Positions 1-42,939 of a stretch of DNA of 42,939 bases are shown here, piece after piece (the first letter of the stretch is position 1; the number at the start of each line of letters is the position of its first letter). A program made the position numbers and the translations under genes. Source of the DNA: Myxococcaceae bacterium (GTDB taxonomy: Bacteria > Myxococcota > Myxococcia > Myxococcales > Myxococcaceae); NCBI GenBank assembly GCA_017881265.1, contig JADGRA010000073.1:1-42939 (forward strand), in the 5' to 3' direction. A model generated the notes under the pieces. The model made no database searches, was not told the DNA's origin, and worked only from the letters and a program-made list of their open reading frames with translations.

Positions 1-1942
<1,942 letters not shown>

Positions 1943-2064
1943 CGAAGGACTCTAGGGAAAGGGCCACCGGAAACGTCCGCGGCGCGGCGAACCACGCACC
2001 CCGGGCACAAACGAATTCACTGCTGGGCCGCCGTCTCCCGCCAACCCGGGGAGCCGGCCGCCGG

Positions 2065-2535
2065 TCACCAGCGGTAGTGGGCGAAGGCCTTGTTCGCCTC
2101 GGCCATCTTGTGTGTGTCCTCGCGCTTCTTCACCGCGTTCCCGCGGTTGTTGGCGGCGTCCATAATCTCGCCCGCCAGCTTCTCTTCCATCGTCTTCTCG
2201 CCCCGCGCCTTGGCATACTGAATCAGCCAGCGCATCCCGAGGGCCACGCGGCGGTCCTGACGGACCTCGACCGGCACTTGGTAGGTCGCGCCGCCGACGC
2301 GCCGGCTCTTCACCTCGAGCACCGGCTTGACGTTGTCCAGGGCCTTCTTGAAGGTCCGAAGGGGCTCTTCCTTGGCCCGCTCTTCAATCAGCGCGAAGGC
2401 TCCGTAACAGACGCGCTCGGCGATGGACTTCTTGCCCTTGCGCATCAAGTCGTTGACGAACTTGGTGACGAGCCGGTCCTGGTACTTCGGGTCGGCGAGG
2501 ATTTTGCGCTTGGCGACTACACGGCGACGGGGCAT
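2065..2535 (-). CDS. rpsG: 30S ribosomal protein S7
   Basis: This is the primary 16S rRNA-binding protein of the small-subunit head. The product has 156 residues, the usual size, starting [18 protein letters not shown]. It contains the S7 signature around [18 protein letters not shown] and the [16 protein letters not shown] segment. It sits 52 bp after rpsL and 122 bp before fusA, the canonical str operon order. In many bacteria S7 represses its own operon by binding the rpsL-rpsG junction. That gap is present here (2536-2587), but I did not identify a specific binding structure in it. Confidence 0.98.
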
Positions 2536-2587
2536 CTGTTGCTCTGACTTTCTCGAGAAGGAGACTGGAAAAAGGGGTAAACGGCGC

Positions 2588-2959
2588 TCAGCTCGGCCGC
2601 TTGGCGCCGTACTTGCTGCGCCCCTGCTTGCGGCCCTGCACGCCTACCGAATCCAGCGTGCCGCGGATGATGTGGTAGCGGACGCCCGGGAGGTCCTTGA
2701 CGCGGCCCCCTCGAATCATCACCACCGAGTGCTCCTGAAGGTTGTGGCCCACCCCGGGGATGTAGGAGGTCACTTCGATGCCATTGGTGAGGCGGACACG
2801 GGCCACTTTGCGCAGCGCCGAGTTCGGTTTCTTCGGAGTGGTGGTGTAGACGCGCGTGCACACCCCGCGCTTTTGCGGCGACTCCTTCAGCGCCGGGCTC
2901 TTGCCCTTAATTTTCAGCTTCTCGCGTCCTTTTCGGACGAGCTGGCTAATCGTCGGCAT
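2588..2959 (-). CDS. rpsL: 30S ribosomal protein S12
   Basis: S12 is the decoding-centre protein of the small subunit. The product is 123 residues with canonical segments [20 protein letters not shown] and [20 protein letters not shown]. The two positions where streptomycin-resistance changes usually occur are the ordinary lysines (Lys43 in TTTPKKPNS and Lys88 in [10 protein letters not shown]), so the gene predicts a streptomycin-sensitive ribosome at this site. It is the first gene of the str operon, and its start lies about 80 nt downstream of the predicted transcription start. The identity is secure. Confidence 0.98.
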
Positions 2960-3324
2960 CCTGTGGGTTTCCCTCGGGGTTTTCCGTGGGGTGTCCGCAG
3001 GGCAGAAAACGGCCTGACCCCGGAGCCTCCCGGAAAAAGGGCGCTCGTTATAGCGGTGGCCGCCCAGGAGTCAAGCGGCGCTGAAATTGGATGCGCTGTG
3101 CTGTCGCGGCCCCGGCGGTTCCAAAGCGCCCGGGGACACGAATTCCCAGGCGACCTGAACGTACAACCCAGCCATACGGAAGGCGATTGGCCTGGCCGGA
3201 CGGGCTGGAACCTGGCTCGGCTGTAGCAGCGCTTCGCCTCCGCCTGTTCCGACTTCCTCCACTGCGCCCGCGAGACCCATTGCCGGAGCATCTGCACGGA
3301 GCCCGTCACTGCCTTTGCGTCGCC
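2960..3324. other. 365-bp intergenic region between rimI and rpsL
   Basis: This stretch separates two genes on the minus strand. Apart from the promoter at 3047-3074 and the rpsL leader, I see nothing recognisable in it. No tRNA-like cloverleaf, riboswitch or convincing open frame was found. The part from about 3080 to 3324 has no assigned role and could hold the rimI terminator. Confidence 0.6.
3047..3074 (-). promoter_or_regulatory. Sigma70-type promoter of the str operon
   Basis: On the minus strand a -35 box TTGACT (3074-3069) is separated by 16 bp from a -10 box TATAAC (3052-3047). Both match the sigma70/sigmaA consensus at 5 of 6 positions, which stands out in this GC-rich sequence. 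Transcription would begin near 3040, giving a leader of about 80 nt before the rpsL ATG. This is the clearest promoter seen in the window and fits the demand for ribosomal protein and EF-G synthesis. The call rests on sequence match only. Confidence 0.72.
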
Positions 3325-3801
3325 TCACAGGTCGAGGACCATGACGATGGCGTCCTCGCCCTCGTCCACGTAGTAGTTGGGGCGGATTCCCACCGGCCGG
3401 AAACCAAAGTCCCCGTACAGCCCGAGGGCGGCAGCGTTGCTGCGACGGACCTCCAGCGTGGCCAGGGTGCACCGCTTGCACCGGCCCTGGTCCAGCGCCG
3501 CCTCCAGCACCGTGCGCGCCACCCCGCGGTTTCTGTGTTCCGGGGCGGTGGCCACGTTCAGCACGTGTAACTCGTCATGGACGACCCAGAAGATGACGAA
3601 GCCCACCAGGGTGAGTTGGCCGCGAGGCCCAGCCTCCTCGGCCACCAGGATGGTCGACCAGTCGTGTCCCAACTCGCGCCGGAGCAGGTCGGCGCTCCAG
3701 GGGTTGCGGAACGCCACCTGCTCGATTTCCAGCACCCGGGCGAGGTCCGCGGCCGTCATCACACGGACCTGAAACGCAGGGGTCTCCTCGAGCTTTCTCA
3801 C
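3325..3801 (-). CDS. rimI: GNAT acetyltransferase RimI-like
   Basis: This is a GNAT-fold N-acetyltransferase of 158 residues, the size of RimI, which acetylates the N-terminal Ala of ribosomal protein S18. The acetyl-CoA-binding motif A is visible as VATAPEHRNRGVARTVLEAAL (V-A-x4-R-x-x-G-V/A). The RimI-like tail LEVRRSNAAALGLYGDFGF and IRPNYYVDEGEDAIVMVLDL follow. The start overlaps the stop of the upstream SurA-like gene by 4 bp, so the pair is translationally coupled. Placement next to the str operon suits a ribosomal role, but other protein substrates cannot be excluded. Confidence 0.85.
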   Translation of the reverse strand: MRKLEETPAFQVRVMTAADLARVLEIEQVAFRNPWSADLLRRELGHDWSTILVAEEAGPRGQLTLVGFVIFWVVHDELHVLNVATAPEHRNRGVARTVLEAALDQGRCKRCTLATLEVRRSNAAALGLYGDFGFRPVGIRPNYYVDEGEDAIVMVLDL

Positions 3802-4478
3802 CGTACCTCCGCCAGGTCGCCGGGCGGGGTGATGATGCGCACCTGCGCCGCGGCGCGCAGCTTGGCGAGTTCTTCCCGCGCCGCCGCCTCGTAGCGCTGG
3901 CGCACCAGCTTCTCGCGCAGAGCGGCCCGCGCCTCCTCGAAGGTGCCGGGGCTGCCCTCGGCCTCCCAGGCCCTTCGGACGTCGCCCTCGTTGACCTGGG
4001 CCCGCAGCCGCACGCGCGAATCCAGCGCGCGTTCCGCGCGGAGGGCTCGCCCCAAGACCTCGCGCAGCTGGCTCAAGTCCGCCCCAGAGGCGTGCAGGAA
4101 GCGCTCGAAGGCACTGGGGTCTCCGAAGCGGCCCTCGAAGCGGTGCAGCCGCGCTTCCACCGCCGCATCCAGCGACAAGCTTCCCAGGCGGTCCGCCTCC
4201 GCGCCCGCGGCCCGCTGGGCGATGGCCAGCGAGAGCGCGCTTTGAAGGGTCGCCTGGTCCAGGGGAGTCTCGGCCAGGGCCGCCCCGCCGCGCTCCACCA
4301 TCGCCACCCGCGCCTCGAAGCGAAGGTCGCTGAGGGTGATGACCTTTCCGTCCACCTGGGCAACGACGCGGTCGAGCACCTCGGCCGATGCGGCCGGGCT
4401 CGCGAGCGCGAGCAGCAAGAGAAGTCCGCGCTGGCGCTGGCGTTTTGGAGGGTTAAGCTGCCCAGACAGGGAGCCCAT
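3798..4478 (-). CDS. SurA-N-like exported chaperone domain protein, no PPIase domain
   Basis: The product has 226 residues. It begins with a basic stretch and a hydrophobic segment ending SPAASA, a plausible Sec signal peptide cleaved near residue 32. Next comes [25 protein letters not shown], typical of the SurA/parvulin N-terminal chaperone domain. The rest is predicted helical and charged. No rotamase (parvulin) domain is present, unlike full SurA at about 430 residues. A periplasmic chaperone or outer-membrane-protein handling role is inferred. The ATG at 4478-4476 shares the palindrome CATG with the divergent dnaJ start. It is followed by rimI with a 4-bp overlap. Confidence 0.65.
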
Positions 4479-5616
4479 GGCAGAAGACTACTACCGAGTC
4501 CTGGGCGTCGCTCGCACGGCGAGCCAGGACGAAATCAAGAAGGCGTACCGGAAGCTCGCCCGCAAGCACCACCCGGACGTCAACCAGGGGAACAAGGCCG
4601 CGGAGGAGAAGTTCAAGCAGCTGTCCGCCGCGTTCGAGGTGCTGAGCGACCCCAAGAAGCGCGCTCTGTACGACGAGTTCGGCGAGGACGCCGCAAAGAT
4701 GGGCTTCGACCCCAAGAAGGCCGACGCCTACCGCGCCTACCGGGACCAAGCCTCCCGGCCCTCGGGAGGGCCCGGGGGCGGCTTCGGTTCCGAGGGGGGC
4801 TTCGACTTCGGCGACATCTTCGGAGACATCTTCAACCGCGCCGGAGACAGCGGGCCTTTCCGCGCACGCGCCGAGGGGCCGACCCGGGGCGAGGACCTCC
4901 ACAGCCGCGTTCGCGTCAGCTTGCGCGAAGCGGTGACGGGCACCGAGCGCACCCTGGCCATCGACCGGCCGGAGGAATGCAAGAAGTGCCATGGGACCGG
5001 GCACGTCGGAAAGCCCAAGGCCTGTCCCACCTGCGGCGGGACGGGACGGCTGAAGCAAGGCCGCGGTCCTCTGTCCCTCTCGACGCCCTGCCCCAACTGC
5101 GGGGGCACCGGCAAGGTGGCCCCGGTGTGTGACGTCTGCGGCGGTGAGGGCGTGGTGGAGAACACCGTTCGGGTGACCGTGAAAATCCCGCCCGGCGTGC
5201 AGAATGGCTCCCAGGTGCGCCTGCCCGGGCAGGGCGCCGCGGGCACCCTGGGCGGCCCCCCGGGGGACCTCTACCTGGAAACCGAGGTCGAGCCCCACCC
5301 CCTTGTCCGCCGGGACGGCGACGACTTGACCATGGAACTCCCGGTCACCATCCCCGAGGCCATGTCGGGGGCCGAGGTACGCGTCCCCACCTTCAGCGGA
5401 GACGTCACGGTGAGCGTCCCGGCCGGCAGCCAGGCGGGACGGAAGCTGCGGCTGAAGGGCCAGGGCGTCCCCGCGCTGAAGGGCAACGGCCGGGGAGACC
5501 TCTACCTGGAACTCAAGGTCCTCGTCCCAGAACGTCCCAGCGCCGAGGCGAAAGCGGCGGCGGAGGCGCTCCGGCCCGCCTACCGCGGGGACGTGCGCTC
5601 CGCCCTTCGGCTGTGA
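4477..5616 (+). CDS. dnaJ: Chaperone protein DnaJ
   Basis: This is the Hsp40 co-chaperone that delivers substrates to DnaK and stimulates its ATPase. The 379-residue product starts [22 protein letters not shown] domain with His32-Pro-Asp34 is followed by a Gly/Phe-rich linker (about 85-125). Then come four zinc-binding CxxCxGxG repeats ([32 protein letters not shown]) and the two beta-sandwich substrate domains. I chose ATG 4477 because it begins the J domain exactly; upstream in-frame starts lie inside the opposite-strand gene. Its promoter must lie within the SurA-like gene. A lipoprotein gene follows with a GTGA overlap. No dnaK or grpE is in the window. Confidence 0.95.
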
Positions 5617-6227
5617 CGGGCGCGGTGCCGGCGGTGCCCTTCAACGCGCGCCCGCCGGCCCGCCACACGGTGGCCTGGCGCCGGGTGCCCTCTTGCAGGC
5701 CCGGCGCCGCGCTGCTGCTCCTCGTGGTTGCCGCCTCGGGCTGCGGCGGTGCTGCCAAGTCCGTGCCCCCGCCCCCGGCGATAGCCCCCCTTCGGGACTG
5801 CAGCGCGTTCGCGCCCTGCGACGCCGTCCGGCAGCAGTGGTTTTCCAACGAGGCGAAGGACGCCGAGGTGTGGGACACCTACTGCAATCCCCCGGCGCCC
5901 ACCAACGCTGCCGATTGCCGTGGGCTCGAGCGGGCCATGGACAAGCTGCACGGACTGAACATTCAGTTCTTCTCGGACCTGTGCCGGCGGTTGTCGGGGA
6001 AGAGCGCAGCGGACGTCTATCCCTTCGTCGGGCGGCCCGACCGGGACGAGACGTCGTCCTGTGGCTCCGGACAGTGTCGCCTCTGGCTTTGGTACTGGTT
6101 CGGCGGCGGGCAGTCAGGAATTTTTACGATGCTCCTCAAGCTTCCGGCGGGGACACAAACCTGGGCTCTGCAGAGGTGCAACTACTGCACGCCCTTTGGC
6201 TGCCAGGACATGCCCATCACGCCGTGA
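5613..6227 (+). CDS. Cys-rich lipoprotein of unknown function
   Basis: The product has 204 residues and starts at GTG 5613, overlapping the dnaJ stop (GTGA). A hydrophobic segment [14 protein letters not shown] ends in a lipobox-like A-S-G-Cys44, so it is probably a lipidated envelope protein. The mature part holds about ten further cysteines, including [14 protein letters not shown] and FGCQD, consistent with several disulfides outside the cytoplasm. I recognise no family. If the long N-terminal extension is not real, translation could begin at a later GTG. A 554-bp gap follows, so this may end the dnaJ transcript. Confidence 0.7.
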
Positions 6228-6781
6228 GGCAGTCCGCTCGGCCACTGGCGAGCATCGCGCCGCCTCGACACCATCTTGAGGGCCACATCACATCCCGCCC
6301 GAGCCACGTTTCCCCGGCCCTGTACACCCCCCCCATCCCCCTGAGCCGAGCAGCCCCAGCACCTTGTCAGGACCCACCCGGGGTGCCCGGTGCCAGACGC
6401 ACGAACAACCCCTTCTGGACCTGAGATGGCATCGGCCTGACTCCGCGCCGCCTCAATCGCTACAACCCAAAAGGGGAAGGACCGCTGCAAACGGCGCTCC
6501 GGGGAAGCTGGCACCGCTCCAGTGCCACCCGCGCCGGGGTATGCATTCCCCGAATGCCACCAACCCTCGTCAAGGTCGCGCTCTTCGACTGGCCTTTCTT
6601 GGCCCTGGCGGGGGCCTTGCTGGCCTAGGTCTGTTGCTCGGCTGGCCTCGGCCACAAGCGACGACGTCCCGCTGGCGTGACCCTGCGTGAGGCGCGTGTG
6701 CGCCGGGCCATCACCGGACCCCAGGCGGCAGAGGATGCCCGGCAGGTGCCTAGAGGAGGACGGACCGGACCGTGCTAGGAG
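6228..6781. other. 554-bp region without a recognisable gene
   Basis: This is the longest apparently non-coding stretch of the window. All six frames were read. The open frames here give low-complexity, Arg/Pro/Ser-rich or stop-interrupted products with no known motif. A minus-strand frame reaching from 7051 to 6182 covers it but runs antisense through YjbQ. Several short GGCC-containing inverted repeats occur near 6590-6660 but no clear terminator hairpin with a T tract. The yjbQ promoter probably lies in its right part. I could not identify an RNA gene or a pseudogene. Confidence 0.5.
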
Positions 6782-7231
6782 ATGGCGCCGGCGGAACGTT
6801 TCATGCGCGCACTTGCCCATACCCTCGTCCTGCAGACGCCCGGACGCGGGCTGCTCCTCTTCACCGGGGCGGTGAAGGACTGGGTGGCCACCGCCGCGGG
6901 CGACAACGCCGCCACGGGACTGCTCAGCGTCTTTTGCCGCCACACCTCGGCCAGCCTCCTGATTCAGGAGAATGCCGACCCCGAGGTGCTGGCAGACCTG
7001 GACCGCTTCTTCGCCCGCCTGGTGCCCGACGGGGACCCGCTCTTCCGTCACACCGCCGAGGGTTCAGACGACATGCCCGCGCACGTCCGGGCGGCGCTGA
7101 CGCAGACCCACCTCTCCATCCCGGTGGTGCAGGGGCAGCTCACCCTTGGCACCTGGCAGGGCATTTACCTCTTCGAGCACCGCCGGCGGCCGCACCGGCG
7201 CGAGGTGGTGCTCCAGTACCTCGGCTCTTGA
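6782..7231 (+). CDS. yjbQ: YjbQ/UPF0047 family protein (secondary thiamine-phosphate synthase)
   Basis: The product has 149 residues, close to the family length of 130-140. It shows the YjbQ signature LLSVFCRHTSASLLIQENAD and later MPAHVRAALTQTHLSIPV, LGTWQGIYLFEHRRRPHRR. Conserved His (CRHTSAS) and the Trp-Gln-Gly-Ile-Tyr-Leu segment are intact. YjbQ homologues have been reported to carry a weak thiamine-phosphate synthase activity. The physiological role is not firmly established. ThiS, ThiG and ThiE are encoded about 17 kb away in the same window. The ATG at 6782 is followed by an alternative internal Met8. A HEAT-repeat gene begins 8 bp downstream, suggesting one transcript. Confidence 0.88.
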   Translation: MAPAERFMRALAHTLVLQTPGRGLLLFTGAVKDWVATAAGDNAATGLLSVFCRHTSASLLIQENADPEVLADLDRFFARLVPDGDPLFRHTAEGSDDMPAHVRAALTQTHLSIPVVQGQLTLGTWQGIYLFEHRRRPHRREVVLQYLGS

Positions 7232-7239
7232 AAGGCACC

Positions 7240-7980
7240 ATGGGCATCCTGGACTTCCTCGGGGGCAGCGGCCCCAGCAAAGCACTCAAACTCAAGGCGA
7301 AAGTCACGCAGAAGTACGGCGACCCGCTGTCGCGCCAGAAGGCCATCCAGCAGCTGGGGGAGATGGAGATTCCGGAGGCGGTGAGCGTCCTCCTTTCCCG
7401 GTTCACCATCACCGTCGAGCCGCAAACCACCGACGCCGACGAGAAGGAGCAGGCTTTCGAACTGGTGCGCGCGCGCGGCGCAGCCGCCGTCCCGCCCCTC
7501 ACCGACTTCCTGGCCCGCACCGACCTCGCCAGCAGCTGGGCAGTGCGACTGCTGTCGGCCCTGCTGCCCGAGCCCGAGGTGGTGGGCGTTCTCGTCGCGC
7601 AGTTGCAGACGCTGGCCCAGGGCTACACCCGGAACCCGGAGAAGCGGCTGGTGCTCCTGAATTGGCTCAGCGGCAAGGACGACCCCCGCATCGCACCGGC
7701 GGTGCTGCCGTTCCTCGACGACATGGCGGACGACGTGCGGATTGCCGCCCTGCACACCCTCGGGCCCCTGAAGCACCCACCCGCGCGCGAGCCGATGCTG
7801 CAGCTATTGACGGCGCCGGAGACGGGACGACGCGTTCAGGTCGCGGCGGTGGAGGCCCTGGCCGAGAGCGGCTTCGGCGTCCAGGGCTTCCGCGAGAAGG
7901 TGGAGGCGCTGCTGCCGGAGGGCTTCTTCGTGGACAAGGCCGGCGTCCTCAAGCGGCGCGGCGCACCCGAGCCGAGCTGA
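7240..7980 (+). CDS. HEAT-repeat protein
   Basis: The 246-residue product begins MGILDFLGGSGPSKALKLKA, lacks a signal peptide or membrane helix, and is probably cytosolic. After residue 25 it is built of helical pairs with HEAT-like patterns. Examples are QKAIQQLGEMEIPEAVSVLL, SWAVRLLSALLPEPEVVGVL, PRIAPAVLPFLDDMADDVRI and VQVAAVEALAES. Such scaffolds bind proteins; no enzymatic motif is visible. It sits 8 bp after yjbQ and 34 bp before argS, in the same direction. Function unknown. Confidence 0.75.
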   Translation: MGILDFLGGSGPSKALKLKAKVTQKYGDPLSRQKAIQQLGEMEIPEAVSVLLSRFTITVEPQTTDADEKEQAFELVRARGAAAVPPLTDFLARTDLASSWAVRLLSALLPEPEVVGVLVAQLQTLAQGYTRNPEKRLVLLNWLSGKDDPRIAPAVLPFLDDMADDVRIAALHTLGPLKHPPAREPMLQLLTAPETGRRVQVAAVEALAESGFGVQGFREKVEALLPEGFFVDKAGVLKRRGAPEPS

Positions 7981-8014
7981 CGTCCCTCCCCTTTCCCCCG
8001 CGAAGGACTGCCCT

Positions 8015-9727
8015 TTGTCCGTCCACGACCAGCTCACCCAGGCGTTTGCCAGCGGACTCGCCACCGCGCTCGGCCTCCCGGTGGAGGACGTGCTGCCCCT
8101 GGTGAAGCCCGCCGAGCCCGCCCACGGGGACCTCAGCTTCCCCACCTTCGGGCTGGCCAAGACGCTGCGCAAGGCGCCCCCGGCCATCGCCAGCGGTCTG
8201 GCCGCCACGCTGCAAGTCCCTGGGCTCTCCATCCAGGCGGCGGGTCCCTACGTCAACGCGCGCTTTTCCAGCGGGCCTTTCCTGGCCGCAGTCCTGGCCG
8301 AAGTCCGCGGCGCCCAGCAGCGCTACGGCAGCGGTGTGGAGGGGGCTGGGAAGACGGTGGTCATCGACTACAGCTCGCCCAACATCGCCAAGCCCATCGG
8401 CTTTCACCACATCCGCACCACGGTGCTGGGCCACGCGCTGGCCAACCTCCACCGCCATCTCGGCTACCGGGTGGAAGGCATCAACTACCTGGGCGACTGG
8501 GGCAAACAGTTTGGCCTGGTGGCAGCGGGCTTCGAAGTGTTTGGCGACGTGGCGCGGCGCCACGACATGGCGCATCTGGTGGACGTCTACGTGAAGGCCA
8601 ACGCCCGGGCCGAGGCCGACCCCGCCTTCGACGAGAAGGCGCGCGCCTTCTTCCGGCGGATGGAGCAAGGCGATGCCGACGCCCTCAAGCTGTGGAAGGA
8701 GTTCCGGGAGGCGTCGCTGGCCGGCTTCGAGCCGCTGTACGCCCGGCTGGGCATTCGCTTCGAGCACATCGAGGGCGAGAGCCGCTACGAGGGGCGGATG
8801 GAGCAAATCATCGCGGAAATCGCCCGCACCGTGGGCGTCCGCGAAAGCGACGGGGCCCTGGTGGTGGACCTCCCCTATGCCGAGAACGACCCGCCCATCC
8901 TCCTGAAGAAGAGCGACGGCAGCACCTTGTATGCGACCCGCGACCTGGCCGCCGCCGAGGACCGCTGGGAACGCTTCCATTTCGACCGCTCGCTGTACGT
9001 CGTCGCGCGTGACCAGTCGCTGCACTTCGCCCAGGTGTTCCGCGTGCTGAAGGTCATGGGGAAGCCCTGGGCGGACCGCTGCCTCCACGTCACCTTTGGC
9101 CGCATCGCGGGGATGAGTACCCGCAAGGGCGAGGTGGTGCTTCTGACGGACGTGCTGGACGAGGCCCGCGCCCTGGCGCTGGACAAGGTGCGAGAGAACC
9201 AGGCGGCGGGTCGCATCCACACCGACAACGTCGAGACGCTCGCCGAGCAGGTAGGCCTCGGCGCCGTCGTCTTCGGGGACCTGAAGAATCGCCGGAACTC
9301 GGACTACACCTTCGACTGGGACGAGGTGCTCAGCTTCGAAGGGCACACCGGGCCCTACCTGCAGTACGCCCACGCCCGCGCTTGCAGCCTGCTCAGCCGT
9401 GGCGGCGGCGCCCCCGAGGCGGCCGACAGCGCCGCACTCACCCTGCCCGAGGAGGAGGCCCTCGTCCGGGCACTCGCCCTCTTCCCGCGGGCAGTCCGCA
9501 CTGCGGCCGATGCCTATGAGCCGTCCTTCGTCGCCAGCCACCTGCTGGAGGTCGCCGCCGCCTTCAGCCGCTGGTACACCCTGGGCAACCAGGACCGCAG
9601 CAAGCGAGTGCTGGTGGAGGAGGACGCCCGCACCCGCGCCGCGCGTCTGGCGCTGGCTGACGCAGTGCGCATCACGCTGTCGGTCGGGCTGTCACTCCTC
9701 GGCATCCCGACACCAGAGAACATGTAA
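8015..9727 (+). CDS. argS: Arginyl-tRNA synthetase
   Basis: This class I synthetase charges tRNA-Arg with arginine. The 570-residue product has the N-terminal add-1 domain (AHGDLSFPTFGLAKTLRKAP) and the catalytic start IDYSSPNIAKP. A KMSKS-equivalent loop follows (GRIAGMSTRKGEVV, typical of this subfamily). A DALR anticodon-binding domain comes next (GPYLQYAHARACSLL, then helices up to WYTLGNQDRSKRVLVEEDA). The class I HIGH motif reads Gly-Phe-His-His (residues 129-132) instead of His-Val-Gly-His. The start is TTG 8015, supported by GAAGGA about 8 nt upstream. It lies downstream of the HEAT gene and 21 bp before plsB. Confidence 0.95.
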   Translation: MSVHDQLTQAFASGLATALGLPVEDVLPLVKPAEPAHGDLSFPTFGLAKTLRKAPPAIASGLAATLQVPGLSIQAAGPYVNARFSSGPFLAAVLAEVRGAQQRYGSGVEGAGKTVVIDYSSPNIAKPIGFHHIRTTVLGHALANLHRHLGYRVEGINYLGDWGKQFGLVAAGFEVFGDVARRHDMAHLVDVYVKANARAEADPAFDEKARAFFRRMEQGDADALKLWKEFREASLAGFEPLYARLGIRFEHIEGESRYEGRMEQIIAEIARTVGVRESDGALVVDLPYAENDPPILLKKSDGSTLYATRDLAAAEDRWERFHFDRSLYVVARDQSLHFAQVFRVLKVMGKPWADRCLHVTFGRIAGMSTRKGEVVLLTDVLDEARALALDKVRENQAAGRIHTDNVETLAEQVGLGAVVFGDLKNRRNSDYTFDWDEVLSFEGHTGPYLQYAHARACSLLSRGGGAPEAADSAALTLPEEEALVRALALFPRAVRTAADAYEPSFVASHLLEVAAAFSRWYTLGNQDRSKRVLVEEDARTRAARLALADAVRITLSVGLSLLGIPTPENM

Positions 9728-9748
9728 AACGTACGGAGCGACGTCCCC

Positions 9749-12307
9749 ATGGAGACGGCTCTGACCACCAGCGACGTGGAAGTCGAGAAAGCGCTCCGTC
9801 GCGATTTCGGCCCCGTCGGCCGCTGGCTGGCCAAACGCTACTTCTCCCACGTGCGCTTCTCGGCCGAGGCAGAGGCCGAGCTGCGGTCGCGCTCGGAGCG
9901 CGGCTTCATCGTCCACGTCCAGCGCACCAGTTCCTGGGTGAATTTCCTCTACCTCGCTTGGGCCCTCACCGTTCGCCGCCTGCGTCCCATCCGGGCTGTC
10001 GTCAACCTCCGCCCCTGGATGGTGCGTCCTTTTCGGCGTACCGCGCAGACGGGCGACTGCGCAGTCCGTTTCGCTTACGCGCAGCGAAAGCAGGGCTCCG
10101 CGCTGGTGTTTCTGCAGTCCACCGTCCTCGGCCGGGCGCTCGGCCGCCCCGGGCCCGACAACCCCTTCCCCGCCCTGGTCGCCCTCGCACGGAAAAGCGA
10201 ACGGCCGGTGTTTCTCATCCCGGAGCTCTTCGTTTGGGAAAAGTGGAACGTCCGGCTGAAGCCCGCCTGGGCGGACTACGTCTTCGGAAGCCCGGAGGCG
10301 CCGGGCTTTCTGCACTCGGTGCTGGCCTTCTTCCGCAACTACAAGCGGGCCCAGTTCCGGGTGGGCCAAGCGATTGACCTCACCGCCCTGGTGAAGGCTT
10401 CCGCCGACCAGTCCGACGCGGTGCTGGCACGCAAGGTGCGCAGCATCCTGCACGTGCATCTAGCAGCCGAGACGCGCACCGTCTTTGGTCCCCCCTTCAA
10501 GCCGCCCGAACGCGTCATCGACGAGACGCTGCGCGACCGCGTCCTGCGCCGGAGCCTGCAGGTCATCTCCGACACGTCGGGCCGCAAGCTCGAGTCGGTG
10601 CAGCGCGAGGCGCGCCGCGACCTCAACGCCATCGCGGCGCGGCTTCACCCGACAGTGCTGGGGGTCGCCAACCCGCTCATGAGTCTGGTGTTCCGCTTCA
10701 TGTACGACGGCATCGACGTGGACGAGGCTGGCCTGGAGAGCGCAATGCGCGCTGCCCAGGGCGCCCCCATCGTCCTGTGCCCCTCCCACAAATCCCACAT
10801 CGACTACCTGGTGCTGTCCTGGGCCCTCTGGCACCGCGGCTACCAGGCGCCCCTCGTCGCCGCAGGCTCCAACCTTTCCTTCTTCCCACTCGGCCCCTTC
10901 CTCCGCCGCTGTGGGGCCTTCTTCCTGCGACGCACCTTCGGCGGAGACAAGGTCTACACCGCCACCTTCAAGGCCTACGTCCGCAAGCTGGTCCGCGACG
11001 GCGTGCACCAGGAATTCTTCCTGGAGGGCGGGCGCTCCCGCACCGGGAAGCTGCTCCCCCCGAAGCTGGGCCTCCTCACCTGGGAGGTGGAGGCCATTCT
11101 CGATGGAGCGCGGGATGACTTGGCCTTCATCCCGGTGTCCATGGACTACGAGAACGTCGTGGAGTCGAAAAGCTACTCGCGCGAGTCTCTCGGCGCGGAG
11201 AAGAAGCCCGAGGACTTCAAGGCCCTTTTGACCGCGCCCCGCGTGCTGGCCCGACGGTACGGGCGCATCCACGTGACGTTCGCGCCCCCCGTCCGTCTGC
11301 GCGAGCTGATGCGCAGCCGCGGGCTGGAGGACCCGGCCACGGTGAACGAAGAGCAGAAGCGGGCGCTGGTGCGGGCGCTTGCCTACCGCGTCATGTTCGA
11401 CATCGCTCGCGTCTCGACGGTGACGCCTCAGGCGCTGGCGGCCACGGCTCTCTTGTCCTTCCGGGGACGTGGCATCCCGGCGGCGGAGCTCGGTGCGCGG
11501 GTGGAAGTGCTTCGCCGCGTGGCCGAGTCCGAGCACGTGCCGCTGGCGTCGGCCCTGGTGGGCTTCGGCTCGGACCCAGCCTCCCCGGGGCCCATCCGAG
11601 AGGCGCTCGCCGGGTTTGCCCGTGAGGGCGCGGTCCGCCTCACCGAGGCGCGGGGCCAACCGGTGTACCAGGCTGTGGAGGACCAGCGCGTGGCGCTCGT
11701 CTTCTACAAGAACAACCTGATGAATCTCCTCGCCCCCCGCGCGCTGGTGGCGGCGGCGGTGCGCGCTGGGCCGCCGGGGGATTTGGCCAGCGCGGTGGAG
11801 TCGCGGGCACTCTTCCTCTCCCGCCTCTTCAAGGTCGAATTCCTATACCGGGTGGGTGCGCCCTTCGAGGAGATTTTTCGGGAGACGGTCGACCGCCTCG
11901 TCGCCGAAGGGCTGCTCGAACGCACCGATGGGACGCTGCGGGTCGCGCCGCGGACCGAGGCGCAGCACACGATGGACTTCTACGCCGAGCTGCTGCGGGA
12001 CTTCCTCGAGTCGTACCTGCTGGCGGCTCTCACGTTGGAGGACGTCGCCAAGGCCGAGAGCATGGACCGAAAGTCCTTCATCCGCACCGCCCTTGAAATC
12101 GGCAAGGCCGAGTACCTCGCCGGGCGCATCCAGGCGAAGGAGGCCCTCGCCCGCACCAATATGGAGAACGCCCTCGCCTACTTTCTCGAACGCAGGATTC
12201 TTCACGGCACGGAGAAACGCTTCTCGCTGGGCGCCGAGTACGCGACGGACGCGGCGCGGCGTGCCGTCGCCGACGAGGTCCGCCGCTACCTCGTCAGCGC
12301 CCTCTGA
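9749..12307 (+). CDS. plsB: Glycerol-3-phosphate 1-O-acyltransferase
   Basis: This is a membrane-associated enzyme that puts the first acyl chain on sn-glycerol-3-phosphate to make lysophosphatidic acid. The 852-residue product is close to the PlsB family size (about 800-850). All acyltransferase blocks are present: HKSHIDYL with the HX4D pair His347/Asp352, GSNLSFFPLGPFLRR, FFLEGGRSRTGKL (about 423-435) and FIPVSMDYENVVES. The N-terminal third and the C-terminal helical part (LLRDFLESYLLAALTLEDV) match the PlsB domain layout. ATG 9749 lies 21 bp after argS. It is convergent with the TGA-containing thioredoxin gene, 128 bp away. Confidence 0.94.
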   Translation: METALTTSDVEVEKALRRDFGPVGRWLAKRYFSHVRFSAEAEAELRSRSERGFIVHVQRTSSWVNFLYLAWALTVRRLRPIRAVVNLRPWMVRPFRRTAQTGDCAVRFAYAQRKQGSALVFLQSTVLGRALGRPGPDNPFPALVALARKSERPVFLIPELFVWEKWNVRLKPAWADYVFGSPEAPGFLHSVLAFFRNYKRAQFRVGQAIDLTALVKASADQSDAVLARKVRSILHVHLAAETRTVFGPPFKPPERVIDETLRDRVLRRSLQVISDTSGRKLESVQREARRDLNAIAARLHPTVLGVANPLMSLVFRFMYDGIDVDEAGLESAMRAAQGAPIVLCPSHKSHIDYLVLSWALWHRGYQAPLVAAGSNLSFFPLGPFLRRCGAFFLRRTFGGDKVYTATFKAYVRKLVRDGVHQEFFLEGGRSRTGKLLPPKLGLLTWEVEAILDGARDDLAFIPVSMDYENVVESKSYSRESLGAEKKPEDFKALLTAPRVLARRYGRIHVTFAPPVRLRELMRSRGLEDPATVNEEQKRALVRALAYRVMFDIARVSTVTPQALAATALLSFRGRGIPAAELGARVEVLRRVAESEHVPLASALVGFGSDPASPGPIREALAGFAREGAVRLTEARGQPVYQAVEDQRVALVFYKNNLMNLLAPRALVAAAVRAGPPGDLASAVESRALFLSRLFKVEFLYRVGAPFEEIFRETVDRLVAEGLLERTDGTLRVAPRTEAQHTMDFYAELLRDFLESYLLAALTLEDVAKAESMDRKSFIRTALEIGKAEYLAGRIQAKEALARTNMENALAYFLERRILHGTEKRFSLGAEYATDAARRAVADEVRRYLVSAL

Positions 12308-12435
12308 AGGGGCCGCGGCCAGCTCTTCAGGCCAGAGACTCCTTTAGGCGGCAGCCCGATGGGGACGCCGGTTGCCTTCCAGGTCGCGGACGGCCGCCGC
12401 CCGGAGACAATGCCGTCGACGTCGAGCACGGGCTG

Positions 12436-12966
12436 TCAGCGCATCGCTGCCGGGGCCTGTGCGGCGGCGCGCGAGGCGGTGGCGCCAGGTCGCAGCAGCT
12501 GCTCGGCATGGAACTTGAGCTCGGCCTTCGAGGCGGTCCCCAGCCGCGACACCACCTGGCCCGAGGCGTCGATGAAGACGGTGGCCGGCACCGTGTCCAG
12601 GGTGAGCGGGCCGAGCACCTCGGACTCCGAGGTCGCCACCGGCAGGTGCAGCTTGAGGCGCTCCACGGCCACCCGGACGCGCCGCGTGTCAGTCTCGAGC
12701 GAGACGGCGAGGAAGTGGACGGGCGTGCCCGCCATCTCCGCCGCCACCGCGTCCAGCTCGGGCAACTCCCGAGCACAGGCCCTTCAGGTGGGGAGCCAGA
12801 AATTCACCACCCAGGCCGACCCCCGCATCTGCGCGGCGGTGAGGTGCTCCCCGGACATCCTCTGCACCGCAAAGCTGGCCGGCAGGGGGAAGGGCGTGAA
12901 GGGCTTGCCACGGCAGGCGACGGCAAGCAGGGCCACGGCAGCAAGGAAAGGGAGGAGGCGGCGCAT
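12436..12966 (-). CDS. Thioredoxin-fold (TlpA-like) lipoprotein with in-frame TGA at the catalytic Cys: probable selenoprotein
   Basis: Read through the TGA at 12786-12784, this gives one 176-residue protein. It begins with the signal MRRLLPFLAAVALLAVAC (lipobox A-V-A-Cys18). A TlpA-like thioredoxin domain follows: WVVNFWLPT, the TGA codon (residue 61), then Arg-Ala-Cys64 and ARELPELDAVAAEM. Downstream come HFLAVSLETD and the cis-Pro segment DTVPATVFID. The layout N-F-W-x3-[TGA]-x2-C superimposes on the N-F-W-A-S-W-C-G-P-C of CcmG at 29918-30472. The TGA therefore stands for the first redox Cys, as selenocysteine would. A SECIS-like hairpin follows (12756-12774). It would act as a periplasmic-side disulfide reductase or peroxidase-like lipoprotein. 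Alternatives are a Cys-to-stop mutation or a sequencing error. Confidence 0.75.
12756..12774 (-). promoter_or_regulatory. Candidate bacterial SECIS hairpin downstream of the in-frame UGA
   Basis: In the minus-strand transcript GCUCGGG (12774-12768) pairs perfectly with CCCGAGC (12762-12756) around the 5-nt loop AGUUG. Sixteen nucleotides separate the UGA (12786-12784) from the loop, and the second loop base is G. Bacterial SECIS elements bound by SelB lie inside the coding region just after UGA. The accepted pattern is a small apical loop 16-37 nt from UGA with a G among its first two bases, which this meets. The pairing is seen directly; SelB binding is inferred. Confidence 0.6.
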
Positions 12967-13041
12967 GGTGAGGCGGACGGAGCGTCAACAGGCTTTCACA
13001 GCGGTCCCGGGGGTGGCAAGTTCCCGGGCCGCTTCCGCTCC

Positions 13042-14154
13042 GTGAATACCATCCTGCGTCCGCCTGTCCCACCTCAGCGCCTGGCGTGGACTGCGCTCGC
13101 AGCGTTCCTGGCGGCGTCGGTGGGCGGCTTCCTCGTGGAACGGCTTAACCCGGCCGTCGGCGTGTGGTTCAACGAAGTCTTCTGCGTGCTGGGGGTGACG
13201 TGGGCCCTCACCCGGTGGAGCGGACGCGCTCCGGCGGCCTACGTGCGCCTGTCTTGGCCGGGCTGGCCCACCGTCTTCTTCGCCGTCGCGCTGGCGCTCG
13301 CGAATTTCTTCGGTCTGGCCGCCCCCATCAACGCCCTGAGCGAGCACCTTGCCCCGCAAAGCTGGCGGGACTCCGTGGACATCACCCACGTCATCGACCA
13401 GTTTTCCCGGGTGGACCTGTGGCTCTTCTCTGTCGCCACAGTGGTCGCCGCGGCATTCTGCGAGGAGTTCCTCTTCCGCGGCGTGCTGCAGCAAGGTCTG
13501 GCCGCCTCCGGCGCGCATCCCGTCGAGGCCATCTTCCGGGCGGCCCTCATCTTCGCCTTCATCCACCTCAACCCGGTGTGGTTTCCGGCGCTGCTCGAGC
13601 TGGGGCTCCTCTTCGGCCTGCTCTACCACCGGACGGGTTCCCTTTTGCCCGGCATGGTGGCCCACGCCACCACCAACGCCACCTCCCTCGGCCTCTACTT
13701 TCTGGGACGCAACGAGGCGCCGGACGCGGCCGGGGAGATGTCGGCCACCCAAGTCATCGGCATGGCAGGCATGGGCATCTGCGTCCTGGTGGGCCTGCTG
13801 CTCTTGGCCCGGCACTTCCCCTCCGTCTGGGGCAAGCCTAGGCCCACGCCCTTCGAGCGGCCGCGCATTCCCCTGGCCCGCGCCCTCGCCCCCTGGTTGG
13901 TGGGGGCCTCGGTGGGCATCCTCGGCTGGTTCCTGGTCGACCGCCGGGGCGTGGAACTCGGCGTCGTCGACTGGCGCGTCGAGCTGCCCGCACCGCGCGA
14001 GGACGAGCCGGCCGAGGTCCGTTCGGCACGCGCGGATTTGAAGGCGCTGCGCGACAGCGTGCGCACGGGGAAGGCTCCGCTGGACAGTTACCTGGCAAGC
14101 CGCCGCGCCCTGGCGGAGCGCACCCGGGCCATCCCTACCCCCAAGCCACCCTGA
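13042..14154 (+). CDS. CPBP (CAAX/Abi-type) intramembrane metalloprotease
   Basis: The 370-residue integral membrane protein has about eight hydrophobic segments. It carries the CPBP motifs: FCEEFLFRG (Glu141, Glu142, Arg146), FAFIHL with His175, and VAHATTN with His208 and Asn212. These match the Rce1/Abi family of intramembrane proteases, whose bacterial substrates are mostly unknown. The C-terminal 70 residues (after about 300) form a charged tail PREDEPAEVRSARADLKALR that is probably helical. I chose GTG 13042 because upstream residues are low-complexity and overlap the divergent thioredoxin gene. The two genes start 75 bp apart. Confidence 0.85.
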   Translation: MNTILRPPVPPQRLAWTALAAFLAASVGGFLVERLNPAVGVWFNEVFCVLGVTWALTRWSGRAPAAYVRLSWPGWPTVFFAVALALANFFGLAAPINALSEHLAPQSWRDSVDITHVIDQFSRVDLWLFSVATVVAAAFCEEFLFRGVLQQGLAASGAHPVEAIFRAALIFAFIHLNPVWFPALLELGLLFGLLYHRTGSLLPGMVAHATTNATSLGLYFLGRNEAPDAAGEMSATQVIGMAGMGICVLVGLLLLARHFPSVWGKPRPTPFERPRIPLARALAPWLVGASVGILGWFLVDRRGVELGVVDWRVELPAPREDEPAEVRSARADLKALRDSVRTGKAPLDSYLASRRALAERTRAIPTPKPP

Positions 14155-14222
14155 GGGGCCCGCTTCCGCCCGCGCCGCACTTCCGCAGGGGTTTCCACCA
14201 GTGCCAGACTGGACGCACAGTC

Positions 14223-14669
14223 ATGAACGGCCCGTCGTGGAAGGATGTGGGGGCAGCGCTGCTGGCAGCGCTGGTGGCGGGCGGGTGCAACTCGCCGTTA
14301 CCCCCGCCGTGTGGCGCGTGCCCCGCGCAACTCCTCCCGTGTGCCTCCTCCGTGGAGTCCTACTGTGCCTCGGCGGCGCAGCCCATTTGCAGTTGGACTG
14401 TCTTCAGTGACCCGACGTCGACGCGTTTTGACTGCCGCCACACGGGGCTGAACACCTCCTGTGGCCCCTACGACAATGCCTGGCAGTTCGGCGTCGACAC
14501 CGGGGTGCAGTCTTATTACGACCGGGCCACGGGCCAGTTGGTGGCCGTCGTTGCCGACAGCGCGAACACGCAGAGCTCGACCTGCCTTGCGGGGCCAGCG
14601 TCGGGGTTCTCACCGCCCGCTTGTCCGGCCACAGACTTCACCACCGTATGCCCGGACGCTGGACCCTGA
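14223..14669 (+). CDS. Short Cys-rich lipoprotein of unknown function
   Basis: The 148-residue product starts MNGPSWKDVGAALLAALVAGGC, with a lipobox A-G-G-Cys22. It is probably a lipidated envelope protein. The mature chain has about a dozen cysteines in pairs (CGAC, SYCAS, DCRH, TSCGP, STCLA, PACPA, TVCPD) and few charged residues. This suggests a disulfide-stabilised extracytoplasmic fold. It does not align convincingly with the other Cys-rich lipoprotein at 5613-6227. It stands alone between the CPBP gene (68 bp upstream) and a convergent minus-strand gene. Function unknown. Confidence 0.7.
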   Translation: MNGPSWKDVGAALLAALVAGGCNSPLPPPCGACPAQLLPCASSVESYCASAAQPICSWTVFSDPTSTRFDCRHTGLNTSCGPYDNAWQFGVDTGVQSYYDRATGQLVAVVADSANTQSSTCLAGPASGFSPPACPATDFTTVCPDAGP

Positions 14670-14694
14670 GCGCCGGGCACCCCAGCGAGCAAAG

Positions 14695-14709
14695 CGGCCG
14701 CTGTGGCCG
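14695..14709. terminator. Weak hairpin between convergent genes
   Basis: CGGCC (14695-14699) pairs with GGCCG (14705-14709) around the loop GCTGT in the 95-bp gap between two convergent genes. There is no T tract on either strand. It is a possible shared transcription end, but such 5-bp stems are frequent at this GC content. Confidence 0.18.
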
Positions 14710-14764
14710 AAGTCGGCCCCCGGGGACAGCTCGCACCAGCGTCCGTCTGCGCGACGCCGTGTCC

Positions 14765-14980
14765 TTAGACGGAGGTGACGCGCTTCACGCGAAAGATGGG
14801 GCCCGCCATGGCGGTGCTTGCCGCCCCGGCGTCCAGGTGTCCTTCTACCTCCACCCGCGCCCCCGCCTTGAAGCGGCCACCGTCTACGCCCGCCAACTCA
14901 TAGCGCTTACCGTCCTCCGCCTCCAGCATCCACGCGCCGGCGCCGAGGTCCTCGAAGGTGACGCGTCCTTTGAGTTTCAT
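14765..14980 (-). CDS. Small OB-fold-like protein (71 aa)
   Basis: The product begins MKLKGRVTFEDLGAGAWMLEAEDGKRYEL. It continues with alternating strands GARVEVEGHLDAG and GPIFRVKRVTSV. The pattern of five short beta strands with a GxV/ExxG turn resembles small OB-fold proteins such as DUF5818-type domains. No signal peptide is present. Its ATG overlaps the stop of the upstream subtilase gene by 4 bp, so it is co-translated with the protease and may assist or modulate it. That partnership is inferred from position only. Confidence 0.62.
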   Translation of the reverse strand: MKLKGRVTFEDLGAGAWMLEAEDGKRYELAGVDGGRFKAGARVEVEGHLDAGAASTAMAGPIFRVKRVTSV

Positions 14981-16752
14981 GCCTTCTCCCGCTTGGCCAA
15001 CAGGGCCCGGGCGAGCAGCGCGCAGGCCGCCGCGTTGGCCACCAGCCAAGGCAGGGCCAGCACGTGGAAGGGCAGCCAGGACAGCCCCGGTGCCCGCGTC
15101 CACGCGGCGTAGGCGAGGAAGCCCGCGAAGCCGAGCGCGATGCCGGCCGCCACCGGGCGGAAGCCCTTCCAGGCGATGGCGGGGACCGCCAGTAGCAGCG
15201 GCAGCAACGCGCTGTAGAACAGCGGGTGGGCAAGCCGGCCCCGTCCAAAGACAATCCTCTCCCAGTCCGGCAGCGGCAGGGACAGGCCGTCCACCAGCGC
15301 GGGGGGGCTGCCCACCCAACGCTGCCAGATGACACGCAGGACGAAGAAGCCCACCGACGACAGCAAGAGAGGCAGCAGCAGCCGCGGGTCGAGCAGGACG
15401 TTGAGGACGCCCCCGGGGCGCACCCTGGGATTCAGCGACAGCAGGAGCAGCAGGAGGATGGCGGCGCTCGCCGCCAGGGGCTGCCAGTTGATGGGCGGCG
15501 TCGCGCCGAGCGCGCGCAGGGCTCCGGCCGCGTCCAGAAGGCCGTGCCCGCGCTGGGCGTCCCAGCCGCCACTGCCCGACGCGCCGGCGTAGAGCGCCCG
15601 CTCCACCTGCTCCGGGGTCTTCGCCCCGGCCGCGAAGAGGAGCGCCGCCACGCCAGCCACGTGCGGGGTGGCCATGGAGGTCCCCTGGGAGGAAGCGTAG
15701 ACGCTCTGGCCCGGGGCCCCCTTGGCGATGGTGGCCTGCAGAATGCCGCCCTCCTCGCCCTGGCGCTTGTCCCCGCCCGGGGCCAACAGGTCCAGTTGCT
15801 CCCCCCAGGCCGAGTAGGGCGTGCGCGTTCCGTCCGGCCCGACGGCGCCGACGCCGACGGCGCCGGCGTACGCCGCCGGGTAGGCCACCGTCCCATCGCC
15901 GTGGTTGCCAGCCGCCGCCACCACCAGCGCCCCGTGGCGGCGCGCGTAGGCCACGGCGTTCTCGATGACGCGGCTGTAGCCGAAGCCACCGAGCGAGAGG
16001 TTGAGCACCCTGGCGCCGTGGTCCACCGCCCAGCGGATGCCATCGGCAATGTCCGCTGAATTGCCGGCGCCGGTGGCGTCCAGCACTTTGATGGGCATCA
16101 GCGTCGCCTCGAAGGCGATGCCGGCCACGCCCTCGGCGTTGTTGGTTGCCTGGGCGATGGTTCCGGCGACGTGGGTGCCATGGCCGTTGTCGTCGTTGGG
16201 GTGCTCGCTGTCATGGACGAAGTCGTACCCCGGCGCGAAGCGGACGCCCTGCAGGTCCGGCACCCGGACGAAGGGGCCTTTGGTCTCATAGGCCACGCCG
16301 GTGTCCAGGACGGCGACGATGACGCCCTTGCCGTGCGACACCTCCCACGCCTCCGGCATGCCGATGAGCTTCAGGTTCCATTGCTTGGGGTACAGCGGGT
16401 CGTTCGGCGTCCAGTCTTGGGCCTGGTAGGTCAGCAGCGGTTCGGCAAACTCCACATCCGGACTTTGACGAATGGCCTGGAGCAGGCCCTCGACGTCCTC
16501 CACCCCGTCGATGAGGGCCACCCCGTCTTCGGGGCCCACCAGGGAGTTGAAGCGGAGCGAGACGCCCCAGCTGGCGCCGCGCTCGGCCAGCACGGCCGCG
16601 GGCGTCCCGTCGCGAAAGTCCACCACCACGCGATGGGGCACCCGGCCCGATGTCACGTCCCCGGCGCGGGTGCGCTTGTCATGGCGCGCCTGCGTGCCAC
16701 AGGCCAGCAGGGCGCTGCCCAACAACCCAACCACCACCATGCGCATGGACAC
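14977..16752 (-). CDS. Subtilisin-family (S8) serine protease lipoprotein with C-terminal membrane domain
   Basis: The 591-residue product starts MSMRMVVVGLLGSALLACGT, a lipoprotein signal with Cys18. An inhibitor-like propeptide (about 40-110) is followed by the S8 catalytic domain. Its active-site residues are Asp150 (AVLDTG), His191 (GHGTHVAG), oxyanion Asn283 (AAAGNHGD) and Ser359 (GTSMATPHVAG). After about residue 425 the chain becomes hydrophobic, with five or six predicted transmembrane helices (SAAILLLLLLSL, LLLPLLLSSVGFFVL, LLPLLLAVPAIAW and others). A lipidated N terminus plus a polytopic C terminus is unusual for subtilases. It heads a two-gene unit with the OB-like gene at 14765-14980. 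Confidence 0.9.
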   Translation of the reverse strand: MSMRMVVVGLLGSALLACGTQARHDKRTRAGDVTSGRVPHRVVVDFRDGTPAAVLAERGASWGVSLRFNSLVGPEDGVALIDGVEDVEGLLQAIRQSPDVEFAEPLLTYQAQDWTPNDPLYPKQWNLKLIGMPEAWEVSHGKGVIVAVLDTGVAYETKGPFVRVPDLQGVRFAPGYDFVHDSEHPNDDNGHGTHVAGTIAQATNNAEGVAGIAFEATLMPIKVLDATGAGNSADIADGIRWAVDHGARVLNLSLGGFGYSRVIENAVAYARRHGALVVAAAGNHGDGTVAYPAAYAGAVGVGAVGPDGTRTPYSAWGEQLDLLAPGGDKRQGEEGGILQATIAKGAPGQSVYASSQGTSMATPHVAGVAALLFAAGAKTPEQVERALYAGASGSGGWDAQRGHGLLDAAGALRALGATPPINWQPLAASAAILLLLLLSLNPRVRPGGVLNVLLDPRLLLPLLLSSVGFFVLRVIWQRWVGSPPALVDGLSLPLPDWERIVFGRGRLAHPLFYSALLPLLLAVPAIAWKGFRPVAAGIALGFAGFLAYAAWTRAPGLSWLPFHVLALPWLVANAAACALLARALLAKREKA

Positions 16753-16832
16753 GGCTCGAGGACCTCCGCAGGACTTCCTCTCTTACGCCCGGCGCGGCGC
16801 GCCATTGTCACCGACGGACAGCGCCCGTCCTT

Positions 16833-17462
16833 TCAGGCACTTGGAGAAAGCCCTGCCAGCCACCGGGCAACCGAGCGGCCGACTTCGGGGAGGTTGCGCT
16901 GGAAGCGCGCGTCGGCTCCGGGCACCACCACCAGCTGGCCAGAAGCCTCGGCGACAGCAGCCGCCAAGGCCGCCCGCCGGAGCGGCTCCTCGGCGCCCAC
17001 CACCACCAACAGGGGGTGTCGCACGCGGGCCAGCTCCTCCACCTCCAGCGACGCGGGACTCACCAATGCCACGCCGGCCAGCCCAGGGTGTGCGCGCTCC
17101 AGGGCGAGGACGCTGGGCGCCGAGGCTGCAAGGGCGACGACGGCCGGCGCCGCCGTCCCCGCGCTCTTCTCCAGCACCCGAAGTGCCGACTCCATGTCTT
17201 CCATCCGTGCCTCGGGCCCTCCGGGCGTCCCGGGGCTTGCACCGACGCCGCGGAAGTTGAAGCGCAGCGTGGGGTGGCCGGCGCGGGTGACGGCCCAGGC
17301 CAATTCTGCCGCGACCGGGTGGTCCATCCCACCGCTTCCGGGGGGAGGCGGGACGATGAGGAGGGGCGGCGCGCGCGTCCCCCGGTGCGACAGGCCTTCG
17401 AGGACGCCCTGCTTCGCCGGAATGACGGTGGAACGCTCCAGAAACTGTCCCCGCGTCACCAC
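16833..17462 (-). CDS. Alpha/beta-hydrolase-fold protein with degraded catalytic triad
   Basis: The 209-residue product has the core of small dienelactone-hydrolase-like alpha/beta hydrolases (COG2945 type): PPLLIVPPPPGSGGMDHP, then TLRFNFRGVGASPG and HPLLVVVGAEEPL. The nucleophile elbow that should read GxSxG is Ala-Ala-Ser114-Ala-Pro. The acid is Glu in GAEEP. The usual GADHFF His is replaced, giving GADARF with Ala185. The triad therefore appears lost while the fold and frame are kept. Its ATG lies 7 bp inside the end of the rlmI-like gene, so they are co-translated. It may be a binding or scaffold protein; alternatively a decaying gene. Confidence 0.72.
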   Translation of the reverse strand: MVTRGQFLERSTVIPAKQGVLEGLSHRGTRAPPLLIVPPPPGSGGMDHPVAAELAWAVTRAGHPTLRFNFRGVGASPGTPGGPEARMEDMESALRVLEKSAGTAAPAVVALAASAPSVLALERAHPGLAGVALVSPASLEVEELARVRHPLLVVVGAEEPLRRAALAAAVAEASGQLVVVPGADARFQRNLPEVGRSVARWLAGLSPSA

Positions 17463-18658
17463 GGTTGCACCCTTAGAATGTGGAACTTGAGGTACCGCCC
17501 CTCGGGAAAGGCGAGCGCGACGGGGTGGTCAGACGGCTGGTAGCGCTCTTCCACCAGCGTCAAGTCCACCCCGGCCTTGGCTCCGGCCTCCTTCAGCACC
17601 CCCAGAAACGCCTCCGGCGAGACGCGGGCCGAGCAGGAGGCCGTCGCCAGAAGGCCGCCCGGGGCGACCAGGGCCAGCGCCTGGCGGTTCAGCGAGGCGT
17701 ACCCGTCCAGGGCCGCTTCCACCGCGCGCTGCGTCTTGGCGAAGGCGGGCGGGTCGAGCACCACCAAGTCGAACTGGCGGCCCTCGTCCCGGAAGGACTG
17801 CAGCAGGCGAAAGACGTCGGCGGCAAGGAAGTCGTGGCGCTCCGGGTCGAGGCCATTCTCGCGGAAGTTCTCCCGGGCCAGCGCGATGGCGTCGGCATCC
17901 TGGTCGACGCTGAAGACGTGCGCGGCACCGCCAAGGGCGGCATTCACGCTGAAGCCACCCGAGAAGCAGAAACAGTTGAGGACGCGCGCGCCCCGGGCCA
18001 GGCGGCGCACCAGCGCGCGGTTTTCCCGCTGGTCGAGGAAGAAGCCCGTCTTCTGTCCGCGCCAGGGGTCGACGCGGAAGCGGACGGACTTCTCCAGGAT
18101 GGTGACGGCGTCCGGGGCGGCGCCCCACAGCAGCTGTCCACCACCCCGCCCGGCGTCCTCTTCTAGGGTGTCGCCGTCGCCCGGCTGGTCCCGGCCGAGG
18201 ACGCCGGACACCTCGGGCAGCACCGAGCGCAGCGCGGCCACCAGCATCGCCCGGTACGGCGTGAGGCCCGCCGAGTACAGCTTCACCACCGCCAGCGTGC
18301 CGTAGAGGTCCACCACCACCCCTGGCAAGCCGTCGCTTTCCCCGTGCACCCAGCGAAAGGCGTCCGTCGCCGAGAGGTCCAACAGCTGGCGCCGCAGCTG
18401 CAGGGCCCGCGCGACGCGGCCCTGGAGAAAGGCCTGGTCGATGACCTCGCGTACGTCCCGGGTGAGGATGCGGACGGCAATCGGGCTGTGCGGGTCGAAG
18501 TAGCCGCGGGCGACGAATTTCCCGTCCTCGGTGACGTCCACCACGCTGCCCGGCGGAATGCGTGGCAGCTGTTCCAGGCCCTTGCGGAACACCCACGGGT
18601 GCCCGGCACGGAGGTGGCGGGCGAGACCCGGGCGCAGGGCGAGGCGGACGACGTTCAC
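17456..18658 (-). CDS. rlmI: Class I SAM-dependent rRNA methyltransferase, RlmI-like
   Basis: The 400-residue product has an N-terminal PUA domain (RHLRAGHPWVFRKGLEQLP) and a central EEHEE domain. A Rossmann methyltransferase domain follows: GQKTGFFLDQRENRALV, VLNCFCFSGGFSVNAALGGA for SAM, VVLDPPAFAKTQ and the late ATASCS cysteine motif. This is the layout of RlmI, which makes m5C in 23S rRNA, and its relatives. The exact target here is inferred. The start is GTG 18658, overlapping the HAD phosphatase stop (GTGA). It sits in a minus-strand operon running from 20650 to 16833. Confidence 0.88.
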   Translation of the reverse strand: MNVVRLALRPGLARHLRAGHPWVFRKGLEQLPRIPPGSVVDVTEDGKFVARGYFDPHSPIAVRILTRDVREVIDQAFLQGRVARALQLRRQLLDLSATDAFRWVHGESDGLPGVVVDLYGTLAVVKLYSAGLTPYRAMLVAALRSVLPEVSGVLGRDQPGDGDTLEEDAGRGGGQLLWGAAPDAVTILEKSVRFRVDPWRGQKTGFFLDQRENRALVRRLARGARVLNCFCFSGGFSVNAALGGAAHVFSVDQDADAIALARENFRENGLDPERHDFLAADVFRLLQSFRDEGRQFDLVVLDPPAFAKTQRAVEAALDGYASLNRQALALVAPGGLLATASCSARVSPEAFLGVLKEAGAKAGVDLTLVEERYQPSDHPVALAFPEGRYLKFHILRVQPW

Positions 18659-19461
18659 CGTGCCCCCCGCTGGCGCAGGAGCGCCCGGGCCACTTCCTCG
18701 AAGCCGCGCCCTTCCGCGCTGGCTGTCACGTAGCGTGGCGGGGAACTCAAAGCGCTCAGCACCTGGCGCACGTTGGCCACGCCAATGCTGAGGTGAAAGG
18801 CGGCGAACAGCGGGGCGTCGTTGAAGCTGTCCCCCACGTAGACGAAGGACGCGTCCTGCTTGCCGAGTCGGGCGCCCCATTCTTGCCGGAGAAAGCGCCG
18901 CACCATGGACGCCTTGTCGAAGCGCCCCACCCAGGCGTTGACGTGCACGCTGGAACGGACCGCCTGCACCCCGCGCCGTCTCAGGAGCGTCTCCACCCGC
19001 TCGGCGGCCCGCGTGCCGAGCTTGACGTCCTCGTTGTAGTCCACCGCCAGGTCGACCTCGGTGAAGCGGCTGTCGGTGGACAGCCGGCTTCCCGGGACAG
19101 CCCGCAGGGCACGGGCCACCTCCCGCTGCAGTCGCCGCCTGGCACTGGCGCGCTCTCGGCGGGGCTGCGCGTACACCTTCCGCAGTCTCCCGGAGCGGCT
19201 TCGCACCAGGTAGAGGCCTCCGTTCTCGGCAATGGCCCCCGCCACGGGCAGCGTCCGCAGCCAGACTTCCGCGTAGCCGGAGGGCCGCCCACTCACCAGC
19301 ACCACCGGAAGCCGCGCGCGGTGCAGTTGCTCAAGCGCCCGCACGGTGGAGGCCCGCAGCAGTCCCGCCGTCGTCAGTGTCCCGTCCACGTCGGTGAAGA
19401 CGCCGCGTACCCGGCGGAGGTCGGCAGAGCGCAGGGGGGCCAGGGCGGCAGCGTTGGCCAT
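18655..19461 (-). CDS. HAD-superfamily phosphatase (Cof/MPGP-like)
   Basis: The 268-residue product carries HAD motif I GVFTDVDGTLTT (nucleophile Asp24, acid Asp26), motif II VVLVSGRP and motif III in GRFDKASMV (Lys). Motif IV is FVYVGDSFNDAPLF (Asp pair). The cap between motifs II and III is of the C2B type found in Cof-like and mannosyl-3-phosphoglycerate or sucrose-phosphate phosphatases. It probably dephosphorylates a sugar phosphate; the substrate cannot be told. I chose ATG 19461 just after the upstream gene's stop because earlier in-frame residues are shadow sequence of that gene. Confidence 0.82.
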   Translation of the reverse strand: MANAAALAPLRSADLRRVRGVFTDVDGTLTTAGLLRASTVRALEQLHRARLPVVLVSGRPSGYAEVWLRTLPVAGAIAENGGLYLVRSRSGRLRKVYAQPRRERASARRRLQREVARALRAVPGSRLSTDSRFTEVDLAVDYNEDVKLGTRAAERVETLLRRRGVQAVRSSVHVNAWVGRFDKASMVRRFLRQEWGARLGKQDASFVYVGDSFNDAPLFAAFHLSIGVANVRQVLSALSSPPRYVTASAEGRGFEEVARALLRQRGAR

Positions 19462-19468
19462 GGCCGTG

Positions 19469-20650
19469 TCAGTCCGACTCGCTGTCGGCGAGTCCTGCCA
19501 GCACGCGCCGAAAGTCCTCCAGCGCCGCGCGGGCCTCCGGCGGTGACAGCGCGGCCAGGGCCTCGCTGTCCCGGCCTCCGAGAAAGTCATCCAGCGTGGC
19601 ATCCCGGCCGTACAGCTGCCGGGCCAGTCGGGCCGCCTCGGCAAGCTCCCGGACGGCGCGCTGGGGGTCGGCCCGCAGCCACTCCTCGGCCTGCTCGAGA
19701 CGTACGGCGGTGGCCGCCCAGGCCGCGTGGTCGTGCTCCACCAGCATGGCCCGCTGGCTGACGGCCGACAGCCCGCGCAGCCAGGTCACGAATTCCCCGG
19801 CGAAGCCGAGGATGAGGTCGCCGGCGCCAGAGATGTCCGTCTTCAATCCCCGCAGCCGGGCCCGCGCCTCCACCAGGAAGCGTTTGTCCTGCGCGCGCAG
19901 CGCCTGGTAGGCGGCGCTACTGCCAAAGGCATCGAGCTCCGTCCCCAGCTGCGTGGCGTGCCACTGGACGTCCTCGAATTTGGCACCCCGCAGCGCCGCG
20001 CAGCGGCCCTCGACCGTGCGCCGCAGCGTGGCCAGCGCCGAACGGACGGCGAGCGCGGCCTCCAGTTCCTCGGCATGCCCGGGCACCAGCGCCTCCCGCG
20101 GGAGGTCCACGTAGCGGCTGGCGACGTCGAAGACGAGGTCCCCCACCTGAGCGCGGAACTGGCTGCGGAAGGACTGCACCTCGGCCAGGAGGTTCCAGCG
20201 GTCGGACACCACCGACGGCGTCCGCACCCGCTCGCCCAGCTGCGCGACGAGGGCCGCCAATTCGTCCGACTCCCGGCGCAGCGTGCGCTGCACCTCCACG
20301 GTGCGTGTCGCGTCGCCGTCCTCGGACACCTCCTCCACCGTGGCATCGAGCAGGGAGGCGAGGTCCGTCCCGTGCGCCTTTCGTTCCAGCTCCCCGCGGA
20401 CGGCTGCCACCAGGGCGTTGACGCCCTTCACCGTCTCCGCAATGACGGGCGCGAGCTCCTCCCACAGGGCGAGGTCCCAAGAGGTGTCGCTGCCGGGGGC
20501 CTCATAACGGACGAGGTCCACGTCCGACAGCTGGTCCAGCGTCTGCGCCGCGGCACGAAACATGATGCGCAGCTTGGCTGCGAAGGCCTGGTCCGGAACC
20601 TGAAGCAGGGCGCCTTCAAGTTTGGGGGGAAGCGAGGGGAGCTGGGACAA
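19469..20650 (-). CDS. Unknown helical protein (393 aa)
   Basis: I do not recognise a family. The product is rich in Ala, Leu, Glu and Arg and looks almost wholly alpha-helical with coiled-coil tendency (for example ELERKAHGTDLASLLDATVE and AAWAATAVRLEQAEEWLRAD). There is no signal peptide, membrane helix or enzyme motif, so it is probably cytosolic. The start is TTG 20650 by the open frame; an ATG at residue 30 is an alternative. It precedes the HAD phosphatase by 7 bp and is divergent from the alpha/beta hydrolase at 20741, 90 bp away. Confidence 0.68.
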   Translation of the reverse strand: MSQLPSLPPKLEGALLQVPDQAFAAKLRIMFRAAAQTLDQLSDVDLVRYEAPGSDTSWDLALWEELAPVIAETVKGVNALVAAVRGELERKAHGTDLASLLDATVEEVSEDGDATRTVEVQRTLRRESDELAALVAQLGERVRTPSVVSDRWNLLAEVQSFRSQFRAQVGDLVFDVASRYVDLPREALVPGHAEELEAALAVRSALATLRRTVEGRCAALRGAKFEDVQWHATQLGTELDAFGSSAAYQALRAQDKRFLVEARARLRGLKTDISGAGDLILGFAGEFVTWLRGLSAVSQRAMLVEHDHAAWAATAVRLEQAEEWLRADPQRAVRELAEAARLARQLYGRDATLDDFLGGRDSEALAALSPPEARAALEDFRRVLAGLADSESD

Positions 20651-20740
20651 GGAGGGGGCGCGGGTGCGAGGTGCTTGCGACTGCTGCTAGCTTGCCAGGG
20701 AAACCGGCCATCGGTCCAAGAAGGGAGCGCCTTTAAAACC

Positions 20741-21529
20741 ATGGCCTCTTTCAGCGCGCGAGGCGTCCGGCTGCATTACCGTGACTCGGGGCACGGGGTG
20801 CCGGTGCTTCTTCTGCACGCCTTTCCTCTCTCCGGTGCCCTGTTTGACAGCCAGGTGACGGCCCTCTCCGGACAGGCGCGCTTCGTCGTCCCGGACCTGC
20901 GCGGCTTCGGCCACAGTGCATTGGGGGACGGGCCCACCACCATGGAGCAGCTGGCCGAGGATGCGCTTCTTCTGCTCGACCATCTCGGCATTGGCGCGGC
21001 GGTGGTCGGAGGGGTCTCCCTCGGGGGCTACGCCTCCCTGGCGCTCTTGCGACACGACCCCGGCCGGGTCGCTGGGTTGGTGCTGGCCGACACCCAGATG
21101 GGGGCGGACGACGACGCAGGTCGCGCCGGGCGCGAAACGCTGGCCCAGGACGTCCTGGCGCGCGGTGTCGACGTCCTTTTGGAGCGCCTCTTGCCACGGC
21201 TGCTGCGGCCCTCGGCTCCGGAGGCACTGCGCGCCTCGTTGGCAGAACAGATTCGGGCCACCCAGCCGGCAGCTGCTGCGGCGGCCCTCCGGGGCATGGC
21301 GCTTCGCCCGGACAGCCGGGACATCCTCTCCCGGTTCGCCGGGCCGGTGCTGGTGGCGGTGGGTGCGGAGGACGTCCTCACCCCGCCGGCGAAGGCCCGC
21401 GAGATGGCAAGCGTCGCGCCGCAGGCCACCCTGGTGGAGATTGCAGGCGCTGGACACCTCGCCAACCTCGAGGCGCCCGAGCCCTTCAACGCAGCAGTAG
21501 CTCAATTCCTGCGGCGCTGGCCCGCCTGA
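20741..21529 (+). CDS. Alpha/beta hydrolase
   Basis: The 262-residue product is a typical alpha/beta-fold hydrolase. It has PVLLLHAFPLSGALFD with the oxyanion loop, VVPDLRGFGHSA, and the nucleophile elbow GGVSLGGYASL with Ser93. The acid is Asp211 in AVGAEDVLTPP and the base His239 in GAGHLANLEAPEPF. The complete triad contrasts with the degraded homologue at 16833-17462. It is probably an esterase or similar enzyme; the substrate is unknown. ATG 20741 gives the expected family length. It is monocistronic and convergent with the dipeptidase, 25 bp away. Confidence 0.87.
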   Translation: MASFSARGVRLHYRDSGHGVPVLLLHAFPLSGALFDSQVTALSGQARFVVPDLRGFGHSALGDGPTTMEQLAEDALLLLDHLGIGAAVVGGVSLGGYASLALLRHDPGRVAGLVLADTQMGADDDAGRAGRETLAQDVLARGVDVLLERLLPRLLRPSAPEALRASLAEQIRATQPAAAAAALRGMALRPDSRDILSRFAGPVLVAVGAEDVLTPPAKAREMASVAPQATLVEIAGAGHLANLEAPEPFNAAVAQFLRRWPA

Positions 21530-21554
21530 GGGCGGTGCGTCCGGCCCCCTCCAC

Positions 21555-22568
21555 TCAGCCCAGGGCCTCGGCGAAGAAGCGACGCAGGTTGAGGCCGAGC
21601 AGCTTCTCCACCAGACGCCAGGGGTGACCCCGGGCCAGCAGCACCTCGGTAAGGCGGGGCAAGTCGCTGACGTCCCGCATGCCGCGCGGCAGCGGGACGA
21701 AGCCGTCGAAGTCGCTTCCCAGGCACACCGCCTCCTCCCCGGCGACGGCGACGGCATGTTCCAGGTGGCGGGCCACATCCGACAGTTCCCGCCCGCCGAG
21801 GTACGCCGTGCCGAAGAGGATGCCCACCACCCCGCCCCGCTCGGCGATGGCCCGCAGTGCCGCGTCCGGCAGATTGCGCCAGTGCGCAGCGGCCCCCTGC
21901 ACGCCGGTGTGCGAGCAGAAGACGCGGGCCTGCCGCTGCGCCAGCAGCGCCTGCAGCAGCCGGGGAGAGGCGTGCGCCACGTCCACGGCGAGTCCCGCCT
22001 CCCCCATCGCCTGCACCACCGCTGCCCCCAGGGCCGAGAGCCCCCGGGCGCGCATGCCAGGGGTGGCCGCCCCCCCGAGCGCGTTGGCCGACAGGTGCGT
22101 TAGGCCAAGAAAGCGCACGCCCTGCGCGGCGAGCTCCGCCACGCGCTCCACGCGCCCTTCCAGGGCGTGCCCGCCTTCGATGCCGAGGATGCAGGCCAGC
22201 TGCCCCTCCCGCTCGGCCGCCTCGAGGTCTGTCCGACTCATCACCAGGCGCGCGCCGGCGGCGGCGTCCGCGCAGAAAGCGTGCAGCCGCGAGATTTGAA
22301 ACTGCGCCCGGGCCCAGGGACTCCGGCGGGCGGCCGCCGGCCACCCGCGCAGCGCCGCGAAGGCGCGAAGGCCATCCACCACCGGGTAGCCGCGCGTGAC
22401 CACGGTGAACACCTGCAGCCGGACGCCCGCCTCGCGCAGACGGACGAAGTCCACGTGCCCCGTCCGGTGCCGGACGCGGAGGTCCCGGTTCCACAGCAAG
22501 CTGTCGGCGTGCGCGTCCGCGACGTACGCCGCTTTGTGCAGGGAGACGGGGTCCACAGGGCGGTGCAA
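21555..22568 (-). CDS. Membrane dipeptidase family protein (peptidase M19)
   Basis: The 337-residue product matches renal-dipeptidase-like metallopeptidases, which cleave dipeptides, often with D-amino acids. The two-zinc ligands appear in order: DAHAD (His20, Asp22), GIEGGHAL (Glu), DVAHAS (His), FCSHTG (His) and LGSDFDGF (Asp). No signal peptide or membrane anchor is seen, so it is likely cytosolic despite the family name. The open frame starts with TTG 22568; a GTG four codons later (22556) is an alternative start. It is divergent from the ferritin-like gene with only 23 bp between them. Confidence 0.9.
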   Translation of the reverse strand: MHRPVDPVSLHKAAYVADAHADSLLWNRDLRVRHRTGHVDFVRLREAGVRLQVFTVVTRGYPVVDGLRAFAALRGWPAAARRSPWARAQFQISRLHAFCADAAAGARLVMSRTDLEAAEREGQLACILGIEGGHALEGRVERVAELAAQGVRFLGLTHLSANALGGAATPGMRARGLSALGAAVVQAMGEAGLAVDVAHASPRLLQALLAQRQARVFCSHTGVQGAAAHWRNLPDAALRAIAERGGVVGILFGTAYLGGRELSDVARHLEHAVAVAGEEAVCLGSDFDGFVPLPRGMRDVSDLPRLTEVLLARGHPWRLVEKLLGLNLRRFFAEALG

Positions 22569-22591
22569 CCAAGGTTAGACTGAAAAGCCGG

Positions 22592-23461
22592 ATGACGCTC
22601 GAGCCGGACCTCCTCGCCCCCGCTGAAGACTCCAGCAACCGGAGCGGGATGCTCGTGCCGAGGGAGGCCCTGCGCTTCGACTTCCATGGGGCCAAGTTCC
22701 GGCTGCCGCGCGACGCACCGCTGCTCGGATGGGTGCTCGACCAGTTTCTCTACGGGGAAGTGACGGGCATCCAGTGCGGACACTGGCTGTACGCCGCCCC
22801 CAGCCTGGAAGCGGCCGCCTTCTTCGCCCGCCAGGCGAGCGAGGAGTTGGCCCATGTGCGCGTCTTCCTCAGGCTTCACGCCCTGCTGGGCACCCGGCCC
22901 GGGCCGGCCCACCCGGTGGTGCGCTGGCTGTCCACCGGAAGCATGGGCCGGGACTACGCCGAGCACGTGTGCAGCGAGATGGCGGTGGGCGAGGGCATGG
23001 TGCTGGCCGTCTTCCAGGCGCTCATCGACACCGTCGAGGAGAAGGCGGTGGTGCGCCTCTTGGAAGGCGCCGCCCGTCAAGAAGAACGCCACGTCGCCTT
23101 CGGCGAGCAGCAGACCCTCGCCCTCGTGCAGAAGGACCCCGGCCTGAAGGGCGTCCTCCTCGGGATGAATCTGCTTTCGCTGCTGGCCCTCCCGCGTCTC
23201 GCCCGGCACGTGCAGCGGCGTCTTGGCAGCGACCACGAAGTGCTTTGCCAGGCGGAAGCCTTCCTCGCGCACGTGGTGGCCCTGACCGAGCTGCGCCTGC
23301 AGCGGATGGGACTCCTGCACAGAAGCCTGTCCCAGCTGAGAAGCACGTCCCGGGCTTGGCTCCTCTTCCGTGCGCAGCTCCACCGACTGGGGGCGCGTTT
23401 CCGGCGGCCACGCCGCCTCACCGACACCTACCTGCAGGACCCCGCACTTCTCGGACCGTGA
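22592..23461 (+). CDS. Ferritin-like di-iron protein
   Basis: The 289-residue product has a four-helix di-iron carboxylate pattern. Candidate ligands are Glu56 (YGEVTG), Glu85 and His88 (EELAHVR), Glu134 (VGEGM), and Glu164 and His167 (QEERHVAF), in E...ExxH...E...ExxH order. The C-terminal part is basic and helical. The substrate is unknown: ferritin-like storage, an oxidase or a hydroxylase are all possible. Its stop codon overlaps the thiS start (GTGA). It therefore heads the thiSGE-ccm run, and coupling with thiamine sulfur transfer is suggested by position alone. Confidence 0.75.
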
Positions 23462-23682
23462 AGCCCGACGCACGGAAAACGCTGCGGCTGCTCGTCAACG
23501 GCGAGCGCAGGGAAGCGCCCGCCGGCGCCACCCTCGTCGAGTTGCTCCAGACACTTGGCTTCCGTGGCCGGGTGGCGGTGGAACGCAACGGCACCGTGCT
23601 GCGCCAGGCGGAGCACGCCCAGACGCGGCTGCAGGAGGGCGACGTGCTGGAGGTGGTGACGTTTGTGGGCGGTGGGGCGTAA
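23458..23682 (+). CDS. thiS: Sulfur carrier protein ThiS with an extra C-terminal Ala
   Basis: The 74-residue ubiquitin-like protein has the ThiS pattern: [45 protein letters not shown], and the end [15 protein letters not shown]. It carries sulfur as a C-terminal thiocarboxylate for thiazole synthesis by ThiG. Canonical ThiS ends exactly in Gly-Gly. Here one Ala follows the glycines (codon GCG before TAA at 23680), so it would need trimming or tolerate the extra residue. The start GTG 23458 overlaps the ferritin-like stop. thiG follows after 13 bp. No thiF adenylyltransferase is in the window. Confidence 0.88.
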
Positions 23683-23695
23683 AACGCCCCTTGCT

Positions 23696-24469
23696 ATGGA
23701 CGAGCCCCTAGTCATCGCCGGAAAGCGCTTCACCTCGCGGTTGCTCATCGGCACCGGGAAGTACCCCAGCTTCGAGGTGATGAAGCAGTGCCACGAGGCC
23801 TCGGGGGCCGAAATCGTCACGGTGGCGGTGCGCCGCCTGGACCTCAAGGCCGAAGGCACATCCTCGCTTCTCAACTGGATTGACACCTCGCGCATCACGC
23901 TGCTGCCCAACACCGCCCTCTGCTACACGGCGGAGGACGCCATCCGCACCTGCCGCCTCGCCCGGGAGCTCGGGATGAGCAACTGGGTGAAGCTGGAGGT
24001 GCTGGGCGACGAGAAGACGCTTTTCCCGGACGTGGAAGCGACGCTCGCCGCCGCCCGGACGCTAGTCAAGGAGGGGTTCGTCGTCCTCCCCTACACCACC
24101 GATGATTTGATTATTGCCCGCAAGCTGGAGGACGCCGGCTGCGCGGCGGTGATGCCCCTGGCCGCACCCATCGGCTCGGGCCTCGGCATCCGCAACCCGC
24201 ATAACTTGCGCCTGTTACGCGACGTGGTGAAGGTGCCCGTGATTGTGGACGCCGGGGTCGGAACGGCCTCCGACGTGGCGGTGGCGATGGAACTCGGCTG
24301 CGACGCCGTCCTCCTCAACACCGCCGTGGCGGGGGCCAAGGACCCGGTGCGGATGGCGCGCGCGATGAAGCTGGGCGTGGAGGCCGGCCGCGAGGCCTTC
24401 CTCGCCGGGCGGATTGCCCGCAAGGCCTACGGCTCGGCGTCGAGTCCCCTGGACGGACTGCTAGCCTGA
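23696..24469 (+). CDS. thiG: Thiazole synthase
   Basis: ThiG builds thiazole phosphate from 1-deoxy-D-xylulose 5-phosphate, dehydroglycine and ThiS thiocarboxylate. The 257-residue TIM barrel has all hallmarks: [31 protein letters not shown], the Schiff-base Lys99 in [10 protein letters not shown], and [20 protein letters not shown] for phosphate binding. [19 protein letters not shown] follows. ATG 23696 starts the domain, 13 bp after thiS. The thiG stop overlaps the thiE start (CTGA). Confidence 0.97.
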
Positions 24470-25116
24470 CGGAGGTTGCCCGCCTGCGCCTCCTCCTCAT
24501 CACGGACTGGGCGCTGGGCGAGCGGCGCCTTCTGTCGGCCCTGGAGCGAGCATGCGCGCTCGGGCCCCGGGTGGGCGTCCAGCACCGCCACCCCGGGGCG
24601 GCCAGCCGGCCCTTCCTCGCCCAGGCGCGCCTGCTGGCCGCCCTCTGCGCGCGCCACGCCAACCCCCTCTTCGTCAGCGCGCGCCTGGACGTCGCCCTCC
24701 TCGTCGGCGCACACCTGCACCTGCCGGTGGACGCCCCCACCCCGGCGGACGTCCGCCCCCACCTACCCGCGGGCCGGTGGGTGAGTGCCTCGGTGCACGA
24801 CGAGGCCGAACTTGCGCGGGCCGACGGCGCGGACCTGCTGCTGTTGAGTCCGGTGTTCCGGCCCGGGTCCAAGCCGAATGACACCCGCCCCACCCTCGGG
24901 CGGGAGGGCTACGCGCGCCTGGCTGCGCGCTCCCGCTGCCCGGCGTTTGCCCTGGGGGGCATCCGGGCAGAGCGGCTGACCGCCCTTCTGGGCGTGGAGG
25001 GCGCCGCCGTCCGGAGCGCGGTGCTGGAGGCCGAGGACCCGGCCGCCGCGGCGGCCGAGTTGCTGGCGGCACTCGACGTCCCGGGGGCGCCGCCAGAGGC
25101 GCTGCGCGCCGGATGA
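24466..25116 (+). CDS. thiE: Thiamine-phosphate synthase-like protein with apparent CTG start
   Basis: ThiE couples thiazole phosphate and HMP-pyrophosphate. The TIM barrel is recognisable: [68 protein letters not shown] and [11 protein letters not shown]. Several substrate-binding positions differ from standard ThiE (LHLP instead of HxGQxD). It may therefore be a divergent ThiE or TenI-like homologue. Homology reaches upstream to LLITD at about 24490, and no ATG, GTG or TTG exists in frame before it. The CTG at 24466, overlapping the thiG stop as CTGA, is the natural start and gives 216 residues. A GTG at 24571 would delete the first strand. Confidence 0.82.
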
Positions 25117-25203
25117 AGCCGGCTTGGCCTCTTGAATCTTGCGCAGGAGGGCGAAACACGACAGGAAGGGCTGCCGGTCGCGCGCGCCCTGCCCCTCTCG
25201 AAC

Positions 25204-25842
25204 GTGTCCAACGCTCTTGAATGCATTGACGTGAGCAAACGCTACGGGCAGAGGTGGGCCCTGGCGCGCCTCAGCTTCGTCCTCCCCGCCGGCGCCAGCC
25301 TGCTGCTGACGGGCCACAACGGCTCCGGCAAGACGACGTTGCTACGGCTTCTGGCGACGCTGCTTCGGCCGACGACGGGCCAGCTGGTCCTTTTCGGCCA
25401 GAATGGCGTCGCCCAGCGCGCCACCCTGCGGCCGCGCATTGCGCTTTTGGGCCACACCAGCTTCCTCTATGAAGACCTCACCGCCCGGGAGAATTGCGTG
25501 CTGCTGGCGCGGCTGCTCGGCCGGCCCGCTTCCGAAGTGGACGGGCTGCTGGACAGGGCCGGGCTGGCCCAGCGGGCCGACCAGACAGTGCGGACCTTCT
25601 CGGCCGGGATGAAGAAGCGTCTGGCAATCGCCGGCCTGCTCCTCAAGCAGCCGTCACTGGCCCTCCTGGACGAGCCCTTCGCGGCACTCGACCCGGCCGG
25701 CATCGCCGAGATGGAGCAGCACATCCGCAGCCTGTCGCGCGCGGGTACCACGGTGGTGCTCGCGACGCACCAGGTCGAGCACGGCCAAACCCTCTGCACC
25801 GAGCGGCTGCACCTGTCGGCAGGACGGGCCACCCAGGCATGA
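25204..25842 (+). CDS. ccmA: Heme exporter ATP-binding protein CcmA
   Basis: This is the ABC ATPase of the CcmABCD complex, which releases holo-CcmE during System I cytochrome c maturation. The sequence shows Walker A LLLTGHNGSGKTTLLRLLA, the Q-loop region, signature TFSAGMKKRLAIAGLLL, Walker B LALLDEPFAALD and the H-loop VLATHQ. GTG 25204 begins close to the domain (CIDVSKRYG) and gives 212 residues, near the usual 205-215. A TTG at 25132 would add 24 low-complexity residues. The stop overlaps the ccmB start (ATGA). It is the first ccm gene, 87 bp after thiE. Confidence 0.92.
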   Translation: MSNALECIDVSKRYGQRWALARLSFVLPAGASLLLTGHNGSGKTTLLRLLATLLRPTTGQLVLFGQNGVAQRATLRPRIALLGHTSFLYEDLTARENCVLLARLLGRPASEVDGLLDRAGLAQRADQTVRTFSAGMKKRLAIAGLLLKQPSLALLDEPFAALDPAGIAEMEQHIRSLSRAGTTVVLATHQVEHGQTLCTERLHLSAGRATQA

Positions 25843-26534
25843 GTGCTGGACGTCCCCCCAGCCTGCTCGGCGCCACCTGGGTGCTGGTGCGCAAGGACCT
25901 GCTCCTCGAGTGGCGGACCCGCGCCCGCGCCAATGCCTTGGTTTTTTTCGCCTTGGCCACCCTGCTTCTCTTCTCCTTCGCACTCGGTCCGGACACCACC
26001 ATCCTGCGGCGGGCAGCCGGCGGCACGCTGTGGCTGGCCATCCTGCTGGCCTCCGTCCTCGCGCTCGGGGAGAGCTTCCGGGTGGAGCAGGAAAACGCAG
26101 CCCTGGACGGCCTGCGGCTGGCGCCGGCGGATGCCCGGGCACTCTTTCTGGCGAAGTCGCTGGCCAACGCCCTGCTGCTGATGCTGCTGGGCGCCGTCAT
26201 TCTCCCGGTGCTGGCGGCCCTGGCCGGCGTCACGCTGGTGCAGGGCCCGGGTCCCATGGCCGTCGTGCTCGTCCTCGGCGCGCTGGCCATCGCCGGGCCG
26301 GGAACGCTGTACGCGGCCATCTCCAGCCAGGCTCGCGCCCGGGACGTCTTGCTGCCCCTCTTACTCTTTCCGCTGCTGATTCCAGCCCTGGTGGCGGCAG
26401 CTAAGGCGACGTCCTTGGTCTTCGAGGGCGACCCGATGCTTCAGTTCCAGTCCTGGCTTGGGCTTCTAGCCGGGTTCGATTTGGTCTATTGGAGCCTAGG
26501 CTTCGTGCTGTTTCCCCGCGTCCTCGAGGATTAG
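25839..26534 (+). CDS. ccmB: Heme exporter permease CcmB
   Basis: CcmB is the membrane partner of CcmA. The 231-residue protein has six hydrophobic segments (for example LVFFALATLLLFSFAL, LWLAILLASVLAL, LLLMLLGAVILPVLAAL, LLPLLLFPLLIPALVAA). It shows the family features KDLLLEWRTRARANAL at the N terminus and ESFRVEQENAALDGLRLAP after the second helix. The length matches the family (about 220). It is coupled to ccmA by an ATGA overlap and followed by ccmC 14 bp later. Confidence 0.94.
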   Translation: MSAGRPPSLLGATWVLVRKDLLLEWRTRARANALVFFALATLLLFSFALGPDTTILRRAAGGTLWLAILLASVLALGESFRVEQENAALDGLRLAPADARALFLAKSLANALLLMLLGAVILPVLAALAGVTLVQGPGPMAVVLVLGALAIAGPGTLYAAISSQARARDVLLPLLLFPLLIPALVAAAKATSLVFEGDPMLQFQSWLGLLAGFDLVYWSLGFVLFPRVLED

Positions 26535-26548
26535 GCCTCACTCCCGAC

Positions 26549-27298
26549 ATGACCCACGCACTCTTCACCGTGGTTGGCGTCGCTGTCGTCGGCGGCGGTC
26601 TGTACGCGCTGGTGCGGGGCCCTGCGTCCTGGCGCGCCGGCGTGGCCGTCCTGGCCCTGGTCCTGCTCGTCTCCGGAGCCTGGTACGGCCTCGTCCAGGC
26701 CCCCCCGGACCGGGAGATGGGGAACGTGCAGCGCATCATGTACGTGCACGTGCCGGCCCAGTGGATGGCCTTGATGGCCGTCACGCTCAACTTCCTCTGC
26801 TCGGTGGCCTACCTGTTCCGCCCGAGCTGGCCGAAGGATGCCCTCGCCGAGGCCTCGGCGGAAGTCGGGCTCTTCTTCGGGGCGGTAGGCCTGGTGCTGG
26901 GAAGCATCTGGGGCAAGCCCACTTGGGGCGTCTACTGGAGCTGGGACCCGCGCCTCACCAGCGAGGCCATTCTGCTCGTGGCATACGCCGGCTACCTCGC
27001 GCTGAGGCGCTTCATCGACGACGCCGAGCGGCGCGCGGTGTGGTCGGCGGTGGTGGGCATCATCATCGCCGTCGACATCCCCATCATCTGGTTCAGCGTG
27101 CGCTGGTGGAGAAGCCTGCACCAAATGCAGAGCTCTCCCAGCACCGTGGACCCGGACATGGTGCGCGCGCTGCGCTGGAATGCCTTCGCCTTCCTCGCGC
27201 TGTGGCTGGTCTTCCTGTCGACGCGCTACCTGATTGCCCGCGCCCGCACCGAGCGCGAAATGGCCCCGCCCCCCATGGTGGCGGAGGCGGCGACATGA
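26549..27298 (+). CDS. ccmC: Heme exporter protein CcmC
   Basis: CcmC loads heme onto CcmE on the periplasmic side. The 249-residue protein has six or more membrane helices and the tryptophan-rich heme-handling loop WGKPTWGVYWSWDPRLTSE. The two flanking His ligands are in MYVHVPAQW and in RSLHQMQSS. VDIPIIWFSVRWWRSLHQ precedes the last helix. ATG 26549 gives a full-length product; earlier in-frame residues belong to the ccmB shadow. It is coupled to ccmD by an ATGA overlap. Confidence 0.95.
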   Translation: MTHALFTVVGVAVVGGGLYALVRGPASWRAGVAVLALVLLVSGAWYGLVQAPPDREMGNVQRIMYVHVPAQWMALMAVTLNFLCSVAYLFRPSWPKDALAEASAEVGLFFGAVGLVLGSIWGKPTWGVYWSWDPRLTSEAILLVAYAGYLALRRFIDDAERRAVWSAVVGIIIAVDIPIIWFSVRWWRSLHQMQSSPSTVDPDMVRALRWNAFAFLALWLVFLSTRYLIARARTEREMAPPPMVAEAAT

Positions 27299-27432
27299 CG
27301 CCCCTTCTGGCAGAGGCGGGCCGCATCCAGGGCGGGTGGAGCTACGTCTGGACGGCCTACGGCCTCACCTGGAGCGCCCTCGCCCTGTACGCCTTGAGTC
27401 TCTGGCTTCGCCGCCCGAGGAAGGAGCCGTAA
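27295..27432 (+). CDS. ccmD: Small CcmD-like heme exporter subunit
   Basis: This 45-residue protein has one central transmembrane helix (AYGLTWSALALYALSLWL) followed by a basic cytoplasmic tail LRRPRKEP. That is the exact form of CcmD, the small subunit that stabilises CcmABC and helps release holo-CcmE. Primary sequence is poorly conserved in this family. The call rests on size, topology, the WSYVWTAYGLTW start and the position between ccmC (ATGA overlap) and ccmE (6-bp gap). Confidence 0.85.
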   Translation: MTPLLAEAGRIQGGWSYVWTAYGLTWSALALYALSLWLRRPRKEP

Positions 27433-27438
27433 CCGACG

Positions 27439-27911
27439 ATGGCCCTCAAACGCACCACCTGGCTTGCTGTGGCGGCGCTGCTCATCGCCGGCGGCGCGCT
27501 GGCCTTCATCGCCCTCGGCGACCTGGGCAGTAACCTCGTCTACTACTGGACCCCGGCGGAGATGCTGGACGCAGGCAGCAAGGCCTACGGGGCCACCATT
27601 CGCCTGGGCGGCGTCGTCCAGCGGGGAACCATCGCCTGGGACTCGGGGCACACCGAGCTCACCTTCCGGGTGGCCAACGACATGACGCCCACCGCGAAGA
27701 ATGTCCTGGTCAGGGTGCGCGAGACGCCCCCGCAGATGTTCCGCGAAGGGATTGGCGTCGTCGTTGAAGGCACCTTCGACAAATCGCAGGTCTTCACCTC
27801 CAACCGCCTGATGGTGAACCACTCCAACGAGTACCGGCCTCCCAAGCCCGGCGAGGGTGACCGCTGGAAGAACACCCTGTCCTCCGACACCACCTCTTCG
27901 GCGAGGCCCAA

Positions 27912-27915
<4 letters not shown>
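27439..27915 (+). CDS. ccmE: Periplasmic heme chaperone CcmE
   Basis: CcmE binds heme covalently and passes it to apocytochrome c through CcmF. The 158-residue protein has an N-terminal anchor helix (LAVAALLIAGGALAFIAL) and an OB-fold beta barrel (IRLGGVVQRGTI, VVVEGTFDKSQVF). The heme-binding His128 lies in VNHSNEYRPP, with the conserved Tyr132 at His+4. It is therefore the classical His-type CcmE, not the Cys variant. It is coupled to ccmF by a GTGA overlap. Confidence 0.96.
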
Positions 27916-29917
<2,002 letters not shown>

Positions 29918-29921
<4 letters not shown>

Positions 29922-30472
29922 AACGGCCGGTGCTGGTGCTGCTGGCCGTTGCGGCAGCCATGGGGCTGTTGCTGTTCGCCTTCGCCACCCTCTTTGGCAA
30001 GGACCCCCACCAGGTCCCCTTCGGGCTGAAGGACAAGCCGGCCCCCGACTTCACCCTCACCCGGCTGGACACCGGCGAGACGGTGAAGCTGTCGGCGCTG
30101 CGCGGACGCCCCCTGGTCCTCAACTTCTGGGCCAGCTGGTGCGGTCCCTGCCAGGCAGAACACCCCACCCTGGCCCGCGCCGCCAAGCACTTCGGGGGGG
30201 AAGCCAGCTTCTTCGGCGTCGTCTTCGAGGACACGCCGGAGGAGGCGCGCAAATTCGCCCGCCCGATGGAGCCGAGCTTTCCGCAACTCATCGACCCGCA
30301 GTCGCGCATGGCGGTGGACTACGGGGTGACCGGAGTGCCGGAGACGTACTTCATCGACGCGCAGGGCATCATCCGCGACAAATTCGTCGGGCCGCTGCTG
30401 GACATGCAGGAGCTCGCCTCGCGACTGCACGCCCTGCAACAGGCGACCGGTCCCGTCGGAGCCAGCCGGTGA
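29918..30472 (+). CDS. ccmG: Thiol:disulfide interchange protein CcmG/DsbE
   Basis: This membrane-anchored thioredoxin keeps the apocytochrome CXXCH thiols reduced before heme attachment. The 184-residue product has an N-terminal anchor (LVLLAVAAAMGLLLFAFATL). A thioredoxin domain follows with NFWASWCGPCQAEHP (Cys75, Cys78) and cis-Pro in TGVPETYFID. The active site is the ordinary Cys-Gly-Pro-Cys. It serves as an internal control for the TGA-containing thioredoxin at 12436-12966. The start is TTG 29918, overlapping the ccmF stop. Confidence 0.94.
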
Positions 30473-30936
30473 GTGTTCTCGTCCTCGCGCTGCTTCTGTC
30501 GGCCACGCCACACGCCCCCCAGCAGGCGGGAAGCGCGCTGCTCGACCCAACCCGGGAGGCCCGGGTCCAGGCCCTCGGGAAAATGTTGCGCTGCCCCATG
30601 TGCCAGGGCCTTTCCATCGCCGACTCCGGCTCCTCCGCAGCCCGCGCGCAGATGGACCGGGTGCGGGAGTTGGTGGCGGAGGGGAAGACGGACGACGAAA
30701 TCCGCGCCTACTTCGTCGCCCGCTATGGCGAGTGGGCGCTGCTCGAGCCGCCCGCCCACGGCGTCAACTGGCTGGTGTTTCTGTTGCCCGTGGCTCTGGT
30801 GCTGGTGGGTGCCCTCGTCATCGGGCGGCTGGTGCGACATTCCAGCGTGGCCCAGGCCGCCGGCGCCCAGCCCGCGCCTTCCCCTGCCTCGGCGGACCCC
30901 TACCTGGACGCCGTCCGGGCGGAGCTGAAGAAGTGA
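30469..30936 (+). CDS. ccmH: Cytochrome c-type biogenesis protein CcmH
   Basis: CcmH forms part of the heme lyase and handles apocytochrome thiols. The 155-residue product has a signal segment (SVLVLALLLSATPHA) and the hallmark LRCPMCQGLSIADS with Cys42 and Cys45. VRELVAEGKTDDEIRAYFVARYGEW then precedes a transmembrane helix (WLVFLLPVALVLVGALVIG). GTG 30469 overlaps the ccmG stop. The C terminus is a short Ala/Pro-rich tail ending at the GTGA junction with ccmI. Confidence 0.95.
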   Translation: MSVLVLALLLSATPHAPQQAGSALLDPTREARVQALGKMLRCPMCQGLSIADSGSSAARAQMDRVRELVAEGKTDDEIRAYFVARYGEWALLEPPAHGVNWLVFLLPVALVLVGALVIGRLVRHSSVAQAAGAQPAPSPASADPYLDAVRAELKK

Positions 30937-31874
30937 CGCGCACCGACTGGCTTCCCGGCCTGCTTGCCCTCGGCCTCGGCCTGGTTGCCGCCGTGGTGCT
31001 GCTTTTCGTCAGCCGACGGCGCGCCGGCGCCACGCCCAGCGAAGGCCGCCGAGCGGGGGCGGCCAAGACTGCCGAGGAGGCGGACTTGCGTGCCGCCCGA
31101 CTCCTCGACCAGCTGCGCGAACTGGAAGTCGACCGTCACCAGCTGTCCCCGGAAGCCTACCAGCGGGAAAACAGCCGCCTGGAACAGCTGGCCGCCGATG
31201 CGCTGCGCGCCCGGGACCAGGCCCACCCCAGCGCGGCGAAGCCCGGCCGCTCCGAAGCAGCCGCCCCGGCCGCTCCGCCCGCCGGCTTCTTCGGCCGTCA
31301 CCCCCAGCTGGTGGGGGCCTTCTGGGGCGCCGCCGTCGTGGCCTTCTTCGGCGTCCTCGCGCTGTGGCTGGCGAATGACGCGAAGCCGCGCACCGGGGGC
31401 GAAGTTGCCACCGGGACGGTGGGCCGTGACGAGGCGCCGCCGGCGCCCGAGGACCCGGCCTTCACCGCAGCGCTGGCGCGCGTGCGCGACAACCCGGGCG
31501 ACGTCGAGACGTCGGCCCACGTGGTGCATGAGTTGATTCGGCGGCAGGAGTACGAGGAGGCCAAGGAGTTGACGGAGCGCAGCCTCGGCGTCGACCCCTT
31601 CCAGAGCGAGGCGCGCGTCCACCACGCCTTCCTGCTTGCCGTGGGCGGGGACGAGCCGGGAGCCACCAAGGAATTGCAGCAGCTGAGCCAGCTGTACCCC
31701 AACGCCGCAGAGGCCTTCCTCTTCCTTGGGATGATTCGGATGCGCTCGGGCGACAACCGGGGCGCGGCCGAGGCGTTCGACCGCTTTATGGCCGAGGCGC
31801 CCCCGGACGAGAACCCCCCGCAGATGCGGGCGGCCCTCACCCAGCTTCTCCGGCAGCTGCGCGCCCAGAAGTGA
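30933..31874 (+). CDS. ccmI: CcmI-like TPR protein, cytochrome c biogenesis
   Basis: The 313-residue product has a first membrane helix (LLALGLGLVAAVVLLFVS) and a cytoplasmic coiled-coil stretch (ARLLDQLRELEVDRHQLSPE). A second helix (AFWGAAVVAFFGVLALWLA) precedes a periplasmic TPR domain (AHVVHELIRRQEYEEAKELT, EAFLFLGMIRMRSGDNRGAA). This is the CcmI layout; CcmI is the apocytochrome c chaperone of the heme lyase. It is shorter than enterobacterial versions. GTG 30933 overlaps the ccmH stop. gph begins one base after its stop. Confidence 0.87.
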   Translation: MTRTDWLPGLLALGLGLVAAVVLLFVSRRRAGATPSEGRRAGAAKTAEEADLRAARLLDQLRELEVDRHQLSPEAYQRENSRLEQLAADALRARDQAHPSAAKPGRSEAAAPAAPPAGFFGRHPQLVGAFWGAAVVAFFGVLALWLANDAKPRTGGEVATGTVGRDEAPPAPEDPAFTAALARVRDNPGDVETSAHVVHELIRRQEYEEAKELTERSLGVDPFQSEARVHHAFLLAVGGDEPGATKELQQLSQLYPNAAEAFLFLGMIRMRSGDNRGAAEAFDRFMAEAPPDENPPQMRAALTQLLRQLRAQK

Positions 31875-31875
31875 C

Positions 31876-32514
31876 ATGCGTGCAGTGATTTTTGACCTCG
31901 ACGGCACCCTGGTGGACAGCCTGGGCGACATCGCCGCGGCGATGAATCGCAGTCTGGCCGGCCGGGGCTTCCCCACCCACCCGGTGGACGCCTACCGCAC
32001 CTTCATCGGCGAGGGCGTGCAGAAGCTGGCCGAGCGCGCGCTGCCTCCGGGACAGCAGCAGCAGAAGGCGGCGCTGCTGCAGGCGTACCAGGCGGACTAC
32101 GCCGAGAACCTGCTGCAGACGAGCGCGCCCTACCCTGGCATTCCGGAGCTGCTGGACGCCCTCAGCGCGCGCAGCATTCCCATGGCCATCCTCAGCAACA
32201 AGCCGGACGCACCGACGCGCCGGATGGTCGAGACGCTACTTGGCAAATGGCGGTTCCGGGCGGTGGCCGGCGAGCGGCCCGGGGTGCCCCGCAAGCCCGA
32301 CCCGGCGGCGGCGCTGGAGCTGGCCCGGGCCATGGACGTCGCCGCCTCCGCCGTCTCCTTCGTCGGGGACACGCTGGTGGACGTTTCCACCGCGCGCGCC
32401 GCCGGAATGCGTCCCTTGGGTGTGCTGTGGGGGTTCCGGGCCCGGGAAGTCGCCGCCGCGGGCGTCCCCACCGTCCAGCACCCCGGGGAACTGCTGCCGC
32501 TGCTGGCAGGGTAG
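31876..32514 (+). CDS. gph: HAD phosphatase, phosphoglycolate phosphatase-like
   Basis: The 212-residue product has HAD motif I VIFDLDGTLVDS (Asp7, Asp9), motif II MAILSNKPD, Lys in the RKPDP segment and motif IV SFVGDTLVDV. The helical cap (about 15-85) is of the C1 type, as in Gph, which removes phosphate from 2-phosphoglycolate. PgpB- or pyrophosphatase-like family members are close alternatives. It starts one base after the ccmI stop and precedes the EVE gene by 15 bp, so it is likely co-transcribed with the ccm operon. Confidence 0.84.
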   Translation: MRAVIFDLDGTLVDSLGDIAAAMNRSLAGRGFPTHPVDAYRTFIGEGVQKLAERALPPGQQQQKAALLQAYQADYAENLLQTSAPYPGIPELLDALSARSIPMAILSNKPDAPTRRMVETLLGKWRFRAVAGERPGVPRKPDPAAALELARAMDVAASAVSFVGDTLVDVSTARAAGMRPLGVLWGFRAREVAAAGVPTVQHPGELLPLLAG

Positions 32515-32529
32515 ACTCTGTCCCCGTCC

Positions 32530-32955
32530 ATGGCCGCCGCCGGACACTGGCTGGTGAAGAGTGAGCCGACGGCCTACGGCTGGGCGCAGCTACTGAAGGA
32601 CGGACGCACCGAGTGGACGGGCATCCGGAACTTCGAGGCGCGCAACAACCTGCGGGCCATGCAGCGGGGCGACCTCGTCCTCTACTACCATTCGGTGGAG
32701 GAGAAGCAGGTGGTGGGGGTGGCCCGGGTGACGCGCACCGCTGGCCCGGACCCGACCGCCCCGAAGGAGGACTGAGCCAGCGTGGAGCTGGCCCCGGTGA
32801 AAGCCCTCACGGCACCCGTGACGCTGGAACGCATCCGGAAGGACGCGCGGCTGCGCACCTTTCCGCTGCTCACCCGAGGTCGTCTGAGTGTCGTTCCTGT
32901 GACGCCGGCCCAGTTTCGCCGCGTGCTCGAGCTGGGGAAGACGCCGCCTCCCTGA
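32530..32955 (+). pseudogene. EVE-domain protein interrupted by an in-frame TGA at a conserved Trp
   Basis: The first 81 residues begin MAAAGHWLVKSEPTAYGWAQ and continue IRNFEARNNLRAMQRGDLVL and VARVTRTAGPDPTAPKED. This is an EVE (PUA-like) domain thought to bind modified bases. Translation meets TGA at 32773-32775. The frame then stays open to 32955 with the expected remainder (SVELAPVKALTAPVTLERIR, RGRLSVVPVTPAQFRRVLEL). In the family this position is normally Trp (TGG), one base away. All other residues look conserved, so the lesion is recent, a sequencing error, or UGA is read through. Without read-through only an incomplete domain is made. The 3' end overlaps the convergent glutaredoxin by 86 bp. 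Confidence 0.75.
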
Positions 32956-33202
32956 GGCGCCCCTCGAAGGCTTCGGGGGTCAGCCGACCCCGGAAGGCCA
33001 CTTCCCCGTCAATGCACACCACCGGGATGTCATAGCGCCAGCGCTGGCTCAGCTCGGCGTCCTGGCGCACGTCCCGCTCCAGCAACTGGAAGGGGATGCG
33101 CTCGCGGACCGCCTCGACGACGGCGAGCGTCTCGGTGCACAGGCTGCACCCCGGTTTCGAGTAGACCTCCACCAGACAAGGGGGGATGCTGTCGCTAGCC
33201 AT
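32870..33202 (-). CDS. Glutaredoxin-like protein
   Basis: The 110-residue product MASDSIPPCLVEVYSKPGCS has a thioredoxin-fold core with the active site Cys19-Ser-Leu-Cys22. LLERDVRQDAELSQRWRYD follows, then a cis-Pro in YDIPVVCIDG. It fits the small DUF836/NrdH-like glutaredoxin group; a cytosolic thiol reductase role is likely. The last 30 residues are polar and overlap the EVE gene 3' end on the other strand. ATG 33202 shares the palindrome CATG with the divergent DUF4388 gene; an upstream in-frame start at 33229 would overlap that gene further. Confidence 0.82.
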   Translation of the reverse strand: MASDSIPPCLVEVYSKPGCSLCTETLAVVEAVRERIPFQLLERDVRQDAELSQRWRYDIPVVCIDGEVAFRGRLTPEAFEGRLREAASSPARARGETGPASQERHSDDLG

Positions 33203-34337
33203 GCGCGGCCTCATCGGTGACCTGGGCACGATGCCTCTAAGGGACCTGGTGGCCTACCTCGGAAACCGCCAGGCGACGGGGATTCTCCAGTACGAGCGCG
33301 CCGATGAGAAGCGCCAGGTGGTGGTGCGCGAGGGTGCAGTGGTGAATGCGTCCTCCAACCAGCCGCGGGACTACCTGGCGCAGTTCCTCATCAACATGGG
33401 ACAGATGAGCGAGGACCAGTACATGGCGGCCTACCGCGCGCAGCAGGACACGCGCGTGTTTCTCGGCCAGGCCGTGGTGAGCATGGGACTGGCCACCCAT
33501 GAGGCTGTCCGCAACGCGCTGCAACTGAAGTTTCGCGAGGCCCTGCTGTCCGCCTTCGCCTGGGAGGAAGGCACCTTCACCTTCACCCCTGGAGGCGGCC
33601 CGCCCCCCCTGCCCGGCCTGGAGGTGGGCGTCCCGCTGCTCGAGATTTACCGCGAGGCGGACATGCGGGAGACGGCCTGGAAGGCCATCCGCGCCGTCTT
33701 CCCCTCGGGCCAGGCCCGTCTCGTCCTGCACCGGGAGAATCTGGCCCAGGCTCCCGAGCCAGGCAGCCTGGATGACCGCCTGACGCGGATGATTGAGGAA
33801 GGGGCCACCATCGACGACCTCATCCTCGGCCTGCACTCCACCGACTTCTTCCTCTACCAGCGCCTGTATGCCCTGCACCGGCTGGACGCCGTGAGCGTCG
33901 CGCCGCACGAGGTGCTCAGCGTGCCCACGCCCGTCCCCAACGTCCTCGGGACCGAGGAGGGGGCCGAGGAGATTTTCCGAGCGGCGCAGGCCTTCTTCGA
34001 TGCGGGCAACGTGGCGGATGCGGCGGCCCTCGCCCGGCGCGCGTATGAGTTGTCGCCGGCGGCCAGCACCGCCAACTTCCTGCGCCAGGCGGAGACCGCC
34101 CTCACCGAGCAGCTGCGCGCGGAGCTGGGCGGCCTTTGCGTCCCCACGCTGCGCGTGGATGCCGAGGTGCTGCGCCGGCTGCCGCTGTCGGCCCCCGAGC
34201 GCTACCTGCTGTCCCGGGTGGACGGACAGCGGACGGTGGAGGCCATCATCCAGGTGTCCCCCATCCATGAGCTGGAGGCCCTCCGGTGCTTCCACGGCTT
34301 CCTCGACCAGGGCCTGGTGGACGTGCGGCGCAGCTGA
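33201..34337 (+). CDS. DUF4388 (PATAN) domain protein
   Basis: The 378-residue product starts MRGLIGDLGTMPLRDLVAYL, the usual N terminus of DUF4388/PATAN proteins common in myxobacteria. That domain covers about residues 1-140 and is linked to signalling and gliding or polarity networks. The middle contains a helical region with DPASTAN-type TPR-like helices (EEIFRAAQAFFDAGNVADAA, about 250-300). A C-terminal winged-helix-like segment (LSRVDGQRTVEAIIQVSPIH) follows. No membrane helix is present. An in-frame ATG at 33186 exists but lies inside the divergent glutaredoxin gene; ATG 33201 fits the family start. Confidence 0.85.
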   Translation: MRGLIGDLGTMPLRDLVAYLGNRQATGILQYERADEKRQVVVREGAVVNASSNQPRDYLAQFLINMGQMSEDQYMAAYRAQQDTRVFLGQAVVSMGLATHEAVRNALQLKFREALLSAFAWEEGTFTFTPGGGPPPLPGLEVGVPLLEIYREADMRETAWKAIRAVFPSGQARLVLHRENLAQAPEPGSLDDRLTRMIEEGATIDDLILGLHSTDFFLYQRLYALHRLDAVSVAPHEVLSVPTPVPNVLGTEEGAEEIFRAAQAFFDAGNVADAAALARRAYELSPAASTANFLRQAETALTEQLRAELGGLCVPTLRVDAEVLRRLPLSAPERYLLSRVDGQRTVEAIIQVSPIHELEALRCFHGFLDQGLVDVRRS

Positions 34338-34365
34338 CGGGCCTAAGAGGGCCCGCTGGGGAGCT

Positions 34366-35688
34366 TCAGCGCCGCGCGTGCAGGGGACCCGCCCCTTGCA
34401 AGACGAGGCGCAGCGCCTCGCCCGCTAGCCAGGGGGCGTGGATGCGCCACAGCACGTCGTTCACCACCACCGCCGCCACCGCCACCCGCGGGGCGTCCCG
34501 CGGCGCGAAGCCGACGAACCAGGTGTAGTCGCGGTAGGGCAAGGGCGGCTTGTCGGCGAGCGAGCCCGTCTTGCCCACCGCCGTGCGCAGCGTCGGGCCA
34601 CGGAAGACGCGGCGGGCCGTGCCGTGCGTCACCGTCTCCTCCATCATCCGCACCAGCGCCATCGCCTGGTCCTCGGACAGCACGCGCTCGCCGACGCTGG
34701 CCGGGTCCACCTGGTCCTCGAAAAGCACCGGCGCGCGCCACAGCCCGCGGTTGGCGGCCACCGAGGCCAGCATCGCGCCGTGCAGCGGCGACAGGTAGAC
34801 GTCTCCGAAGCCGGCCCCGGTGGTGGCCAGGCCCAGCGGGTCCTCCGGCACGCGCGCCAGTGAGACGTCGGTGGGGACGGGAAAGTCGAAGGGACGGTTG
34901 AAGTGCAGCGCCTCGGCGGCAGCCCGCAGCTGCGCCGGGCGGAGGTAGCGGTGGGTCAGTTTGGCGAAGACGGCATTGGCACTCCGCCCCATCGCCTCCG
35001 CCAGGCTGAGACACGTCTGGTCGGCACTCGAGTCCTCGAGGAGCCGCGCCTGGATGTGGCGTTTGCCACCGTGGGCGCAGCCGACGTCGTCCGGGCCGAG
35101 GCCCGCGTCCATAAGCGCGGTGGCCGTCACCAGCTTGAAGACGGATGCCGCCGGGAAGAGGGCCTTGGTGGCGAGACCCCGGAGGGCCGGGTTGGCCTGG
35201 GCGTGCTCGGCCATGGCCAGCACGCGGCCGGTGGACGGCTCCAGCACCACCACCGCGGCGTAGGGCGTCCGGTAGCTCTCCAGGAGTTGGGTGAGCGCGT
35301 CCTGGAGGACGGGCTGGATGGTGAGGAGTCGCTCGCCGTCGGGCCCGGAAAGCCGCAGCCGGCCCGTCCCGTCGGGGTGTGCCCGGCTGACGAGGTCCTG
35401 CTCCGCCGACAGTGTGTGGGCGGTGGCCAGCGGGGGCAGAAGCCGGCGGCTCCCGGCCCCGGGCGCGGCCGGTTCCACCGGCGCCGGCATGGCTTCCGGC
35501 TCCAGGGTCTCCGGCGCCGGCAGCACACAACTCCTCGCCGGCAGCCGCGAGGGCGCCTCGGGGAAGCCAAGTCGGTCGAGGTCCCCTTGGGAGTAGGCCG
35601 GGCCGGCGAGGAGCGACACGCCGAGGAGGGCGACCGCCAGGCGTCGGGCAGCAGGGCGTCGGGCGGCGAGGTCGAGCAAGGACTCCAT
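34366..35688 (-). CDS. Penicillin-binding protein transpeptidase domain protein
   Basis: The 440-residue product starts with a basic N terminus and a hydrophobic signal (RRLAVALLGVSLLAGPAYSQ), then a Pro/Ala-rich linker. The transpeptidase domain has the three serine-enzyme motifs Ser182-Val-Phe-Lys185, Ser236-Ala-Asn238 and Lys373-Thr-Gly375. PYAAVVVLEPSTGRVLAMAE, typical of class B PBPs, is also present. There is no transglycosylase domain, and the PBP dimerisation region is short. It probably cross-links peptidoglycan in the periplasm. It is divergent from the ABC exporter genes, with 68 bp between the starts. Confidence 0.88.
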   Translation of the reverse strand: MESLLDLAARRPAARRLAVALLGVSLLAGPAYSQGDLDRLGFPEAPSRLPARSCVLPAPETLEPEAMPAPVEPAAPGAGSRRLLPPLATAHTLSAEQDLVSRAHPDGTGRLRLSGPDGERLLTIQPVLQDALTQLLESYRTPYAAVVVLEPSTGRVLAMAEHAQANPALRGLATKALFPAASVFKLVTATALMDAGLGPDDVGCAHGGKRHIQARLLEDSSADQTCLSLAEAMGRSANAVFAKLTHRYLRPAQLRAAAEALHFNRPFDFPVPTDVSLARVPEDPLGLATTGAGFGDVYLSPLHGAMLASVAANRGLWRAPVLFEDQVDPASVGERVLSEDQAMALVRMMEETVTHGTARRVFRGPTLRTAVGKTGSLADKPPLPYRDYTWFVGFAPRDAPRVAVAAVVVNDVLWRIHAPWLAGEALRLVLQGAGPLHARR

Positions 35689-35756
35689 GCTAGCAGGCAA
35701 CGCGGCAATCGCCACGGAAGACGCGACGTCTTGTGGTAGGCCAGCGGGCCGAAAGC

Positions 35757-36662
35757 ATGCAGACCTTACGGGACACGTGGATTGTCTTCGGCGCCGAGCT
35801 GCGCCGCGCACTGAAGAGCCCGCGGGTGCTGCTCGTCCTGCTGCTGTACGTGGCCTTCTCGGCCGGGGTGATGCTCGCCGCGGGCGCGCTGGCGCACCAG
35901 GCGCAGCTGCAGTTCGAGGCACAGGGCCAGGGCATGGAGGGACTGCAGTCGCCGAAGGCCGCCATGCTGGCCCTGCTCTTCGGTCAGGACCGAGGCCTGC
36001 TCGAGTCGCTGATGGCGCTTCCCTCGGTGCTCCTCGTCGTCTTCAAGCTCGGTTTGATTTTCCTGCCGGCCTACGTCGCGCTGCTGGGCTTCGACAGCGT
36101 CAGCGCCGAGCTCCAGACGCGCTCCTTGCGCTACCTGACGGTGCGGACCAGCCGGACCGCGCTCACCCTCGGCAAGGCCCTCGCCCTGGGTGCGGTGGTG
36201 GTGCTCCTCGTGACGGTGGTGCACCTGGGGGCCTTCGGCTACGCGCTGTCCACCGTCCCGGACTTCTCCCGCGCCGACGCCGCGCACGCCTGGCCCCGAC
36301 TGTGGGGGACCAGCGTCCTGGTGGGCCTGGCCATGGCCGCGCTGACCACGCTGTGTTCCACGCTCTCGCGCACCCCGGCCCTCAGCCTGACCCTCAACTT
36401 CGCCGTGCTGCTCGGCTTCTGGGCCGCCGGCACCCTGGGCAGCGGGGCGCGCGTCATGCGCCTGGTGCAGGAACAGGTGTCACACCAGACCGAGTCCATC
36501 GGCTGGCAGGAACGGGTCGGCCTGCTCGCCCCCTCCACCTGGTCGAGCGAGGTGCTGTACCCGGACCTCGGCCGGGCGCTGACGGGGGCCCTGGCGCTCC
36601 TCCTCTTCGCCTGCGTGTGCAGCGCGGGCGCGGTGGCCGTGCTGCGGGGACGGGACGTATGA
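35757..36662 (+). CDS. ABC-2 type exporter permease
   Basis: The 301-residue product starts MQTLRDTWIVFGAELRRALK. It contains about six membrane segments, among them VLLVLLLYVAFSAGVMLAAG, LLVVFKLGLIFLPAYVALLG, LALGAVVVLLVTVVHLGAFG and LALLLFACVCSAGAVAVL. This is the pattern of ABC-2 permeases, in which a large loop follows the first helix. The cargo is unknown. ATG 35757 fits the domain start; a GTG at 35733 is possible. It is coupled to the ATPase gene by an ATGA overlap. Confidence 0.82.
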   Translation: MQTLRDTWIVFGAELRRALKSPRVLLVLLLYVAFSAGVMLAAGALAHQAQLQFEAQGQGMEGLQSPKAAMLALLFGQDRGLLESLMALPSVLLVVFKLGLIFLPAYVALLGFDSVSAELQTRSLRYLTVRTSRTALTLGKALALGAVVVLLVTVVHLGAFGYALSTVPDFSRADAAHAWPRLWGTSVLVGLAMAALTTLCSTLSRTPALSLTLNFAVLLGFWAAGTLGSGARVMRLVQEQVSHQTESIGWQERVGLLAPSTWSSEVLYPDLGRALTGALALLLFACVCSAGAVAVLRGRDV

Positions 36663-37570
36663 GCGAGCCCGTTCTCGTCCTCGACCAGGCCAGCAAGCGC
36701 TTCGGGACCCGCCAAGCCCTGGACCGCCTCTCGGTGTCGGTGCCCCAGGGCACGGTGTGGGGGCTGATTGGGCCAAACGGCGCCGGCAAGTCCACCAGCT
36801 TCAGCCTGTTGTGCGGCTACCTCCGGCCGACGTCCGGGCGCGTGCGCGTCCTGGGACGCGACCCCCGCGTACCGGGCGGGCTGAAGGGCGTGGTGGGCGT
36901 GCTGCCGCAGGATGCCGCGCTGCCGGGCTACCTGCCCGTCGGCCCCCTGCTCACCTACCTCGGACAACTGTCCGGCCTGGAGCGCCCGGAGCGGGAAGCG
37001 CGCGTCGCGCTGGAGCGCGTGGGCCTGTCAGACGTCTGGGACGTACCGCCCGCTGCGCTCTCCCACGGCATGGGGCGGCGGGTGGGGCTGGCGCAAGCGC
37101 TGCTCGGAGACCCGCCGGTGGTGCTCCTGGACGAGCCGACCTCCGGCCTCGACCCGAAAGTGGCCGCCGAAGTCCGCGCGCTGGTGGCTCGCATGCGCGG
37201 CCGGGCCACCGTGCTGGTGAGTAGCCACAACCTGCCGGAACTGGAGGCGCTCTGCGATGGCGCCGCCATCCTCGACCACGGGCGGCTGCTTCAGGCGGGC
37301 AGCATGGCCGAGCTGACAGCGCGGTCCGCCGAGTTCCGCATCCAGGTGGCCCGTGGCGACATCCCGGTAGCGGCGCTCCGCGCGCTGTCCGGCGTGGGCG
37401 ATGTCACGCTGCGCCCCGACGGCCTCCTCATTGTGGTGCTGGACCCCAAGGCGGAGTCCCCGGACGCCGTCCTCAGCGCCACCTTGCGGCTGCTGCTGGA
37501 CGCGGGTGTCCAAGTCACCGGCGTCTCGCAGGGGCAGTCCCTGGAGAGTCGCGTCCTCGCGCTGACCTGA
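36659..37570 (+). CDS. ABC transporter ATP-binding protein
   Basis: The 303-residue product has Walker A LIGPNGAGKSTSFSLLCGYL, a Q-loop VLPQDAALPGYLP, a signature in the family position (ALSHGMGRRVGLAQALLG), Walker B PVVLLDEPTSGLD and H-loop VLVSSHNLPE. The signature is SHGMGRR, a mild variant of LSGGQ. A C-terminal accessory part (about 225-303) is typical of ABC-2 exporters of the DrrA/CcmA-like class. With the preceding permease it forms a two-gene exporter; the substrate cannot be told. Confidence 0.9.
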   Translation: MSEPVLVLDQASKRFGTRQALDRLSVSVPQGTVWGLIGPNGAGKSTSFSLLCGYLRPTSGRVRVLGRDPRVPGGLKGVVGVLPQDAALPGYLPVGPLLTYLGQLSGLERPEREARVALERVGLSDVWDVPPAALSHGMGRRVGLAQALLGDPPVVLLDEPTSGLDPKVAAEVRALVARMRGRATVLVSSHNLPELEALCDGAAILDHGRLLQAGSMAELTARSAEFRIQVARGDIPVAALRALSGVGDVTLRPDGLLIVVLDPKAESPDAVLSATLRLLLDAGVQVTGVSQGQSLESRVLALT

Positions 37571-37571
37571 A

Positions 37572-37585
37572 GGGGCCGGCGCCCC
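37572..37585. terminator. Hairpin between convergent ABC and PilZ genes
   Basis: GGGGC (37572-37576) pairs with GCCCC (37581-37585) around the loop CGGC, within the 26-bp gap between the two convergent stop codons. On the plus strand it is followed by CGCTTTCGG rather than a clear T run. It may act as a shared terminator for both genes. The position is suggestive; the stem is short. Confidence 0.35.
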
Positions 37586-37596
37586 CGCTTTCGGCC

Positions 37597-38583
37597 TCAG
37601 TCCGGGAAGAAGAGCGGCTCCCGCTGCTGGACGAAATTCTTGATTTGGTTCACCACGGCCGGGTCCAACTCGGTGAAGCGCACGCCGACGCCCGGGAAGA
37701 CGTCCGGCGTCTTGTCATTCACCTCGCGCGTCCAGCGCACCTCGCCCTTGACGGTGAGACGCGCCCCGGCGGGCAGGCTGAAGGTGACGTCCACCGGCGT
37801 GCCGGGGGGAAGCACATTCACCGTCGCGACGAAGAGGCCTCCCTCGGAGATGTTGGTGCTGAAGCCGGTGAAGAAGTTGGAGTCGCTGGACAGGTCCACC
37901 TGCGTCTGCATGGCCACCCGGGCGGCGACCCGCTTCAGCGCGACTTTTCCGATGGGCGCGCCTGGGACCGGCTGCGGGCTAATCGCCGGCTGCATGCCGG
38001 AAACGGGGCGCCGCACGGTGGGCGCCACGTCGACCTCCGCCTGCTGCACGGGAACGGGCGGGGGTGGCCGGGCAGCGGCCGCCGCGGCCGCCGCCGCGGC
38101 CTCGGCTGCGGCAGCGCGGGCCTTCGCCGCGGCCGCGGCGGCCGCAGTCCGGGCCCGGGAAAGTTCCTGCGCATCCGCGGCCAGGGTGCGCGAACGCTCG
38201 GCCAGCACCTCTCCGCAGGCGCGCAGCCCCGTCCGGATGGCCTCGGCCGACTTGCGCCGGAGCTCCAGCGCCTGGACGCGCGCGGCAAAGGCACGTTCGG
38301 TGTGGACGGCCATGGCCGGCACCGGCGCCGGCTCGCGCAGCCGCAGCAGCACCGCGGCGACCGCCGGGTCGGCCTCGAGCCCGCCTGCCTCCTCCTCGAG
38401 GGCACGCGCTCGGTCCGTGACGGCAGCGGCCTCGCGGGCGACGCGCTCGACCTCAGCGGCCAGCTGCTGCTCCGCCGTGCGCATCGCCTGTTCGGCGCGG
38501 GTGAGCTCCGCCTCGCGGTCCGTCGCGGAAGAAGGGGTGGAAGCGGCACCAGCGACAGAGGTCTCTCGGGCAAGGAAGGCCAT
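37597..38583 (-). CDS. PilZ-domain protein of the myxobacterial TIGR02266 type
   Basis: The 328-residue product has a long N-terminal coiled coil (about 20-165, with REAELTRAEQAMRTAEQQLA). An Ala-rich low-complexity linker (about 145-180) follows, then a C-terminal PilZ-type domain (about 210-325). The domain shows RVAARVAMQTQVDLSSDSNF, STNISEGGLFVATVNVLPPG and FPGVGVRFTEL. PilZ domains of the TIGR02266 group are abundant in myxobacteria and often lack a clear RxxxR c-di-GMP motif; here the pattern KRVAARV and NISEGG are seen, so nucleotide binding is uncertain. It is probably cytosolic. Confidence 0.84.
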   Translation of the reverse strand: MAFLARETSVAGAASTPSSATDREAELTRAEQAMRTAEQQLAAEVERVAREAAAVTDRARALEEEAGGLEADPAVAAVLLRLREPAPVPAMAVHTERAFAARVQALELRRKSAEAIRTGLRACGEVLAERSRTLAADAQELSRARTAAAAAAAKARAAAAEAAAAAAAAAARPPPPVPVQQAEVDVAPTVRRPVSGMQPAISPQPVPGAPIGKVALKRVAARVAMQTQVDLSSDSNFFTGFSTNISEGGLFVATVNVLPPGTPVDVTFSLPAGARLTVKGEVRWTREVNDKTPDVFPGVGVRFTELDPAVVNQIKNFVQQREPLFFPD

Positions 38584-38599
38584 CGTGCGGGAGCTTCCT

Positions 38600-38615
38600 T
38601 ACAACCCTGATGCCA
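38600..38615 (-). promoter_or_regulatory. Weak sigma54-like promoter upstream of the PilZ gene
   Basis: On the minus strand TGGCAT (38615-38610), five bases, then TTGTA (38604-38600) resembles the -24/-12 pattern TGGCAC-N5-TTGCA. The conserved GC of the -12 box is GT here, which usually weakens sigma54 binding. The start would be only a few bases before the PilZ ATG. It is noted as a candidate only. Confidence 0.2.
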
Positions 38616-38675
38616 CGCAGAAAGCCCAGCAATGGACATGGGTTAAGAGAACCTGCCCCGGGTCACCGCCGCCCG

Positions 38676-38918
38676 TTACGGCCGGACCGGGGCTACTTCG
38701 ACCCAGGCCTCGAAGAGTGTGCCTTGTGCCTTTAGCGACAGCAGCCGGTGCCCGGTCGCCGCGCACCAGGCGGGCAAGTCGGTGGTGAGTGCCGGGTCGG
38801 TGCCCAACAGCTGGACGCGCGTGCCCGGCGCGAGACTAAGGACCAGCTGGGCCAGCCGGACGATGGGCAGCGGACAGGGGAGGCCCTGCACGTCAAGGAC
38901 GGGGTGGGTGTGCGTCAC
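38676..38918 (-). CDS. tusA: TusA-family sulfurtransferase
   Basis: The 80-residue product has the TusA/SirA signature VLDVQGLPCPLPIVRLAQ, with the sulfur-carrying Cys15 in CPLP. The predicted beta-alpha fold of the family continues with GTRVQLLGTDPALTTDLPAW. TusA-type proteins pass persulfide sulfur to tRNA modification or cofactor pathways in the cytosol. It precedes the PilZ gene on the same strand and is divergent from the DsbA-like gene with 105 bp between the starts. The partner is unknown. Confidence 0.9.
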   Translation of the reverse strand: MTHTHPVLDVQGLPCPLPIVRLAQLVLSLAPGTRVQLLGTDPALTTDLPAWCAATGHRLLSLKAQGTLFEAWVEVAPVRP

Positions 38919-39023
38919 CGGAGCAGACGCCCCGCACGAGTTGCGACGCGTCGGGCCCGTCTGTTAACACGCCGGCGCTCTCTTTCCGCGCCTCTGTGAG
39001 AGTCTGCCGGAGCCCCTTTCTCC

Positions 39024-40400
39024 ATGAAATTCAGCGTCCTCGTCTCGCTCGTCGTTGGCCTCATCCTCGGGATTGTCGTCGGCCGGGCGACGTCGTCGCT
39101 GGGCCCAGGTTCCACCAAGCCCGACGCACGGGCTCAGGCCCCGGCCTCGCCCCGCCCGCCGCCGAAGAGCGACACCACCGTCTGGAAGATTCCGGTCGAA
39201 GGCTCGCCCATCTCTGGCGCTCCGGATGCGCTCGTGACGCTGGTCGAATTCTCCGACTACCAGTGTCCTTTCTGTAGCCGGGCCCACACCACCATCCAGC
39301 AGCTGCAGAAGGACTACGGCAACCGGCTGCGCGTGGTGATGAAGGAATTTCCGCTGACCACCATCCACCCCATGGCGCGCGGCGCCGCCCTCGGAGCGCT
39401 CGCCGCGGGCGCCCAGGGCAAGTACTGGGAGATGCACGACAAGCTCTTCGCCAACCAGCGGGCGCTCGACCCGGCCTCCATCGAGGGGTACGCGCGGGAG
39501 TTCGGCCTCGACCTGACGCGTTTCAAGGCGGACGTCGCCAATCCGCGGTACGCCGACATCATCGAGCGGGACACGGAGCTGGGCAGCGGGGTGGGCGTCA
39601 CTGGCACACCCGCCGTCTTCATCAACGGGCGGCGGCTGGCCGGTGGTGCCGCCCCCATCGAGAACTTCAAGGCCCTCATCGACGAGGAGATGGCCAAGGC
39701 CGAGGCCATGGTGCGCTCCGGCGTGCCCGCCTCCGAGGTGTATGCCCGCCTCATCGACAAGGGCCAGGCGCCTGGCGCTGGCGGCAAGCCGGTCCGCAAA
39801 GTTGACGCTCCGGCCGATGCCCCGGCCTTTGGCCCGGAATTCGCCAAGGTGACCATCATCGAGTGGAGCGACTTCCAGTGCCCCTACTGCAGCCGGGCCG
39901 CGCCCACAGTGGAGAAACTCCGGGACGCCTACGCCAGGGACGTCCGCGTCGTCTTTCGCAACCTTCCGCTGCCCATGCACCAAAATGCCCGCACCGCCGC
40001 GCAGGCGGCCATGGCCGCCCACGCGCAGGGCAAGTTCTGGCCCATGCACGACCAGCTGTTCGCCAACCAGGGGGCGCTGGACCACGACTCCCTGCTGCGC
40101 ACCGCCGAGAAGCTGGGTCTGGACATGAAGCGCTTCGTCAAGGACATGGACAGCGCTGAGGTGAAGGCCCGCATCGACGCGGACATGGCGGCGGCCGCGG
40201 CGGCCGACGTGCACGCCACCCCCAGCCTCTACGTCAACGGCCGCCTGTACGAGGGGGCTCCGCCCTGGGAGCAGCTGAAGGCGGACATCGACCGGGAGAT
40301 TGCCAAGGCCGACAAGCTACTGGCGCAGGGCGTGAAGCCTGAGGCCCTGTACGGCCGGCTGGTGGCGGACGCCCAGGCCCCGGCCACCGGGCGAAACTAG
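39024..40400 (+). CDS. Double DsbA-like thioredoxin-domain protein
   Basis: The 458-residue product begins with an anchor or signal segment (FSVLVSLVVGLILGIVVGRA) and a Pro/Ala linker. Two DsbA-like domains follow. The first carries FSDYQCPFCSRAHTT (Cys81, Cys84) and cis-Pro in GVTGTPAVFINGRRLAGG. The second carries WSDFQCPYCSRAAPT (Cys286, Cys289) and HATPSLYVNGRLYEG. The halves align over about 180 residues, so the gene arose by internal duplication. Both active sites are intact, suggesting two functional thiol-disulfide oxidase or isomerase sites per chain on the periplasmic side. Confidence 0.93.
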   Translation: MKFSVLVSLVVGLILGIVVGRATSSLGPGSTKPDARAQAPASPRPPPKSDTTVWKIPVEGSPISGAPDALVTLVEFSDYQCPFCSRAHTTIQQLQKDYGNRLRVVMKEFPLTTIHPMARGAALGALAAGAQGKYWEMHDKLFANQRALDPASIEGYAREFGLDLTRFKADVANPRYADIIERDTELGSGVGVTGTPAVFINGRRLAGGAAPIENFKALIDEEMAKAEAMVRSGVPASEVYARLIDKGQAPGAGGKPVRKVDAPADAPAFGPEFAKVTIIEWSDFQCPYCSRAAPTVEKLRDAYARDVRVVFRNLPLPMHQNARTAAQAAMAAHAQGKFWPMHDQLFANQGALDHDSLLRTAEKLGLDMKRFVKDMDSAEVKARIDADMAAAAAADVHATPSLYVNGRLYEGAPPWEQLKADIDREIAKADKLLAQGVKPEALYGRLVADAQAPATGRN

Positions 40401-40428
40401 CCCTTCCCCCCGGCCGGGTCTTGCCACT

Positions 40429-40441
40429 GCCCCCTTGGGGC
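40429..40441. terminator. Hairpin between convergent DsbA-like and ridA genes
   Basis: GCCCC (40429-40433) pairs with GGGGC (40437-40441) around a 3-nt CTT loop in the 43-bp gap between convergent stops. No strong T tract follows on either strand. It may end one or both transcripts. Confidence 0.3.
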
Positions 40442-40443
40442 CC

Positions 40444-40830
40444 CTACCCCACCGCGATGGCGTCGATTTCGACGCGCGCCCCTTTGGGAAGCGCCGACAC
40501 CTGCACCGTCGCTCGCGCCGGCGGGGCCGAGGCGAAGTAGCCACCGTACACCGCGTTCACGGCGGCGAAGTCCCCCAGGTCGACGAGGTAGATGGTGCAG
40601 CGGACGACGTCGGCGAAGCCGAGCGAGGCCGCCCGAAGCACGGCGCCCAGGTTTTCCATCACCCGGGCCGTCTGCGCGCCGATGTCTCCCGCCACCAGCT
40701 CCCCCGTCTTGGGGTCGAGCGGGATTTGTCCGGAGAGGAAGACCAGGCGCTCGCCCTGCGTCGAGACGCCCTGGGAGTACGGGCCAATGGCAGCGGGCGC
40801 GTCGGCGGTGCGGACCGGGACGTTGGGCAT
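40444..40830 (-). CDS. ridA: RidA family protein (enamine/imine deaminase)
   Basis: RidA hydrolyses reactive 2-aminoacrylate and related imines made by PLP enzymes. The 128-residue product has the family motifs AAIGPYSQGV, LSGQIPLDPKTGELV, QTARVMENLGAVLRAA and the end ARATVQVSALPKGARVEID with the catalytic Arg. The size is standard, and it is cytosolic. It lies 21 bp after the relA/spoT gene on the same strand and is likely its last operon member. Confidence 0.95.
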   Translation of the reverse strand: MPNVPVRTADAPAAIGPYSQGVSTQGERLVFLSGQIPLDPKTGELVAGDIGAQTARVMENLGAVLRAASLGFADVVRCTIYLVDLGDFAAVNAVYGGYFASAPPARATVQVSALPKGARVEIDAIAVG

Positions 40831-40851
40831 GCGGAGTCTCCTGTTGGGGGG

Positions 40852-42939
40852 CTAGACGCGCTCGACGGAGTGGACGCCATTCAGCCGTTCGATGGTCCGG
40901 ATGACGTCCGTCAGCTGCTTGAGGTCCGAGATGGTGACCTCGAAGGTATTGACGGCGCGCTCGTCGCCGGTGGCCCGGCAGTTCGCCTGGCTGATGTTGA
41001 CGCCCCGCTGGCTGAAGATGGAGGACATCTCGGCCAACAAGCCCGGGCGGTCCACCGTCAGCACCCGCAGCGTCACCGGCCGCTTGTAGTCGCCGTGGAC
41101 GTCCCAGGCCACGTCCACCCGGCGCTCGGGGTCGGTGGCGAGTGCGCGCTCGCACCCGACGGTGTGTACGGTGACGCCCCTACCCCGGGTGATGAAGCCG
41201 ACGATGGGGTCACCCGGCACCGGATTGCAGCACCGCCCGAAGCGCACCAGGACGTCATCCACCCCGCCAATCTGCACGCCGGTCTTGCTCCGGCTGCCCA
41301 CCAGCTTGCGGGCCATCTCCGTCACCCGGCCGAAGCCGGTCGAGACGGCCGTTGAGTCCGTGCCCGGGGCCGCTGCGCCATTGGCCGCTGCGGCGCGCTC
41401 GGTCCCCTCGGCGAGTTTCTCCGGCGGCAGCAGCTTCTGCAGCAGCTGCTGGGGGGCCACCTTGCCGTAGCCCAGGCCGACCAGGAGGTCGTCCTCGATG
41501 CGGTATCCGAGCTCCGCGGCAGGACCCTTCAGCTCACCGGACTTGAGCAGCTTTCCGAAGTTGAGACCGAAGCGGCGGAATTCCTTCTCCAGCAGTTCCT
41601 TGCCGAGCTGGAGGCTCTTCTCGCGCTGCTGCTGCTTGATGAAAGCGCGGATTTTTTGCTGCGCGCGGCTGGTCTTGACGAAGGTGAGCCAGTCCTTCGA
41701 CGGGTGCGCGCTGGGGCTGGTCAGCACCTCCACCGTGTCCCCATTCTTCAGCTTGTAGCGCAAGGGGACCATCTTCCCGCTCACCTTCGCCCCCACGCAG
41801 CGGCTGCCGACGTCGGAGTGAATGGCGAAGGCGAAGTCCACCGGTGTCGCCCCGCGAGGCAAGCTCTTCACGTCGCCTTTGGGTGTGAAGACGAAGACCT
41901 CGTCGGTGAACAGGTCCACCTTGACCGTGTCGAGAAACTCCTTGGGGTCCTTCAGGTCTTGCTGCCACTCCATCAGCTGCCGGAGCCAGGCGAACTTCTC
42001 GTCGTCGCCCGAGACCAGGCTCTTGCCCTCCTTGTAGGCCCAGTGCGCAGCGATGCCTTCCTCGGCGATGGTGTGCATCTCCTCGGTGCGGATTTGCACC
42101 TCCACCCGTTCCCCCAACGGGCCAATCACCGTGGTGTGCAGCGACTGGTACATGTTCGGCTTGGGGATGGCGATGAAGTCCTTGAAGCGCCCGGGCACAG
42201 GCTTCCACAGCTGGTGAATCATCCCCAGCGCCTCGTAGCAGTTGGGCACGGTGGGAAGCACAATCCGGAAGGCGATGATGTCCGGAATCTGGTCGACATC
42301 CACGCCCGTCGCGCGCACCTTCTTGTAGATGCTGTACAGGTGCTTGAAGCGCCCCTGGACCCGCCCGATGAGGCCCCGCTCCCGGAGCTTGTTCTCGATG
42401 AGGGCACAGGTGTCGTTGACGTAGCGCTCGCGCTCGTGCCGTCGCCGGTTCAGCTTCTCGGCGATGTCGGCGTAGTCGCTCGGACGCAGGTAGCGAAAGG
42501 CGAGGTCTTCCAGCTCGATTTTTATCCAGCTGATGCCCAGCCGGTTGGCCAGCGGCGCGTAGATGTCGAGCGTCTCCCGCGCGATGCGCTGCTGCTTCTC
42601 CTCGGACATGTGGTCCAGTGTCCGCATGTTGTGGGTACGGTCGGCGAGCTTGACTAGGATGACCCTGATGTCCTGGGCCATGGCAATAATCATCTTCCGG
42701 AAATTCTCCGCCTGGCGCTCTTCCTGGCTCAGCGTGGCCGAGGCGGAGAACTTGCCGAGCTTGGTCACCCCGTCGACGAGTTGCGCAACCTCCTTCCCGA
42801 AGAGCTCCTGCAACTCCTCGGGAGTCGCCAGCGTGTCCTCGATGGTGTCGTGGAGCAGCCCGGTGACGATGCTTGCTTCGTCGAGCTTGAGCTCGGCCAG
42901 GATGCCCGCCACCTCCAGCGGATGCACCAGGTAGGGCTC
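40852..42939 (-). CDS. RelA/SpoT bifunctional (p)ppGpp synthetase/hydrolase, 5' end cut
   Basis: This enzyme makes and breaks the stringent-response alarmone (p)ppGpp. The frame is open to the right edge (EPYLVHPLEVAGIL) and gives about 695 residues of the usual 740-760, so roughly 45-60 N-terminal residues are missing. The HD hydrolase domain (LLHDTIEDT) and the synthetase domain (DIIAFRIVL, NMYQSLHTTVIGP, EVQIRTEEMH) both look intact, so both activities are predicted. A TGS domain (FTPKGDVKSLPRGATPVDFA) and a helical domain follow, then a zinc-finger-like CCNPVPGD region. A C-terminal ACT domain (LAEMSSIFSQRGVNI) completes it. ridA follows. Confidence 0.95.
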   Translation of the reverse strand, partial: EPYLVHPLEVAGILAELKLDEASIVTGLLHDTIEDTLATPEELQELFGKEVAQLVDGVTKLGKFSASATLSQEERQAENFRKMIIAMAQDIRVILVKLADRTHNMRTLDHMSEEKQQRIARETLDIYAPLANRLGISWIKIELEDLAFRYLRPSDYADIAEKLNRRRHERERYVNDTCALIENKLRERGLIGRVQGRFKHLYSIYKKVRATGVDVDQIPDIIAFRIVLPTVPNCYEALGMIHQLWKPVPGRFKDFIAIPKPNMYQSLHTTVIGPLGERVEVQIRTEEMHTIAEEGIAAHWAYKEGKSLVSGDDEKFAWLRQLMEWQQDLKDPKEFLDTVKVDLFTDEVFVFTPKGDVKSLPRGATPVDFAFAIHSDVGSRCVGAKVSGKMVPLRYKLKNGDTVEVLTSPSAHPSKDWLTFVKTSRAQQKIRAFIKQQQREKSLQLGKELLEKEFRRFGLNFGKLLKSGELKGPAAELGYRIEDDLLVGLGYGKVAPQQLLQKLLPPEKLAEGTERAAAANGAAAPGTDSTAVSTGFGRVTEMARKLVGSRSKTGVQIGGVDDVLVRFGRCCNPVPGDPIVGFITRGRGVTVHTVGCERALATDPERRVDVAWDVHGDYKRPVTLRVLTVDRPGLLAEMSSIFSQRGVNISQANCRATGDERAVNTFEVTISDLKQLTDVIRTIERLNGVHSVERV

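Follow-up and report, generated by a model that had tools for sequence, protein, structure and literature searches.

The stretch of DNA analysed here (the window, 42,939 nt of a contig of a Myxococcaceae bacterium) almost certainly harbors a real selenoprotein gene, in which the UGA at codon 61 would be decoded as selenocysteine (Sec) and which is predicted to encode an exported, lipidated thioredoxin-like redox protein with a UxxC active site. A preliminary description had proposed a selenoprotein at this place, and the proposal gains support from the Sec machinery of the genome, from recurrence of the TGA in other genomes, from purifying selection and from a hairpin behind the codon. A sequencing error, a pseudogene or a true stop codon are effectively excluded because the ratio of non-synonymous to synonymous substitutions (dN/dS) stays low after the TGA.

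Reading frame and genomic setting

The gene is located on the minus strand at positions 12966-12436 and comprises 176 codons followed by a terminal TGA (12438-12436). Re-reading of the sequence reproduced the coordinates and features initially given for this frame, including its lone internal TGA at 12786-12784 (codon 61), which is flanked by NFWLPT and RACARELP. The third-position GC content of the frame is 0.91, as expected for coding sequences in this genome, versus 0.70 for an overlapping antisense ORF. In an alternative reading this plus-strand ORF (12508-14154, 548 aa) is the true gene, of which the minus-strand frame would be only the shadow; in its favour, the ORF is open across the region and its C-terminal part matches Rce1-like CAAX proteases. 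However, the Pfam protease match covers residues 303-391 only, a plausible start codon (GTG 13042) lies outside the lipoprotein gene, the third-position GC content favours the minus frame, and the lipoprotein recurs in many genomes without this protease as a neighbour; homology on the minus strand already refutes the reading, which is vanishingly improbable. Automatic gene callers may nevertheless choose the long start of the 548-aa ORF and thereby hide the selenoprotein gene.

The selenoprotein gene lies by itself between a convergent glycerol-3-phosphate acyltransferase gene (plus strand, 9749-12307) and the divergent CAAX-type protease gene, also on the plus strand, whose start is probably GTG 13042. 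A minus-strand ORF (12985-13815) was considered as an upstream operon partner and dropped, having no Pfam match and lying opposite the protease gene. Scans of the region for promoters and terminators found nothing. The same gene order occurs in two genomes of one other genus, and no neighbour points to a substrate because most orthologues have other neighbours. In several orthologues (L031, L032, L028, L035) the ATG is preceded at about 7-12 nt by a TATA-like hexamer (CATATAG, CATATAA), and a clear Shine-Dalgarno sequence is lacking; both features together suggest a putative leaderless mRNA in these orthologues.

Protein family and active site

With the TGA read as a residue, residues 31-140 of the frame match AhpC-TSA (PF00578; 9.7e-10, 38.9 bits, cut-off 26) as well as Redoxin (PF08534; 3.7e-8, 33.7 bits, cut-off 26.6). 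In alignments with the structures 3kcm, 4nmu (ResA) and 2lja the first catalytic Cys stands opposite the TGA, in agreement with the earlier placement of this codon at the first Cys of a CxxC motif. These matches show a predicted fold of the TlpA/ResA-like thioredoxin family; the assignment rests on sequence profiles because the single-sequence AlphaFold2 model was too poor for use (mean pLDDT 43.6). On the window protein, all matching curated NCBIfam models stay below their cut-offs. ResA (NF002854) scores 55.4 of 170 bits and TlpA (NF047696) 35 of 230 bits, and an identity as ResA or TlpA proper was rejected on these scores. The WAxxUGC selenoprotein model (NF041054) yields 31.4 bits where 300 are required, the motif here being UxxC and not UGC.

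The second Cys, the lipobox and the cis-Pro, initially described as present or intact, are invariant across 29 aligned homologues. The resolving Cys64 of the UxxC motif is encoded at 12777-12775 and the cis-Pro127 of the thioredoxin fold (TVPAT) at 12588-12586, so that the catalytic dithiol and cis-Pro arrangement of the fold is present, the first Cys being replaced by Sec. The signal peptide (residues 1-17; 12966-12913 including Cys18) consists of a hydrophobic stretch ending in LLAVAC and leads to the lipobox Cys18, a predicted lipidation site in all 29 members. Residue 19 (12912-12910), lipoprotein position +2, is Arg in this copy versus Asp or Glu in most orthologues, and membrane sorting of the window protein could differ accordingly.

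Orthologues carry TGA or Cys at codon 61

Among 145 genomes searched within the same order, a separate group of orthologues emerged, with about 34-48% identity. Codon 61 is TGA in 26 members, the window and 25 other genomes, and TGC in three; a search of the phylum added G155 as the fourth member with Cys, and no other genome outside the order matched at 1e-25. The TGA members are spread over many genera and belong to three families (f1, f7, f8) of the order. Nothing other than TGA or Cys was found at this codon in the aligned members, and the invariant positions of the 29 aligned homologues include Cys18, W57, P59, U/C61, C64, R66 and cis-Pro127. Bacterial selenoproteins are expected to have an in-frame UGA where homologues have Cys, and this pairing is seen in 26 TGA and 4 Cys members and against the CxxC of the ResA structures. 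In the genome_contigs collection the only match was weak (31% over 51 residues), and the matches in the plasmid collection were all below 60% identity, those with names being annotated as ordinary TlpA/ResA-type proteins. One genome (G137) carries, besides its Sec copy on contig C9, a more distant Cys copy (L129 on C5, NCGQC).

The preliminary description had left room for a Cys-to-stop mutation or a base error. A single substitution in a Cys codon would indeed give TGA, and this is the only lesion in the gene. A base error is nevertheless untenable because 26 genomes carry the same TGA, and recurrence across species and many genera already refutes a broken gene. Relatives show no scattered lesions, and the purifying selection beyond the TGA, the SECIS hairpin and the full Sec machinery likewise speak against this explanation, which we regard as extremely improbable.

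Selection before and behind the TGA

In eight close to moderately close pairs of genes, dN/dS calculated by the NG86 method was below 1 both before the TGA and after the SECIS, and in most of the eight it was lower after the SECIS than before the TGA. Examples for the part after the SECIS are 0.105/0.581 and 0.051/0.235; the pair of the window gene and L024 was left out as too diverged. With dN/dS below 1 after the SECIS, the part past the UGA is therefore under constraint and translated.

Selection also shows in the synonymous codons of the hairpin. Among 132 scored columns the strongest synonymous conservation of the dereplicated members is found at codons 66 (CGG in 14/14) and 69 (CCC in 14/14), both of which lie in the stem. 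Codon 68 is TTG in all 21 Sec members with Leu and TTT in all five with Phe (26/26), codons which elsewhere in these genes account for 2.3% of Leu and 1.7% of Phe, respectively; the Cys members with Phe or Leu at this codon use TTC and CTC. The naive probability of the codon-68 pattern is about 2e-24 for 14 dereplicated members with shared descent ignored. The hairpin overlaps the codons of a conserved peptide, ARELPEL, whose conservation could explain that of the hairpin in part, but not the rare codons. As judged from codon usage, it is the hairpin that forces these otherwise rare codons.

A bSECIS-like hairpin follows the UGA

The hairpin GCUCGGG-AGUUG-CCCGAGC (12774-12756) has a perfect 7-bp stem that begins 9 nt past the UGA, with the apical loop starting at 16 nt. 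It folds with -12.5 kcal/mol (z -4.25), and none of 200 shuffled sequences was as good. Published limits for bSECIS elements are a stem of 4-16 bp, a loop of 3-9 nt, a distance of 16-37 nt from the UGA and a minimum free energy of at most -7.5, with a G within the first two loop positions that is usually followed by G or U (as stated in PMC13188914). All values of the present hairpin fall within these limits, its loop AGUUG having G second and then U, and its spacing of 16 nt lies at the lower end of the range. In members with Phe68 an extra A-U pair closes the loop (GGGA-GUU-UCCC), which corresponds to the N1/N2 pair of the model as given there (PMC13188914).

Across 17 distinct Sec sequences, 98.3% of the cells are paired, compared to at most 58% in slid versions. 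The compensatory changes form a thin covariation signal, with two pairs changed on both sides and 3 cells with a both-side change. At this place the three Cys orthologues tested give only weak folds (z -1.25, -0.75 and -0.08), no or little better than shuffled sequences. A longer context of 61 nt gave z 0.45, again no better than shuffles, and only the local hairpin folds well. No curated Rfam family was found in the region. A genome-wide pattern for further copies of the apical SECIS motif was also tried and rejected as unspecific, with 19 matches versus 11 for the reversed control.

Selenocysteine machinery and the Sec/Cys exchange

The preliminary description had suggested a search for the sel genes, and selA, selB, selD and tRNA-Sec were each found in the genome from which the window derives (4.4 Mb, 95.7% complete). 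The selB gene scores above the curated cut-off and its product combines the beta-barrel of SelB with two winged-helix domains of the SelB type, selA matches at 6e-162 and selD at 8.5e-113. The tRNA-Sec lies above the Rfam gathering score and is also called by ARAGORN, with anticodon TCA (UCA in the RNA). From these matches, the known parts for making and inserting Sec are therefore all encoded by this genome. The selD gene has its own in-frame TGA (HCAG-*-AAK) at the usual Sec site of selD and is itself a selenoprotein gene (L010:1531-1533 on contig C49 of G000; HCAG-U-AAK); the hairpin GGCGCAG-GUC-CUGCGCC after its TGA also resembles a bSECIS.

Low-rate misreading of UGA as Trp occurs in some bacteria, and the UGA might accordingly be read as another residue, such as Trp or Cys, by near-cognate suppression. 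Such a reading has to be set against the presence of a cognate tRNA-Sec, SelA and SelB, the alternation of the site with Cys only, and the SECIS at this place; we consider it very unlikely, and decoding as Sec remains the preferred reading.

A selB match was found in 25 of the 26 TGA genomes. The exception, G123 (82% complete), has no selB match, yet selA and tRNA-Sec are present. Among the Cys members, G091 (98% complete) and G124 (87%) are without selA, selB and tRNA-Sec at the thresholds used, G128 possesses all three, and G155 has a tRNA-Sec and no selA match at 1e-30. The chance that both trait-less genomes fall among the four Cys members is 6 in 435 (0.014) under random labels with kinship ignored. 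When the Sec and Cys states were placed on a tree, 61 of 500 shuffles were as low, and the tree alone does not show the course of the Sec/Cys changes. Genus g8 offers a separate observation: G077 (reported as 100% complete) has no selB match, and six other genomes of the genus (G078-G083) have selB; this may reflect a recent loss of the Sec trait in G077.

Cys at the TGA site in relatives without Sec machinery also bears on a genuine stop at the UGA, with the downstream part translated separately by re-initiation. A TTG start codon (12765) does open a downstream ORF of 109 aa, and two peptides would result. A split at the catalytic residue would, however, leave no working thioredoxin, and the hairpin matches a SECIS; re-initiation is consequently given very little probability compared with read-through by Sec insertion.

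Discussion

The course of events best supported by these data begins with SelB, carrying Sec-tRNA(UCA), binding the hairpin 9 nt downstream of the UGA, upon which the ribosome would decode UGA61 as Sec. We infer the actual insertion of Sec in this organism, and likewise the membrane location of the lipoprotein, from the sequence data. The product would be exported, lipidated on Cys18 and held at the membrane facing the periplasm, where the thioredoxin fold would present the U61-x-x-C64 redox site. There the selenolate of Sec61 may attack a disulfide substrate (or an oxidised or peroxide one), Cys64 would resolve the Se-S bond, and the site would be re-reduced, possibly via a membrane reductase of the DsbD/CcdA type. 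The genome of the window has one DsbD_TM protein, which could supply the electrons. A reducing rather than oxidising direction, the presumed electron donor and the presumed substrate are all taken by analogy from the TlpA/ResA family.

Annotation can easily turn genes of this type into a pseudogene or a pair of truncated ORFs. The present one brings a conserved and putatively Sec-dependent redox protein to a group of bacteria on whose selenoproteome we found no paper; our literature search, with most subscription journals outside its reach, found no paper on myxobacterial selenoproteins or on this protein. Because the lipoprotein exists naturally in a Sec and a Cys form, and because some genomes lack the trait, the benefit of Sec at an extracytoplasmic thioredoxin site becomes testable.

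A 2026 review counts 119 prokaryotic selenoprotein families or subfamilies (PMC13188914). Those listed include a UxxC "Redoxin family protein", a UxxC/UxxU "Prx-like thiol:disulfide oxidoreductase", a UxxC "thiol-disulfide isomerase-like protein" and a "UGC-containing TlpA"; representatives named in the review include HEU0032618.1, WP_010940744.1 and MGB1650493.1. According to its Table 1, UxxC redoxin/TlpA-like selenoproteins are thus a known kind, and the initial judgement that a lipidated TlpA-like UxxC protein would be unusual has to be softened in this respect. We consider it likely that the window protein belongs to a subfamily of periplasmic, lipid-anchored UxxC selenoproteins that is specific to the lineage of Myxococcaceae and neighbouring families and so far undescribed. 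This subfamily, with its own SECIS and with Cys where the Sec trait is absent, would give its bearers a redox activity dependent on selenium at the outer face of the inner (or outer) membrane.

With ResA, TlpA, StoA and CcmG(DsbE) (cd02966, PF00578/PF08534) the protein shares the thioredoxin-type domain, the position of the dithiol, the cis-Pro, and predicted export with membrane anchoring. It differs from them in having Sec for the first catalytic Cys and a predicted lipid anchor; its motif is W-x-P-x-U-x-x-C, whereas the ResA-type matches have W-x-x-x-C-x-x-C without that Pro, and the ResA, TlpA and StoA models all stay below their cut-offs (ResA at 55.4 of 170 bits). The ResA-like WAxxUGC selenoprotein (NF041054; the "UGC-containing TlpA" of PMC13188914) also has Sec in a TlpA-like domain, but with the spacing UGC instead of UxxC, and its model scores only 31.4 bits here (cut-off 300). 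Similar in kind are the "Redoxin family protein" with UxxC and the "Prx-like thiol:disulfide oxidoreductase" with UxxC/UxxU (PMC13188914, Table 1), which likewise have the motif in a PF08534/PF00578 domain and were predicted by Cys/Sec pairing and SECIS. Compared by description only, the window protein is set apart from both by its lipoprotein nature and its myxobacterial distribution, neither of which figures in their descriptions there, and on the sequence evidence it forms a distinct subfamily that, G155 apart, was found here only in this order.
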